This document shows, piece by piece, positions 1 through 64,000 of a stretch of 64,000 bases of DNA (the first letter of the stretch is position 1; every line of letters starts with the position of its first letter). The notes below the pieces were generated by a model. It ran no database searches. It was not told the origin of the DNA and saw only the letters and a list, made by a program, of their open reading frames with translations. Source of the stretch: Bacteroidetes bacterium OLB10 (GTDB taxonomy: Bacteria > Bacteroidota > Bacteroidia > AKYH767-A > OLB10); the NCBI GenBank assembly GCA_001567275.1, contig LNBX01000026.1, positions 252,056 through 316,055 of the forward strand. Reading direction: 5' to 3'. Made by a program: the position numbers and the translations under genes.

Positions 1-503
1 CCGAATTTGAACGTCAGATGCTGAGTGGCGAAATGGAAGTGGAACTGGTACCTCAGGGAACTCTGGCTACACGCTGTATGGCTGCAGGATATGGAATGCC
101 GGCCATTTTTACTCCTGCAGGTGTAGGAACGGAAGTAGCTCAGGGCAAAGAAGTACGTAAATTTAAATTCAACGGTGTAGAAAAAGATTACCTGATGGAA
201 TACGCTTTTGATGCAGACTTTGCTATCGTAAAAGCATGGAAAGGTGATACGGAGGGTAATCTTATATATCGTGCAACTGCGCGTAATTTTAATCCTGTGA
301 TGGCTATGGCAGGAAAAATTACCATTGCAGAAGTTGAACATCTGGTACAACCCGGTGAACTCAATCCTGATCATATTCATACTCCCGGAATTTATGTCCA
401 CAGAATTTTCCAGGGTGAGAAATTTGAAAAACGCATTGAACAGAGAACAGTAAGAAAAAAAATAAAACTGCATCATAAGCTCTTGCTTTTTGATAACAGA
501 TAA
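1..503 (+). CDS. scoA: 3-oxoacid CoA-transferase subunit A, 5' end outside window
   Basis: This is the C-terminal two thirds of the alpha subunit of succinyl-CoA:3-ketoacid CoA-transferase, which moves CoA between succinyl-CoA and acetoacetate in ketone-body and short-chain acid use. The frame is open from base 3, upstream of the first ATG at 18. Family features visible are the region around GTLATR, the GVGTEVAQGKE segment and the ending EKRIEQRTVRK. The family normally stops right after TVRK. Here a run of eight A (455-462) carries the frame on for about 14 unrelated residues to 503. With seven A the codons would be AGA AAA AAA TAA, giving the expected stop. scoB follows as its partner. Identity is secure; the C-terminal tail is doubtful. 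Confidence 0.9.
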   Translation, partial: EFERQMLSGEMEVELVPQGTLATRCMAAGYGMPAIFTPAGVGTEVAQGKEVRKFKFNGVEKDYLMEYAFDADFAIVKAWKGDTEGNLIYRATARNFNPVMAMAGKITIAEVEHLVQPGELNPDHIHTPGIYVHRIFQGEKFEKRIEQRTVRKKIKLHHKLLLFDNR

Positions 504-577
504 AATTTCCTCCAAAAACATTTAAACTCCATAGAAAACTTTTTTAGCATTTACATTAAAAATTAATTACCAAAGAG

Positions 578-1234
578 ATGCTTGACAAAAACGGAATTGC
601 AAAACGAATTGCCCGCGAAGTAAAAGACGGGATGTATGTAAATCTCGGAATAGGTATTCCTACTTTAGTAGCCAATTATATTCCAGCCGGTATTCACGTT
701 ACATTACAATCGGAAAACGGAATTTTAGGCATGGGGCCATTTCCGGTAGAAGGAGAAGAAGATGCTGATTTTATAAATGCCGGAAAACAAACTGTAACAC
801 TTCTTCCGGGTTCATCCATTTTTGATTCGGCCACGAGCTTTGGAATGATACGAGCTCAGAAAGTTGACCTCACCATACTCGGTGCTATGGAAGTGAGCGA
901 ACAGGGAGATATTGCAAGCTGGAAAATTCCGGGTAAAATGGTGAAAGGTATGGGAGGTGCAATGGACCTTGTTGCATCAGCAAAAAATATTATTGTGGCA
1001 ATGCAGCATGTAAATAAGGCAGGAGAATCGAAACTCCTTAAACAATGTACACTACCTCTTACCGGAGTTAAATGCATTAAACGTATAGTCACTGAAATGG
1101 CTGTGCTTGATGTTACACCGCAAGGATTTAAACTGCTTGAACTTGCACCCGGAGTTTCTGTTGAACAGGTAAAAAATGCAACTGCAGGGCGATTGATTGC
1201 AGAAGGAAATATTCCTGAAATGAAAATAGACTGA
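578..1234 (+). CDS. scoB: 3-oxoacid CoA-transferase subunit B
   Basis: Beta subunit of succinyl-CoA:3-ketoacid CoA-transferase (218 residues, normal length). The N-terminus has the NLGIGIPTLVANYIP motif. The SENGILGMGP motif near residue 48 carries the catalytic glutamate that forms the CoA thioester intermediate. It lies downstream of scoA in the same orientation, so the two subunits would be made together. The next gene starts only five bases after this stop, suggesting that a methyltransferase-glycosyltransferase gene is cotranscribed, although it has no obvious metabolic link. Confidence 0.95.
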   Translation: MLDKNGIAKRIAREVKDGMYVNLGIGIPTLVANYIPAGIHVTLQSENGILGMGPFPVEGEEDADFINAGKQTVTLLPGSSIFDSATSFGMIRAQKVDLTILGAMEVSEQGDIASWKIPGKMVKGMGGAMDLVASAKNIIVAMQHVNKAGESKLLKQCTLPLTGVKCIKRIVTEMAVLDVTPQGFKLLELAPGVSVEQVKNATAGRLIAEGNIPEMKID

Positions 1235-1239
1235 CCTCA

Positions 1240-2649
1240 GTGCGCTACCTTGAACACTTTGAAAAAATAGCTCCAACCAGAGTACGAAAACGCAAAAGTC
1301 ATTCGTATTACTGGGATGACATTACTTATTACTGTAATTATTTTTCACATGAATCCATCTCTGTTTTAGAGGTGGGATGTGGTACCGGTGAACTTTTAAA
1401 CGATATACGTGCAGCAAAGAAAACGGGGATAGACTTCAGCCCAGCTATGATTGCTGAGGCTAAAAATCGTTTCCCTGCAGTTTCATTTCATGTAATGAAT
1501 GCTGAAAACATTACACTGAATGAAAAATTTGATTTGATAATCATTTCCAACCTGATTGGATATCTGGAAGATGTTCAGGCTGTATTTGAACAGTTGAAAA
1601 AAGTTTGTCATGAACGAACAAAAATTATAATCAATTATCACAACCATCTTTGGGAGCCCGTCTTACGTTTTGCTGAAACCATCGGACTAAAAACCAAAAC
1701 ACCACAACTCAACTGGCTCACGCGTATGGATGTACGCAACCTGCTTACACTTTCCGGTTTTGACTGTTACCGCGAAACACGCAGAATGTTGTTGCCTGTA
1801 AATATTCCTCTGCTCTCCCCTCTTATCAATAATTTTTTTGCAAAACTGCCTTTGTTGCGTTTGCTGTGCATCAACACTTTTTCATTTGCAAAACCTGTTG
1901 GCACTGCAGCAGAAAATGTCAATCACAAATACTCTGTCAGCATTGTCATTCCTGCACGCAACGAAAGCGGTAATATTGAAAACGGGTTGCTGCGTATTCC
2001 AACTTTTGGAAAATGGCAGGAAATAATTTTTGTTGAAGGCAACAGTAAAGATGATACATGGGAGCAAATTAAAACCATTGAAAAAAAATATTCATCCACG
2101 CACCGTATTAAAACGGCAAAACAGGAAGGCAAAGGAAAAAACGATGCTGTGAGAAAAGGATTCAGTATGGCTGAAGGTGATATACTGATGATTCTTGATG
2201 CAGATCTCACAGTGCCGCCTGAAGATTTACCTAAATTTTATGATGCCATCGCCTCAGGCAAAGGCGATTTTATCAATGGTTGTCGTTTGGTTTATCCTAT
2301 GGAAAAAGAAGCCATGCGTTTCCTGAATATGTTGGGAAATAAATTTTTCAGTTATGCCTTCACATGGCTGCTCGAACAACCATTTAAAGATACGCTCTGC
2401 GGAACTAAAGTGATTTTCAGAGATGATTATGATCGTTTAGTTAGCAACCGCAAATTTTTCGGAGAGTTTGATCCTTTTGGTGATTTTGACTTAATCTTCG
2501 GTGCATATAAACTCAATCTTAAAATTCAGGAGTTGCCTATTCGATACAGAGAACGAACCTATGGCAGCACCAATATTTCCCGGTTCAGACATGGATTGAT
2601 TTTGCTGCGCATGTGTGGTTTTGCAGCCAGAAAAATAAAATTTATTTAG
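1240..2649 (+). CDS. Fusion of SAM methyltransferase and family 2 glycosyltransferase
   Basis: A 469-residue two-domain protein. Residues 1 to about 190 form a class I SAM-dependent methyltransferase with motif I VLEVGCGTGEL (42-52) and the acidic strand GIDFS (63-67). From about residue 232 a GT-A glycosyltransferase of family 2 begins (SIVIPARNESGNI), with VEGNSKDDT and the nucleotide-sugar/metal motif LDADLT (D320, D322). It resembles dolichyl-phosphate-mannose/glucose synthases. The C-terminal GSTNISRFRHG region has only a weakly hydrophobic tail. The start is GTG at 1240, five bases after scoB. It probably modifies a glycan or lipid-linked sugar; the substrate is unknown. Confidence 0.85.
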   Translation: MRYLEHFEKIAPTRVRKRKSHSYYWDDITYYCNYFSHESISVLEVGCGTGELLNDIRAAKKTGIDFSPAMIAEAKNRFPAVSFHVMNAENITLNEKFDLIIISNLIGYLEDVQAVFEQLKKVCHERTKIIINYHNHLWEPVLRFAETIGLKTKTPQLNWLTRMDVRNLLTLSGFDCYRETRRMLLPVNIPLLSPLINNFFAKLPLLRLLCINTFSFAKPVGTAAENVNHKYSVSIVIPARNESGNIENGLLRIPTFGKWQEIIFVEGNSKDDTWEQIKTIEKKYSSTHRIKTAKQEGKGKNDAVRKGFSMAEGDILMILDADLTVPPEDLPKFYDAIASGKGDFINGCRLVYPMEKEAMRFLNMLGNKFFSYAFTWLLEQPFKDTLCGTKVIFRDDYDRLVSNRKFFGEFDPFGDFDLIFGAYKLNLKIQELPIRYRERTYGSTNISRFRHGLILLRMCGFAARKIKFI

Positions 2650-2655
2650 ATAGTA

Positions 2656-2675
2656 CTGTTTGTATTTCAAAACAG
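2656..2675. terminator. Weak hairpin between convergent genes
   Basis: A six-base stem (CTGTTT/AAACAG) with an eight-base loop lies in the 30-base gap between the converging methyltransferase-glycosyltransferase gene and the ACP phosphodiesterase gene. T or A stretches flank it on both sides. It could end transcription from either direction, but the stem is short. Confidence 0.35.
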
Positions 2676-2679
2676 GCAT

Positions 2680-3270
2680 TTACTTGTGATGAAACAGAAA
2701 TAGCAGCTGAGTATTCTTCTGTAATTCAGGAAAAAAATCATCAAAATCTTTCTTAAAATCAGGGTAATGTTGTTGCAGAAAATCAGCAGCGTGATTCATA
2801 TTATTTTCAAAACTTGCTCTTCGGCTCATCCCTTTCAGTGCCATATCCAATCCTTGCAGCGAAGCATAATTTTTCAGCCAGTTATCACGCTCCATATAAA
2901 CCATCATGGCCTTTGTACGCTCAGGAAGATATTGTTCATACTGATGCAGCATGGCATAAACATTTTTGCTGTAGTCATCCATGTCAACTGTTGAGTATGC
3001 AGACCATGCTGCAGCAAGAAAATGGTCGTAAAAAATATCACAGATAACAGGAGAATATTTTCTGAACCCCGGACGAAGCAATGCTTTACTTCTTTCAACA
3101 ACAGGATGCGAATCTGTGAACTCATCAATGAAACGATGCATCCTGACACCTCGCTGAATTGCTTCCGGGAAATTTTTCCATTCATGGCCTTTCAGATGAT
3201 CTGCAATAAAATTTCCTACCATCACCATTTCATCATCACCCGATAAATACAAATGCGCCAGAAAATTCAT
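2680..3270 (-). CDS. acpH: Acyl carrier protein phosphodiesterase (AcpH/DUF479 family)
   Basis: A 196-residue protein of the AcpH family, which removes the 4'-phosphopantetheine arm from acyl carrier protein. The start MNFLAHLYLS is typical. Conserved acidic and histidine residues appear in GNFIADHLKG, RGVRMHRFIDEFTDSHP and CDIFYDHFLA, matching the HD-like metal site of the family. It uses an ATG start at 3270. It is monocistronic, converging with the gene at 1240-2649. Family assignment is strong; the enzymatic role in Bacteroidota is inferred from the E. coli member. Confidence 0.85.
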   Translation of the reverse strand: MNFLAHLYLSGDDEMVMVGNFIADHLKGHEWKNFPEAIQRGVRMHRFIDEFTDSHPVVERSKALLRPGFRKYSPVICDIFYDHFLAAAWSAYSTVDMDDYSKNVYAMLHQYEQYLPERTKAMMVYMERDNWLKNYASLQGLDMALKGMSRRASFENNMNHAADFLQQHYPDFKKDFDDFFPELQKNTQLLFLFHHK

Positions 3271-3339
3271 GGCGCTAATTTACTTAAAACCTATATTGAT
3301 TCTTCTGCTTCATATCAACTACACCGTCATAAACGGTTA

Positions 3340-3370
3340 CAGGCGCAGAGAACCACCAACTGCGCCTGTG
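3340..3370 (-). terminator. Strong hairpin after the SprB-repeat gene
   Basis: A perfect ten-base inverted repeat (ACAGGCGCAG/CTGCGCCTGT) with an 11-base loop starts about 28 bases past the stop of the gene at 3398-5137. A second small stem (ACCGT/ACGGT) follows immediately. There is no clean T tract on the minus strand, so it is either an atypical terminator or an mRNA-end stabilising structure. Confidence 0.5.
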
Positions 3371-3397
3371 AAAAACAACCAACCATGAAAAGTATCT

Positions 3398-5137
3398 TTA
3401 CCTGCCTTTTGTCAACAGTCTGGTATATGTGCTATTTTTTGTTTCTACTTTCAGTAAATAATTACCTGGAGCTATTTCTGTAGTGTTGACAGCTATTTCA
3501 TTAGCATCCTTTGTTGTTGTATTCAGTTCCACGTTCTGAATCTGCCTGCCATCCATGCTGAATAATTTAATAGCCTGTATGTCACCTACAGTCTCATTAA
3601 ATTTGATGGTAAATGTGTTGTTGAATGGATTAGGATATACAAGCAGATTATTATTCATCATGTTATTGTCAGCCGATCTCATCACTGATGCCATCTGATC
3701 TTCTGCCGAAATCATTACCTGATGATTCATCACACATCTGTTGCCATCCTGAATAGTCACCTGATAAATACCTTGCGAAAGTTGCGTGCGCTCCTGACTG
3801 TTTATTCCGTCATTCCAGATGAATGAATAAGGTGGCATACCTCCGAGCACCTGCAATGTTATCTGCCCGTCAGCACTTCCATGTCCTGTTTCATCTTTTA
3901 CAGTAGCCAAAACGCTCATTACTTCAGGTTGATTTATATGAAATGTATTACTGTATTTCTTTCCGGCAGCATCATGAATAACTACAGAGTAATTACCGGC
4001 TGCTGCTTTGGTAATTGCAGACTCTCTGCTTCCATCAGACCATTCATAGCTGTAAGGTTCTTTTCCTCCGTAAACATTCAGTTTTACTGAACCTGTTGCC
4101 GCTCCATTGCACAATACATGTTTAACTGTATATGTAACCTGCAAAGGTGATTTTTCATTTATCGTAAAATAATCTGCACCCATACATTGATTACCGTCCG
4201 TCACTTTTACTGCATATACTCCTTCTTCTGCATTCTTCAGCACAGATGTTTCTTCCATGTTCGACCACAGATAACTGTACTTCCCTGTGCCTCCTGTTAC
4301 CTGCAATGTAATTGCTCCGTTGTTCTTATTTAAATCAGCATCTGTAACTACTGCATTAATTTTTATTGGCTCAGGATTTACAAGATTTACCTCTACTGAT
4401 GCAGAACAACCATTCTTATCATTTATCAGTAATTGATAGTTGCCTGGTTTCAGCCCACTGATATCTTCAGTTGTTGCACCATTCGACCAATGATAAGTGT
4501 AAGGGGCACTTCCACCCTTCACTTCCACATCAATCAATCCGTTATCATCACCATGACAAACCGGATTATACTTTGCAACCGTTACATTCAAAACTTTTGC
4601 ACGTTCAACCATAATGTGCGAAGTCTTAATACATCCATTACCATCAACTACTTTTACTTCGTAACTTCCTGCAGCAACCTGTTCAAGATTTTGTGCATGT
4701 GTATTATTTGACCACAAATAAGTGAAAGGTTGGGAACCTCCCGTTACACGAATGGTAGCACTTCCATTACCGGATAAACAGTTTTCCGGTGTAGTCTGCG
4801 AATGAATAGCCAATGGATATGGCTCTGTAATATTTATAGTTTGGGTAGCGGATTTGCCATTTCTATCGGTAACATTAACCACATAATTTCCTGCTTTAAT
4901 ATTCGCCAGATTTTGTTGCGAACTTCCATCAGACCATTGAATTTGGTAAGGTGCCTTTCCTCCTTTTATTTCCATTTGAATGCTTCCGTCTGAAGCACCA
5001 AAACATGAAACGTTCTTAGCTGTATAAGAAAGTTTAATTTGTTTCCCGGCAGCATATAATTCTTTAGGCTGTCCGATGTAACCAACCATCAGAAGGATGA
5101 TGATTGCTTTTGCTGTGTTTTGAAGTGTTCTAATCAT
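3398..5137 (-). CDS. SprB-repeat protein with T9SS type A sorting domain
   Basis: A 579-residue secreted protein. Residues 1-30 are a signal peptide. Six SprB-type repeats of about 80 residues follow, each with a pattern such as CFGASDGSI, a GG.APY turn, an aromatic WSDG, and a G.Y.V.V.D.NGC ending. The last 80 residues form the T9SS type A signal (VYPNPFNNTFTI to NYLLKVETKNSTY). It would cross the inner membrane by Sec and the outer membrane by T9SS, becoming surface-bound or released. Some repeats have lost one of the paired cysteines. Adhesin-like function is inferred from the repeat family. Confidence 0.88.
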   Translation of the reverse strand: MIRTLQNTAKAIIILLMVGYIGQPKELYAAGKQIKLSYTAKNVSCFGASDGSIQMEIKGGKAPYQIQWSDGSSQQNLANIKAGNYVVNVTDRNGKSATQTINITEPYPLAIHSQTTPENCLSGNGSATIRVTGGSQPFTYLWSNNTHAQNLEQVAAGSYEVKVVDGNGCIKTSHIMVERAKVLNVTVAKYNPVCHGDDNGLIDVEVKGGSAPYTYHWSNGATTEDISGLKPGNYQLLINDKNGCSASVEVNLVNPEPIKINAVVTDADLNKNNGAITLQVTGGTGKYSYLWSNMEETSVLKNAEEGVYAVKVTDGNQCMGADYFTINEKSPLQVTYTVKHVLCNGAATGSVKLNVYGGKEPYSYEWSDGSRESAITKAAAGNYSVVIHDAAGKKYSNTFHINQPEVMSVLATVKDETGHGSADGQITLQVLGGMPPYSFIWNDGINSQERTQLSQGIYQVTIQDGNRCVMNHQVMISAEDQMASVMRSADNNMMNNNLLVYPNPFNNTFTIKFNETVGDIQAIKLFSMDGRQIQNVELNTTTKDANEIAVNTTEIAPGNYLLKVETKNSTYTRLLTKGR

Positions 5138-5265
5138 TGGTGGTTCAATTAAGATGGGTGCAAGCTATAACTGAGCCCATGCGAACTGTGTTGGTTTTAG
5201 ACTAAACCACCATATTTTTGGGTGAAGATTTGAATTTTCTTGGTTAATCAGGCTACGATGTGCCT

Positions 5266-6480
5266 TTATTCTTTAAATGGATTTCGTGGAATCCAGCTTT
5301 GTTCAGGTATATGTTTTAGTATCGTTTTAGCCATTTTATTCATCACTTTATTTTCCAGGCGGAAGTAGCTATGCAACGGAAAAGCTTTTGCACCTACTGT
5401 AGTCTTTATTTCCATAGCTGTTCGTCCAAAATACAGATGTTTTGATTTCATTTGTATAGCGTCATCTATGTAACTGTATAATATATTCTGATAAAGCTGC
5501 AACGAAGTGTTCAGTGAATAATCAATACCGATAAAGTGTGCTTCATGATGACCACCTGATACATGAAAGCCGCTTGTGAATGCCACCGGTTTGTCTTCAT
5601 CAAAAAATGCTTTCAGATAAAATTGTTCAGGCATTTCTTTTTTAAGGTTGATAAAATAACTGTCAGAAACTTTTATCAGCTGTATTGCAGCGCGCTTTTG
5701 AACATTGTCATACAGTTGCATTATCTGTGTTCCATATTCTTTGATTTCCCTTAATGATAAAAATCTTTTTTCAAGATGTGCAGTTCTGCTCAGGCTGTTA
5801 TTGGCTTTAAGTCTGTACTTGGCAGAAAGTGATGCCAGATAATCCTGAAAACTTTTCCACTCATCACGAACATAGAAAATCATTTCAGGATCCATAGGTA
5901 ACTCAAAATAATTCTGATGATTTAACACCAAATCCACAGGAGCATTATCAAAAAAATCCTTTACCATGCATCCGCAATAAGAGGCATCAGGGAATGAGTG
6001 TTTTACTGACTTTACTATTTCAGGCAACAATTCCCCTGTTTCAAAAAGTGTTTCTTTTCCACTTACACAAATACCATACTCACCGCTAACCAGTAAACTT
6101 CCACAACAAATCAAATAATTGGGTCGCTCGCCACCGCATTTAAACATCAATTGATTCAACGGATTGTGCAGATTATTCAAAAGCCAGCCTTTTTCCTTCA
6201 GATTAATTACACCATTCAAATCCTTATCGGCTACGTTCAATATCTGAATTTGCAAAGCAGCAATCGGTTCTCCCCCTTTCTCCACTACCACATATCTCAT
6301 TTGCAAACCGGATATCTTACTGTTTTCAAGAGCTTTGAAATAGGCTATGCGCATAAACATTGCATCGTGCGTAATGCTGCTCCAAATATCAGAAGGCACT
6401 GCTACAATGGTATTGTAAATTTTAAAATTATATAGTCCACCCCGAACAAATGGAGAGCTTTGTGTGTTTTTATTTTTCAA
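5266..6480 (-). CDS. FemAB/GNAT-like acyltransferase-fold protein
   Basis: A 404-residue soluble protein with the broad layout of the FemAB/BioF2-like acetyltransferase group. An N-terminal half contains PIAALQIQIL. A second half contains a basic helix (ASLSAKYRLKANNSL), KPVAFTSGFHVSGGHHEAHFIGIDYSLN and HLYFGRTAMEIKTTVGA. Such proteins transfer amino-acyl or acyl groups in envelope or polysaccharide biosynthesis, but the substrate cannot be read here. The only in-frame start near the N-terminus is TTG at 6480; recognisable family sequence begins about 20 residues later, so the start is uncertain. It is divergent from pepP. Confidence 0.6.
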   Translation of the reverse strand: MKNKNTQSSPFVRGGLYNFKIYNTIVAVPSDIWSSITHDAMFMRIAYFKALENSKISGLQMRYVVVEKGGEPIAALQIQILNVADKDLNGVINLKEKGWLLNNLHNPLNQLMFKCGGERPNYLICCGSLLVSGEYGICVSGKETLFETGELLPEIVKSVKHSFPDASYCGCMVKDFFDNAPVDLVLNHQNYFELPMDPEMIFYVRDEWKSFQDYLASLSAKYRLKANNSLSRTAHLEKRFLSLREIKEYGTQIMQLYDNVQKRAAIQLIKVSDSYFINLKKEMPEQFYLKAFFDEDKPVAFTSGFHVSGGHHEAHFIGIDYSLNTSLQLYQNILYSYIDDAIQMKSKHLYFGRTAMEIKTTVGAKAFPLHSYFRLENKVMNKMAKTILKHIPEQSWIPRNPFKE

Positions 6481-6541
6481 GATGAAAGTTTAAAGTGATG
6501 TTAAAAAAGTGCATGCAGAAAACCAATTCAATAATTTATTT

Positions 6542-6549
6542 TAATTTTG
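6542..6549 (+). promoter_or_regulatory. Bacteroidota -7 box for pepP
   Basis: TAATTTTG matches the Bacteroidota consensus TAnnTTTG and lies 24 bases before the pepP ATG. No good -33 TTG was found upstream. Confidence 0.45.
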
Positions 6550-6572
6550 AACAGCTAAAAGTATAAATAGTT

Positions 6573-7868
6573 ATGAATATTAAATACACTCCCATTGACA
6601 GTCGTCTGTTTGTTGGCAACCGTCAGAAATTTAAAAGTCGTTTAAAACCTAAATCCATAGCCATTTTCAACTCGAATGATGAGATGCCCCGAAGTGGTGA
6701 TACAAATTTTACTTTCAGACAAAATGCCGATTTATTTTATTTAAGTGGTATTGATCAGGAAGAAAGTATTCTGATTATCTTTCCTGATGCACCGCTGCCA
6801 CAATACAAAGAGATTCTTTTTGTTCGCAAAACAAATCCGCATATAGCTGTTTGGGAAGGACATAAATATACCAAAGAAGAAGCACGTGCTACCTCCGGAA
6901 TTCAATCTGTTTACTGGACGGAAGAGTTCAACAGTATTGTGCCTATGCTCATGCACCATGCCGATTATGTTTATTTAAACATCAACGAAAATGACCGCCA
7001 TTATACGGAAGTGCCTTATCGTGATATGCGTTTTGCAAGAGAATGGAAAAATCGTTTTCCGGGTCATTCAGTAGAAAGACTTGGGCAGATTATGGCTCAA
7101 CTGCGTTCACATAAACATGAGATAGAAGTTAAATTAATTAAAGAAGCAATAAAGCATACAGAGAGTGCTTTGCGAAGAGTACTTAAGTTTATGAAACCGG
7201 GAGTAATGGAATACGAAGTTGAAGCTGAAATTATTCATGAGTTTATCCGCAACCGTTGTTCGGGGCATGCCTACAACCCGATAATTGCATCAGGATATTC
7301 TGCTTGTGTGTTGCATTATAACGAAAACAATAAACCATGTAAAGATGGAGATCTGGTGCTGATGGATTTTGGTGCTGAATATGCCAACTATGCAGCTGAC
7401 CTTACCCGTACAATTCCTGTCAATGGAAAATACACTCCACGACAGAAAGAAGTTTACAGTGCCGTGTTGCGTGTGATGCGTGCAGCAACTAAGATGCTTG
7501 TGGCAGGAAACTTTATTGAAAAATATCACGCTGAAGTAGGTAAGCTGATGGAGGAAGAGTTGATTAAACTAAAACTAATTACGGCTGACGACATCAAAAA
7601 TCAGGATCCCGACTGGCCTGCTTATAAAAAATATTTTATGCATGGCACTTCTCACTTTCTTGGTCTTGACGTACACGATGTGGGCGACAAATACATGGCT
7701 ATGGAAGCAGGAATGATTTTCACCTGTGAGCCGGGCATTTATATTCCTGAAGAAAATCTTGGTATCCGTATTGAAAACAACATTTTGATTACCGATAAAG
7801 GTCCGGTTGATTTAATGGATACCATGCCTGTAGAAATTGATGAGATTGAATCCATCATGAATTCATAA
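6573..7868 (+). CDS. pepP: Xaa-Pro aminopeptidase (M24B, aminopeptidase P)
   Basis: A 431-residue cytosolic metallopeptidase that removes an N-terminal residue preceding proline. The N-terminal creatinase-like domain includes FRQNADLFYLSGIDQEES. The C-terminal pita-bread domain carries the dinuclear metal ligands: D265 and D276 (VLMDFGAEYANYAADLTRT), H361 in the HGTSHFLGLDVHD motif, and glutamates in TCEPGIYIPEENLGIRIEN. Length and motifs are normal. It is flanked by its own promoter box and a strong terminator, so it is probably monocistronic. Confidence 0.93.
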   Translation: MNIKYTPIDSRLFVGNRQKFKSRLKPKSIAIFNSNDEMPRSGDTNFTFRQNADLFYLSGIDQEESILIIFPDAPLPQYKEILFVRKTNPHIAVWEGHKYTKEEARATSGIQSVYWTEEFNSIVPMLMHHADYVYLNINENDRHYTEVPYRDMRFAREWKNRFPGHSVERLGQIMAQLRSHKHEIEVKLIKEAIKHTESALRRVLKFMKPGVMEYEVEAEIIHEFIRNRCSGHAYNPIIASGYSACVLHYNENNKPCKDGDLVLMDFGAEYANYAADLTRTIPVNGKYTPRQKEVYSAVLRVMRAATKMLVAGNFIEKYHAEVGKLMEEELIKLKLITADDIKNQDPDWPAYKKYFMHGTSHFLGLDVHDVGDKYMAMEAGMIFTCEPGIYIPEENLGIRIENNILITDKGPVDLMDTMPVEIDEIESIMNS

Positions 7869-7890
7869 CAGATAGTTTTTGTGATAATAA

Positions 7891-7920
7891 AAAGGCTGCA
7901 GTTATCTGACAGCCTTTTTT
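7891..7920 (+). terminator. Rho-independent terminator of pepP
   Basis: Stem AAAGGCTG/CAGCCTTT followed by a T run, 23 bases after the pepP stop. Confidence 0.85.
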
Positions 7921-7966
7921 ATTTGAAAAACTTTCTTGTCATTTATAAAACATTGCCCATAATCTT

Positions 7967-7974
7967 TATATTTG
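7967..7974 (+). promoter_or_regulatory. Bacteroidota -7 box for the BNR/Kelch gene
   Basis: TATATTTG is an exact match to TAnnTTTG, 42 bases before the ATG at 8016. Nearby TTG triplets are not at the ideal 19-21 base spacing. Confidence 0.5.
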
Positions 7975-8015
7975 TTTTATCTAAACCGGGTAATCACCTC
8001 TAAAACGTTTAAAAA

Positions 8016-10619
8016 ATGAAAAAATTTACAACCGTATTACCTCACTTAGCGCTGTTAATGACGATGTCATTTGAAACAAATGCGCAGCAATGGATTGCAC
8101 AACCATCCAATGTTAATCCAAATAACTATGTACAGTTTATTGATGCTGTTGACACCAACGTAGTGTGGGGGCTTGCATCTGATCGCAACTCACAGTTAAA
8201 TCCTGTTCAGGAATTTACAAGAACTACCAATGGCGGCAACACATGGACACCGGGTGTTATCACCAATGCTGCCAATCATGGTCCATCATGCATCATGGCA
8301 TTAAATGCCGACACTGCATGGGTTGCAATGTTTAATACCAGTGGTGGAGGTGGAAAAATTTTACGCACAAATGATGGAGGACTAACATGGACACACCAGT
8401 CAACAGCAACTTTTTCAGCTCCTGCTGGATTTCCTAATGTAGTTCATTTCTTTGATGCAAATGATGGTATCTGTATGGGCGATCCTAATGGAGGATATTT
8501 TGAAATTTATACTACCACTGATGGTGGCAATAACTGGATTAGGGTACCACAGGCAAATATTCCTGCCAATCAGACAGCAGAATATGGCATTACCGATGTT
8601 TATACAACCTATGGCGACAGCACATTATATTTCGGCACCAATCAGGGACGGATTTACAAATCTTCTGACAGAGGTAATAACTGGACCGTAAGCAGTACAC
8701 CCTACACCGGTTATTTGGGAGCCATTGCTTTTCGCGATGCAAATTTTGGTCTGGCTTGCGAAGCAGATAATGCAACCACTTCTACCGGTCTGATTTATAC
8801 CAATGATGGCGGAACCACCTGGAATCTGCTGCCTACACAGGCTGGAGGATTTACACTTAAACAATCTATACGTTTTGTTCCGGGTACCGACAGCACTTTT
8901 GTCATCACTTCACCTTATACAATTTATGGCTCAGCCTTCAGCGTGGACAATGGAAACAACTGGAAAGTAATGGACAACCTTATTCACTCCGATTGCGACT
9001 TCGTAAATGCCACCACCGGTTGGAGTGGCGGTGGCGAAATAGGTTCACCCATATATAAATGGACAGGCCCGCTCACCATTGCATCCAATGATGTTGCCAT
9101 GAAAAGCATTGATGTAAGAAAGGCAACCGGCACAAGCCAGCAGATTCCCAAAGCAACTGTACTTAATAATGGTTTAACCACACAAACTTTCAACGTTACA
9201 ATGGAAATTTCAGGTGGATATACTTCCACCAAATCTGTTAGCGCGTTAACATACAACCAGTCGCAACAGGTAAACTTTGACCCCTGGACTCCAGGTGCTA
9301 CAGGAAATTACACCATCACAGTTTATACTCAGCTATCCACCGACAGTGATTTGTCAAATGACACTCTGTATTCTGTCACTAAAACATACAACGAATTACC
9401 AAATTATGGATGGGTCAGCAAACAGCCGCTTACCGTCCCAACGTTTGGACTTGCAACAGGATATGTTCGTGTGCCTGCATTACCTGCTGACACCGGTTAT
9501 TTCTTTGCAACAGGAGGTTCTGATTTAATCAACTTACAAACCAAGCACGAACGATTTGATGTGCAAACCGGCAACTGGATGAGCTATGCGCCTATACCTT
9601 TAGGCATCTATCAATTCTCAATGCAGAATGTAAAAAACACTTTGTACGCTTCAGGCGGATATACAGGAGGATTCAGTCCTTCTCTGAATAATTTTGCATA
9701 TCACTACCAAACTGACACATGGAATACGATTACGGCAATGCCACAACCGGTGGGTGATTATGCGAGCGGAGTTTATGCAGATTCTCTAATTTATTATATC
9801 GGTGGTTACAATGGCAGCTCCGATTTAAATTCAGTGCAGATATACAATCCTTCGAACGATAGTTGGTTAAACGGTACACCGAAACCCGGAACTGCAAGTG
9901 CAGGTTTGCGTGGTGCCATATTCAATAATATGATTCTTGTAACCGGAGGATATAGTCAATCTTCACAAAGCCCTCTTGATGAAGCATGGCTGGGTACAAT
10001 AGATGCAAATGACGCAACCGTTATCACATGGCAGGCACTTCCACCCTATCCCGGTGGTACCATCACACGTTTTGCCGCAGGCAGTGTTTATGCAGACGCT
10101 CTTCCTTACATCATTTTTACTGGAGGTGACCCTACAGGTCAGGGAATTGAAGTGTCTGATGATGTATGGGCGTATGACCTGGTAAACAATCAGTGGTTGA
10201 TTGGACCTCCAAAACCAACCGCTTGCAGTAACATCAGTAACTTCACAAGTGTAATTTATAATGACAGCATTTATATGGCCATTGCCAGTGGCTACAAAGG
10301 CAATAATACACTTTCAAACTCTAATGAATGGCTCAATCTGGGACCATCACCCTTTGTTGCGGTGAAAGAAATTTCAGCGGCACCTTCGCAACTGATGGTA
10401 TTTCCAAATCCGGCTTATGATAAGTTTACTTTGGATTTGCCTGAAGAAATGGACAGAGTACGAATTACTGTTTACAATGCACAGGGAAGCATAGTATTAA
10501 ACAAGTTGGTTTACCGTAATGAATCAGTTTCTGTCACAGGTCTTGCCAGTGGAATTTATCAGGTAAAAGCTGAAAGTAATAGTCTGACTCTTACATCGCG
10601 GCTTGCAATTATCAGGTAA
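8016..10619 (+). CDS. Secreted BNR/Kelch-repeat protein with T9SS type A signal
   Basis: An 867-residue protein with an N-terminal signal peptide ending near ETNAQQ. Residues of about 30-350 contain BNR/YCF48-like repeats (repeated T.DGG..W, as in TTDGGNNWIR and NDGGTTWNL), predicting a beta-propeller. A CARDB-like beta-sandwich follows (about 355-455). A Kelch-type propeller comes next (about 480-770; YASGGYTGG, YYIGGYNGS, ILVTGGYS). The last 80 residues are a T9SS type A domain (VFPNPAYDKFTLDL to GIYQVKAES). It is exported to the cell surface or medium; the ligand is unknown. Its stop lies one base from the stop of the converging gene. Confidence 0.9.
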   Translation: MKKFTTVLPHLALLMTMSFETNAQQWIAQPSNVNPNNYVQFIDAVDTNVVWGLASDRNSQLNPVQEFTRTTNGGNTWTPGVITNAANHGPSCIMALNADTAWVAMFNTSGGGGKILRTNDGGLTWTHQSTATFSAPAGFPNVVHFFDANDGICMGDPNGGYFEIYTTTDGGNNWIRVPQANIPANQTAEYGITDVYTTYGDSTLYFGTNQGRIYKSSDRGNNWTVSSTPYTGYLGAIAFRDANFGLACEADNATTSTGLIYTNDGGTTWNLLPTQAGGFTLKQSIRFVPGTDSTFVITSPYTIYGSAFSVDNGNNWKVMDNLIHSDCDFVNATTGWSGGGEIGSPIYKWTGPLTIASNDVAMKSIDVRKATGTSQQIPKATVLNNGLTTQTFNVTMEISGGYTSTKSVSALTYNQSQQVNFDPWTPGATGNYTITVYTQLSTDSDLSNDTLYSVTKTYNELPNYGWVSKQPLTVPTFGLATGYVRVPALPADTGYFFATGGSDLINLQTKHERFDVQTGNWMSYAPIPLGIYQFSMQNVKNTLYASGGYTGGFSPSLNNFAYHYQTDTWNTITAMPQPVGDYASGVYADSLIYYIGGYNGSSDLNSVQIYNPSNDSWLNGTPKPGTASAGLRGAIFNNMILVTGGYSQSSQSPLDEAWLGTIDANDATVITWQALPPYPGGTITRFAAGSVYADALPYIIFTGGDPTGQGIEVSDDVWAYDLVNNQWLIGPPKPTACSNISNFTSVIYNDSIYMAIASGYKGNNTLSNSNEWLNLGPSPFVAVKEISAAPSQLMVFPNPAYDKFTLDLPEEMDRVRITVYNAQGSIVLNKLVYRNESVSVTGLASGIYQVKAESNSLTLTSRLAIIR

Positions 10620-10620
10620 G

Positions 10621-11325
10621 TTAACCGAATAAACTTCCTGCATCAAACGAATTGCTTTTGTTGCAGATATTTTTGAAATCGCACGGATACGGAATATTGC
10701 AATGCTCTCCCTGTTCTACGGAGGGCATTTGCTTTTTTTGAATTATATGTTTTGCGGCTTCAATATGTTCTTTCACATAAGTTCTTTGGCTGATACACCA
10801 CTCTTTCACACTCTCTTCTGTAAACAAAGCCTTCACATTATCTGCGGGCAATTCCTTGTAGTCCGGTTTGAGATGTATTATTGAAAAATCTTCCAACTCA
10901 TACCCTGCTTCAGTAATGATAAAATATTGCAATGCTGCATCATTCAAAATGGTTTGACTGATTTTAACAGAGCTTTTAACTTCAAAAGCATGAAGCAAGC
11001 CGCTTTTACGAATAAGAATGTCAAGTGCAACTACAACTTCATTGGCAATGAAAGCAGCTTCGTAAATAACTGATTGTTGTTTGAGCATCAACGACTGGGT
11101 TTTTTGTGCTGACAAATCATATTCAAATGGTGTAGCCGGTGAAACATCCACACCACCCGGAAATAATTGTTGCGCCAACTTTCCAAAAGTGTGACCACGG
11201 TCGAACTTTGCCTGCTGCTCAGGGCTTATGGGATCACGATCCTTATAATTAAACTTATAAAAGTATAACGACTTAAGGCATTGCAGACTTCGGATGTAAC
11301 TCGATTTGGATAAGACGTATTTCAA
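10621..11325 (-). CDS. Cas4/AddB-like Fe-S PD-(D/E)XK nuclease, stand-alone
   Basis: A 234-residue protein with the hallmarks of Cas4, Dna2 and AddB nucleases. A histidine motif (RGHTFGKLAQ, H45) precedes the PD-(D/E)XK core (D102; E115-V-K117) and a Q.Y motif (ALQYFI). Four cysteines, C16 plus C209, C215 and C221, have the spacing expected of a [4Fe-4S] clasp. It resembles the N-terminal half of DUF2779 proteins but stops without the second half. No cas genes or CRISPR array occur nearby. It lies 26 bases downstream of the 2-epimerase gene in the same orientation. DNA end processing or defence is possible; the role is unknown. Confidence 0.72.
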   Translation of the reverse strand: MKYVLSKSSYIRSLQCLKSLYFYKFNYKDRDPISPEQQAKFDRGHTFGKLAQQLFPGGVDVSPATPFEYDLSAQKTQSLMLKQQSVIYEAAFIANEVVVALDILIRKSGLLHAFEVKSSVKISQTILNDAALQYFIITEAGYELEDFSIIHLKPDYKELPADNVKALFTEESVKEWCISQRTYVKEHIEAAKHIIQKKQMPSVEQGEHCNIPYPCDFKNICNKSNSFDAGSLFG

Positions 11326-11351
11326 CAGTAATTTATTTACTGTAAAAATAA

Positions 11352-12497
11352 TTAATTCACTGCAGAATAAATCTGTTTACAGATAAATTCAGCAGCATGG
11401 CCGTCTCCAAATAAGGGTGGAAAATTCAATTTTTTTGATTTTAACCGGTTAAATGCTGCAATTATATTCTCGGTTTCAGTTCCTCCAATAACAGCAGTAC
11501 CCTGCTCTATCAACTCAACCCATTCTGTTTCATTTCTCAATATCACACAAGGTTTCTTAAAAAAATAGGATTCTTTTTGCACACCACCTGAATCGGTAAT
11601 AATCATATTACACTCTGATTCCAGAACAATCATGTCCATAAATGAAACCGGTTCTATAATCTGAATTTCGGAGCTATGCTCTAAACTTTCTGCAAGTTCC
11701 GATTGCAGTTGCTGCGACAATACTTTAGAAGTACGCGGATGCATAGGAATAACAATTTTCTGTTTATGATTCCCGGCAATATGCAGTAATGCTCTGAAAA
11801 TTGAATTCAGGTTATCTGCATCATCAGTATTACTGTCGCGATGTATGGTGCATAATGTAAACTCCCCGGAAGATAAATTTAAATCAGACAGTATGGTTGA
11901 TTTTTGTTTGGCCTCTGTAGCAAAATAAATTGAATTGTCATACATCACATCTCCGCAATGCACCACCAAAGGGTTGTTGATGGTATAAGGTGCTTTAGCT
12001 TTTGTTGAAAATCCTTCCCGACAAAGATTTTCTATACCGGTAACAGTTGGCGAAAACAACATGGTTGAAATATGATCACAACAAATACGGTTTATTTCCT
12101 CTGGCATCGTTTTGTTGAATGAACGCATACCTGCCTCCACATGAATAACAGGTATGTGCATTTTAGCAGCAGTTAATGCTGCCGCCAGCGTTGAATTGGT
12201 ATCACCATACACCAGCACACCCTGTGGTTTTTCTTCCTCCAAAATGGGTTCAAATAACCGCATGATTTCTGCAGTTTGCACTGCATGACTTGCAGATCCT
12301 ACATTCAGGTTATAATTCTCTTTCGGAATTTTCAGTTCATCGAAAAAAACAGCCGACATATTATGGTCGTAATGCTGGCCGGTGTGCACTATCACTTCTT
12401 TTATTTTATCAGAGAATGATGTTTTCACTGCCCTGCTGATGGCAGCAGCTTTTATAATTTGCGGACGAGCGCCTATAATGGTTACTAATTTTATCAC
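11352..12497 (-). CDS. wecB: UDP-N-acetylglucosamine 2-epimerase, non-hydrolysing
   Basis: A 381-residue epimerase that interconverts UDP-GlcNAc and UDP-ManNAc for surface polysaccharide synthesis. Family motifs are TIIGARPQIIKAA at the N-terminus, HTGQHYDHNMS, YGDTNSTLAAAL, HVEAGMRSFN, MPEEINR and DSGGVQKES (UDP binding). Length is normal. The start is GTG at 12497, since MIKLVTIIGARPQ matches the family N-terminus exactly. It follows a glycosyltransferase gene by 109 bases and fits a glycan-building unit. Confidence 0.92.
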   Translation of the reverse strand: MIKLVTIIGARPQIIKAAAISRAVKTSFSDKIKEVIVHTGQHYDHNMSAVFFDELKIPKENYNLNVGSASHAVQTAEIMRLFEPILEEEKPQGVLVYGDTNSTLAAALTAAKMHIPVIHVEAGMRSFNKTMPEEINRICCDHISTMLFSPTVTGIENLCREGFSTKAKAPYTINNPLVVHCGDVMYDNSIYFATEAKQKSTILSDLNLSSGEFTLCTIHRDSNTDDADNLNSIFRALLHIAGNHKQKIVIPMHPRTSKVLSQQLQSELAESLEHSSEIQIIEPVSFMDMIVLESECNMIITDSGGVQKESYFFKKPCVILRNETEWVELIEQGTAVIGGTETENIIAAFNRLKSKKLNFPPLFGDGHAAEFICKQIYSAVN

Positions 12498-12606
12498 AAC
12501 AAAATTATCAAGTGCACAAATTTATCTTTTTACTCTTTATACGATTATTATACAGCAATATTCTCCAACAATTACACATTGACATATCCGTCTATATTAT
12601 TTTGCA

Positions 12607-13905
12607 TTAGCGGATTATTCTGTTCAATACCTGAGAGAGTTTTTCTGTTAATATCTTACGGCTGTATTTTTCAATATTAACGGAAGAAGCATTCAATTTG
12701 TGATGCAAGTATTGCATATAATACTCATTAACTATTTTTTTCAAAGAATTTACATCGTCATAATCAACAGTTTTTCCACATTGTGTTTCATTGATTATTT
12801 CTGCAGCATCACCATCTACAGGACCTATACATATAACTGGTCTCCTCGCAGCCATATATTCAAACAATTTCCCGGTAAGCACACCTTTGGCATTATGCGT
12901 ACGATTAATTACCAATAACAAAATCTGTGATTGTCGTTGCACCTTTACTACATCCTCATGACTCAGATAGTCTATAAACTTTACGTTATTAATTAACCCA
13001 TACTGCTTTAATGATTCCTGAACTGTAACATCAACCTTCCCTACCAATTTTAAAAGTAAATAATTCTTAAACTCAGGTTCTTCTTTCAACAACTCACTTA
13101 ACGCCTGCCACAGAGCTACGGGATTTCGTGTTTTCACCATGGTACCAACATGAGCAATACTGAATTCCTTATCCGGAACAACATTCTCTTTTGTGATATC
13201 TTCATCGTCATATCCATTGGTTATGCAATCAATATCACGACTGACAAGAGCTGCAAACTCCTCTTGCATGGTTTTACCAACAGTAACAACAGCATCTGCA
13301 TTAGATATTACTTCGCGCTCCAAACGGTGATGCTTTCTGTCGGCACGGGCTGTTAGTTTCAAATCTTTATAATAATCAATCTTTGTCCATGGATCACGAA
13401 AATCAGCAAGCCATGGAATTCCAGTCAGCTTTTTAAGTCTTAATGCAATCAAATGACAGCTATGCGGAGGACCTGTACTCACTAAAGCATCAACCTTATT
13501 CTGTCCAAGCCATTTATGCAAATTGTTTACAGAAGGTTTAATCCACAACATCCGTGCATCAGGGATAAAAAAATTTCCTCTTATCCAAACTGCAATGTTT
13601 TGCAACAAACTGCTTTTCTTTTTTTCTGTAAGAAAACCTGCATGTATCTTCTCTTTCCTTCCTCTGCCAATGAACAATTTATATAACAGATAAGGCTCTT
13701 TAATAGGTTCTCTGATAATCTCAATTCCTTCAGGTATATCTTTCAGCAATGAGTCATCTCGCTCAGGGAATTCACCATCTGCCACGGTGAACACTACAGG
13801 CTCCCAGCCATATTGCCGAAGATATTTCACAAACTTCAGCCATCGCTGTACGCCTGCACCTCCGCTGGGCGGCCAGTAATACGTAATGACTAAAACCTTT
13901 TTCAA
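12607..13905 (-). CDS. Glycosyltransferase, GT4-type (GT-B fold)
   Basis: A 432-residue glycosyltransferase. The N-terminus KKVLVITYYWPPSGGAGVQR is a familiar Bacteroidota GT4 start. The C-terminal Rossmann half has GVLTGKLFEYMAARRPVICIG, with the nucleotide-sugar-binding E..A pattern. The start is TTG at 13905: a TGA lies three codons upstream in this frame, and TTG gives the expected MKKVLVITYYW. As called, the gene overlaps the upstream yfhO frame by 134 bases, an overlap likely produced by a one-base shift in yfhO. It probably adds sugars to a surface polysaccharide with its epimerase neighbour. Confidence 0.87.
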   Translation of the reverse strand: MKKVLVITYYWPPSGGAGVQRWLKFVKYLRQYGWEPVVFTVADGEFPERDDSLLKDIPEGIEIIREPIKEPYLLYKLFIGRGRKEKIHAGFLTEKKKSSLLQNIAVWIRGNFFIPDARMLWIKPSVNNLHKWLGQNKVDALVSTGPPHSCHLIALRLKKLTGIPWLADFRDPWTKIDYYKDLKLTARADRKHHRLEREVISNADAVVTVGKTMQEEFAALVSRDIDCITNGYDDEDITKENVVPDKEFSIAHVGTMVKTRNPVALWQALSELLKEEPEFKNYLLLKLVGKVDVTVQESLKQYGLINNVKFIDYLSHEDVVKVQRQSQILLLVINRTHNAKGVLTGKLFEYMAARRPVICIGPVDGDAAEIINETQCGKTVDYDDVNSLKKIVNEYYMQYLHHKLNASSVNIEKYSRKILTEKLSQVLNRIIR

Positions 13906-16333
13906 GAATACTCAGGTTGTTTTTTTTATCTGAACTTTTTAACTCCATAAACGTACCTGCCGCAAAAAACAGCAACACAATCAGCGAGCCTGCAAGAGAG
14001 ATTTTCTCTCCGGTTGCATACACTTCCGGTTCAAACTTGAACTCAACAGTATGTTTACCTGCAGGCACCACCATTGCCCTCAGCACATAATCGGCACGCA
14101 CATAATCCGATTTCTTTCCGTCAATATAAGCATTCCAGCCTTTGTCATAATATATCTCAGAAAACACACAGAACTGCGGCAATGCCGTCTGCGTTTCATA
14201 TACCAAATGATTGCTTACAATGGAAGTAAGTTTAACAGAAGCTGTTGAATCATGTTCAGGTTTAAATCCTTTCAGTATGGATTCAAATCTTTTATCCACA
14301 AACGCAATTGTTTTTGGGTTGAATGAATCAAGTGATTTCAGTTCCTCATCAGCATTAGCCACTATCTTCACCGTGTCAACAAACCATGCAGGACCTGATG
14401 CTCCGGGATTGGTCTGAGCAACGGGCTGATGTTCATTATCACTTACAATAAAATATTTGGTGTTGAGCATATCAAGTACACTCATATTATTCTTGGCAAT
14501 GCAATTTTCAATCAACTCCTGATAACGTTTTAGTTTGGCACCATGATATCCTCCAATGCTTCGATGGAAATAAGATGTAGATGCATCATTGAAAGCACTC
14601 ACAGTAGTATTCATCACCCGATATCCGAGTGTGGTATCCTGCATAATCTGCAAATCAGCCTGTGATGGTTCAAAAGGTTTAACGGTTTTGCTCTTAGATG
14701 TGAAATGCTGATCGTTGAGATATCGTTTATCAACCGTCCACAAATCAACAATAAATAACGCTGCAAGAATGACTACTGCCAGTGTAGATTTGAGTTTCTC
14801 CTTCAGCATAAACCAAATCACACCAAATGCCAGTGAAATAAATATCAGTGAACGGAGTGCATCCATGCGCAATGCTGATTCCCTGTCTTGTTTAATAGCA
14901 TCTATCAGCCAACCGTATTGCTTCAATTGTTCATCAGCACCAGAGCTAAAGTCATTAAATAATCCGGGAAGTACAACAAACAATAAACAAAAACCTCCGG
15001 TGATATAGAACGACAATTTTAGCGACTTGAATATTTCAGGTTTTGCAGTTTTACCGTCATAAATTTGTTTCAGTGCAAGTAGTGCAAGCAACGGCATGGT
15101 AAACTGTGCAATGGTCAATATCATACTTACTGCTCTGAACTTATTATAACCCGGGAAGTGATAAAAGAAGAATTCGTTAAATGCTAAAAAGTTGCTTCCC
15201 CATGCAAGCATGAAAGAAAGAATAGTTGCAGCAAGCAGCCACCATTTCTCTTTGCCCTTGACCAAAAACAGTCCCGCAACAAACAAAAAACATACAATAG
15301 CACCTGCATAAGGTGGGCCTGAAGTGGAAAGCATATTTCCGAAATAAAGCGGCACGTTCTGAATAAAACTTTTGGCCTGTTGCATCGGCACTCCATTGGA
15401 AACAAGTGCCTGATAGGTTGCAGATGTTTCACTCAGTGGTTCTACCGAAGCTCCTCCATGAAAACGTGGAATGATAAGTGTAAATGTTTCGCTGATACCA
15501 TAACTGTAACTGAAAGCATAATCTTTATCCAATCCTGTTGACTCTTTTTTCTCTGTCAGTTCACTTGGCCCGCGTGTGGAGTACTTACCATACTCATACG
15601 TGGCAGCAAGACTTGTATAGTTTGGTAAGATTCCTAAAATAGCAGCAACTGCAAGTACTGCTGAACGCTTAATAAAATCCATCCATGTTTTATGAATAAC
15701 AGCATCTATAAAATATGCAATTATCATCACCATGATGGTAATCATCAGATAGTATGTAATCTGCAAATGGTTGGCATATAACTCTAATGCAAGAGCAATG
15801 GCAGTCAAAGCTCCGCCAAACAGCAATCGCCCTCGGTAAGTCATAATGATGCCTGCGAACACAAGCGGAATAAGAGCAATGGCATGTGCCTTCGAATTGT
15901 GTCCTGCTGTGATGATAACAAAATTGTAACTTGAAAAAGCAAAAGCTATGGCTCCGGCTATTCCCATCCGGTAATCAAACCGCAACACCAGCATAAGAAT
16001 ATAGAAACTTAGCAATGCAAGAAAAATATATGAAGCCGGTGATGGCAGAAAGAAAAACAATACATCATTTACATACTGCATCAGGTTGGCAGGATATAAT
16101 GTTGAAATCTGATAGGCAGGCATACCACTGAACATGGCATTGGTCCATAAAGGCTCGGTATGATATTTATTTCTGAAATCGGTAAGCTCCTTGCTCATTC
16201 CTGTCCACTGAGCAATATCATGTTGTTCGAGTCCCTTTCCCTGAAACAACGGAAAGAAATAAATGACAGTAATAATCAGAAAGACAGCTATGGCAATACC
16301 ATGAGGTATCAGTTTTTTGAAATCAATTTTCAT
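13772..16333 (-). CDS. YfhO-family polytopic membrane protein, C-terminus probably frameshifted
   Basis: An 853-residue integral membrane protein with a dozen or more hydrophobic helices in the first 560 residues, then a large extracytoplasmic domain and one last helix (LAGSLIVLLFFAAGTFMEL). The family resembles GT-C glycosyltransferases and is tied to glycosylation of lipoteichoic acids or surface glycans in other phyla. After MELKSSDKK the frame runs through a run of eight A (plus-strand T at 13920-13927) and continues as an out-of-frame reading of the next gene's start. With seven A it stops at TGA 13912-13914; with nine A it stops at a TGA overlapping the next TTG start. The true protein is probably about 805 residues. 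Confidence 0.85.
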   Translation of the reverse strand: MKIDFKKLIPHGIAIAVFLIITVIYFFPLFQGKGLEQHDIAQWTGMSKELTDFRNKYHTEPLWTNAMFSGMPAYQISTLYPANLMQYVNDVLFFFLPSPASYIFLALLSFYILMLVLRFDYRMGIAGAIAFAFSSYNFVIITAGHNSKAHAIALIPLVFAGIIMTYRGRLLFGGALTAIALALELYANHLQITYYLMITIMVMIIAYFIDAVIHKTWMDFIKRSAVLAVAAILGILPNYTSLAATYEYGKYSTRGPSELTEKKESTGLDKDYAFSYSYGISETFTLIIPRFHGGASVEPLSETSATYQALVSNGVPMQQAKSFIQNVPLYFGNMLSTSGPPYAGAIVCFLFVAGLFLVKGKEKWWLLAATILSFMLAWGSNFLAFNEFFFYHFPGYNKFRAVSMILTIAQFTMPLLALLALKQIYDGKTAKPEIFKSLKLSFYITGGFCLLFVVLPGLFNDFSSGADEQLKQYGWLIDAIKQDRESALRMDALRSLIFISLAFGVIWFMLKEKLKSTLAVVILAALFIVDLWTVDKRYLNDQHFTSKSKTVKPFEPSQADLQIMQDTTLGYRVMNTTVSAFNDASTSYFHRSIGGYHGAKLKRYQELIENCIAKNNMSVLDMLNTKYFIVSDNEHQPVAQTNPGASGPAWFVDTVKIVANADEELKSLDSFNPKTIAFVDKRFESILKGFKPEHDSTASVKLTSIVSNHLVYETQTALPQFCVFSEIYYDKGWNAYIDGKKSDYVRADYVLRAMVVPAGKHTVEFKFEPEVYATGEKISLAGSLIVLLFFAAGTFMELKSSDKKNNLSILEKGFSHYVLLAAQRRCRRTAMAEVCEISSAIWLGACSVHRGRW

Positions 16334-16472
16334 ATACGAAATTTGTTAGGGTACAAATGTATTTATTCAGCACAATAATACCATTTCCATGCTAAACAAT
16401 TCCTTGTCCGCTAAAGCTTTAAGAAAAAATTAAGGAGTAAAATCTATCGGCTAAGCAAATAGCCTCTCCCTG

Positions 16473-18428
16473 TTACTCAAGAGTAACTATACCGAGGTAT
16501 TTTGAAATTGCCTGAATAAAGGCTTCATAGTTTTTTTGTGTAGTCAGAACTTCATCCATTTCCTCATCTGTAAGCTGCGGATTGTCCTTAAGCCGTTTGC
16601 TGTTTTTTTGTTTGAGCATCAGAGCACGTCTCAACTTGAGATGATAAATGGGATTGATGACCGTTTCATTGAGATTATCCTCTTCTTTTTTTACATGGAT
16701 ACCTCTTGACTCCCAGTCATTCAGTTCATACTTACTGACCATCATCTCCAGGGCGATATCTCTGAGTTTTTCCAGTTCGGATGATGTGTCCGTTTTGAGC
16801 ATTGTAACAAACTCTGTTGCATTTTGTGCAACGAAATGCGAAAATATTCCTGCAAAGATTTCATCATCAAAACCATATCCGTCAGGAGTAAGCTCGTTGT
16901 GTATAAACTCTCTTACACTCACCGATTGTTGCTCCTCACCGGGAAGATTCACAATCAGGTCGCCATAGTTCAACAGCAGACGAATAATTTCTTTTTCCTG
17001 ATGCCATGCATTCATCTCAGCAGTTTCAGTTTGCTGTGGAATAAACTGCATTTCCATAAGTTTGTCAGTAAGTTCACCTGCATCTTCATCACTCTGCTTT
17101 TTATACAGATTCATTCTTATTTTATTCATCTCAAATATCAGAACCTGCTCCGTGACCTGCATTTGTTCCGAACATTGTTTGACATACATACTGCGTAATA
17201 TGGCGTCAGGAATTTTTGAAATACTCTCTACAATATCCTTAATCAGTCCTGCCTTTCGTATGGGATCATTTGAAACTTCTTCAAGTAACAAGCCGGTTTT
17301 GAAAGCAATAAAATCACGCGCATTATTCTTAATATACTCTTTCAGCTGAACCGTTCCTGTTTTACGTGCAAAGGAATCGGGGTCGTCACCATCAGGGAAT
17401 AAAACAATTCGAACATTCAATCCTTCTTCAAGAATTAAATCTATTCCCCTTAACGAAGCTTTAATTCCTGCCATATCTCCGTCATAAAGTATGGTAATGT
17501 TTTTGGTAAAACGGGCTATCAGTCTTATCTGCTCATGTGTTAAAGAAGTTCCTGACGATGCAACAACATTTTCAACTCCTGCCTGGTGCAATGATATTAC
17601 ATCCGTATATCCTTCAACCAAAAAACATTCGTCATTCTGCAATATTGCTTTTCGAGCGAACGAAATTCCATACAGCGATTTGCTCTTGTAATAAATATCT
17701 GTTTCAGGTGAGTTGATATACTTTGGACTCTTAGGATCATTATGCAACTGCCGCGCACCAAACGCAATTACCCGTCCTGTGAGATTATGTATTGGAAAAA
17801 TCACTCTTGCCCTGAAACGATCATATACCCTCGGAGCACTGCTTTCACTCTGTGCTTCTTTAACTATTGCCAGTCCGCTTTTCTCATAAATCTGCTTGTT
17901 GAAACTATTGGTATAAACAGCCTGAGTCAATGCATCCCAGCTGTCAGGAGCATAGCCTAACTGAAATTTCTGAATGATAGATTCATTAAAACCTCGCTCA
18001 TTAAAATAGCTTAAACCTATTGCTTTCCCTTCTTCTGTATTAAAAAGATAATCTGAATAAAATTTCTGAGCAAAAGAATACATTACGAACAAACTTTCCT
18101 TTTCATCCTGCTTTTGCAATTGCTCAGGAGAGGGCTGCTCCTCTTCTATTTCAATACGATATTTTTCTGCCAGGTATCTTAATGCTTCAGGATAAGTAAA
18201 ACTTTCATGCTCCATCACAAAGCGAACGGCATCACCGGCTTTGCCGCAGCCGAAACATTTATAAATTCCTTTGGCAGGCGAAACCGTAAAAGAAGGCGTT
18301 TTCTCAGAGTGAAACGGGCATAACCCAAGCATATTGACACCCCGCTTTTTCAACGACACAAAATCGCCTACCACCTCTTCTATACGGGCTGTTTCCAATA
18401 TCAGGTCAACCGTTTGCTTTGGAATCAT
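16473..18428 (-). CDS. dnaG: DNA primase
   Basis: A 651-residue replicative primase that makes RNA primers at the fork. The N-terminal CHC2 zinc finger is complete (C37, H40, C58, C61: CPFHSEKTPSF and CFGCGKAGD). The catalytic core and TOPRIM domain follow, with FLVEGYTDVI and LYDGDMAGIKA carrying the acidic metal ligands. The C-terminal helicase-binding region is divergent, as in other Bacteroidota. ATG overlaps the stop of the upstream hydrolase gene by four bases. A 16-base inverted repeat (16472-16487) covers the stop codon. Confidence 0.95.
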   Translation of the reverse strand: MIPKQTVDLILETARIEEVVGDFVSLKKRGVNMLGLCPFHSEKTPSFTVSPAKGIYKCFGCGKAGDAVRFVMEHESFTYPEALRYLAEKYRIEIEEEQPSPEQLQKQDEKESLFVMYSFAQKFYSDYLFNTEEGKAIGLSYFNERGFNESIIQKFQLGYAPDSWDALTQAVYTNSFNKQIYEKSGLAIVKEAQSESSAPRVYDRFRARVIFPIHNLTGRVIAFGARQLHNDPKSPKYINSPETDIYYKSKSLYGISFARKAILQNDECFLVEGYTDVISLHQAGVENVVASSGTSLTHEQIRLIARFTKNITILYDGDMAGIKASLRGIDLILEEGLNVRIVLFPDGDDPDSFARKTGTVQLKEYIKNNARDFIAFKTGLLLEEVSNDPIRKAGLIKDIVESISKIPDAILRSMYVKQCSEQMQVTEQVLIFEMNKIRMNLYKKQSDEDAGELTDKLMEMQFIPQQTETAEMNAWHQEKEIIRLLLNYGDLIVNLPGEEQQSVSVREFIHNELTPDGYGFDDEIFAGIFSHFVAQNATEFVTMLKTDTSSELEKLRDIALEMMVSKYELNDWESRGIHVKKEEDNLNETVINPIYHLKLRRALMLKQKNSKRLKDNPQLTDEEMDEVLTTQKNYEAFIQAISKYLGIVTLE

Positions 18429-19432
18429 CTTTCTGCTATTCTTTTTCTGCTTTTTATCACCGGAGTTTCTGCGGGCAGATTTGAATTGATAAATGCTGCC
18501 ATAGCACGATAAATATTTTTTTCAGCATCCTCATCGCTTCTGATAAAGCTCCGTGCATTCTTTGTCCAAATCTTTTTTACTGATGTTGCTGAACTGTCAT
18601 AAACAGCAATTGCATTCAACACATCACGGTCTGTTGCACTGTCGGTTAAAGCTATCAGCATTGGTTTGTAAAAATTTTTCAGACTCATATACAAATTTAC
18701 TGAATCTGCAGACATCCCTGTAGTTTGTTCATATCTTAAATATGCCAATGGTTTGATAAAAAATTTCAAGCCATTCCACTTTTCAGTTACCTGCTGATCA
18801 ATAATTTCCGTTACAGAGGGAACAGGATTCTGAAGTATTAATACATTTACTCGCGGATCGTTGGCAGCAAGGTTAACCCCTTCAATGCTGCTTAAACCCG
18901 AACAGATGATGCTTACTGTATTGGTTTCATACAGGCAGTACAAACTGTCCAAAACCAATTTCAGGTTTTCGGTGAGTGCAGAATTTATCAAAAACTTGTC
19001 ACCGCTGCTTTCGCCATGTGCAGGTAAGTCTATCAGGCATACATGAAAGCCCAACTGATATAATGATTCTGCCATGCTGAGCATACTGATCTTACTTTTA
19101 TTCCAGTTGTGAAGCAATAATACCGTTCCGGCTTTGTAATCGTCAGGCTGCTGAATGTACCATCCACTGATTTGAAATGAACGATTGACTTCTACATTAA
19201 AATTCCTGTAGGCAAGATTTAACTGAGAAGGTATGACCACCTGATCTTTCTTAACCAATATATTTTTCCTTAAAATTTTTGGTGCTTCATCTTCTTCATC
19301 GGCTAATGACTGTGCTGTAATTCTTTTGGGATAAACCAGCTCACTGATACTGAATAAGGAGGTAAAATAAATCAGTACCAAAATGCCACCTGACACTACC
19401 AGACAAAGTGCTGCAATTCGCTTCCACTTCAT
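18425..19432 (-). CDS. Membrane-anchored alpha/beta-hydrolase-fold protein, probably catalytically dead
   Basis: A 335-residue protein with an N-terminal hydrophobic segment (about 8-28) anchoring an alpha/beta-hydrolase domain outside the cytoplasm. Recognisable fold elements are VLLLHNWNKSK, CLIDLPAHGESSG and the nucleophile elbow IICSGLSSIEG. The elbow lacks the final glycine of GxSxG. There is no histidine anywhere after the HGESS motif, so the catalytic His seems absent. It starts three bases after the polyprenyl synthase stop and overlaps dnaG by four bases, so it is translationally coupled. Function unknown; a scaffold or binding role is possible. Confidence 0.7.
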   Translation of the reverse strand: MKWKRIAALCLVVSGGILVLIYFTSLFSISELVYPKRITAQSLADEEDEAPKILRKNILVKKDQVVIPSQLNLAYRNFNVEVNRSFQISGWYIQQPDDYKAGTVLLLHNWNKSKISMLSMAESLYQLGFHVCLIDLPAHGESSGDKFLINSALTENLKLVLDSLYCLYETNTVSIICSGLSSIEGVNLAANDPRVNVLILQNPVPSVTEIIDQQVTEKWNGLKFFIKPLAYLRYEQTTGMSADSVNLYMSLKNFYKPMLIALTDSATDRDVLNAIAVYDSSATSVKKIWTKNARSFIRSDEDAEKNIYRAMAAFINSNLPAETPVIKSRKRIAER

Positions 19433-19435
19433 TAT

Positions 19436-20431
19436 TCAATAACTTCTGTTGGTTGTAAAAGTTATTAAATCTTTCATGGATTGTTTGTAGGTACTGTCTT
19501 TAAATTCATTCAGAATAGAAAATGCTTCATCTCTTAATTCAAACATCTTGTTTCTTGCATAATCAATTCCTTTCTTACTGTCAACAAACTTCAGTACTTC
19601 ATTTACTTTAACAGGATTCTCGTTTTCATTTTTTATCATGTTAATGATATGTCTTTTTTCAGAAGAGGTGGACTGGTTTAAAGCATAGATGACAGGCAAC
19701 GTAAGCTTTCTCTCTTTAATATCAATACCGGAAGGTTTTCCCGTGGAAATGCTTTTTTCAAAATCAAACAAATCATCTTTAATCTGAAATGCAAGCCCTA
19801 TGGTTGTTCCAAGTGTGAGCATCCTGTCAATCTGTTCTTCCGCAGCACCTGATGACGCAGCTCCACTACCGCAACAGGATGAAATCAGAGATGCCGTTTT
19901 TTGTCTGATAATGGTGAAATATACTTCTTCTGTAATATCCAGTTTACGTGCCTTTTCCATCTGCAGCAATTCGCCTTCGCTCATTTCTCTCACAGCATTG
20001 CTCACTATCTCGAGCAAACGGTATTCTTTATTCTGTACGGCAATAAGTAATCCCCTTGAAAGAAGATAGTCGCCAACCAACACGGCAATTTTATTTTTCC
20101 ATAATGCATTGATAGAAAAAAATCCTCTCCGCATTAATGAATCATCCACCACATCATCGTGCACCAGTGTTGCTGTGTGCAAAAGTTCAATCAGCGATGC
20201 AGCAGTATAAGTTGACTCTTGCACAGACCCACAAACTCCTGCCGACAAAAACACAAACATCGGTCGCATTTGTTTGCCTTTACGTCTAACGATGTAATGC
20301 ATGATTTTATCCACGAGCGACACCTTGCTGCGCATGGCTTCGCGAAACTTTAATTCAAAAGTTTCCATTTCATGTGCAATTGGTTTCTTAATCGTCTCGA
20401 GAGTGAGTTCCATAAAATTCTGAAGTGCCAA
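19436..20431 (-). CDS. ispB: Polyprenyl (octaprenyl-type) diphosphate synthase
   Basis: A 331-residue all-trans prenyltransferase that extends farnesyl or geranylgeranyl diphosphate with isopentenyl diphosphate, giving the side chain of menaquinone. The first aspartate-rich motif is HDDVVDDS, the second KDDLFDFE, and the GKQMRP motif binds isopentenyl diphosphate. Length is typical. It lies 24 bases after the inferred rlmN stop and three bases before the hydrolase gene. Chain length cannot be told reliably by eye, so the gene symbol marks the family. Confidence 0.88.
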   Translation of the reverse strand: MALQNFMELTLETIKKPIAHEMETFELKFREAMRSKVSLVDKIMHYIVRRKGKQMRPMFVFLSAGVCGSVQESTYTAASLIELLHTATLVHDDVVDDSLMRRGFFSINALWKNKIAVLVGDYLLSRGLLIAVQNKEYRLLEIVSNAVREMSEGELLQMEKARKLDITEEVYFTIIRQKTASLISSCCGSGAASSGAAEEQIDRMLTLGTTIGLAFQIKDDLFDFEKSISTGKPSGIDIKERKLTLPVIYALNQSTSSEKRHIINMIKNENENPVKVNEVLKFVDSKKGIDYARNKMFELRDEAFSILNEFKDSTYKQSMKDLITFTTNRSY

Positions 20432-20455
20432 AGGTAGGGTTTTAGTCTATTGGCA

Positions 20456-21510
20456 TTATATCATGCTACTCTGTTTGTTCTTGTTGGCTAACTGTCCGCA
20501 GGCAGCATCAATGTCTTTGCCTCTGCTTCGTCTTACATTTACAACGAGATTTTTTGATTCCAGAAAATTTTTTGAATGCTTCCAACCTGTCAGCTCTTGC
20601 TTTTTCAAAAACTCCGTCACCAATAGCATTGTACTCTATCAGATTTATTTTACATGGAACCGTCTTTGCAAACTGAGCCAGGTCCCTGGCATCAGCAAGC
20701 GAATCGTTAAAATTGTTGAATACGATAAATTCATAGGTCACTCTGGTTCCTGTTTTCTCATAGAAATATATCAAAGCTTCTTTCAGCACTTCCAGATTGT
20801 TGTGCTCATTGATGGGCATAATCTTATCGCGCTTTAAATCATTGGCAGCATGCAGCGACAATGCCAGATTAAACTTAACCTGATCGTCACCCAATTTTTT
20901 AATCATCTTCGCAATTCCTGCTGTTGACACTGTAATTCGCTGTGGCGACATATTCAGTCCTTCGGGTGAGGTAACATGTTCTATTGATTTGAGTACATTC
21001 TGATAATTAAGCAGCGGTTCGCCCATACCCATGTAAACAATATTGCTGAGCGGTGTAGCATAATTCTTCTCGCTCTGTTCGCGGATAATGGCAACCTGAT
21101 CGTAAATTTCATCGGCTGTAAGATTCCGTACCCTTCCTATTTTTCCTGTAGCACAAAACTGACAGGCAAGGCTGCATCCCACCTGTGAAGACACACAGGC
21201 TGTCATACGTGATGTAGTTGGTATTAAAACTCCTTCTACTACATTTCCGTCAAATAATTTAAAACCATATTTAATGGTTCTGTCATGACTTCGCTGTTCA
21301 TTCTCGATTATTATTGGCGTAAAGTCATACTTCTCTGCCAGTTTACCTCGTACCTCTTTGGAGAGGTTGGTCATTTCATCAAACGAACGCGCACTCTTCT
21401 TCCACAACCATTCATACACCTGACGTGCACGAAAAGGTTTTTCGCTTATAGAAACAAAAAAAAGACTCTATATCTTCCTTTGAAACTGCCCTGATATTCT
21501 GCTTTCTCAC
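20456..21510 (-). CDS. rlmN: 23S rRNA (adenine2503-C2)-methyltransferase RlmN, frame broken twice
   Basis: A radical-SAM enzyme that methylates A2503 of 23S rRNA and A37 of some tRNAs. The uninterrupted frame covers only 20508-21419 and contains the cluster motif CQFCATG and GMGEPLLNY. Both ends are out of frame. Upstream, from GTG 21510, another frame reads RKQNIRAVSKEDIESFF, then a run of eight T (21456-21463) shifts it; seven T would join it to VSISEKPFRARQVYEWLW. Downstream, at 20564-20573 (sense A6T4), one extra base diverts the frame; removing it restores LESKNLVV, RRSRGKDIDAACGQL and a stop at 20456. That tail holds the C-terminal catalytic cysteine. Corrected length is 350 residues, normal for RlmN. 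Confidence 0.88.
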
Positions 21511-21543
21511 CCTGCAAAAATACGACAGAAAATGATGCTGTCA

Positions 21544-21559
21544 GATGCCAGTTGGCATC
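21544..21559. promoter_or_regulatory. Perfect 7-base inverted repeat upstream of rlmN
   Basis: GATGCCA-GT-TGGCATC lies about 35 bases before the inferred rlmN start. It could be an operator or a leader hairpin for the rlmN-ispB-hydrolase-dnaG unit. Confidence 0.35.
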
Positions 21560-21570
21560 AAGAATGAATT

Positions 21571-21602
21571 AACCCTGATTCATGATTAATCAAATCAGGG
21601 TT
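21571..21602 (-). terminator. Hairpin terminator after the DUF4468 gene
   Basis: A ten-base perfect stem (AACCCTGATT/AATCAGGGTT) with a 12-base loop lies about 90 bases past the DUF4468 stop. The 3' side is AT-rich (AATTCATTC) rather than a pure T tract. Confidence 0.55.
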
Positions 21603-21691
21603 CATATTAAATAATCTTAAAATTGAAGAAGTGAGGATTCTCAGAACACGAAATGCCCACTGCTATTACAATTCAACACATGTATCAATGA

Positions 21692-22237
21692 TTACCAATC
21701 ATCCTTCTTCACCTGAGGCGGATGCATCATGTACTTTTTCAAATCAGCAATGATTTTATCAATCTGCTCATCTGAATATTTCAGATTCCAGTCCCATGAT
21801 TTATTGTAATACTGATTATTGGTGTCCATCCACTTTTCTGCCGGATAATAGGAAACCTGTTTCCAGTTTATTTCTGTCAATTTATACCGAAATTTCCCGT
21901 CTTTAGCTTCCACAGTCAGTGTGTATTGCATATTTCCTTCGTCCTTCTGAAAGCCTTTTTTATCAGGCTCACTCATCAGTTTAAACCGACCTTTGCAAAC
22001 CATCTTACCATCTTCCGCATTTTTTTCACGTATCACGTCTGCCGGGTTTTTGTAATATGTATTTGCCCATGCCAATGCTCTTGAATAAAGATCTGCTTTT
22101 GAAGTATTGGGGATTTCAATCACCTTGCTATAGGTAATCAATTTAGTACTTTCATCTATTGGATATTTGTTTTGTGCCTGAATGGAATTACACACCAACA
22201 GCATAGCCACAACAACAAGTGTTTTAATAGTTCTCAT
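21692..22237 (-). CDS. DUF4468 domain-containing exported protein
   Basis: A 181-residue protein with a signal peptide (MRTIKTLVVVAMLLVCNSIQAQ) and a single DUF4468 domain. The domain shows SKVIEIPNTSKADLYSRALAW near the start and a closing WMDTNNQYYNKS segment. DUF4468 proteins are common periplasmic proteins of Bacteroidota with no known activity. It lies 21 bases downstream of the carboxypeptidase gene and is probably cotranscribed with it. Confidence 0.8.
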   Translation of the reverse strand: MRTIKTLVVVAMLLVCNSIQAQNKYPIDESTKLITYSKVIEIPNTSKADLYSRALAWANTYYKNPADVIREKNAEDGKMVCKGRFKLMSEPDKKGFQKDEGNMQYTLTVEAKDGKFRYKLTEINWKQVSYYPAEKWMDTNNQYYNKSWDWNLKYSDEQIDKIIADLKKYMMHPPQVKKDDW

Positions 22238-22258
22238 TTTTTTGATTTGATTTAATGA

Positions 22259-23812
22259 TTAACCGTCAACGGCAACTTTTATTTTACTTCCGGTTTTTAA
22301 GTCGCGAGCATTCTGAATATTATTCAGTTTCTTAATTTGTTCTACAGTAGTTCCCGGATATTGTTGAGAGATTTTCCATAATGTATCACCTGCCTGCACC
22401 TGATAATAGATAAATTTATCTACTGAATTTTTCTCTGTTTTTGCAGTCGTATTTTTCACATTCACAGTCTTTGTTTTTGTTTCAGCGGTTGCAGGAGGGC
22501 TACAATCTTCAGCATCATCTTCACAGGCATCGTAATTCTGAACAACATTTACCATCACGGGTACCTGCTTCTTTACATGTGTTCTTACCGCTAATTTCTG
22601 ATTTGCATAAATCTTACTCGAACGAAGTCCATTCCACTTCTTCAATTCATTCACGGAGCAATTATATTTTGATGCAATATCACTCAACGTTTGCCCGCTC
22701 TTCACAACATGGGTTTTCTTGCTGATAGAAGTTACGGTTTTATAAACCACTTCCTGCTTCATCACCGGAGTGTTGCCGGCAGCAATAGCATTGGTAGTTT
22801 TAGAATCGGCCTTAACAATTAACGGATCAATCTTTTCGTTACCCATCGGGCCACAGCCCAACTGAACGTAATAATTGTTCAGCATCTCACCTACAATCTG
22901 ATTGCGCAACCATGGATTAGAAACACCAAGTGCTATGGCAATAAGGCGATGATTATCCTTTTGTGCTGTTGCCACAAGGCAAAATTTTGCATTCTTGGTA
23001 TAACCGGTTTTTAAACCATCTACTTCACCGGGATAATCCATTACCAGATGATTATGATTTCTATAAATTACCGAACCTCTTCCGTTTTCAACTTCAGCAA
23101 AAGCAATATTGGTGATGGCCAGAATCTCAGGATACTTAATAAGTTCAGTAGCCAGTCGGAGCAAGTCACTTGGCGAAGAGCTGTTATCCAGATTTCCATA
23201 TCCTGCAGGTAATCCTGAAGGGTTGGAATAAAAAGTTTGTGTCATTCCTAATTCAGCAGCTCTGGTATTCATTCTCTTTACAAATGTATCAACCGAACCG
23301 CCAAGATATTTTCCAATCAGCGCACATGCTTCGTTGTTTGAAGGAATCATGGCCATCTTCAGCAGGCCTTCCAACGTATAAGTCTCCTTTACCTTAATCA
23401 CCCTTCTTGATCTTCTGCTGGCGCGATAGCTTCTTTCTGTTTCTATTTTGTCTAACCAGTCAACATTACCTGCTTTTATGTCTTCAATAGTTAACAATGC
23501 CACCATCATCTTGGTTAATGAAGCAATGGGATAAGCATATTTCATATCCTTTTCCCATACGATGGTTCGGGTATTGCAATCATAAATCAAACCTGCTCTG
23601 ATCTGCGATGCACTGTTTTCGCTCAGCATATCAGGTTGAATGTTGGTTTTAAAATCTTTATGATGAACAACTAAAGTCTTGACAGAATCCGCTCTTACAG
23701 ATAATGAGTCATTGCCTGTTGCAAAAACAAGGGAAGCCCACAACAAAAAGAAAATGTGCAAAAACATAACCTTGACCAAAGATTTGAACCTACAATTGAA
23801 TAAACTATTCAT
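22259..23812 (-). CDS. D-alanyl-D-alanine carboxypeptidase (S11) with two LysM domains
   Basis: A penicillin-binding carboxypeptidase that trims peptidoglycan stem peptides in the periplasm. A signal/anchor helix (VMFLHIFFLLWASLVFA) precedes the S11 domain, which has the catalytic SxxK in IASLTKMM, SNN in IPSNNEAC and KTG in DGLKTGYTKNA. Two C-terminal LysM modules (HVVKSGQTLSDIA and YYQVQAGDTLWKIS) bind glycan strands. The ATG at 23812 is preferred over an upstream GTG at 23851. LysM on a DacA-type enzyme may localise it to the cell wall. Confidence 0.88.
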   Translation of the reverse strand: MNSLFNCRFKSLVKVMFLHIFFLLWASLVFATGNDSLSVRADSVKTLVVHHKDFKTNIQPDMLSENSASQIRAGLIYDCNTRTIVWEKDMKYAYPIASLTKMMVALLTIEDIKAGNVDWLDKIETERSYRASRRSRRVIKVKETYTLEGLLKMAMIPSNNEACALIGKYLGGSVDTFVKRMNTRAAELGMTQTFYSNPSGLPAGYGNLDNSSSPSDLLRLATELIKYPEILAITNIAFAEVENGRGSVIYRNHNHLVMDYPGEVDGLKTGYTKNAKFCLVATAQKDNHRLIAIALGVSNPWLRNQIVGEMLNNYYVQLGCGPMGNEKIDPLIVKADSKTTNAIAAGNTPVMKQEVVYKTVTSISKKTHVVKSGQTLSDIASKYNCSVNELKKWNGLRSSKIYANQKLAVRTHVKKQVPVMVNVVQNYDACEDDAEDCSPPATAETKTKTVNVKNTTAKTEKNSVDKFIYYQVQAGDTLWKISQQYPGTTVEQIKKLNNIQNARDLKTGSKIKVAVDG

Positions 23813-24016
23813 GTATTGCAAGTTTATTGTTTTATGTTTTACACTTATCACTGTTTGGCTTATTCCTTTTTCACAACTAACTGTTAATTATAAATTGCAC
23901 CTACAACTTTCATAAACGTTAGTTTTCAATTTTAATTTCAAATGTAAAAAATAAGATAATAGCATTGAGAAATCGAATTTAAAAACTGATTTCTTACATC
24001 TGTATTACACTGATTT

Positions 24017-24691
24017 TTATTTGGTCCTTAATACTGATTGCGCATAACTCAGGTCTTCAGGAAAAGTAATTTTAATATTTGTAATCTCCCCTGGAACCGT
24101 TGATATTTCAACTCCTGATTGCTCCATCAGTGACGCTTCATCCGTAAACGAAGCTAACTTGTTGTTTTCAAAAGCATTTATGAGTGGCATTGCACGAAAT
24201 ACCTGAGGTGTTTGTACAATAAAATACTGGTCTCTGTCAACCGATTTGTTTTCATCAGCAGTTATTCTTCTTATCGAATCTTTTACAGGAATCACAGGAA
24301 TGGCATTCCCCTTTTTTGAAGCTTCATCGAATAGTTTTTCAATGAGTGAAACGGATATCACTGGCCTTGCTGCATCATGAACTGCGACAAGTGCATCACC
24401 GTTCCTCACCATTTTTAGCCCGTTAAATACCGATAAACTTCTGGTGGCACCTCCAACAGTAACCTTATGCGGTATCTGCATACTATGTTGGCGAATCAGT
24501 TTCTGCCAGTTTTCAGTTTGGTCTTCGGGCAATACAACAATAATTGCAGCATTGCATTCATGAAACTTTTCGATGGAATAAAAAATTACCGGCTTACCAT
24601 TTAACTGCATAAACTGTTTAGGTATGCCGGCATTCATTCGTTGTCCGCTGCCGCCTGCAACTATTACTGCTATTCGTTCAGGAGCAGACAT
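24017..24691 (-). CDS. ispD: 2-C-methyl-D-erythritol 4-phosphate cytidylyltransferase
   Basis: A 224-residue enzyme of the non-mevalonate (MEP) isoprenoid pathway, making CDP-methylerythritol from MEP and CTP. The CTP-binding motif is VAGGSGQRMNAGIPKQF. Other family segments are VAVHDAARPVIS, VKDSIRRI, QTPQVFR and FTDEASLMEQSG. Length is typical. It follows queA by 18 bases, so the two are probably cotranscribed. Its presence implies this organism makes the isoprenoid units used by the polyprenyl synthase at 19436 by the MEP route. Confidence 0.93.
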   Translation of the reverse strand: MSAPERIAVIVAGGSGQRMNAGIPKQFMQLNGKPVIFYSIEKFHECNAAIIVVLPEDQTENWQKLIRQHSMQIPHKVTVGGATRSLSVFNGLKMVRNGDALVAVHDAARPVISVSLIEKLFDEASKKGNAIPVIPVKDSIRRITADENKSVDRDQYFIVQTPQVFRAMPLINAFENNKLASFTDEASLMEQSGVEISTVPGEITNIKITFPEDLSYAQSVLRTK

Positions 24692-24709
24692 ACTCTTGCA
24701 TTAAATCTG

Positions 24710-25759
24710 TTAAAGAATCAGCATGGCATCGCCATAGCTGTAGAAGCGGTATTTCTCCTTCATGGCCACTTTGTAAGCGTGCATAGTCAGGTCATATCCT
24801 GCAAATGCTGACACCATCATCAGCAATGTAGATTCGGGCATGTGAAAATTTGTAATCATGCAATTGGCAACACTGAAATCATAAGGAGGGAAAATAAATT
24901 TATTGGTCCATCCTTCAAATGGCTTCAATTCACCCAACGTAGATACTGAAGATTCCATAGCTCTCATAGACGTGGTTCCTACGGCACATATACGTTTTTT
25001 GCCTGCTTTGGCTTTGTTGACAATATCTACACATTCCATTGGTATTTTAAACCACTCTGAGTCCATTTTGTGTTTGGTTAAATCTTCTACTTCAACCGGT
25101 CTGAAAGTTCCCAAACCCACATGCAAAGTAAGTTCAGCAAGGTTAATTCCTTTAATTTCAAATCGCTTGAGTAATTGCTTACTGAAGTGCAGCCCTGCTG
25201 TTGGAGCAGCCACAGCACCTTCATTCTTGGCATATACCGTTTGGTATCGTTCTTTGTCTTCAGGCTCAGCTTTGCGTTTTATATATTTCGGCAAAGGAGT
25301 GTTTCCAAGTTTTTCAATTACCTCACGAAAATCAGCACTCGTTCCATCAAAAAGAAAACGTAACGTACGGCCTCTGGAAGTAGTGTTGTCAATTACTTCG
25401 GCAACGAGCATATCATCATCGCCAAAGTAAAGTTTATTACCGATACGAATTTTACGTGCAGGGTCCACAAGCACATCCCAAAGTTTACTTTCAGGATTCA
25501 ATTCGCGAAGTAAAAACACTTCGATTTTTGCTCCGGTTTTTTCTTTGTTACCATAAAGACGTGCAGGAAACACACGTGTGTTATTCATCACAAGTACATC
25601 ACCTTCATCAAAATAATTGATGACGTCTTTAAAAATTTTATGTTCTATTTTACCGGTTTTACGGTCAATTACCATCAACCTGCTTTCATCGCGGTTGGCT
25701 GTAGGGTGTGTTGCTAAAAGGTTTTCGTTTAGCCCGAATTTAAATTGTGATAACTTCAT
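24710..25759 (-). CDS. queA: tRNA preQ1(34) S-adenosylmethionine ribosyltransferase-isomerase
   Basis: A 349-residue enzyme of queuosine synthesis that transfers and isomerises the ribosyl moiety of SAM onto preQ1 at the wobble base of tRNA. Typical segments are [56 protein letters not shown] and [18 protein letters not shown]. Length is normal. The tRNA-Tyr (GTA) in this window is one of the GUN-anticodon tRNAs that queuosine modifies. Confidence 0.94.
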
Positions 25760-25882
25760 AACTGTAATCTTACAGGATTATTTTTTGAAGGGCGCAAATA
25801 TAAAGCGTTAAATTGCCGATGGCTATTTTCACTGACTATTTATCTGATTCCCAGTATTAAATTTTTGTTTTTTAGTAAATAA

Positions 25883-25922
25883 AAGCGACAAACACTGAAT
25901 GTAACGGCAGCATTTGTCGCTT
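25883..25922 (-). terminator. Terminator of the rpoBC operon
   Basis: A ten-base stem (AAGCGACAAA/TTTGTCGCTT) with a 20-base loop, 18 bases past the rpoC stop, followed on the minus strand by TTTTATTTA. Confidence 0.75.
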
Positions 25923-25939
25923 ATAAAATATAACGTTAA

Positions 25940-28900
25940 TTACGACTCAATTGTTTCTTCGCTGCTTGCTGTTTTAGATGCCATCAGAAGATCATACTCT
26001 TCCTGAGAACCAACAATCAGTCGTTCATACTCTCTCAGTCCGGTACCTGCAGGAATCAGATGTCCTACAATCACATTTTCTTTCAAACCTGTGAGGTAAT
26101 CAATCTTACCGTTGATAGATGCTTCATTCAACACCTTGGTAGTTTCCTGGAATGATGCTGCAGAAATCCAGCTCTTAGTATGCAATGATGCCTGAGTAAT
26201 ACCTTGCAGCAATGGCGCTGAAGTTGCAGGAATTGCATTACGTGCTTCAATTTCTTTCAGGTCCTTACGTTTAAGGATAGAATTGTCATCACGTAATTTA
26301 CGAAGTGTAATAATCTGTCCGGGGCGATATTCAGAGTCTCCGGGTTCAGTTACAACCATCTTATCCATAATCCAGTCATTCTCCTCCATAAACTCAATTT
26401 TATTTACAGATTCTTTTTCTAGGAAACGGGTATCACCTGCATCTGCAATAACTACTTTACGCATCATCTGACGAACTATTACTTCAAAATGTTTGTCATT
26501 GATTTTTACACCCTGCAAACGATATACTTCCTGTACTTCATTTACCAGATACTCCTGCACCTGTGATGGTCCTTTGATAGCAAGAATATCGGATGGGCTG
26601 ATAGCACCGTCTGACAATGGGGCACCTGCACGAATGAAGTCATTATCCTGTACCAGTATATGTTTGGATAATGGAACAAGATATTTCCTCACATCACCTT
26701 CTTTGGATGTAATGATAATCTCTCGGTTACCTCTTTTAATTCCGCCATAAGCAACCACACCGTCAATCTCGCTCACCACAGCTGGGTTCGATGGATTACG
26801 GGCTTCGAATAATTCAGTAACACGTGGCAGACCACCCGTGATATCACCTGATTTTCCGCTTGCACGTGTAATTTTCACCAACACCTCTCCAGCTTTAATT
26901 TTCTGTCCCTCGTTCACTGCAATGTGTGCACCCACAGGAATGTTGTATGCTTTAACAACTTCTTTCTTGTCGTTAACAATTTTGATAACAGGATTCTTTG
27001 TCTTGTCACGACTGTCAATAACAACTTTCTCTTTATATCCTGTCATCTCATCTGACTCTTCGCGGAAAGTAACTCCTTCTTCGAGATGTTCATAAACAAT
27101 TTTACCATCAGCTTCGCAAATGATAACAGCGTTGTATGGATCCCATTCGCAAATTATATCACCTTTCTTCAGCGTAGCACCATTCTTTACATAAAGGTGT
27201 GCTCCGTAAGGAATATTATTGGTAGCCAGTATAGCCTTGGTATTCGGGTCAATAATTTTGAATTCACCTGAACGGCCTACAACAACATCAACTTTCTTTT
27301 CACCATCTTTGAATGGAATTGTTCTCATTTCTTCGAGTTCAACAACACCACCGAATTTTGCTTCGTGACGTGATTCGGAAGCTCCTTTTGAAGCCACACC
27401 ACCCACGTGGAAGGTACGCAGTGTAAGCTGTGTTCCCGGCTCACCGATTGACTGTGCTGCAATAACACCCACAGCTTCTCCTTTCTGAACCATTCTGCCT
27501 GTTGCAAGGTTACGTCCGTAACATTTTGCACATACTCCCTGCTTCGATTCACAGGTAAGTACTGATCTTATTTCTACTGCTTCTAAAGGCGATTCTTCGA
27601 TTTTATCTGCAATGCTTTCAATGATTTCTTCACCGGCATGCACAATAAGTTCTCCAGTAAGCGGATGGTAAATATCATGACATGATACACGTCCTAAAAT
27701 TCTGTCGTGAAGTGATTCTACTACTTCTTCCTGATTCTTCAATGCTGTTTCAGAAAGACCACGTAGTGTTCCACAATCCTCTTCAGTAATAATTACATCC
27801 TGTGCAACGTCCACAAGCCTTCTTGTAAGATAACCGGCATCAGCAGTTTTCAAAGCTGTATCGGCAAGACCTTTACGCGCACCGTGTGTAGAGATGAAGT
27901 ATTCAAGAATTGAAAGTCCCTCTTTGAAATTTGAAAGAATCGGGTTTTCAATAATTTCTCCTCCTGTTGCACCTGACTTCTGAGGTTTCGCCATCAATCC
28001 CCTCATACCACCTAACTGACGAATCTGTTCTTTGGAACCACGGGCACCTGAGTCAAGCATCATATACACAGCATTGAAACCTTGTTTGTCTGCAACAAGT
28101 TGTTTCATCAGTGTTTCTGTGATACGGGTGTTGGTACGTGTCCAGATATCAATAATCTGATTGTAACGCTCGTTGTTGGTGATGAATCCCATGTTGTAAT
28201 TGCTTCTCACCTCTTCTACTTCTTCCTGTGCTTTGGCAACAAGTTCTGTTTTTGCAGCCGGAATCAATACATCGTTCAGGTTGAAAGATAATCCACCTTT
28301 AAACGCCATCTTGAATCCAAGCTCTTTAATATCATCCAGGAATCGTGCTGTCTGAGCAATACCGCAGGTTTTTAAAACCATGCTGATGATATCACGTAAT
28401 GCTTTTTTGGTTAATACATCATTGATGTATCCTGCTTCGCGCGGAACTACTTCGTTAAACAATACACGTCCAACGGTAGTTTCAATCAAACGCTTGACGA
28501 TAACGCCTTCTTCCTTTACATAAGTTTTTACTTTTATGAAAGCATGTAAATCAACACGTCCTTCGTTGTAAGCAATAGTAACTTCTTCAGGTGAATAAAA
28601 CACCGAGCCTTCTCCTTTCACTTTCTCTTTGTCGGTTGTTTTCTTTCCCTTTGTCATGTAATACAATCCAAGTACCATGTCCTGCGAAGGAACGGTTATT
28701 GGAGCACCATTGGCAGGATTTAAAATATTGTGTGATGCAAGCATCAGCATTTGTGCTTCGAGAATTGCAGCGTTTCCTAACGGAACGTGCACTGCCATCT
28801 GGTCACCGTCAAAGTCAGCGTTGAACGCTGTACATACCAACGGATGCAACTGAATAGCTTTACCCTCTATAAGTTTTGGCTGGAATGCCTGAATACCCAA

Positions 28901-30235
28901 ACGGTGAAGTGTAGGAGCACGGTTGAGTAATACAGGATGACCTTTGAGTACATTTTCAAGAATATCCCAAACGATGGCATCTTTTCTGTCAACTATTTTC
29001 TTTGCTGACTTCACTGTTTTTACAATACCTCTTTCAATCAGTTTGCGAATAATAAACGGCTTGAACAATTCAGCAGCCATATCTTTTGGCAAACCACACT
29101 CATGCAGTTTCAATTCAGGACCTACAACAATTACTGAACGTGCAGAATAGTCAACACGTTTACCGAGCAGATTCTGACGGAAACGTCCTTGCTTACCTTT
29201 CAATGAATCTGAAAGTGATTTCAGTGCACGGTTTGATTCTGTTTTAACGGCATTCACTTTACGTGAGTTGTCAAACAGTGAGTCAACAGCTTCCTGAAGC
29301 ATACGCTTTTCGTTACGTAAGATAACATCAGGAGCTTTTATTTCAAGTAATCGTTTCAAACGGTTGTTTCTGATGATTACCCTGCGGTACAAATCATTCA
29401 GGTCAGAAGTTGCAAAACGTCCTCCATCCAACGGAACCAACGGACGAAGTTCGGGTGGTATTACAGGTACAACTTTTACAATCATCCACTCAGGACGATT
29501 TTCTATATTCTGATTGGCATTACGAAACGCTTCTACTACATTCAATCGCTTCAAAGCTTCGTTCTTACGTTGCTGGGAAGTTTCGTTGCTTGCCTGATGG
29601 CGCAGTTTATAGGAAAGTTCATCCAGATTAAGTCGGGACAACAATTCATATAAAGCATCAGCACCCATCTTTGCAATAAATTTGTTGGGGTCTGTATCAT
29701 CCAGATGCTGATTTTCTTTAGGAAGTGCATCTAATATGTTCAGGTATTCTTCTTCAGTCAGGAAATCGAGATAGTTGATTCCATCCTGAGCTTTAATACC
29801 GGGTTGAATTACCACATAACGCTCATAGTAAATAATGAGGTCAAGTTTCTTGGTTGGTAACCCAAGCAGATAACCGATTTTGTTAGGTAATGAACGGAAA
29901 TACCAGATATGAGCAACAGGCACTACCAACTGGATGTGTCCCATACGCTCTCTTCTTACTTTCTTCTCAGTTACTTCAACACCGCAACGGTCGCAAACGA
30001 TGCCTTTATATCGAATACGTTTGTACTTTCCGCAATGACATTCCCAGTCTTTTACAGGACCGAAAATACGCTCGCAGAACAAACCATCACGCTCAGGTTT
30101 ATACGTTCTGTAGTTGATTGTTTCAGGCTTTAATACTTCTCCGCTTGACTGCTCAAGAATATGCTCCGGTGAAGCAAGACTGATAATAATCTTGGAGAAG
30201 TTGCTTTTTATTTTTGTATCGCGCTTTAATGCCAT
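25940..30235 (-). CDS. rpoC: DNA-directed RNA polymerase subunit beta'
   Basis: A 1431-residue beta' subunit, which carries the catalytic magnesium of RNA polymerase. The first zinc site is complete (C66, C68, C81, C84). The active-site motif [12 protein letters not shown] lies near residues 472-478. The second zinc site appears as CGTLRG with [13 protein letters not shown]. Length is typical of Bacteroidota, which carry the usual trigger-loop and lineage insertions. It is 74 bases downstream of rpoB, with a stable hairpin in the gap. Confidence 0.98.
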
Positions 30236-30274
30236 TTTATTTTTTTTATTTTTTTAACTGTTGTTATTTAAATC

Positions 30275-30303
30275 CGCAGATGAAGTGTTTCACCTCATCT
30301 GCG
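30275..30303 (-). promoter_or_regulatory. Intercistronic hairpin, rpoB-rpoC
   Basis: Stem CGCAGATGA/TCATCTGCG, extended by a G-U pair and GTG/CAC around an AAA loop: 13 pairs in the RNA. It starts a few bases after the rpoB stop and lacks a T tract, so it is more likely an RNA-processing or stabilising site than a terminator. Confidence 0.6.
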
Positions 30304-30309
30304 AATTAA

Positions 30310-33300
30310 TTAGTCAAGAGTAATTTTTAATCCTAAACCACGCAATTCATGCAATAACACGTTGAATGATTCCGGAATTCCCGGTGTTGGCATGTTATCG
30401 CCTTTAACGATGGCTTCGTATGCTTTTGCTCTTCCCATTACGTCATCCGATTTCACGGTAAGTAATTCCTGAAGGATGTTTGATGCACCGAATGCTTCAA
30501 GTGCCCACACCTCCATCTCACCAAATCGCTGACCACCAAACTGTGCTTTACCACCGAGGGGCTGTTGCGTGATGAGTGAGTATGGTCCGATTGAACGTGC
30601 GTGCATTTTGTCATCCACCATGTGACCCAGTTTAAGCATATAGATGATACCTACGGTAGCCGGCTGGTCAAAACGCTCTCCTGTACCACCGTCAGTCAGG
30701 TAAGTAGAACCGAACTTTGGCAATCCTGCTTTTTCAATATATGATTCTATCTCCTCATGATTGGCTCCATCAAAAATTGGTGTAGCAAATTTTACTCCCA
30801 GTTTTTTTCCTGCCCATCCAAGTACGGTTTCATAAATCTGACCAAGGTTCATACGTGAAGGTACACCCAGCGGATTAAGAACTATATCAACAGGAGTTCC
30901 GTCAGCAAGGAAAGGCATTTCTTCTTCGCGCACAATTTTTGCCACGATACCTTTGTTACCATGTCGTCCCGCCATTTTATCACCTACTGTAAGTTTACGT
31001 TTCTTGGCAATATACACTTTTGCAAGTTGCATAATACCTGCAGGTAATTCATCTCCTACCTGAACAGCAAACTTCTTGCGCTTATAGGATCCGATGATGT
31101 CATTCATTCGGATGTTATAATTGTGCAACAGTTCTTTTATCTGATCATTTCTGTCTTTATCAGTAGTCCACTTGTTGGCGTTGATATTATTGTAATCTAA
31201 TTCCTGCAACATCTTCAGCGTAAATTTGCTTCCTTTCGGAATGACAAATTCTTTATAGATGTCCATCACACCCTGAGATGTTTTTCCGTTTACAAGCACA
31301 AATAATTTTTCAACCAGTTTTGATTTCAGTGCCGCAAGATCTTTTGCCTGCTCGTCATCAAATTTTGAAATGATTGCCTTGTCATCGGTTTTCGAATTTT
31401 TGTCTTTTACTGCACGTGAGAAAAGTTTCTTGTCAATCACCACTCCTTTAACGGATGGAGGAAGCTTCAGTGAAGCATCTTTTACGTCACCTGCTTTGTC
31501 ACCAAAGATGGCACGCAAAAGTTTTTCTTCCGGTGAAGGATCTGTTTCTCCCTTTGGAGTAATCTTTCCTATGATGATGTCACCTTCTTTTACTTCAGCT
31601 CCTACGCGTATCAAACCATTCTCGTCCAGGTCGCGTGTAGCTTCTTCGCTTACGTTAGGAATATCTGCAGTAAGTTCTTCCAAACCTCTCTTGGTATCGC
31701 GCACTTCAAGGGTATATTCATCCACGTGAATAGAAGTGAATATGTCATCACGAACAACTTTCTCCGAAATCACAATAGCATCCTCAAAGTTATTTCCTTT
31801 CCAGGGCATGAATGCCACCATCAGGTTACGTCCCAAAGCCAGTTCTCCGTCTCTGGTTGCATAACCTTCTGAAAGTACCTGTCCTGCTTTTACTTTCTCA
31901 CCTTTCTTTACGATAGGACGCAGATTGATACAGGTGCTCTGATTTGTTTTCTGGAATTTAGTCAGATGATAAACTTTTACATCTTCTTCAAATGACAATA
32001 ATTTTTCGTCATCGGTGCGAATGCTGCGTACATGTATTTCGTTGGCATCAACATATTCCACCACTCCATCATACTCAGCATTTACCAGCACGCGTGAGTC
32101 GCGTACAACCTGTCCTTCAAGTCCGGTACCTACTACAGGCGCTTCAGGACGCATCAATGGCACTGCCTGACGTTGCATGTTCGATCCCATGAGCGCACGG
32201 TTGGCATCGTCATGCTCGAGAAACGGAATGAGCGATGCAGCTATGGATGCAATCTGGTTTGGAGCAACGTCCATCAGATGCAGATGTTCAGGTTCTACTT
32301 CAGGGAAATCACCTTCGTAGCGTGCTTTCACACGAGCATCTTTAAAGTTTCCTGATGCATCAATGTGAGCATTTGCCTGAGCAATAACTTTATTGTCTTC
32401 TTCTTCAGCAGTTAAAAATACCGGTGGGCGTTCCAAATCTACCTTACCGTTTTCAATCACACGATATGGAGTTTCTATAAAGCCCAGATTATTAATTTTT
32501 GCAAACACGCACAGCGAAGAAATCAAACCGATGTTTGGTCCTTCCGGTGTTTCAATGGTACATAAGCGGCCATAGTGTGTATAGTGTACGTCACGCACCT
32601 CAAATCCTGCACGCTCGCGTGAGAGACCTCCGGGTCCAAGGGCAGAAAGCCTGCGTTTGTGAGTTATCTCTGCCAATGGATTGGTTTGATCCATAAACTG
32701 TGATAACTGGTTGGTTCCGAAGAATGAGTTGATAACTGATGATAATGTTTTTGCATTAATCAGGTCTGCGGGTGTAAACACTTCGCTGTCGCGAACATTC
32801 ATACGCTCACGGATGGTACGTGCCATACGTGACAGACCAACACCAAACTGAGAGTATAACTGCTCACCCACTGTACGAACACGTCTGTTGCTGAGGTGGT
32901 CAATATCGTCCACATCGGCCTTGGAGTTGATAAGCTGTATAAGGTATTTGATGATAAGGATAATATCTTCCTTGGTCAGTACCTTTACATCCTCAGGCGT
33001 ATGCAGGTTCAGTTTTTTATTAATTCTGTAACGGCCTACTTCTCCTAAATCGTAACGTTTGTCAGAGAAGAATAATTTTTCAATGATACCGCGTGCTGTT
33101 TCATAATCCGGTGGTTCTGCATTACGCAACTGACGGTAAATATGTTCAACCGCTTCTTTCTCAGAGTTGGAAGTATCTTTCTGAAGTGTGTTGTAGATGA
33201 TGGCAAAATCAGCTGAGTTGCCATCTTCTTTATGGAGAATAATTGATTTTACTCCTGCATCAATGATCAGGTCAATATGATGATCTTCCAGAATAATTTC

Positions 33301-34137
33301 TCTTTCCAGAATAATCTCATTACGTTCAATGGATACTACTTCACCGGTATCTTCATCCACAAAATCTTCTACCCATGATTTAAGTACTCTTGCAGCAAGT
33401 TTACGTCCTACATGCGATTTCAAACCTGACTTGCTTACCTTCACTTCATCAGCAAGGCCAAAGATTTCGAGAATTTGTTTATCACTCTCAAAACCTATTG
33501 CACGTAACAGAGTTGTTACCGGAAATTTCTTTTTACGGTCAATGTAGGCATACATGACATTGTTGATGTCAGTAGCAAACTCAATCCATGATCCTTTGAA
33601 TGGAATTACACGGGCTGAATATAATTTGGTTCCGTTGGCATGGCGGCTTTGTCCGAAGAATACTCCGGGCGAGCGATGCAACTGTGATACAATTACACGC
33701 TCAGCACCATTGATAACGAATGTGCCTTTGGGAGTCATGTAAGGGATGGTTCCCAGGTAAACATCCTGAATGATGGTTTCAAAATCTTCGTGTTCAGGAT
33801 CGGTACAATACAGTTTAAGTTTTGCTTTTAACGGAACACTGTGTGTAAGTCCGCGCTCCAGACATTCCTGTATGGAATAACGTGGAGGGTCAATGAAATA
33901 ATCCAAAAACTCAAGCACGAAGTTGTTTCGTGAATCAGTTATCGGAAAATTTTCAGCAAATACTTTGTAAAGTCCTTCGTTCTGACGGTTGTCAGAAGTT
34001 GTTTCAATCTGGAAGAAATCCTGAAATGACTTTAATTGTATATCAAGAAAGTCAGGATAGTCTATCAGGTTTTTATTCTTAGAGAAGTTTATTCTTTTTG
34101 ATCCGCCTTTATCTGACGTTGTAGTGATTGCAGCCAA
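30310..34137 (-). CDS. rpoB: DNA-directed RNA polymerase subunit beta
   Basis: A 1275-residue beta subunit. The rifampicin-binding region near residues 475-505 ([18 protein letters not shown], then LSALGPGG) carries the Asp, His and Ser found in rifampicin-sensitive enzymes. Other landmarks are [11 protein letters not shown], the [12 protein letters not shown] motif and the C-terminal [21 protein letters not shown]. Length is normal for the phylum. It is separated from rplL by a 127-base gap containing a long hairpin, a position where many bacteria attenuate rpoBC relative to ribosomal protein genes. Confidence 0.98.
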
Positions 34138-34213
34138 GTGATTATTATTTTAAATTGATTTCAATCAAAATTTTAATTTTTTCCATCCTCAAACTGATGG
34201 CTCGAAAAGGGGT

Positions 34214-34243
34214 ATAGGCCTCCCCGAAAACGGAAAGGCCTAT
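34214..34243 (-). promoter_or_regulatory. Long intercistronic hairpin, rplL-rpoB
   Basis: ATAGGCCT/AGGCCTAT stem continued by two G-U pairs and CCG/CGG around a TTTT loop: 13 pairs in RNA. On the minus strand it is followed by ACCCCTTTTCG. It could be a partial terminator or cleavage site that lowers rpoBC expression relative to rplJL; this is inferred from position and structure. Confidence 0.6.
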
Positions 34244-34264
34244 GATTGTTTTATTGTTGAAATA

Positions 34265-34645
34265 TTACTTAATTTCAACTTCAGCACCGGCTTCTTCAAG
34301 TTGTTGCTTGATTGAATTTGCTTCTTCTTTAGAAACTCCTTCTTTAACCGGTTTCGGAGCGCCATCTACAAGATCTTTAGCTTCTTTCAGGCCAAGTCCG
34401 CTCAATTCTTTTACCAATTTCACTACTGCAAGTTTTGCGTTTCCGCCTGACTTAAGAATTACATCAAAAGATGTTTTTTCTTCAGCAGCAGCACCTCCGG
34501 CAGCAGCGCCACCACCTGCTACCATTACAGGTGCAGCAGCAGCAGGCTCAATGCCGTACTTGTCTTTTAAAATCGTTGAAAGTTCCTGAACTTCTTTAAC
34601 AGTAAGGTTTACTAACTGTTCTGCGAATGCATTTAAATCTGCCAT
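34265..34645 (-). CDS. rplL: 50S ribosomal protein L7/L12
   Basis: A 126-residue stalk protein that recruits translation factors to the ribosome. The N-terminal dimerisation helices ([22 protein letters not shown]) are followed by an alanine/glycine-rich hinge and the C-terminal factor-binding domain ([20 protein letters not shown] and [18 protein letters not shown]). Length is normal. It follows rplJ by 71 bases. Confidence 0.98.
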
Positions 34646-34716
34646 TTTATTAATTTTTAATTTGTTTTAAAATTTGATAATTATAGTTATAGTGTAAGAT
34701 TCGAAAGGTGGAAGCT

Positions 34717-35241
34717 TTATGAACCCTTTTCTTCTAACGTCTTGAGTATGCCGGCAAGTTTGCTTCCGCTCGACTGAAGCTGAGAAACAACATTCTTGGC
34801 CGGTGATTGTAACAATGCAATAACTTCTGCAATCAACTCATTCTTCGATTTCAGATTTGCCAGTGTGTCTATCTGGTTGTCTCCGATAAATAATGATGAG
34901 TCAATCCATGCAGCTTTTATTGCAGGAATGGAATCCTTAGCGCGGAATTCCTTAATCAGTTTTGCAGGCACATTGGATACTTCGCTGAACATGATAGCTG
35001 ATGTACCTTTTAATGTAGGAATCAGCGATTCATAAGCGTTTGCATCTAATTTCTGCAATGCTTTTTTGATAAGATTATTTTTTGCAACACGCAATTTTAC
35101 ATTCTTATTAAAGCATAATCTGCGCAGTTTGGAAGTCTTGTCGCTGTCCAGATTTTCTACATTGGTTATGTAGAAATTAGGGAATTGCGTAAACTGCTGT
35201 GCAAGGCTTTCTATTTCTAAATTTTTTTCGTCTCTTGTCAT
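34717..35241 (-). CDS. rplJ: 50S ribosomal protein L10
   Basis: A 174-residue protein that anchors L7/L12 dimers to 23S rRNA at the stalk base. The segment VAKNNLIKKALQKL is typical, and the C-terminal helix (AKNVVSQLQSSGSKLAGILKTLEEKG) binds L7/L12. Only 28 bases separate it from rplA, so the long L10-binding leader seen upstream of rplJ in E. coli has no room here unless it lies inside rplA. Confidence 0.97.
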   Translation of the reverse strand: MTRDEKNLEIESLAQQFTQFPNFYITNVENLDSDKTSKLRRLCFNKNVKLRVAKNNLIKKALQKLDANAYESLIPTLKGTSAIMFSEVSNVPAKLIKEFRAKDSIPAIKAAWIDSSLFIGDNQIDTLANLKSKNELIAEVIALLQSPAKNVVSQLQSSGSKLAGILKTLEEKGS

Positions 35242-35269
35242 TTTACAAATGTTTTAATGGTTATAACTG

Positions 35270-35965
35270 TTAACCTGCAATGGATTTGGTATCTACCTTA
35301 ATTCCCGGGCTCATGGTGCTGCTCATTGATACACTTTTTACATAAGCACCTTTTGCTGAAGAAGGCTTCAACTTGATTATGGTTTGTATCAGTTCATTTG
35401 CATTCTCATAAATTTTGTTTGCATCAAACGATACTTTTCCAACTGAAGCATGAATGATTCCTGTTTTGTCAACTTTGAAATCAATTTTACCTCCTTTTAC
35501 TTCGGTTACTGCTTTTCCAATATCGTTGGTAACAGTTCCTGTTTTCGGATTTGGCATCAGGTTGCGTGGTCCAAGTACCCGTCCTAATTTACCCACCTTA
35601 GCCATTACTGCAGGCATGGTGATAACCACATCCATATCAACCCAACCCTGTTCAATTTTGGTAATGTACTCATCTAAGCCTACATAATCAGCTCCGGCAG
35701 CTTTTGCTTCGGCTTCTTTGTCGGGTGTGCAGAGCACAAGTACTTTCACTGTTTTACCAGTACCATGAGGTAATGTAACAATACCACGTACCATTTGGTT
35801 TGCCTTACGGGGATCTACTCCCAGGCGAACACTCACATCCACTGATGCGTCAAACTTGGTAAAGGTGATGTCTTTTACAATTTTGGAAGCGTCCTGCAGC
35901 GTGTACATTTTTTCGCTGTCGTACTTCCCGGTAACCAGTTTCTGGTTTTTTGTAAGTTTTGCCAT
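35270..35965 (-). CDS. rplA: 50S ribosomal protein L1
   Basis: A 231-residue protein of the mobile L1 stalk, which helps release deacylated tRNA. Typical segments are [52 protein letters not shown] and [14 protein letters not shown]. In E. coli, L1 represses its own operon. Here a small hairpin sits in the gap to rplK. Confidence 0.98.
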
Positions 35966-35990
35966 TTTATTTTATTTGTGAAGTGCAAAC

Positions 35991-36007
35991 GTTTCGCTAA
36001 GCGAAAC
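35991..36007 (-). promoter_or_regulatory. Intercistronic hairpin, rplK-rplA
   Basis: A seven-base perfect stem GTTTCGC/GCGAAAC with a three-base loop in the 76-base gap between rplK and rplA. It may be an L1 feedback or RNA-processing site; no binding motif can be proven by eye. Confidence 0.5.
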
Positions 36008-36041
36008 TCCTTCTGTTAATTTAATTATTTTGCTGTTGCTA

Positions 36042-36479
36042 TTAATAAGGTTTTTCGCCTTCAATAGCAATTCCAAGACTGCGTGCAGTACCTGCAACCA
36101 TGCTCATTGCCGCTTCAATGGTAAAGCAGTTTAAGTCAGGCATTTTATCCTGAGCAATTGCTTTTACCTGATCCCATTTTATTGTTCCTGCTTTTTTACG
36201 ATTAGACTCTGCTGAACCGGCTTTTATTTTAGCAGCTTCCAGTAACTGAACCGATACCGGTGGACGTTTGATAATAAAGTCAAACGACTTGTCGGTATAT
36301 ACGGTAATGATCACAGGAAGAACTTTTCCTGCCTGGTCCTGTGTACGGGCATTGAACTGTTTGCAGAACTCCATAATGTTCACACCCTTAGCTCCTAGTG
36401 CGGGACCTATAGGAGGTGCGGGATTTGCTGCTCCGCCTTTTACCTGTAACTTTATTAGTGCTCCTACTTCTTTTGCCAT
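36042..36479 (-). CDS. rplK: 50S ribosomal protein L11
   Basis: A 145-residue protein of the GTPase-associated centre. The N-terminal proline-rich motif [21 protein letters not shown] and the C-terminal rRNA-binding domain ([14 protein letters not shown] and [11 protein letters not shown]) are intact. It lies downstream of nusG and upstream of rplA, the usual bacterial order. Confidence 0.98.
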
Positions 36480-36579
36480 TTTATTTGTTTTTTAATCAAC
36501 TTGTGAAGTGCCTGTGTATTTAAAATTTTCTACAGTGGAAGCCTGTTACTTTTAAATCCGTTTTACTTCGTATAATGTT

Positions 36580-37131
36580 TTATTCTTTTTCTACCTGCAT
36601 ATAGCTAAGCTCCAGCGGAGTTTTACGCCCGAAGATCTTAACCATTACTTTCAGTTTCTTTTTATCTTCATACACTTCTTCAATCACTCCTGAGAAACTG
36701 TTAAAAGGTCCGTCTGTTACTTTTACTGACTCACCTACCACAAAAGGTATATTCAATACCTCTTCTGAATCGGCCAACTCATCTACCTTTCCTAAAATTC
36801 TGTTCACCTCGGCCTGGCGCAATGGTGTTGGAGCCTCGCCTTTAGGACCTAAAAAGCTGATCACTCCTGTAATATTTTCAATGATATGTGGCATCTCCCC
36901 TGTCAGATTAGCTTCAATAAGCACATAACCCGGCAGGTAGCTGCGATCTTTACTTACTTTTTTTCCGTCTTTTATCTTATATACTTTTTCAGTTGGGATA
37001 AGCACCTGTGCTATATCATTCTTCCATCCCTGATGTTCTATTTCGGACTCGATATACTCCTTCACCTTCTTTTCCTTTCCACTGATAGCACGTATAACGT
37101 ACCATTTTTTGCCTGTCTCTGTCATCTGCAT
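36580..37131 (-). CDS. nusG: Transcription termination/antitermination factor NusG
   Basis: A 183-residue protein with an N-terminal NGN domain (WYVIRAISGKEKKVKEYIE, then LPGYVLIEANL) that binds the RNA polymerase clamp, and a C-terminal KOW domain (GESVKVTDGPFNSFSGVIEEV). KOW domains link polymerase to Rho or the ribosome. Two in-frame ATGs (MQM) lie at the start. The gene is five bases after secE. Confidence 0.96.
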   Translation of the reverse strand: MQMTETGKKWYVIRAISGKEKKVKEYIESEIEHQGWKNDIAQVLIPTEKVYKIKDGKKVSKDRSYLPGYVLIEANLTGEMPHIIENITGVISFLGPKGEAPTPLRQAEVNRILGKVDELADSEEVLNIPFVVGESVKVTDGPFNSFSGVIEEVYEDKKKLKVMVKIFGRKTPLELSYMQVEKE

Positions 37132-37136
37132 TTTTA

Positions 37137-37328
37137 TTAGAACAGTTTATACAGCGTATTCATCAAGCCCTGCGACAGGAAGTCCATAACAAATATAATC
37201 AACCCAATGATTAACGAAGCTACCAGCACCACAATAGCACTGCTTTGAAGTTCAGCCCATGTAGGCCACGTCACCTTGGTTGAAAGCTCAAGGTAAGATT
37301 CGCGTACGTATGCTCTGATTTTTTTCAT
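37137..37328 (-). CDS. secE: Preprotein translocase subunit SecE
   Basis: A 63-residue inner-membrane protein with an amphipathic N-terminal region (YVRESYLELSTKVTWPTWAEL) and one transmembrane helix (AIVVLVASLIIGLIIFVMDF). This is the short single-helix form. It completes the SecYEG channel that would export the signal-peptide proteins in this window. It sits between tRNA-Trp and nusG. Confidence 0.95.
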   Translation of the reverse strand: MKKIRAYVRESYLELSTKVTWPTWAELQSSAIVVLVASLIIGLIIFVMDFLSQGLMNTLYKLF

Positions 37329-37392
37329 CTATTTTAATAAATTACGTCAATAATTGATTTGACTTCTGGTTTCAACCTTTGTTCTCCTTCTG

Positions 37393-37463
37393 CACGAGTG
37401 GAGAGATTCGAACTCCCATCAACGGTTTTGGAGACCGCTATTCTACCCTTGAACTACACTCGT
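37393..37463 (-). tRNA. tRNA-Trp (CCA)
   Basis: A cloverleaf on the minus strand with a seven-pair acceptor stem (ACGAGTG/CACTCGT), a CTCCAAA anticodon loop reading CCA, and the T-loop GTTCGAATC. Discriminator is G. The 3' CCA is not encoded. It lies between tuf and secE. Confidence 0.95.
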
Positions 37464-37526
37464 AATTTAAAGTTCCGGTCTCCGGCAGGTTCGAATTTTC
37501 CGTCACCTGAAATTGTTCCGGTTTCA

Positions 37527-37557
37527 AATCAGTCCCGGGTTTACCTCAGGACTGATT
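37527..37557 (-). promoter_or_regulatory. Hairpin between tuf and tRNA-Trp
   Basis: Nine-base stem AATCAGTCC/GGACTGATT, 14 bases after the tuf stop and without a T tract. It probably marks tuf mRNA processing from the tRNA or partial termination. Confidence 0.5.
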
Positions 37558-37570
37558 CTGACCGTTACAA

Positions 37571-38758
37571 TTATTTAATTATCTCAATAACCTGACCTGC
37601 ACCTACGGTACGTCCACCTTCACGGATTGCGAAACGAAGACCTTTGTCCATAGCAACAGGAACAATTAATTTTACTGTAATAGTTACGTTGTCACCCGGC
37701 ATAACCATTTCGCGTCCTTCAGGTAATGCAATTTCACCTGTTACGTCAGTTGTACGTAAGTAAAACTGAGGACGATATTTGTTATGGAACGGAGTGTGAC
37801 GTCCACCTTCTTCTTTCTTCAACACATAGATTTCTGCTTTGAACTCAGTGTGCGGAGTGATTGAACCCGGTTTTGCAACAACCATACCTCTGCGGATATC
37901 GGTTTTTTCAATACCACGTAACAACAAACCTACGTTGTCACCAGCTTCACCACGATCAAGGATTTTGCGGAACATTTCCACACCGGTTACGGTAGAGGTA
38001 AGTTTTTTCTCCTGCATTCCGATGATCTCAACGTTGTCGTTAGAGTTGATAACACCTCTTTCGATACGTCCTGTAGCAACAGTACCACGACCTGTGATAG
38101 AGAATACGTCTTCTACCGGCATCAGGAAAGGAAGGTCAACCTGACGTGGAGGAATTGGAATATATTCATCCACAGCATTCATCAGCTGAAGAATAGTATC
38201 AACCCACTTTGGATCTTTATTCAATCCACCTAAAGCAGAACCACGGATGATAGGTGTGTTTGCACCATCAAACTCATAGAAACTCAAAAGTTCGCGGATT
38301 TCCATTTCTACCAGGTCAAGCAATTCAGGATCGTCCACCATGTCCACTTTGTTCATGAATACAACAATTTTAGGAACACCTACCTGACGTGCAAGAAGGA
38401 TGTGCTCGCGTGTCTGAGGCATAGGACCGTCAGTAGCAGCTACCACCAGAATGGCACCGTCCATCTGAGCAGCACCTGTTACCATGTTTTTTACATAGTC
38501 AGCGTGACCTGGACAGTCAACGTGTGCATAGTGTCTTTTCTCCGTCTGATACTCTACGTGAGAGGTGTTAATGGTAATACCACGCTCTTTTTCTTCAGGA
38601 GCGTTGTCAATTGAGTCGAATGAACGTTGTTCAGCAAAACCTTTGTCGGCCAACACACTTGTGATAGCAGCTGTTAAGGTTGTTTTTCCGTGGTCAACGT
38701 GACCGATGGTTCCAATGTTTACGTGTGGTTTGGAACGATCAAATTTTTCTTTAGCCAT
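37571..38758 (-). CDS. tuf: Elongation factor Tu
   Basis: A 395-residue GTPase that delivers aminoacyl-tRNA to the ribosome. GTP-binding motifs [16 protein letters not shown] and NKVD are intact, as are the switch I threonine region ([13 protein letters not shown]) and the C-terminal beta-barrels ([11 protein letters not shown]). It sits downstream of four tRNA genes, as tufB does in E. coli. Confidence 0.98.
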
Positions 38759-38906
38759 TTTGAATATTAAATAAACAGGTTACTTAAATAATTGATTTGT
38801 GAGATATAATTAAAATTAAAATTGTCAAAATTTGTTATAACTGACTTGAATTTAGTGACATTATTTTTTATTACTTCATGTAATATTTATGCTTTACCTG
38901 CCTATA

Positions 38907-38970
38907 GAGCCGTTGAGGAGAATCCCCGCCAGAACGACTTCTGTCGGGCTGGGAACCTTCGACCTCTTCC
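38907..38970 (-). pseudogene. tRNA-Thr 3'-half remnant carrying a hairpin insert
   Basis: Eighteen bases (38907-38924) are identical to the 3' end and flank of the adjacent tRNA-Thr(GGT) at 39019-39036, and twelve bases (38959-38970) are identical to its variable/T-arm start at 39043-39054. Between them, in place of the T-loop, lies a stem-loop (CCCG and CAGAA paired with TTCTG and CGGG, one mismatch, 38925-38948). No 5' half is present. It is a partial duplication with an insertion, in the gap between the tRNA and tuf. Confidence 0.65.
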
Positions 38971-39019
38971 GCACTTCTCCATCGTATTATCTTCCTCACT
39001 GCACCACTTGTTAAGAACG

Positions 39020-39091
<72 letters not shown>

Positions 39092-39121
39092 TTGACAAGT
39101 CAACACCTCAACTTTACTAAG

Positions 39122-39194
39122 AGCGGAAGACGGGGCTCGAACCCGCCACCTATAGCTTGGAAGGCTATCGCTCTACCAAATGAGCTACTTCCGC
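39122..39194 (-). tRNA. tRNA-Gly (TCC)
   Basis: Acceptor stem GCGGAAG/CTTCCGC, anticodon stem ATAGC/GCTAT with loop CTTCCAA (TCC), and T-loop GTTCGAGCC. The 3' CCA is not encoded. Confidence 0.95.
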
Positions 39195-39220
39195 TGATAT
39201 TCTTTACCATTAAAATGGTG

Positions 39221-39303
39221 TGGGGAGTGGTGGATTCGAACCACCGAAGTCATAAGACAACAGATTTACAGTCTGTCCCATTTGGCCACTCTGGTAACTC
39301 CCC
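39221..39303 (-). tRNA. tRNA-Tyr (GTA)
   Basis: An 83-base class II tRNA with a long variable arm, acceptor stem GGGGAGT/ACTCCCC, anticodon loop CTGTAAA (GTA) and discriminator A. Position 34 is a target of the queuosine pathway to which queA in this window belongs. Confidence 0.95.
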
Positions 39304-39364
39304 CTCAATTTAAGCATTGCTGCCAGAGGCTATCCGGCATGGTATTGCCTGCATAAATCTGTAG

Positions 39365-39438
39365 AGCCGATGGAGGGATTCGAACCCCCGACCCACTGAT
39401 TACAAATCAGTAGCTCTGGCCAACTGAGCTACATCGGC
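39365..39438 (-). tRNA. tRNA-Thr (TGT)
   Basis: Acceptor stem GCCGATG/CATCGGC, anticodon loop TTTGTAA (TGT) and T-loop GTTCGAATC. First gene of the tRNA-tuf-rpoBC block, about 230 bases from the promoter. Confidence 0.95.
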
Positions 39439-40038
39439 TTTTTATTGTTTTATCCTTCCTCAACCGGTACTATTCGTTGTATTATTCCGATAGCTTCAGA
39501 ACTTTTGTATGGATGGCATTAATCCGCCAAACAATATCCTTACCCGCTGAGTACTGACGATATATTACTCTAACTAATTGAATTTCAATAAGTCAATACA
39601 ATTCATGCAGAAGACTTTACGCCACTAAATCACGATGTCAATGAACACACTATACCCTTCAAAAAAGGGAACGCAAAAATAGAAAACGATTTTTGATTTA
39701 CAAATGGTTGAATAAATTTTTTTTCAAGAAGAGATATTCACTCATTAACAAGAGGTTAAATAGCTCAAACTCAATCTTAGTTTTTAGCTGTCTTACCCTT
39801 CAATTGCTTCAAAAATGGAACGCGAAACTCCAATTTCAAGCAGTTAAAAATAACCGTCAACCCAGACTGATATATATTTGAAGTAACATAAATTGTTGAA
39901 AAGATTATTGATTTACAACCTTAATTAATTGAAACCGGAATTATTCCAACAGCTATTTGCAAATTAAAATTTCATTTCTCAACATTATTAATAGCACGAT
40001 TTATTCATACCCTACCTTTGCAAAACATTTTCCTTCAC
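39439..40038. other. Non-coding gap with leader of the tRNA-tuf operon
   Basis: About 600 bases without a credible gene. The left part is the predicted 230-base leader of the tRNA transcript (minus strand), beginning with a small stem CCCTT/AAGGG (39656-39670). The right part (39705-40038) is AT-rich and holds the upstream region of the DUF5522 gene. Short open frames here have no family features. Confidence 0.6.
39674..39704 (-). promoter_or_regulatory. Near-perfect Bacteroidota promoter for the tRNA-tuf-rpoBC block
   Basis: On the minus strand, TTTG (39701-39704) is followed after exactly 19 bases by TATTTTTG (39674-39681). This matches the Bacteroidota -33 TTG / -7 TAnnTTTG consensus. The predicted start is near 39667. 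Confidence 0.75.
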
Positions 40039-40197
40039 ATGGCTTTTACCGATAAGTTTGACAAAGAAGATTATTACCTGACCCCTGAAGGTTATATTGT
40101 TTTTACCGAGAAATATCATCTGAAACGCGGTTACTGTTGTCAGAGTGGCTGCCGCCATTGCCCCTGGAAAAAACAGGATAAGAAAGACAAGAAATAA
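40039..40197 (+). CDS. Small cysteine-rich DUF5522-like protein
   Basis: A 52-residue protein with an ATG start at 40039 and TAA at 40195-40197. The N-terminus is acidic and aromatic (DKEDYYLTPEGYIVFTEKYH). A compact cysteine cluster follows (GYCCQSGCRHCPW), then a lysine-rich tail. The CC-x3-C-x2-C arrangement suggests a metal or Fe-S site. The pattern matches the short DUF5522 family of Bacteroidota; its function is unknown. It is convergent with purE. Confidence 0.75.
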   Translation: MAFTDKFDKEDYYLTPEGYIVFTEKYHLKRGYCCQSGCRHCPWKKQDKKDKK

Positions 40198-40234
40198 TTG
40201 TTTAATTCTACTCTGACTTCGTTCGGTAAATCTG

Positions 40235-40714
40235 TTACAAATCTTTATTCGATTCGATTACTTTTTGCTTGAGTCCGTCTTTATAGGCCAAAAGTGTTTT
40301 ATAGAGTTTTTCGTTTTGGGTAGCTAATATTTCTGCTGCCAGTATTCCTGCATTTTGCGCTGCATTGAGTGCTACAGTGGCCACAGGCACTCCATTGGGC
40401 ATTTGTAATATAGAGAGTACAGAATCCCAACCGTCAATGCTGTTGCTCGATTTCACAGGTACACCTATCACAGGCAATGGCGTAAGCGATGCCACCATAC
40501 CCGGCAAATGTGCTGCCCCTCCTGCACCTGCTATGATTACACGGTATCCTTTGTCGTAGGCAGATTTGGCAAACTCCACCATCATTTCGGGAGTGCGGTG
40601 TGCCGATACAATTTTTATATCACACTCCACCTGAAATTCGTTAAGCACTTTTGCCGCCTGTTCCATTACGGCCATATCCGACTTGCTGCCCATGATGATT
40701 GCTACCTTTGACAT
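40235..40714 (-). CDS. purE: N5-carboxyaminoimidazole ribonucleotide mutase
   Basis: A 159-residue enzyme of purine synthesis converting N5-CAIR to CAIR. The start MSKVAIIMGSKSDMAVM matches class I PurE, so ATG 40714 is chosen over an upstream in-frame start at 40807. Active-site segments are IIMGSKSD, SAHRTPEMM, AGAGGAAHLPGMVA and GVPVKS. Length is normal. No purK is adjacent. Confidence 0.95.
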   Translation of the reverse strand: MSKVAIIMGSKSDMAVMEQAAKVLNEFQVECDIKIVSAHRTPEMMVEFAKSAYDKGYRVIIAGAGGAAHLPGMVASLTPLPVIGVPVKSSNSIDGWDSVLSILQMPNGVPVATVALNAAQNAGILAAEILATQNEKLYKTLLAYKDGLKQKVIESNKDL

Positions 40715-40911
40715 ACTGCTGATTTTAAAACACAAATTTACGGTTAATTGATTAATCCTTTTTAAATCATCTTTTATTCTGTCAGGTGATGCTAATGTAT
40801 TAGTCAAAATGCAGCTTACAGTTTTAATTGCGGCAGAGGTTTATAAAAGCACACTGTCATTCAGAGATTAACAATTATTATAATCCTATCATCCTGATTT
40901 GTTCTGATTTT

Positions 40912-41814
40912 TTAGTCAGACTCTTTCCACAATTCTTCTTTTAGCCAGTCATCAGGAAAACCCATTTCTTTTGTTTGTGCAAGGGGGCAGGTTTTCATAA
41001 GGCTTTTGAGTCTGATACTAAATGTAGATCCGGGGCTTATTAGATTTAACACATATTCAATACAAGACAACGTTGCATAAAGTTTGTTTGTATAAACAGT
41101 TTTGTTCTTCAAAAAATTTTGACTGGTATTTGTTGGAAGTTTTATTTTAATAAGTCGTCTGTTCCATATTCTGCCATGATGCGCACAAATATTTCTCAAA
41201 GTACTGAAACAAAGTATCCAGTTTTCAATTACTGAAACATCACGAAGCCCAAAATGAGTAGTTACCGCTATTTTTTCAGGCCCTTTTTTCAGGTTTTGAA
41301 ATATTTTTGACAACAAACCCATACTGCTAACCTCTAAACTCATCCAACATGGTGGCTCAGCAGGGTTAGTGTATTTATTTTTATAATGCTCAATGAACGT
41401 TTCGTTACTCCTGTCAATTTCTTTTTGCAAACTGTCAAGATGATTTGCAAATCTCATAGCATCTCTGAATAATTCCGGTTTTAACTGCCAGTGGCTTCCA
41501 TGATTTAAAGCGAAGTGATAAATAACCTGTGTTCGGAGTGCAATTTCAATTTTCTCAATAGCATCAAAGATTAATAACCTTAGTTTTCTGTCAAAAACAT
41601 AAAGTTCTATAATTTCTTCAAAGGTAACATCAACAATAAAAGGTTGATGGCTATGGGAATTATCCTGAAATGGATAAGTATATGCTCTTAAACGGTAGTA
41701 ACTGATATTAGACAGATACCTAAGTGCGGATGATTCGTTACTGAATCTTAATCCGCGTTGCTTAAGTAATTCTATCTGCTCTGTAAACTTTATAGGTACT
41801 TTATTGTACTTCAT
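40912..41814 (-). CDS. AbiF/AbiD-type abortive infection protein (Abi_2, HEPN-like)
   Basis: A 300-residue protein of the Abi_2 family, known from plasmid-borne phage-abortion systems. Family landmarks are the N-terminal FTEQIELLKQRGL, ISYYRLRAYTYPFQ, VFDRKLRLLIFDAIEKIEIALR and TLRNICAHHGRIWNR. Two R-x(4-6)-H motifs, R94-H100 and R207-H212, are of the kind that forms HEPN ribonuclease sites. It sits alone between purE and a divergent transporter, not in an obvious defence island. A promoter box and structured leader lie directly upstream. RNase toxin activity is inferred from the fold. Confidence 0.85.
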   Translation of the reverse strand: MKYNKVPIKFTEQIELLKQRGLRFSNESSALRYLSNISYYRLRAYTYPFQDNSHSHQPFIVDVTFEEIIELYVFDRKLRLLIFDAIEKIEIALRTQVIYHFALNHGSHWQLKPELFRDAMRFANHLDSLQKEIDRSNETFIEHYKNKYTNPAEPPCWMSLEVSSMGLLSKIFQNLKKGPEKIAVTTHFGLRDVSVIENWILCFSTLRNICAHHGRIWNRRLIKIKLPTNTSQNFLKNKTVYTNKLYATLSCIEYVLNLISPGSTFSIRLKSLMKTCPLAQTKEMGFPDDWLKEELWKESD

Positions 41815-41823
41815 GTTTTAGGT

Positions 41824-41899
41824 AAAAAAGGGTTAAACCTCTTAAAATCGAAAACCAGCCCGGGTGCGCTGTTCTGATGGGAAGCGTGGCTGGTATTAT
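41824..41899 (-). ncRNA. Candidate structured leader or small RNA upstream of the AbiF-like gene
   Basis: Starting just after the predicted promoter box, the minus strand forms a stem ACCAGCC/GGCTGGT (41854-41860 with 41888-41894). An inner CGCT/AGCG stem and an asymmetric bulge lie inside it. A GGTTTAACC motif follows and then CTTTTTT (to 41824), which could end a short RNA of about 75 bases just before the AbiF start. It may be a separate RNA or a 5' untranslated region; expression is unproven. Confidence 0.45.
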
Positions 41900-41905
41900 T
41901 AAATA

Positions 41906-41913
41906 CAAAGATA
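41906..41913 (-). promoter_or_regulatory. Bacteroidota -7 box for the AbiF leader
   Basis: TATCTTTG on the minus strand is an exact TAnnTTTG match, placing the start near 41900 at the foot of the leader hairpin. The -33 position has only a weak match. An ACCA/TGGT inverted repeat lies at 41931-41944. Confidence 0.5.
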
Positions 41914-42103
41914 AGAACTATTTTAGTATTTACCATACATTTGGTACAATTTGTTTGATTTGCAATGAATCTTATGTAGCTAAATATGCTTTATTATCTT
42001 TTCATAAGCCCCCTAAGATTTGTTTTTTGTACATTTTTATCTGTTTGTCAGTTTAATATCCAATTTCTGAGAGTCATATTACTCCATTCCTGATTTTTGT
42101 TGC

Positions 42104-43303
42104 ATGTTTCATAAACCGAAAGAACTTGTAAAAGGTGCCTACAGCGGATTGTCAACTGAGGTGTGGCTGCTGTCGCTGGTGATGCTGATAAACCGCAGCG
42201 GTACCATGGTTATTTTTTTCCTTTCGGTGTATCTCACTCAGGAATTAAATTTCACGCTGCAGCAAACCGGGGTGATGCTTGCATGTTTTGGCGCAGGTAG
42301 TTTTACCGGTGCATTCTTAGGTGGACGCATTACCGATAAATTAGGATATCATCCGGTCATGTTCTGGAGTCTGTTCACAGGTGGAATTCTTTTTATGCTC
42401 ATTCCGCTGATAAAAACTTATTTGCTGTTGTGTATTTTCTTTTTTATCCTGAGCAGTTTCAGCGAAGCATTCCGTCCGGCTAATATGACGGCTGTTGCTT
42501 TTCACAGCAAACCTGAAAATTATACACGTTCCGTTTCACTCAACAGGCTGGCTATTAATCTCGGTTTTTCTGTCGGGCCTGCTATTGGCGGTATTCTGGC
42601 TACCATCAGCTATCACTACATTTTTATTGTAAACGGAATTACCTGCATCAGTGCTGCATTTATTATTTACTTCAGCCTGAAGAATAAAAGAAAATCGCCT
42701 CCGCAAAAAACTCTGGCTGTACTTAAATCGCCTTATCGCGACAGAACATATCTTCTCTTTTTGGTGGCTGCTTATTTCTATGCACTGTGCTTTTTCCAGT
42801 TTTTCCTCACCATGCCTTTGTATTATAAAGCTATGCAACTCAGCGAAACTCAAATTGGTTATCTGATGGCTCTGAATGGTGTGATGGTGGCAGCTATTGA
42901 AATGATTATGGTTTATAACATGGAAGGAAAAACCAGTGTTTACAATTTTATTGCATTAGGTGCTCTGCTTCTGTTAATAGCTTACTTAAGTATTCCTTTC
43001 TTAGCAGGTTTCGCTGCATTTGCCTTGCTGGTAGTAATCATTTCTCTTTCCGAAATGTTTGCCATGCCGTTTATGAATACGTTTATGAATAACCGTAGTG
43101 ACGACAGCAACCGCGGACAGTATGCAGCACTTTTTTCCATGTCGTGGAGTTTGTCGCAGACTACCTTACCTGTTATTGCTACGCAAACAATTGCCGATTT
43201 TGGTTATCAAACGTTGTGGTTCATTATGGCATTCCTGTCATTAATTACCATAGTTATCATAAAAATTATTGGAAGAAAAACAGAACCTGTACCTTCTGCA
43301 TGA
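42104..43303 (+). CDS. Major facilitator superfamily transporter
   Basis: A 399-residue inner-membrane protein with about 12 hydrophobic helices. The loop between helices 2 and 3 has the MFS signature GGRITDKLGYHPVM. The second half begins near YLLFLVAAYFYALCFFQFF. It resembles proton-coupled drug/metabolite exporters (DHA1 type), but the substrate is not readable. The first half has clearer family features than the second. It is divergent from the AbiF-like gene and convergent with the DUF2461 gene. Confidence 0.85.
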   Translation: MFHKPKELVKGAYSGLSTEVWLLSLVMLINRSGTMVIFFLSVYLTQELNFTLQQTGVMLACFGAGSFTGAFLGGRITDKLGYHPVMFWSLFTGGILFMLIPLIKTYLLLCIFFFILSSFSEAFRPANMTAVAFHSKPENYTRSVSLNRLAINLGFSVGPAIGGILATISYHYIFIVNGITCISAAFIIYFSLKNKRKSPPQKTLAVLKSPYRDRTYLLFLVAAYFYALCFFQFFLTMPLYYKAMQLSETQIGYLMALNGVMVAAIEMIMVYNMEGKTSVYNFIALGALLLLIAYLSIPFLAGFAAFALLVVIISLSEMFAMPFMNTFMNNRSDDSNRGQYAALFSMSWSLSQTTLPVIATQTIADFGYQTLWFIMAFLSLITIVIIKIIGRKTEPVPSA

Positions 43304-43344
43304 GTGTGTGTTTAGTTGCAGTGTTCAGTCCTTACCATATTTTT

Positions 43345-44031
43345 TCAGTCTGTTGCACGGTTCAAAAAATCAAGCAAAGGTTTCATCGTGCTGAATGATG
43401 CAGTTACTTCTTTCATCAGTTGTTTGCCTGTAACGGTTGCATCTGTCATTGGTTTGCTGACGATGAAACTCGTATATTTCAGTAATTCAATATCGGGATG
43501 GTCCTTAGGATAATCGCGTGGAGCGGTTTTTAATTTGATATTCTGCAACTCCGAAAATTGCTTTTTGAAATTTTTGTTACTGATTATTTTTTTAAACTCC
43601 TCCGTATTGTAGTCTATTTCCTGACGTATTTTTCGAAGCGAAGCTGCATCAGGCACATAGCGTCCTCCGCCAATGAAAGAATTTCCGGGCTTGATGTGTA
43701 TATAAAATCCTGCGCCTTCGTTCTGCTTAGTTCCGGTATGAAAATAAGCTGCCAGATGTGTCTTGTAAGGCGATTTGTCTTTTGAAAAACGTACATCGCG
43801 ATATATTCTGAATATACATTTTTTAGCCTCCAGACCTTTGTAGCGCGGTTCAGCTTTTGAAAGCTGCACAATGACCTGCGAAATAAAATTTTCGAAATCG
43901 GTTTTTGCTTCGAGGTACTGTGCTTTGTGTGCTTCAAACCAGTCGCGGTTGTTGTGGCGTGATAAAGCTTTGAGATAAGCAAGTGTTTTGGATTGTATCA
44001 CTGATGTTAAATTTTGCACAAGGTCGCACAT
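43345..44031 (-). CDS. DUF2461 family protein
   Basis: A 228-residue protein of the DUF2461 (TIGR02453) family, widespread in bacteria and fungi with unknown function. Family motifs are HNNRDWFEAHKAQY, CIFRIYRDVRFSKDKSPYKTH, GAGFYIHIKPGNSFIGGGRY and APRDYPKDHPDIELL. The ATG at 44031 gives about ten extra residues before the usual start; a GTG at about residue 11 is an alternative. Confidence 0.85.
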   Translation of the reverse strand: MCDLVQNLTSVIQSKTLAYLKALSRHNNRDWFEAHKAQYLEAKTDFENFISQVIVQLSKAEPRYKGLEAKKCIFRIYRDVRFSKDKSPYKTHLAAYFHTGTKQNEGAGFYIHIKPGNSFIGGGRYVPDAASLRKIRQEIDYNTEEFKKIISNKNFKKQFSELQNIKLKTAPRDYPKDHPDIELLKYTSFIVSKPMTDATVTGKQLMKEVTASFSTMKPLLDFLNRATD

Positions 44032-44050
44032 TCAGGTTAAACCCAAAATG

Positions 44051-44077
44051 AAAAATCAGCCGCGAGGGCTGACTTTT
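44051..44077 (-). terminator. Terminator of the GEVED T9SS gene
   Basis: On the minus strand GTCAGCC/GGCTGAT forms a stem with a short GC-rich loop followed by TTTTTC, about 50 bases past the stop at 44127. Confidence 0.75.
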
Positions 44078-44126
44078 CACTGTTGTGTTAATTAATTTAT
44101 TAATCTACTTACCGTAAACGGTTTCT

Positions 44127-47100
44127 TTATTTCTCAACGATGAACTTGCCATTGCCAAGAGAAGTTTCTTCTACTTTGATATCGAAATAATACATTCCGT
44201 TGGTTAAAGAAGTAAGCGGCAGTTTGAATATGTTGGTGCCTAAGCCTCTCAGTTGAGCAACCGTTTGTGTAATCATTTTGCGTCCTGTAAGATCATACAC
44301 TGTCAACACTGCATTTTCGAGATTTACGTTGGGGTCAACGCTGATGACAACCTGATCTTTTGCCGGAACAGGATATACGGATATCGGTGCTGCAGGAATG
44401 CTCAGGTTCACAGCCACCTTCTCGAAGTTTTCTGTTTTACCATCAAAATCGGTTTGTGTAAGACGGTAGAATGATACTCCGCGATAAGGATTTGTATCTA
44501 CAAACTTATAGTTGCGTTGCTCATTGGAGTTACCCGCAGCTTTAACGGTGCCGGCCTTTTCGAAGTTGATACCATCCACACTTCTTTCCACAGTGAAGTA
44601 ATCACTGTTTTCTTCGGTGGCAGTGGTCCAGTTGCAGACAATTTCCTTGTCTTTATAAGGACGTGCATCAAACATCAGGAGTTTAACAGGCAGCGGTTGC
44701 AGTTCGCGCACCACAGCCCAGGTATTGGTGTAGGTAATGTTTGGTGCCTTTACTGATGTACCTGTGGGGTTTGTCTGGCCTAGGCTGAAAGGCCACATCC
44801 AGGCTCCGGTGCCTACTGAACTTCCGGTTGGATTATACACCTGTGCACGGTAAGGCGATGCACCTGATGCTGCATTTTCTGCTGCTGTCCAGCGGAAAGT
44901 TAAATCACGGTTCACACCGGTACCTGCATCATCTACCTGCCAGAACCTGTCAACCATGTACGGACTGTTGTCGGTAGCCGGTGGAGCTATCCAGGTGTTT
45001 TGATAGATGTTGTTTACACCGGTAGGAATTGGCGTATTGTTGGGTATGGTGTGATACGTGGTTACCGTAATATCAGGAGTTCCTGCATTTACAGTGTAAT
45101 CCATAGGAATTGAATTTCCAATAGCGTCAACAAATGGAATCACTGCATTGAACGGATAGGCTGATGGTGTTTTCATCTGCCAGCGGAAATTACCGTAATT
45201 AGGCGGATTGGATTCTGCCCACAGTTTTCCGGATATCACCTGAAGTTGCGACAAACCGGCAGGATTGCCATCAAGCAAACTTAATGTACGTATGGCAACA
45301 GGGTTTCCGTTCAGGTGGATGCGACCCATATACAGATTTAATGAATCGGTAACGTTTACATCCTGCCACAACTCTAATGTTGAACCTGCAGATGTTTTGT
45401 TGAGTGTTAAATCGTAGAAATTAGAAATCTGAGTACCGTATATACGTTGCCAAGCACTACCGTAGAAAGTGAAATTACTTTTTCCTGCAGTAAAGGTACC
45501 GTTGTTGGTCCAGTTGCCACCCATAGAAGCCTGGAAGGTTTTGAATGGGCGTTTGAACACCAGTGTCATATTCGGGCGCTGCATAGTAGAACAGTTACCA
45601 TCGGTAGTAATGAGTGTGCCATTTACTGCAAATGAAATTTGATTGCCAGTAGCTATTGCTGCTATACTTGGGTTGTTTACCGTAATTACACTACCTGCAA
45701 TGGAGGTAATGATGGTTCCGGCAGGGAATATGCCTGCAGGCGAAGTAGCACTTACCCTCATACCCACTTTAAGGTGAGGTAATGTGCTTTGCAAAAAGGT
45801 TCCAAGCGTAAAGGTGGTGGTACCAACCGGGTAGGCACCTACAACCATAGCTCTGATGGTAGGTGAAAAATCGCAGGCACTTGTTACCGTAGGAGCGGTA
45901 GAATACATCTCAATATATTTTCTTGCCCCCAGAGTAGTTGTATAAAACGAATTCTGACCTCCTCCGGGAGTATGGTCGTAGCAGATATCAATTATCAGAT
46001 TGTAATTTAAATCAACCGGAATGGGTGTAGTCAATGTTATATAACGGATACCTGCACCGGTAACTGTTTCTGATGGGCTTGTATATACCGTAATAGGAGT
46101 GCTTCCTATTGCAAAATCAGCTAACTTATTAGTTGTAGTGCTTCCACCATAAGCAACGAAAGTCAACGGTGCATAATAATATCGTATGCTATAATTGGTG
46201 TAGGCATTGGCTGGCGGAGTGAAAGCATCTATATGCATCCCTATAGAGTCAATAAGATCGCCTGTTACCATACCCTTGGCGGCAAGTTCAGCAGAGGAAT
46301 ATAAAAACTGACATCGCTGACTCCTCGAAGCTCCGTTAAAAGGATGAAAAGGAGGTGTGGTTTGTGTTAATGTACCATTGGATATTATCGCTTTATTGAA
46401 ATATTCTGAATTAATAATCAGAGCCGAAGCAGGGTCTTTGATGTTCATACTGTCGGCTACGGTAAGGCTGCCTGAATTATAAACTTTAACAGTAACAGTA
46501 TCGTTGCCTGCAATGGTCAGCACCTTGGCAGTAGCAGTAGTACCCTCATAAATAACCGGTCTGTTGGGGCTGCCACCGGGAATGATGGTATTCTCCGTAA
46601 TTTTTGGAGGTGTCAAAGGGCACCAGTTGGCAGGAGTATTCCAGTTATCATCCACAGCTCCCAGCCATATTTTCTGATAACCGGGGGGCAGTGCTGCACA
46701 GGCAGGTATAATAGTTACTACATAATCTTCAGTCTCGCCATAGGTAGCACTGGCACAGGGGTCAATATTGGGATTGGCATAAACCTCTCTTACCCGCAGG
46801 AAGGTGTTACCTGCATAAGTACCGGCAGGAACTGTGAAAGTGGGAGCATAGGTTCCATTTACTCCCAAAGGTCCGGACTGACCTAATTTTTCTGCAGCAG
46901 AAAATACTCCGTCATGGTTATAGTCAATCCATGCAGCAATATAGTTTGAACCATACCAGGTACCTACCTGAAGAGAAATTGTATAACTGTTGCCCCGCAT
47001 CAGGGTAGTGGTATGATTGGGTGTAGGAGCAAACTTTTCGTAATCGGGTGGGTGAGCGCTAAATGGTGCAGGACCTCCAAACCAGGGAGAAATGGGCGGG

Positions 47101-48437
47101 CCGCAACAGTTGGTTCCGTTATTGATAATATCAGTTAAAGGTTCACCTACCAGGGTAACATGGTTTATATAATCATTATCAGTATAGGAGCCACCTAACC
47201 ACGAAGTACCTACAGAATAATAAGGAGTAGAACCACCGCAATAACTTACGTCAATAGGGCGGCAGCCGCCCAAGGTACCTACGGTAGGTGTAATTGTAGA
47301 AACAGAGCCTTTGGTAACAGTAACTGAGTTATACTCTACATCCACGCAATTGCCGGCTACGGCAGGTGGTGAAGTCTTCACATCGTAGGTTATCCAGAAA
47401 TAATTAGCTCCGTTGTGCAACCTGAAGGTAGCCACAGGGATAAAGGTATAATTGGTGGCACAAAGAGCAGCCACAGTGGCTCCAATTTGCACTGCGTTGG
47501 CAACACCTGTAAAATTATCGGTTCCGCCTGTCCACCAGAGTTTGGCATTTTGCAAATCGGTGCAGGGAGCACTGGAGCCAATGGTACTGAAACTGAAATT
47601 ATTTACGGTATAATAATTACCTGCATTCACATCATCGCCACCATCAACATTTATCACCACTCCTCCAATCAGATTATTGGTAGTGCCGGGAGGTACGGTG
47701 GCCGTTGCCTGAAAATTCATAAACGTGTTTACAATGGTTTGTGCTTTAGGATAGGTATTGATGGAAATGTCATCAATATAAATATTTCCTCCGGTGGCAA
47801 CAGTATGTCTGTTGTGAAATTCAAAAACAAGATACTGTTTTGATTGCTGTGCAGGAGTTAAGCCGGTAATATAGGCCTGCGGAATAGTAACCTGATACTG
47901 GCACCAACCTGCTGCAGCTATAGCGGGAAAATTCGAATAGTTTCGTGAAATGTAACTACCAAAATTAGCTTGACAAATTTGCACAATAGTGCAGCTCAAA
48001 CCTGCAGGGCCTGAATAGGCATTGGAGTTGGTGAGATAAACACGCAACGAATCGTGAATGGGGGAATTTACATTATCGCGATACATCCAAAAGGTAATAT
48101 CAGCACCGGTAGCAGGTATGTTTGTAAAATCCAGCGCTCTGGATGCAATATAGGCATACTCCCCAAAGGTAGTCATATACCCGCAGCGGTAGCGTGCCAT
48201 TCCTGCACCGGAGTGTGTAGTTGCCGGCTGACCAAACGGATTGCTACCTGAGGTAACTCTTTCGCAGTAGTTTTCAGGATCAGTACTTGGCAGCACAGCA
48301 CCTGAAGTCCATCCCAGAGGAGGGAAAATCGTTCCATCGAACGACTCATTAATTACTACCTGTCCTTTGGAAAAAACCGGTGCCAGCAGCAGCAGCACAA
48401 ACGAAATTCGCATAAAAGGAGTAAATAATTTTTGCAT
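44127..48437 (-). CDS. Large secreted GEVED-domain protein with T9SS type A signal
   Basis: A 1436-residue exported protein. After the signal peptide (to about FSKGQ) an N-terminal jelly-roll region (VVINESFDGTIFPPLGW to IYIDDISI, about 28-230) resembles MAM-like choice-of-anchor domains. A GEVED domain follows at about 490-600 (WIDYNHDGVFSAAEKLG and GETEDYVVTI). A long beta-rich stretch comes next. The C-terminal T9SS type A domain starts near VYPVPAKDQVVIS. Just before it lies a stretch with WTTATEENSDYFTVERS, typical of these cargo proteins. The protein is probably surface-bound; no catalytic motif was seen. Confidence 0.88.
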   Translation of the reverse strand: MQKLFTPFMRISFVLLLLAPVFSKGQVVINESFDGTIFPPLGWTSGAVLPSTDPENYCERVTSGSNPFGQPATTHSGAGMARYRCGYMTTFGEYAYIASRALDFTNIPATGADITFWMYRDNVNSPIHDSLRVYLTNSNAYSGPAGLSCTIVQICQANFGSYISRNYSNFPAIAAAGWCQYQVTIPQAYITGLTPAQQSKQYLVFEFHNRHTVATGGNIYIDDISINTYPKAQTIVNTFMNFQATATVPPGTTNNLIGGVVINVDGGDDVNAGNYYTVNNFSFSTIGSSAPCTDLQNAKLWWTGGTDNFTGVANAVQIGATVAALCATNYTFIPVATFRLHNGANYFWITYDVKTSPPAVAGNCVDVEYNSVTVTKGSVSTITPTVGTLGGCRPIDVSYCGGSTPYYSVGTSWLGGSYTDNDYINHVTLVGEPLTDIINNGTNCCGPPISPWFGGPAPFSAHPPDYEKFAPTPNHTTTLMRGNSYTISLQVGTWYGSNYIAAWIDYNHDGVFSAAEKLGQSGPLGVNGTYAPTFTVPAGTYAGNTFLRVREVYANPNIDPCASATYGETEDYVVTIIPACAALPPGYQKIWLGAVDDNWNTPANWCPLTPPKITENTIIPGGSPNRPVIYEGTTATAKVLTIAGNDTVTVKVYNSGSLTVADSMNIKDPASALIINSEYFNKAIISNGTLTQTTPPFHPFNGASRSQRCQFLYSSAELAAKGMVTGDLIDSIGMHIDAFTPPANAYTNYSIRYYYAPLTFVAYGGSTTTNKLADFAIGSTPITVYTSPSETVTGAGIRYITLTTPIPVDLNYNLIIDICYDHTPGGGQNSFYTTTLGARKYIEMYSTAPTVTSACDFSPTIRAMVVGAYPVGTTTFTLGTFLQSTLPHLKVGMRVSATSPAGIFPAGTIITSIAGSVITVNNPSIAAIATGNQISFAVNGTLITTDGNCSTMQRPNMTLVFKRPFKTFQASMGGNWTNNGTFTAGKSNFTFYGSAWQRIYGTQISNFYDLTLNKTSAGSTLELWQDVNVTDSLNLYMGRIHLNGNPVAIRTLSLLDGNPAGLSQLQVISGKLWAESNPPNYGNFRWQMKTPSAYPFNAVIPFVDAIGNSIPMDYTVNAGTPDITVTTYHTIPNNTPIPTGVNNIYQNTWIAPPATDNSPYMVDRFWQVDDAGTGVNRDLTFRWTAAENAASGASPYRAQVYNPTGSSVGTGAWMWPFSLGQTNPTGTSVKAPNITYTNTWAVVRELQPLPVKLLMFDARPYKDKEIVCNWTTATEENSDYFTVERSVDGINFEKAGTVKAAGNSNEQRNYKFVDTNPYRGVSFYRLTQTDFDGKTENFEKVAVNLSIPAAPISVYPVPAKDQVVISVDPNVNLENAVLTVYDLTGRKMITQTVAQLRGLGTNIFKLPLTSLTNGMYYFDIKVEETSLGNGKFIVEK

Positions 48438-48710
48438 GATTATTTAATTTAAATGTTGGTTCAAATTTTAAAGCCCAAATATACAGCATTGAGAGAAATT
48501 AACCAATAGATGTTGTTAATTTTTCCTTTGTTGGAGTATGGGTGGTTTAACTTCATTTTACAAACTGATTTAAGGCAAATGCTATTACACAAATAACCTC
48601 ATCAAATTTCGCTGTCACAGATGCATTTCCTGTGAAGTTTTTCCCTGTGTTCTTCATCCCCATTTCAATCACCACCGTTATTTTCTGTTCGCGGTTAAGG
48701 GGTTAACATG

Positions 48711-48718
48711 TATTTTTG
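48711..48718 (+). promoter_or_regulatory. Bacteroidota -7 box for serS
   Basis: TATTTTTG, an exact TAnnTTTG match, 17 bases before the serS ATG. The -33 region has TTCG at 19 bases' spacing, a weak match. Confidence 0.5.
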
Positions 48719-48735
48719 GGGTTTCAATTATTTTT

Positions 48736-50004
48736 ATGTTAGAACTTTCACAAATCAGAGAAAACCCTGAAAAAATTATCAAATATCTTGCCATAAAGAA
48801 CTTTAAGGCTCAGGAAACAGTAGAATCAATTCTACAATATGACGAGAGAAGGCGTACTCTGCAAAAAGAATCGGATAGTTGCTTAGCCGAGCAGAACAAC
48901 ATTGCTGCACGCATAGGTGCACTGATGAAGGCAGGCAAAAAAGCAGAAGCAGAGCAGGAAAAAGAAAAAAATGCAGCGCTTAAAGAAACATCCAGGCAAC
49001 TGCAGAATTTGCTGAGCGAAACAGAAAAACTGCTGCACGATGAGCTGGTAAAACTTCCGAATTTGCCTCACGAAAAAGTGCCTGCAGGAAAATCGGCTGC
49101 CGACAATGAAATTGTTTTTTCGGTAAAAGAACTTCCTTCAGCCGAAGGCAAAAAACCACACTGGGAGCTTTGCGAAAAATATGGTCTGATAGATTTTGAA
49201 ACGGGTGTAAAACTAACGGGGGCGGGATTTCCGCTGTATAAAGGTAAAGGTGCAAGATTGCAGCGGGCACTGATTAATTTCTTCTTAGACAAAGCCACTG
49301 AAAACGGCTTTTTGGAAGTGCAGCCGCCCATACTCGTTAACGAAGACTCAGGATTCGGCACAGGGCAATTGCCCGACAAAGAAGGGCAGATGTATTTTGT
49401 GGGAGAAGATAAATTTTACCTGATACCTACGGCAGAAGTACCTGTGACCAACATTTACCGCGATGTGATGCTGAAAGAAAATGATTTGCCTCAGAAACTG
49501 ACTGCCTATACGCCCTGTTTCAGGCGCGAAGCAGGCTCTTATGGCAAGGATGTGAGAGGGCTGAACAGGCTGCATCAGTTCGACAAAGTGGAAATTGTAC
49601 GAATTGAACATCCAGAACGTTCTTATGAAGTGCTGGAAGAAATGAAAGACTATGTATGCGGGCTGCTGCAGCAGTTGCAACTCCCCTACCGTGTGCTGCG
49701 GCTGTGTGGTGGCGATATGAGTTTTGCCTCAGCTATGACGTATGATTTGGAAGTATATTCTTCAGCACAGCAGCGCTGGTTAGAAGTAAGTTCGGTATCC
49801 AATTTCGAAACATTTCAGAGCAACAGGCTGAAACTTCGTTTCAAAAATGCAGAAGGAAAAAAACAACTTGCACATACCCTCAACGGAAGCGCGCTGGCAT
49901 TGCCGCGCATAGTGGCTGCACTGTTGGAGAACAATCAAACAGCAGAAGGAATTGCATTGCCTGAAGTACTGCACCGCTATACCGGTTTTAAAATGATAGA
50001 CTAA
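48736..50004 (+). CDS. serS: Seryl-tRNA synthetase
   Basis: A 422-residue class II synthetase charging tRNA-Ser. The N-terminal coiled coil that holds the tRNA spans about residues 30-105 (QYDERRRTLQKESDSCLAEQ). Motif 2 is the segment PCFRREAGSYGKDVRGLNR, followed by LHQFDKVEIV. Motif 3 is HTLNGSALALPRIVAALLEN. Length is normal. The next gene starts one base after this stop. Confidence 0.97.
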   Translation: MLELSQIRENPEKIIKYLAIKNFKAQETVESILQYDERRRTLQKESDSCLAEQNNIAARIGALMKAGKKAEAEQEKEKNAALKETSRQLQNLLSETEKLLHDELVKLPNLPHEKVPAGKSAADNEIVFSVKELPSAEGKKPHWELCEKYGLIDFETGVKLTGAGFPLYKGKGARLQRALINFFLDKATENGFLEVQPPILVNEDSGFGTGQLPDKEGQMYFVGEDKFYLIPTAEVPVTNIYRDVMLKENDLPQKLTAYTPCFRREAGSYGKDVRGLNRLHQFDKVEIVRIEHPERSYEVLEEMKDYVCGLLQQLQLPYRVLRLCGGDMSFASAMTYDLEVYSSAQQRWLEVSSVSNFETFQSNRLKLRFKNAEGKKQLAHTLNGSALALPRIVAALLENNQTAEGIALPEVLHRYTGFKMID

Positions 50005-50005
50005 C

Positions 50006-51850
50006 ATGATTGCTTTGAAAAAAAATAAAGTTGTTTGGATGTTGCATGTGCTGATTGCAGTGTTGCTGCTGACGGCATTTGCACCTGCAGCACAGGCACA
50101 ATCCATGAACAACCTTGACCTTGCCAGGCAGTATGAATCCACAGGCGAGTATGACAAAGCAGCCGTGTATTACGAAAAGCAATACGACATTGATCCATTT
50201 GGAACTTATGATTCGTATCTGCGTTGCCTCAAAACCATGCAGGACTACAAAGAAGCTGAGAAGCTGATAAAAAAGCAGATAAAAAAATCGGGAAATGCAG
50301 GCAGATATCAGGTAGATTTAGGGTTGCTGTATGAAACAGAAGGCGAAAATGAAAAAGCAAAAAAACAATTTGAGTCGGTATTAAAAAATCTGAAACCCGA
50401 CCCTAATGAAGTGTATTCAGTAGCAGGAGCATTCACCATTGCGCAGAAAATTGATTATGCCATAGAAGTATATCAGAAAGCGCGCAACTTTGGTATGGGA
50501 CCGACTTATGGATTTGAATTAGCTGACCTATACGGACGCAAGGGCGATTCGCAGAAAATGATTGACGAATATCTGGATTTGATGGAAGAGAACAATCTCT
50601 ACACCGGAAACATACAGGCAGTATTGCAGCAACGCATCAGTCAGGATCCTGACAACAAACTTTCGGAATTGTTGCGTACCTCACTGCTTCGCAGAATTCA
50701 AAAACAACCCGGACAGACCATTTACTCTGAATTTTTGTACTGGCTTTTTCTGCAGGACAAAGATTTTGACTCAGCACTGATACAGGCAAAAGCATTAGAT
50801 AAGAAAAGTGACAACAACGGCTCGCGTGTTTATCAGCTTGGCGAAATATGCATCAGCAACAGCGACTGGGCAACAGCACAAAAATGTTTCAACTACATCA
50901 TTGAAAAAGGAAGCAACCATCCCATGTATATTCAGGCAAAGATGGCTTCGGTAAAAGCTGCCTACATGCATGTGGTGAACGACCCTTACACTCCGCAGGA
51001 ACTTACAGCACTTGACGAACGTTTTAAAACCACGCTGAAAGAATTAGGCACTAACACCATTACTGCTCCGCTATGGCAAAGGTATGCACACCTGCAGGCA
51101 TTTTATCTGCACAACATTGATGAAGGACGCAAAATTCTTGAAGAAATAATTGCCATTCCGGGGCTTACACCATCGTTTGTTGCCGAATGTAAATTAGAAT
51201 TGGGTGATATACTTATTCTGGAAGGAAATTTATGGGATGCCTCACTCACCTACTCTCAGGTTGACAAAGATTTTAAACATGACGCCCTGGGCCGCGAAGC
51301 CAAATTCCGTAATGCGCGGCTGTCGTATTACTTAGGCGAATTTGATTGGGCAGCAGCACAACTGAACGTGCTGAAACAAGCTACTTCGCAACTCATATCC
51401 AACGATGCACTGGATTTGGCTTTACTTATAACCGACAACATCGGAGAAGATTCCATTACTGAACCGCTTCGCATTTATTCAAGAGCGGAGTTGCTCACAT
51501 TTCAGAATAAGGATGATGAGGCACTGGCAACGTTAGACAGTATTCTGGTGCTTTATCCCGGAAGAAAAATTACCACGCGTGTCTGGTTTAAAAAGGCTGC
51601 CATAGAAATGAAAAAACAACATCCTGACACTGCCATCAAACTATATCAGGACATTGTTGACAAATATCCCGAAGATATTCTGGCCGATGATGCACTCTAC
51701 CGCATGGCCACCATTTATGAAAATATTTTGAACGACAAAGAAAAAGCAAAGGCAGCTTATGAGAAGCTGATTGACAAATATCCGGCAAGCCTGTTTGTGG
51801 CTGATGCCCGAAAACATTATCGCGTTCTCAGAGGAGATTTCATCAATTAG
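50006..51850 (+). CDS. Exported tetratricopeptide-repeat protein
   Basis: A 614-residue protein with a signal peptide (VLIAVLLLTAFAPAAQAQS) followed by TPR-like helical repeats throughout. Examples are NLDLARQYESTGEYDKAAVYYEKQYDIDP cut into two helices, VDLGLLYETEGENEKAKKQFE, and a C-terminal pair (AIKLYQDIVDKYPEDILADD and KAKAAYEKLIDKYPASLFV) like those of BamD/YbgF proteins. It is probably a periplasmic scaffold. It starts one base after serS, so the two may be cotranscribed; no functional link is evident. Confidence 0.82.
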   Translation: MIALKKNKVVWMLHVLIAVLLLTAFAPAAQAQSMNNLDLARQYESTGEYDKAAVYYEKQYDIDPFGTYDSYLRCLKTMQDYKEAEKLIKKQIKKSGNAGRYQVDLGLLYETEGENEKAKKQFESVLKNLKPDPNEVYSVAGAFTIAQKIDYAIEVYQKARNFGMGPTYGFELADLYGRKGDSQKMIDEYLDLMEENNLYTGNIQAVLQQRISQDPDNKLSELLRTSLLRRIQKQPGQTIYSEFLYWLFLQDKDFDSALIQAKALDKKSDNNGSRVYQLGEICISNSDWATAQKCFNYIIEKGSNHPMYIQAKMASVKAAYMHVVNDPYTPQELTALDERFKTTLKELGTNTITAPLWQRYAHLQAFYLHNIDEGRKILEEIIAIPGLTPSFVAECKLELGDILILEGNLWDASLTYSQVDKDFKHDALGREAKFRNARLSYYLGEFDWAAAQLNVLKQATSQLISNDALDLALLITDNIGEDSITEPLRIYSRAELLTFQNKDDEALATLDSILVLYPGRKITTRVWFKKAAIEMKKQHPDTAIKLYQDIVDKYPEDILADDALYRMATIYENILNDKEKAKAAYEKLIDKYPASLFVADARKHYRVLRGDFIN

Positions 51851-52019
51851 CAGTAAATGAAAACCTTGGGATTAAGAAAATAATCTGCCTTGAAAAAGAC
51901 ATTGGGTACTGAAAAATGAATATGTACGGACTGTCATAATTAAACAAAAACAACTGCATCTTGTTGACTAATTCGTTTCTTTGCAAAAAAACATTTATCA
52001 GAAAAGTTTCATTACCAAT

Positions 52020-54083
52020 ATGAGGAAAAAATTTCAGGCATTGTTGTTTTTACTTACAGCGCTTTCTGTTTTAAACATTCCTGTACAGGCTCAGATTTTT
52101 GAAGGAGCCAAATGGACATTCAGGGTTGAACAGACCGACAGTTGCGAAGCTGTACTTATTTTTAAAGCTACAACGATTGATAAATTTCATATCTACTCGC
52201 AGAAAGACAATGGCAATGACGGACCGATACCAACCACCTTTACTTTTAAGAAATCGGCAGACTATCAGTTAGTGGGAAAAGTGCAGGAGGGACATGCAGA
52301 AGAAGTATTTGACCAGCAGTTTCAGATGAAGGTTAAATTTTTTCACGGAGAAACAGAGTTTAAACAGAAAATAAAAATCACTACACGAAAAAAATTCAAT
52401 GTAGAGGGTTATGTAAACTATATGGCATGTGATGATGAGAAGTGCCTCCCTCCTACTGATGTGGACTTCAGTTTTGCAGTGAATGCTGCTAAGATGAAAA
52501 GCTGCATGACGACAGAAAACAATCCTGCTGTTGAGAAAACAACAGCAGAAGTTGTACCTCCGGTGGCAGCTACACCTGTTGCCGATACGCTGGTAACCGA
52601 AACAGCAGATACAGTAGTAGTGGAAGCCGGAGATAATGCCGTGATAACAGAATTGGAACCCGGCTGCGGTGAAATTACCGGTGGAAGCAACCATACCGAC
52701 AAAAGTCTTTTAGGAATATTTATTGCCGGATTGTTAGGAGGCTTTGTGGCCTTGCTCACACCCTGTGTGTTTCCGATGATACCCATGACGGTAAGCTTTT
52801 TTACCAAGCGCAGCGGCAACCGCAAGAAAGGACTGATGAATGCCATCATCTATTCGCTTTCCATCATAGTAATTTATGTGGGATTGGGTTTTCTGGTGAC
52901 GGTAACATTAGGCAGCGATGCCCTGAATGACATGGCCAGCAGTGTGTTTTTCAATCTTACCTTCTTTATTGTATTTCTGATTTTTGCTTTTTCTTTTTTT
53001 GGAGCATTTGAAATAGTGCTTCCAAGTTCGCTCGTAAATAAAGCTGATTCAGCCTCTGAAAAAGGTGGTTTGATAGGAATATTTTTTATGGCATTTACAC
53101 TGTCGCTGGTTTCATTTTCGTGTACTGGACCTATTATAGGCACGCTGCTGGTTGAAGCAGCACACGGAGGAAGTTACCTTGGACCACTGACAGGAATGAC
53201 AGGATTTGCGCTGGCACTTGCATTGCCTTTCGGATTGTTTTCTGCATTTCCGGGGTGGCTCAACTCATTGCCAAAATCGGGAGGATGGCTCAATACAGTA
53301 AAAGTTTCGCTCGGATTTATAGAACTTGCATTAGCGTTTAAATTTTTATCCAATGTTGATTTGGCATATCACTGGGGATTTCTGAAACGTGAAATATTTA
53401 TTGCCATCTGGGTAATTATTTTCGGAATGCTTGGTTTTTATCTGTTGGGCAAACTTCGTTTTTCGCACGACAGTGACGTGCCACACATTTCGGTGCCACG
53501 ACTGATGTTTGCTATTTTATCATTGACATTTACATTGTATCTGATACCCGGAATATGGGGAGCACCACTTAAACTCATCAGCGGATTTCCTCCTCCTGAA
53601 TTTTATAAAGAATGGATTACAGAAAAAAGCAGTGGACATTGTCCGCACAATCTGAATTGCTATCACGACTATGAGGCAGGTATGGCTTATGCCAAAACAG
53701 TAGGCAAACCGGTGATGGTGGATTTTACGGGATGGAGTTGCGTAAACTGTCGAAAGATGGAAGACAATGTATGGAGTGATCCTGAAGTATTGAAACGACT
53801 TTCCGATAAATACGTGCTGATTTCACTCTATGTGGATGACAAAGAAGAATTGCCTGAAGAAAAACAATATGTTTCGGAAGTGACCGGTAAAAAAATACGC
53901 ACGGTAGGAAATAAATGGAGTGAATTGCAGACTTCGGTTTACAAAACCAATTCGCAGCCATATTATGTTTTGCTTGATAATAAAGGAAGAATTTTAGCAG
54001 AGCCAAGAGGTTACACTCCCGATATAAAGACCTATACCAAATATCTGGATGAAGGACTTTGCCGCTATTCAAAAAGAAAGTAG
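52020..54083 (+). CDS. dsbD: Protein-disulfide reductase DsbD family
   Basis: A 687-residue membrane protein that carries electrons from cytoplasmic thioredoxin to periplasmic proteins. A signal peptide precedes a DsbD alpha-like domain with a Cys pair (MACDDEKCLPP). The transmembrane domain has its two conserved cysteines in LTPCVFPMIP (about residue 247) and SFSCTGPIIG (about 366). A C-terminal thioredoxin domain has the CVNC active site (574-577). The ATG at 52020 starts the signal peptide and is preferred over an upstream TTG. The cysteine-rich SprB repeats of secreted proteins here may make such redox control relevant. Confidence 0.92.
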   Translation: MRKKFQALLFLLTALSVLNIPVQAQIFEGAKWTFRVEQTDSCEAVLIFKATTIDKFHIYSQKDNGNDGPIPTTFTFKKSADYQLVGKVQEGHAEEVFDQQFQMKVKFFHGETEFKQKIKITTRKKFNVEGYVNYMACDDEKCLPPTDVDFSFAVNAAKMKSCMTTENNPAVEKTTAEVVPPVAATPVADTLVTETADTVVVEAGDNAVITELEPGCGEITGGSNHTDKSLLGIFIAGLLGGFVALLTPCVFPMIPMTVSFFTKRSGNRKKGLMNAIIYSLSIIVIYVGLGFLVTVTLGSDALNDMASSVFFNLTFFIVFLIFAFSFFGAFEIVLPSSLVNKADSASEKGGLIGIFFMAFTLSLVSFSCTGPIIGTLLVEAAHGGSYLGPLTGMTGFALALALPFGLFSAFPGWLNSLPKSGGWLNTVKVSLGFIELALAFKFLSNVDLAYHWGFLKREIFIAIWVIIFGMLGFYLLGKLRFSHDSDVPHISVPRLMFAILSLTFTLYLIPGIWGAPLKLISGFPPPEFYKEWITEKSSGHCPHNLNCYHDYEAGMAYAKTVGKPVMVDFTGWSCVNCRKMEDNVWSDPEVLKRLSDKYVLISLYVDDKEELPEEKQYVSEVTGKKIRTVGNKWSELQTSVYKTNSQPYYVLLDNKGRILAEPRGYTPDIKTYTKYLDEGLCRYSKRK

Positions 54084-54159
54084 TTCAAAATCTTTTATGC
54101 AGTATAGCGAAACACTGCAACTTGATTAACCTTATCTTTACACTTTAAAATTTAAATAC

Positions 54160-54468
54160 ATGGACAATAAAAACGAAAATCAACTGAACATAGAGTTGAG
54201 CGAAGAAATTGCTGACGGAACCTATTCCAATTTAGCTATAATCACTCATTCCAATTCGGAATTTGTAATTGACTTTATAAAAGTAATGCCTGGAGTGCCA
54301 AAGGCCAAGGTGAAATCACGTATAGTGCTTACGCCTCAGCATGCCAAGAGACTGCTTGGTGCACTGAATGAAAACATCACCAAATATGAGCAGGTACATG
54401 GCCCCATCAAACAAACAGAAGGCATTGCCATACCGATGAATTTTGGTGGACCAACTGCGCAGGCTTAA
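54160..54468 (+). CDS. DUF3467 family protein
   Basis: A 102-residue cytosolic protein of the DUF3467 family. The pattern is ELSEEIADGTYSNLAIITHS, then EFVIDFIKVMPGVPKAKVKSR, RIVLTPQHAKRLLGALNENI, and a glycine-rich tail. DUF3467 proteins occur next to many kinds of genes and have no established function. It has its own strong terminator and is convergent with a T9SS cargo gene. Confidence 0.85.
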   Translation: MDNKNENQLNIELSEEIADGTYSNLAIITHSNSEFVIDFIKVMPGVPKAKVKSRIVLTPQHAKRLLGALNENITKYEQVHGPIKQTEGIAIPMNFGGPTAQA

Positions 54469-54500
54469 GATTTAGCAACGCTGCTCAAGGCAGATAACAA

Positions 54501-54537
54501 AAAAGAAACAGCTCCCAAAGGGAGCTGTTTCTTTTTA
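54501..54537. terminator. Bidirectional terminator
   Basis: A 16-base stem (AAAAGAAACAGCTCCC/GGGAGCTGTTTCTTTT) with an AAA loop; T runs on both strands serve the convergent DUF3467 and T9SS genes. Confidence 0.92.
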
Positions 54538-54550
54538 TTATCACTCAGTT

Positions 54551-57328
54551 TCAGAGTTTGGTAATCTTTGTCTGGAAGACACCCCTATTACAATTCAACT
54601 GAAGGATGTAATAACCTGAAGGCAGTTGTTTGTTTAATTCGATAACGGAGCCTTGCGGGTCAGAAATTTCTTTGAAGTAAACTTCCTGACCTACGGTGTT
54701 GAATATTTTCACTTCTGCATTTCCTTTGAATCCGGTGTGGAAGTTCAGATAGAACTTATCTTTAGAAGGATTGGGATAAATGGAAACACCTGCTTTTTCC
54801 ATATTCAAATCATCAAAAGAAACAATCAGATAAGGTTCAGAAGTTACCACACATCCTGTAGCAGCATCCGTTACCTGAACGGTGTAAGAACCGGGTCCTG
54901 TAGTCTGATAAGTCTGACCTGTTGCACCTGCAATCGGTTGACCGTTGAGCAACCACTGATAGTTGGCAGCAGGAGAAGAAGTGAGTAAAGAACCTGAAGG
55001 AGTAATCACTGGAACAGGAGGGCCGATTACCACACCGCTTACGGGGACGAAAGGACTCTTACAGCCACTGGTAATAATCCAGCGATAGAGGTAATAATAA
55101 GCAGCACCTGTATTCGGATTAGGATTCAAATAACCTGTGATGGAAATGGGACATCCTGAAATGGTATAAGGATAAACTGCACCGGAGGTGTTGTAATACA
55201 GATTCACACTACCTGATGCAACAACAAGTCTGTAGCCTGAGCCGCCTGTAACACTGAAACCAAGATAAACCGGATAGATATTGAAAGTACTGGGAACAGA
55301 AACCGTTTTTGTTTGCAGAATATTAATACCCAAAGAATCCATCAGATTAAATGTTACAGTACCTGCAGAAACGGGATAGATATAAACTGAATCAATGGTT
55401 GCTTCCTGCACAGCGTCAAAACGCATACCGTAGTTGTTGCTTGCATTGCTTGACTGACTTCCTATACCTCTGTCTAACGGGCCGAGGGTATAAACCTGAC
55501 CACCATCAACTGTTTGGACGTAAAATGTTGTCGTGTTATTCAGCTGAACGCTGTAGTTATTACCTGTATTCACCAACGTATCACCCATTGCCGAAGTGTA
55601 CCAGTTTACAATACCGCTTCCTGTTGAAGAAAGGTTGGCAGTGGAACCTGCACAAATTGTATCGTTGGTAGTAGTAGGAGTTGTTACAGGAATTACATTA
55701 ATATTAACAGAGTTGGAATAAACCGTAGGACAACCTCCGCTGATAACTTCAGCTCTGTAATCGCCTGAGATGGTAGGATTAAACTGATAAGGTGAAGTTG
55801 TACCTCCTGCAACATTAGTCCAACCGATTCCGCTATTTACCTGCCATTGAATGTTTCCGGTGTAGCCTGTTAAAATCAAAGTAGTCACAGAGCCTGAGCA
55901 AACCGTTGCTGCAGTAAGAGTTGCAGTACCTGCTACAGAAGTAGGGCCTACATCAATAAACACACTGTCAATTGCACCACAGGTACCGTCTGACCCGGCA
56001 ACATAATACATAGTGGGAACAGTAGGTGCAGCAGTTACGTTGGTGCCTGTTGTGCCACTAAGACCTGTTGAAGGGAACCATGTATAACTATAATTAGAGT
56101 TGGTGCTTGATACACTAAGATTTGCTGACTGACCCATACACAGTGCAGTGGAAGAAGCTGTAATTGTTACAGGAGTTGAAGGGTTGATAGTTGCCACAAC
56201 AGGAACACGAGGGCTTGAGCAACCAAATCCCTGGAAGGGCAATGTCATGGATGGGTTTGTTGAGCCGATGGTGAGTGACTGAATGGCAAAATCTGTAGCA
56301 TTGTTGTTATCCTGAAAACCGGTACGCGCTACTCCCTGACCGGCACCAACCGTACTAATATCCACGCCATCACCTGACCATATTGTGGAAGGGATAGTGA
56401 CAGTAACGCCATTGATTACAGGAGCCATTGCCTGAATGTTGGCTGCGGGCCAGTTCATCGGTACAAAATCTCTTACTACATTGTTATTGTCGAGAATGAT
56501 AGCCCATCCTGTGAATGTAGGAAATGTTCCGGAATTCCAGAGAATATTGGATCCCCAGTAATTTGGTCCGGATGCTGCATCAGTCCAGTTTAATACACCT
56601 CCCGGAGGAATAATTCCTGAAAGTGTTTGAACGTTGGGGTTAACCACATTAATATCGGTATAACTATCATTAATAGCTACCTTCCAACCGGTAACATCAA
56701 CAGGAAGTGAAGATACATTCTGTATTTCCAGGTCATCACCTGCACCACCTGAAGGATTATCGTTGACATCCATTTCGGTAATCAAGATAGGACTTGCTCC
56801 GCCTCCACCGCTGTAGGTGTTATCTTCGAGATAAAATGTTGTAGTTGTACCTACGGTAACATTTACTGAGTTACCTGTTCCAATGGGGATTCCTCCTGTG
56901 GGGTCGGTGTACCAGCGCAATGAACCGTTAGCAGAGCCTGTGCCCGTAAGAGTTAACTGTCCATAACCGCAACGAGAGGCACCTGTACCTGAGGGAACAG
57001 GAATAGAGCCTACCGTAACAAGAACACTGTTGGACGTATCAGAAGGACATCCTGTGGCTGTAACAATCACGCGGTATTGTTTGGTAGCACCGGGCACTAC
57101 AGTGTAAGTATCAGTAGATCCGGTTTCATTCACCCATACAGAACCATCATTGCTCTGCCATTGAAATGTTGTTCCGGTATAACCTGTTGTGACAAGTACA
57201 ATCGTATCCTGATAACAAATAGAATCACGATTGGAAGTAACAGTTCCTGCTACTGAACATGCATTACTGTTTTCAGCAAACATGAAAACAGAAAAAATAA
57301 TTGCGGGTAAAAATTTATTCATTCTCAT
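54551..57328 (-). CDS. Secreted Ig/lamin-tail-like protein with T9SS type A signal
   Basis: A 925-residue protein with a signal peptide (FLPAIIFSVFMFAENSNA). Ig-like beta domains follow (YTGTTFQWQSNDGSVW; YTGNIQWQVNSGIGW). A lamin-tail-like module lies at about 180-290 (ILITEMDVNDNP, DDLEIQNVSSLPVDVTGWK). More Ig-like domains come next, and the C-terminal T9SS type A signal starts at VSIYPNPSKDKFYLNF. The product is probably a surface-attached or released structural or binding protein. No catalytic residues were recognised. Confidence 0.87.
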   Translation of the reverse strand: MRMNKFLPAIIFSVFMFAENSNACSVAGTVTSNRDSICYQDTIVLVTTGYTGTTFQWQSNDGSVWVNETGSTDTYTVVPGATKQYRVIVTATGCPSDTSNSVLVTVGSIPVPSGTGASRCGYGQLTLTGTGSANGSLRWYTDPTGGIPIGTGNSVNVTVGTTTTFYLEDNTYSGGGGASPILITEMDVNDNPSGGAGDDLEIQNVSSLPVDVTGWKVAINDSYTDINVVNPNVQTLSGIIPPGGVLNWTDAASGPNYWGSNILWNSGTFPTFTGWAIILDNNNVVRDFVPMNWPAANIQAMAPVINGVTVTIPSTIWSGDGVDISTVGAGQGVARTGFQDNNNATDFAIQSLTIGSTNPSMTLPFQGFGCSSPRVPVVATINPSTPVTITASSTALCMGQSANLSVSSTNSNYSYTWFPSTGLSGTTGTNVTAAPTVPTMYYVAGSDGTCGAIDSVFIDVGPTSVAGTATLTAATVCSGSVTTLILTGYTGNIQWQVNSGIGWTNVAGGTTSPYQFNPTISGDYRAEVISGGCPTVYSNSVNINVIPVTTPTTTNDTICAGSTANLSSTGSGIVNWYTSAMGDTLVNTGNNYSVQLNNTTTFYVQTVDGGQVYTLGPLDRGIGSQSSNASNNYGMRFDAVQEATIDSVYIYPVSAGTVTFNLMDSLGINILQTKTVSVPSTFNIYPVYLGFSVTGGSGYRLVVASGSVNLYYNTSGAVYPYTISGCPISITGYLNPNPNTGAAYYYLYRWIITSGCKSPFVPVSGVVIGPPVPVITPSGSLLTSSPAANYQWLLNGQPIAGATGQTYQTTGPGSYTVQVTDAATGCVVTSEPYLIVSFDDLNMEKAGVSIYPNPSKDKFYLNFHTGFKGNAEVKIFNTVGQEVYFKEISDPQGSVIELNKQLPSGYYILQLNCNRGVFQTKITKL

Positions 57329-57505
57329 TTTTAAGATTGGTTGATTCTCTGCGAAAATAAGAAATTTACCTGAAATACATGCATAGATGTAAATCTATAA
57401 TTTACTTACATGTTAAACTTCAGCATTAAAGTAAATATGAATACATTACATCAAAAATTTTACATTCACATGATGGCTATTCATTAAAAATACTCTCATG
57501 AATTT

Positions 57506-57513
57506 TACTTTTG
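57506..57513 (+). promoter_or_regulatory. Bacteroidota -7 box for the OmpA-family gene
   Basis: TACTTTTG matches TAnnTTTG, 37 bases before the ATG at 57551. No clear -33 TTG was found. Confidence 0.42.
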
Positions 57514-57550
57514 CACTCTGAAAAAATTATTTTAAATAAAATTCAAAGAA

Positions 57551-58402
57551 ATGAGAAAGACAGCATTGATTTTGATAGGCGGAAGCCTGTTATTGGCTTC
57601 CTGTGTAAGTCAGAAAAAGTACAAAGCACAGGTAAACAAGTATGATACTTTAAAAACAGATTATGACAAACTGGATTATCAGTTGAGTGCCTGTCTGGCA
57701 GATAAAGATAAAAACGCAAAGAAAGTAAGTGATTTGGAACAACAGGTTGCTTATCTGAAAGCCAACAGCACCACCATGCTGAAACAACTCTCTGACTTGT
57801 CGGTGCTGACAGCCAGCCAGAGTGAAAGCATCAGAAAATCACTGGAAAATATCAATGCAAAAGATATGTACATTCAGGATTTGCAAAAGGAGATGAACAG
57901 AAAAGACTCATTGAATATGGCACTTGTTCTGAATCTGAAAGGAGCTTTGAAAGATGTGAACGATCAGGATGTGCAGATAAAAGTTGAAGGAAGTGCAGTG
58001 TTTATTTCCATTTCAGACAAAATGTTGTTTAAGAGCGGCAGTTATGAAATAACACCACGTGCAAAAGAAGTATTAGGAAAAGTTGCCGCAGTAATCAAAG
58101 CTCAGCCTGATGTACAGTTTATGGTGGAAGGTCATACGGACAACAAACCGATTCATACCGGATTTATCAAAGATAACTGGGATTTAAGTGTGTTGCGTTC
58201 CACATCTGTTGTTCGTGTATTGCAGAAAAATTATGGAGTTGACCCCACCCGTATGATTGCAGCCGGAAGAAGTGAATACATCAACTTAGAGCCTAATACC
58301 ACTGCAGCGGGCAGAGCACTGAACCGCAGAACACGTATTGTAATTCTGCCACAGTTGGATCAGTTTTTTAAATTGTTGGAGCCAAAAGGAAGTCAGAAAT
58401 AA
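57551..58402 (+). CDS. OmpA-family peptidoglycan-binding lipoprotein
   Basis: A 283-residue lipoprotein with the lipobox LLLASC, so Cys18 is the lipidation site. A coiled-coil stretch follows (about 25-120). The C-terminal OmpA/MotB-like domain (about 150-270) has the peptidoglycan-binding pattern VEGHTDNKP and a closing NRRTRIVI. It would tether the outer membrane to the cell wall. It is flanked by its own promoter box and terminator, and is divergent from a T9SS cargo gene. Confidence 0.9.
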   Translation: MRKTALILIGGSLLLASCVSQKKYKAQVNKYDTLKTDYDKLDYQLSACLADKDKNAKKVSDLEQQVAYLKANSTTMLKQLSDLSVLTASQSESIRKSLENINAKDMYIQDLQKEMNRKDSLNMALVLNLKGALKDVNDQDVQIKVEGSAVFISISDKMLFKSGSYEITPRAKEVLGKVAAVIKAQPDVQFMVEGHTDNKPIHTGFIKDNWDLSVLRSTSVVRVLQKNYGVDPTRMIAAGRSEYINLEPNTTAAGRALNRRTRIVILPQLDQFFKLLEPKGSQK

Positions 58403-58417
58403 AATAGCTAAGATATA

Positions 58418-58460
58418 AATAAGAGAGGCTGTGCTTACAAGCACAGCCTCTCTTATTTTT
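58418..58460. terminator. Strong bidirectional terminator
   Basis: A stem of about 19 bases (AATAAGAGAGGCTGTGCTT and its complement) with a three-base loop and T runs on both strands, between the OmpA-family gene and the converging adhesin gene. Confidence 0.93.
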
Positions 58461-58470
58461 CAAAATACAG

Positions 58471-61400
58471 TTATCTGATAAGTGTAACCGTTCCTTTAAA
58501 CTCTTCCTGTTTATCAAAAATATTTCTGACAATCACTTTATACACATACACACCTTGCTGACAAATGCTGCTTTTAAACATATTTTCGCCCTGCCATGCA
58601 GGATTGTCTGAAGTCTGATTGAAAACCAAATTTCCCCAGCGGTCGAAAATCAACATCTGCAGTTGTGTGTAACCAATACCACTTGCACTGAATACATCGT
58701 TGCGCCCGTCATTGTTTGGTGAAAAAGCATTGGGTATGTAAATAGTGAATGCACCGCCCACATGCACTTCGCCATAAGCAGTATCTGTACACTGATGTTC
58801 GTTGGCAGCTACCATCACAATCTGGTAAATTCCGGTATCGTTATAAGCATATAATGGATTTGGCTCTGAAGAAACTCCTCTGCTGTCACCAAAATCCCAC
58901 TGATAATATGCTGCGCTGATGCTGTGATTATAAAATTCAAATCGCGGGTCCAAAATGTTTGTCTCGGTACGGCTGATGTCGAATGCTGCAATGGGATTAT
59001 CAAACACCGAAATCAAATCATCCAATACCAGATTGTTTTCACAACCTTCATTGCTGATGGCATATAAACCTACACTATACACTCCCGGGTTCTCGTAAAT
59101 ATGAACCGCTGATACTGCTGAATCTTTGTCACCGTCACCAAATGTCCACTGATAGCTAACGGCATTTGTACTGAGATTGTTGAATGAAACTGTCAAAGGC
59201 ACACAACCTTCTGTATCGAGAGGCTCAAAATTTACCTGTGGCAAAGGATTTACAATAACTGTACTCAATGCCTGTGCAGGTAACACTGTGCATCCATCAT
59301 TGACCAATGCTGTATAAACCGAAGTTGAAGCAGGAGTCACTGTAATGGACGATGCAGATTGTCCGTTCCAGGTGATGGAATAAGGCCCTCCGTTTCCTCC
59401 TGAAGCATTTGCAATAAGTGTTACAGACTCGCCCTGACAGATGGTATCATCAGGACTTACAACAACACTCAGAGGAGGATTGACATTGACATTGGCATAA
59501 CGCAATGGCGAATTGCAACCTGCATTATCGGTGATGAATACATTATACGAAGTAGTAACAGAAGGATTAATCTGCAACACTGCTCCTACATATCCTGTAT
59601 TCCATTTGAATGCATAAGGCGGAGTTCCACCTGAAGCCGAAGCCGTAAGTGTAGCCTGCTGACCAATACAAATAGTTGGATCGGGTGATATTGAAACTGC
59701 AATTGCCGTAGGCTGACTTACTGTTGCTGCAAGTTGGGTAGTACATCCATTCAAATCAGTAACAACAACAGAATAATTTCCCTGGGTAATATTTGAAACT
59801 GAAGAAATGGTATCGCCAGTATTCCAAACGTACTGATAAGGCGCCACACCACCGGTGACTGCTACTGTGACTGAGCCGTTACTTTGACCGTTACACAATA
59901 CATTCTGCACTAGCGATGTTGCCACAAGTAAATCAGGTTGCGTCATCGTGTCGTTGATGCTGAAAGTACAACCATTGCCATCAGTAACAATTAAAGTGTA
60001 TGAGCCTGCAGCAAGGTTTGAAAAAATATTTGACTGCTGCCCTGCTCCACCGTTGACGGCATATACGAAGTTGCCAACACCTCCGGATGCAAGCAGACTG
60101 ATGGTGCCATCAGCTCCACCGAAACAACTTACCGGACTAACCTGAGTAGTTGCTGCAATAGCCTGCGGTTGTGTGATACTTGTAGCAATTGTAGTGGTAC
60201 ATCCGTTGGCATCCATAGCAGTGATGGAATAATTATTGGGTGGAAGAGAATCAAAAATTAAACCTGACTGATAACTCATACCGCCATCAATAGAATACTG
60301 AATTGCCCCTGTTCCTCCTGTAGCAGCTACCGTAACAGAACCGTTATTGAATCCAAAACAACTTACATCTGCAGTTGTGGCTGTAAGCATTAAAAGTGGC
60401 GGTTGCTTTACATTAACAGAGTCGGTAGTGCTGCAGTTATTTGCATCAGTCACTACCACCGTATAAACTCCTGCAGCAATATTCTGAACTGTTTGTGTTG
60501 TATTTCCTGGAACATTCCAGTTGTAAGTGTAAGGACCGGTTCCACCTGATGCATTGACAGTGGCCGTGCCGGTAGTACCTCCATTACATAAAACAGCTGT
60601 TGATGCAGTTTGAGTGATTAACTGTGCCGGCTGACTTAATGCAGCGCTGACAGAATCGAGACAACCATTGGCATCCTGCACATAGAGCATGTAATTTCCT
60701 GCAGGCAATCCGTTGAATAAGGTAGATGATTGCCACGTTACTCCCCTGTCCACACTATAGCTAAACGGAGAAGTTCCTGAGGCAGTACTTAAATTAACCG
60801 AGCCGTCAGAAAAATTATAGCATGAAATATTGGTTGAAGAAATGAGCGATAATATCGGTGCCGGAGCACTTGAAACAGCTATGCTGTCAGCAATCTGACA
60901 ATTATTGGAATCCACAACAATAATTTGATATGTATCAGGAGGCAGGCCTGCAAATATTCCTGACGGTTGATATGTAATACCTCCGTTAACGCTGTACTGA
61001 TATGCGCCTGTTCCACCATTGCCACTGAGTGTAAGCATAGCATTTGCATTGCCACAGGTTGCAACAGAAGAAGTAACTGAATATGTAAGTAATGGTGGCT
61101 CATTGACAACAATGAAACTGTCAGCCACACATCCGTTCTGATCCACAACAATTATATCATAATTTCCTGCAGCAAGATTGTTAAATACATTTCCCATTTG
61201 CAGCGTCTGACCATTGTTGATGCTGTACTGGAATGGACCCGTACCGCTGCTTTGTGTCAATACAATTGCACCTCCGTTATCACCATTACATTTTAAATCA
61301 GTAACAGCAATATTGGAAATCACCGGCCCACTGATATTATTTATCACTGTGGTTTGAGTTGCAGTACATGCATTTCCATCCTGCAATACAACAGTGTAAG

Positions 61401-61581
61401 TTGTCGCATTCAGTGAATCAAACATTACAGATGTTTGCCATATATTTCCGCCATCAACACTAAACTGATAGTTGCCTGCACCTCCGGAAGCATTGGCTAC
61501 TGTTATTGTTCCGTTGCTGTTGCCACACGTAGCTGCGGTTACATTTAAAGTAAAGTTTACAGGTGCGGGTTGTGTTATCAG
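58471..61581 (-). CDS. Giant SprB-repeat adhesin, C-terminal part (PKD, T9SS type B)
   Basis: This frame is open from 61581 and is the continuation of the frame ending at 61578; there is no genuine start, although an in-frame ATG exists at 61425. It holds repeats A6-B7 of the A/B series, then four more SprB repeats, two different beta domains and two PKD domains (VSYQWTFGDGDKDS; YYQWDFGDSRG). It ends in the T9SS type B (gliding-motility C-terminal) signal IPNAFSPNNDGRNDVF to IFDRWGNLVF. Fusing the frames gives a surface adhesin of more than 1800 residues in this window alone. Confidence 0.88.
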   Translation of the reverse strand: MITQPAPVNFTLNVTAATCGNSNGTITVANASGGAGNYQFSVDGGNIWQTSVMFDSLNATTYTVVLQDGNACTATQTTVINNISGPVISNIAVTDLKCNGDNGGAIVLTQSSGTGPFQYSINNGQTLQMGNVFNNLAAGNYDIIVVDQNGCVADSFIVVNEPPLLTYSVTSSVATCGNANAMLTLSGNGGTGAYQYSVNGGITYQPSGIFAGLPPDTYQIIVVDSNNCQIADSIAVSSAPAPILSLISSTNISCYNFSDGSVNLSTASGTSPFSYSVDRGVTWQSSTLFNGLPAGNYMLYVQDANGCLDSVSAALSQPAQLITQTASTAVLCNGGTTGTATVNASGGTGPYTYNWNVPGNTTQTVQNIAAGVYTVVVTDANNCSTTDSVNVKQPPLLMLTATTADVSCFGFNNGSVTVAATGGTGAIQYSIDGGMSYQSGLIFDSLPPNNYSITAMDANGCTTTIATSITQPQAIAATTQVSPVSCFGGADGTISLLASGGVGNFVYAVNGGAGQQSNIFSNLAAGSYTLIVTDGNGCTFSINDTMTQPDLLVATSLVQNVLCNGQSNGSVTVAVTGGVAPYQYVWNTGDTISSVSNITQGNYSVVVTDLNGCTTQLAATVSQPTAIAVSISPDPTICIGQQATLTASASGGTPPYAFKWNTGYVGAVLQINPSVTTSYNVFITDNAGCNSPLRYANVNVNPPLSVVVSPDDTICQGESVTLIANASGGNGGPYSITWNGQSASSITVTPASTSVYTALVNDGCTVLPAQALSTVIVNPLPQVNFEPLDTEGCVPLTVSFNNLSTNAVSYQWTFGDGDKDSAVSAVHIYENPGVYSVGLYAISNEGCENNLVLDDLISVFDNPIAAFDISRTETNILDPRFEFYNHSISAAYYQWDFGDSRGVSSEPNPLYAYNDTGIYQIVMVAANEHQCTDTAYGEVHVGGAFTIYIPNAFSPNNDGRNDVFSASGIGYTQLQMLIFDRWGNLVFNQTSDNPAWQGENMFKSSICQQGVYVYKVIVRNIFDKQEEFKGTVTLIR

Positions 61582-64000
61582 TCAGAAGAAGAAACTGTGC
61601 AGCCATTGGCATCAGAAACTACAATGCCATAAGTGCCAACTGCCAAGTTTGAAAACTGAGCAGAAGTCTGATACGAAGAACCGTTGTTGATGGAATAAGT
61701 TAAAGGAGATGTACCTCCTGAAGCGTTTACAGAAATACTTCCATTGCTGAAACCATTGCACAACACATTAACAATTGTTGAAGGTGATAACACTGGCCCG
61801 GGTGCATCGGTTACAGTCACAGCTGTTTGTGCAGTACAATGATTTGAATCCTGAACCACTACAGTATAACTTCCTGCTGAAATCAGGTTGAACTGCGCAG
61901 ATGCCTGATACGTTATTCCACTGTCGGACGAATAAGTAAGTATTCCAACTCCTCCGGCAGCAGTTACATTAATCAAACCGTTTGCATTGCTGCAGGTAGT
62001 ACCAGTTGCAGCAGCACTTACAACCAACTGAACTGGCTGCTGAATGATTGCCGATGACGTTGCCGTACATCCGTTGGCATCCTGCACCACAATCTGATAA
62101 TTTCCCTGTGGGAGATTACTGAAATAGTTTCCTGACTGAAAAGTACTTCCGTTGTTGACTGAATATTGCAAGGCTCCTGTTCCACCGTTGGCATTCACTG
62201 TTACTGAACCATTGGCCAATCCAAAACATTTTACATCGGCAGCAACCACATTTGTTACTGATGGTGCAGCCTGATTGGTGATGACAGATTGCGCACTTAC
62301 CATACATCCATTGTCGTCCTGAACAACCACATTGTAAGTATTTGCAGCAAGGTTTGTAAACGAATTTGAACTCTGAAAACTCACTCCATTATCAATAGAA
62401 TAATTAAACGGAGCTGTTCCTCCAATGACATTGAATGTTAAAGCTCCATTTGCATTTCCACAGGTAGAAGGAGTGTTTCCGGTATTGAATAATAATGCAT
62501 CAGGCTCGGTAAGTTGCACACTATAAGTTGACTGACATCCTGCAGCATCCTGTACGATGATGGAATAATTTCCCTGAGCCAGGTTTGAATAAGCATTAGC
62601 AGCAGAGTACGTATTTCCATTATCAATGGAATATTGAAGTGCGCCTGTTCCTCCGGTTGCACTAATCGTAATCATACCATCGTTGCTGCCATTACAGGTC
62701 AGTGAAGAATAAGATACGTTAGATATAACCGGTGCATTTGTATTGCTTATTGAAGCAACATCAGTTGCAATACATCCGTTTGCATCCTGAACAATGATCT
62801 GATAATTGCCTGCACCCTGATTGGGGAAACTTCCGCCCGCCTGATACGATGAACCATTATTTATAGAATACTGCAATGTTCCTGCACCACCGCTTGCATT
62901 CAGCGTAATGCTTCCGTTTGAAACTCCGCATGAAGCATCTGTAACTGCAATATTGATAACAATCTCATCAGGTTCGGTAATGATAACATTTGCAGTTACC
63001 GAACATCCCTGAGCATCGGTTACAAGTACAGTATAGTTGCCTGAAGTAAGCGAAGAGAAAATATTTGATGATTGTGAGGTTATTCCTCCATTGATGCTGT
63101 AACTTAAAGTGCCCGTACCTCCTGTAACATTTACAACCACCGAACCATCATTATATCCGAAACAACTTACGTTGGTAACAGGTGAGGAACTCACCACAGG
63201 TGATGCTGTATTCAATACACTTGCTGCTACTGAAGATGTACAACCATTTGCATCCTGCACCACTACATTATAATTTCCGGCAAGCAAATTCAAAAACAAT
63301 GAATCACTCAGATAATTTACACCACCGTCAATGCTGTAAGTCAATATTCCTGATCCTCCTGCAGCAGAAACAGTAAGTGTTCCGTTTGCATTTCCGCAGG
63401 TTGCATCTGTTGATGATGTAGTTAATGCAATTGACTGCGGCTCTGATAAAATTGCAGAAGAAGAAACCGTACAACCATTGGCATCCTGCACAAGTACCTG
63501 ATAGCTGCCTGCACTGAGGTTAGCAAATGCATTCGCACTTTGGAATGTAGCACCATTATCAATTGAATACTGAACTGGTGCAGTACCATTGCTCACAGAA
63601 ATGGTTATTGTTCCATTACCACTTCCGTTGCAGTTAAGATCGGTATGAGCAACATTATTTATCACCGGTGAAGGATCTGAACCCACTTGCACAGCAGATG
63701 ATGCTGAGCAACCATTTGCATCAGTAATCACCAACTGATAATTTCCTGATGCAAGAGATGAAAACTGATTGGTAGTTTGGAAAGTCAACCCGTTATCAGA
63801 AGAATACTGATAAGGTGATGTACCGCCATTTGAGCTGATTGTAATGTTACCATTTGCATTGCCACAGGTAGAACCTGTTGCTGTTGAAGTGAAAGTAAGC
63901 AAAGGTGGTTCGGCAACCGTTATTGATGAAGTTACCGTGCATCCGCTTGCATCCTGCACCACTACTGTATAACTTCCGGGAATTACATTACTGAATAATG
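60615..64000 (-). repeat. Alternating A/B SprB-type super-repeat, 468-base period
   Basis: Seven consecutive pairs of protein repeats alternate between type A (TCGNANG core, followed by an A.PVI linker) and type B (C[NF]G..NG core, followed by an EP or QP linker). Each unit is about 78 residues. The first full A-B pair measured from the right is 156 residues, or 468 bases. Every unit keeps a second Cys in D.NGC. The region runs off the window end. Confidence 0.8.
61578..64000 (-). CDS. Giant SprB-repeat adhesin, N-terminal part in window (5' end outside)
   Basis: The frame is open to the right edge of the window and consists only of SprB-type repeats A1-B5. It ends abruptly at TGA 61578-61580 inside the usual repeat-linker sequence (DANGCTVSSS). 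One base later the other frame continues with LITQPAPVNF and repeat A6, so a one-base loss (or two-base gain) near 61578-61595, at a TTC/TCT microsatellite, splits the gene. No decay is seen in either half. The protein would be exported by T9SS and displayed at the surface like the gliding adhesin SprB. Confidence 0.87.
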   Translation of the reverse strand, partial: LFSNVIPGSYTVVVQDASGCTVTSSITVAEPPLLTFTSTATGSTCGNANGNITISSNGGTSPYQYSSDNGLTFQTTNQFSSLASGNYQLVITDANGCSASSAVQVGSDPSPVINNVAHTDLNCNGSGNGTITISVSNGTAPVQYSIDNGATFQSANAFANLSAGSYQVLVQDANGCTVSSSAILSEPQSIALTTSSTDATCGNANGTLTVSAAGGSGILTYSIDGGVNYLSDSLFLNLLAGNYNVVVQDANGCTSSVAASVLNTASPVVSSSPVTNVSCFGYNDGSVVVNVTGGTGTLSYSINGGITSQSSNIFSSLTSGNYTVLVTDAQGCSVTANVIITEPDEIVINIAVTDASCGVSNGSITLNASGGAGTLQYSINNGSSYQAGGSFPNQGAGNYQIIVQDANGCIATDVASISNTNAPVISNVSYSSLTCNGSNDGMITISATGGTGALQYSIDNGNTYSAANAYSNLAQGNYSIIVQDAAGCQSTYSVQLTEPDALLFNTGNTPSTCGNANGALTFNVIGGTAPFNYSIDNGVSFQSSNSFTNLAANTYNVVVQDDNGCMVSAQSVITNQAAPSVTNVVAADVKCFGLANGSVTVNANGGTGALQYSVNNGSTFQSGNYFSNLPQGNYQIVVQDANGCTATSSAIIQQPVQLVVSAAATGTTCSNANGLINVTAAGGVGILTYSSDSGITYQASAQFNLISAGSYTVVVQDSNHCTAQTAVTVTDAPGPVLSPSTIVNVLCNGFSNGSISVNASGGTSPLTYSINNGSSYQTSAQFSNLAVGTYGIVVSDANGCTVSSSD

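Follow-up and report, generated by a model that had tools for sequence, protein, structure and literature searches.

Two frameshifts that split the deposited rlmN of Bacteroidetes bacterium OLB10 are probably homopolymer errors of a draft assembly

RlmN (TIGR00048), the dual-specificity C2-methyltransferase of 23S rRNA A2503 and tRNA A37, is encoded by a single frame across its family, and in the E. coli enzyme a C-terminal cysteine accepts the methyl group. Homopolymer errors that fragment genes have been described in long-read assemblies (PMC12007338), and in the insect endosymbiont Blochmannia vafer eight genes, dnaX and dnaG among them, are frameshifted in homopolymeric tracts, for which correction by transcriptional slippage has been proposed (PMC3017870). 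The rlmN deposited for the uncultured Bacteroidetes bacterium OLB10 departs from its family in occupying three frames: its core passes the family cut-off, and the N- and C-terminal segments typical of RlmN are present in other frames.

Here, we examine the frames of this gene, its relatives and the frameshift background in which it lies, and find that its two breaks are very probably homopolymer-length errors of sequencing or assembly, the cell itself carrying an ordinary, intact rlmN. The window, the whole 64,000-nucleotide stretch that was analysed, covers positions 252056–316055 of a 395-kb contig (C26) in a draft genome of 51 contigs, with an assembly of ~3 Mb that is 96% complete and 0.2% contaminated.

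Reading all frames of the minus strand between positions 20456 and 21510 of the window recovers RlmN in three parts. The core is a 303-residue frame with a GTG start (20508–21419) that contains the radical-SAM CxxxCxxC region as CSLACQFC, with a PF04055 match above the cut-off, and on its own it scores 313 bits against the TIGR00048 equivalog cut-off of 290 (NCBIfam), aligning over profile positions 34–323 of 355. This frame clearly belongs to RlmN on sequence grounds, as the original prediction had proposed. Upstream, the N-terminal coding segment (21464–21510) opens with GTG followed by RKQNIRAVSKEDIES and supplies the RlmN segment RKQNIRAVSKEDIESFF in a frame other than that of the core, the two being joined at a run of eight T (21456–21463). 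Downstream, the core meets a third frame at an A6T4 run (20564–20573); this C-terminal frame of 57 residues (20456–20629) contains RRSRGKDIDAACGQL, and beyond the junction its coding segment (20456–20563) bears the conserved cysteine of AACGQL and the stop codon. The core as written thus lacks both the normal N-terminus of RlmN and, its last residues being out of frame, the segment with that cysteine. Both runs lie exactly where they had been placed, and the three-frame arrangement and the absence of the cysteine from the written product, all claimed from the letters alone, are borne out. The claimed distance of 24 bases from the stop to the next gene is correct for a start of that gene at TTG 20431; its start could also be the in-frame ATG at 20413. 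A search of the whole genome matched the C-terminal fragment on its own, in a different frame, and found no second rlmN, intact or otherwise.

We found an rlmN match in 39 of the 41 genomes searched (the window's own counted), including all 33 of good quality, and in the three same-genus genomes G001, G002 and G003 the gene is one long frame. Because the runs at the two junctions are shorter in G001 and G003, with the frame open throughout, and because the upstream site mostly has no long T run outside the genus, the shifts are confined to the window's genome, with no conserved frameshift signal. A conserved programmed frameshift is ruled out, as congeners and family members read the gene in one frame. 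The position of the T8 run close to the 5' end of rlmN would suit phase variation, in which the run serves as a contingency tract that toggles the gene on and off. We consider this hardly credible: the second shift lies elsewhere in rlmN, two congeners have T7 at the site but other family members show no such run there, and the window as a whole shows no enrichment of T8 runs (7, where shuffling predicts ~21).

Substitutions in the stretch between the two shifts record how the gene has evolved. Compared with G001, this stretch has a dS of 0.51 and a dN of 0.0105 (dN/dS 0.02), and with G003 as outgroup the codon changes divide into 16 synonymous and 3 nonsynonymous on the window's lineage and 28 and 1 on that of G001, leaving 25 codons unresolved. 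This pattern shows that rlmN was under strong purifying selection until very recently at least. We saw no relaxed constraint of the kind expected of a pseudogene; a dN/dS of 0.02 rules out a long-standing one and is compatible with a very recent break.

To place the two shifts against their background, we compared 370 kb of the contig with 360 kb of G001 sequence, covering one contig and counting as orthologues the best matches with an amino-acid identity of 80% or more; the genes had a median nucleotide identity of 0.91. In the window's genome, 16 of 225 orthologous genes (~7%) are broken into more than one frame; over 265 kb of coding sequence this amounts to 19 shifts. The reverse comparison flags 9 of 236 genes; judged by their coordinates, six of these flags are pieces of genes that are broken on the window's side, which leaves 1–3 (~1%). 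A separate DNA alignment gave 17 non-triplet indels, spread over 15 of the 223 genes it covered. Each is a single base and both signs occur; most lie in A or T runs of 5–9, and a few fall outside long runs, at runs of only 2–3 in some cases. Single-base gaps at non-run positions in a whole-contig blastn comparison were set aside as probably largely alignment noise. With a background along the contig of only ~0.07 shifts per kb of coding sequence, the majority of genes should have escaped a break; the part of rpoB that was searched falls within a 1279-residue open frame.

Several individual genes illustrate the range of these differences. A fusion gene of malic enzyme and phosphotransacetylase (C26 95539) is split by a one-base difference outside any long A/T run. 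In the window, a giant repetitive gene on the minus strand (58471–63998), whose product is probably secreted or on the surface, occupies two frames, split near 61425–61580, and is one frame of 4410 residues in G001. Conversely, a 335-residue frame at C26 184174–185181 (minus strand) is intact here and split at an A run in G001, whose assembly apparently has a few slips of its own.

The single-base shifts of the contig are like the homopolymer indels known from draft assemblies (PMC12007338), falling mostly in A/T runs, affecting many genes including essential ones and being absent in relatives. They differ in direction: the nanopore study reported mostly deletions (PMC12007338), whereas single-base differences in coding runs of at least five lean here to the longer run (longer in the window's genome at 23 sites, in G001 at 8).

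The breaks extend to genes that a cell can hardly lose. A T run within the conserved domain of yidC marks a frameshift that splits the gene (C26 251317, ~740 bases before the window's start), and era is likewise split at a T run at C26 123498, leaving a partial gene with its first 52 positions in another frame. Their G001 counterparts are YidC and Era by NCBIfam, and the genome-wide searches found no second YidC domain, while the partial era gene was the only one to score above the Era cut-off. E. coli cannot live without either gene. Because a living population with both of them broken is implausible, the shifts in yidC and era, at least, are probably errors, and those in rlmN are of the same kind. 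Similar shifts thus run across unrelated genes, essential ones included.

Broken essential genes would also be accounted for if the shifts were real and tolerated, with slippage of RNA polymerase or the ribosome on the runs yielding some full-length protein, for which insect endosymbionts such as Blochmannia offer a precedent. We regard such a rescue as very unlikely, given that the runs here are mostly short (5–8, some only 2–3), that rlmN would require two independent corrections, that the state is not common to the congener, and that the genome, unlike that of an endosymbiont, is not reduced. That an ordinary-sized Bacteroidota genome should truly carry shifts in ~7% of its genes, yidC and era among them, and tolerate them by polymerase or ribosomal slippage seems less probable still. 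If real, the shifts would raise the question of how a cell lives with its yidC and era broken.

The original prediction named assembly error as what would overturn it, and read the breaks as a loss of RlmN that could alter drug responses and translation accuracy. In such a real and very recent loss, slipped-strand mutations would have inactivated a non-essential gene and left a strain without the A2503 methyl group of its 23S rRNA. Both shifts do lie at slippage-prone runs, and E. coli can do without rlmN. A double break in a single gene also fits relaxed selection, if weakly: three of the 16 broken genes carry two shifts, rlmN one of them, against ~0.8 estimated by chance, a mild excess that could be compatible with real decay as well. 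Yet the core has kept its dN/dS near 0.02, with nonsynonymous changes far outnumbered by synonymous ones on its lineage, and losing a gene that the cell can spare could not account for breaks of the same type in yidC and era, of which no other copies were found. The affected fraction is also ~7% of compared genes, where the congener has ~1%. A real loss of RlmN is, on these comparisons, unlikely and most likely not what happened, so that the analysis of frames and the identification of the gene stand and the biological reading does not.

From the shifts, their background, the broken yidC and era and the constraint on the core, we infer that the breaks arose in sequencing or assembly and not in the cell. 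Homopolymer error accounts for the two shifts, for their spread over unrelated genes, for the broken essential genes and for the lack of decay. The rlmN breaks would then be part of a contig-wide background of uncorrected homopolymer indels, in which the gene stands out among split genes only by carrying two shifts; the observation made on the sequence is accurate, and the finding is an ordinary one. Gene-loss calls from assembly GCA_001567275.1, for rlmN and for other genes, are not to be trusted at face value without the reads, and the rlmN of the cell would be intact, with the deposited sequence alone carrying the two frame breaks.
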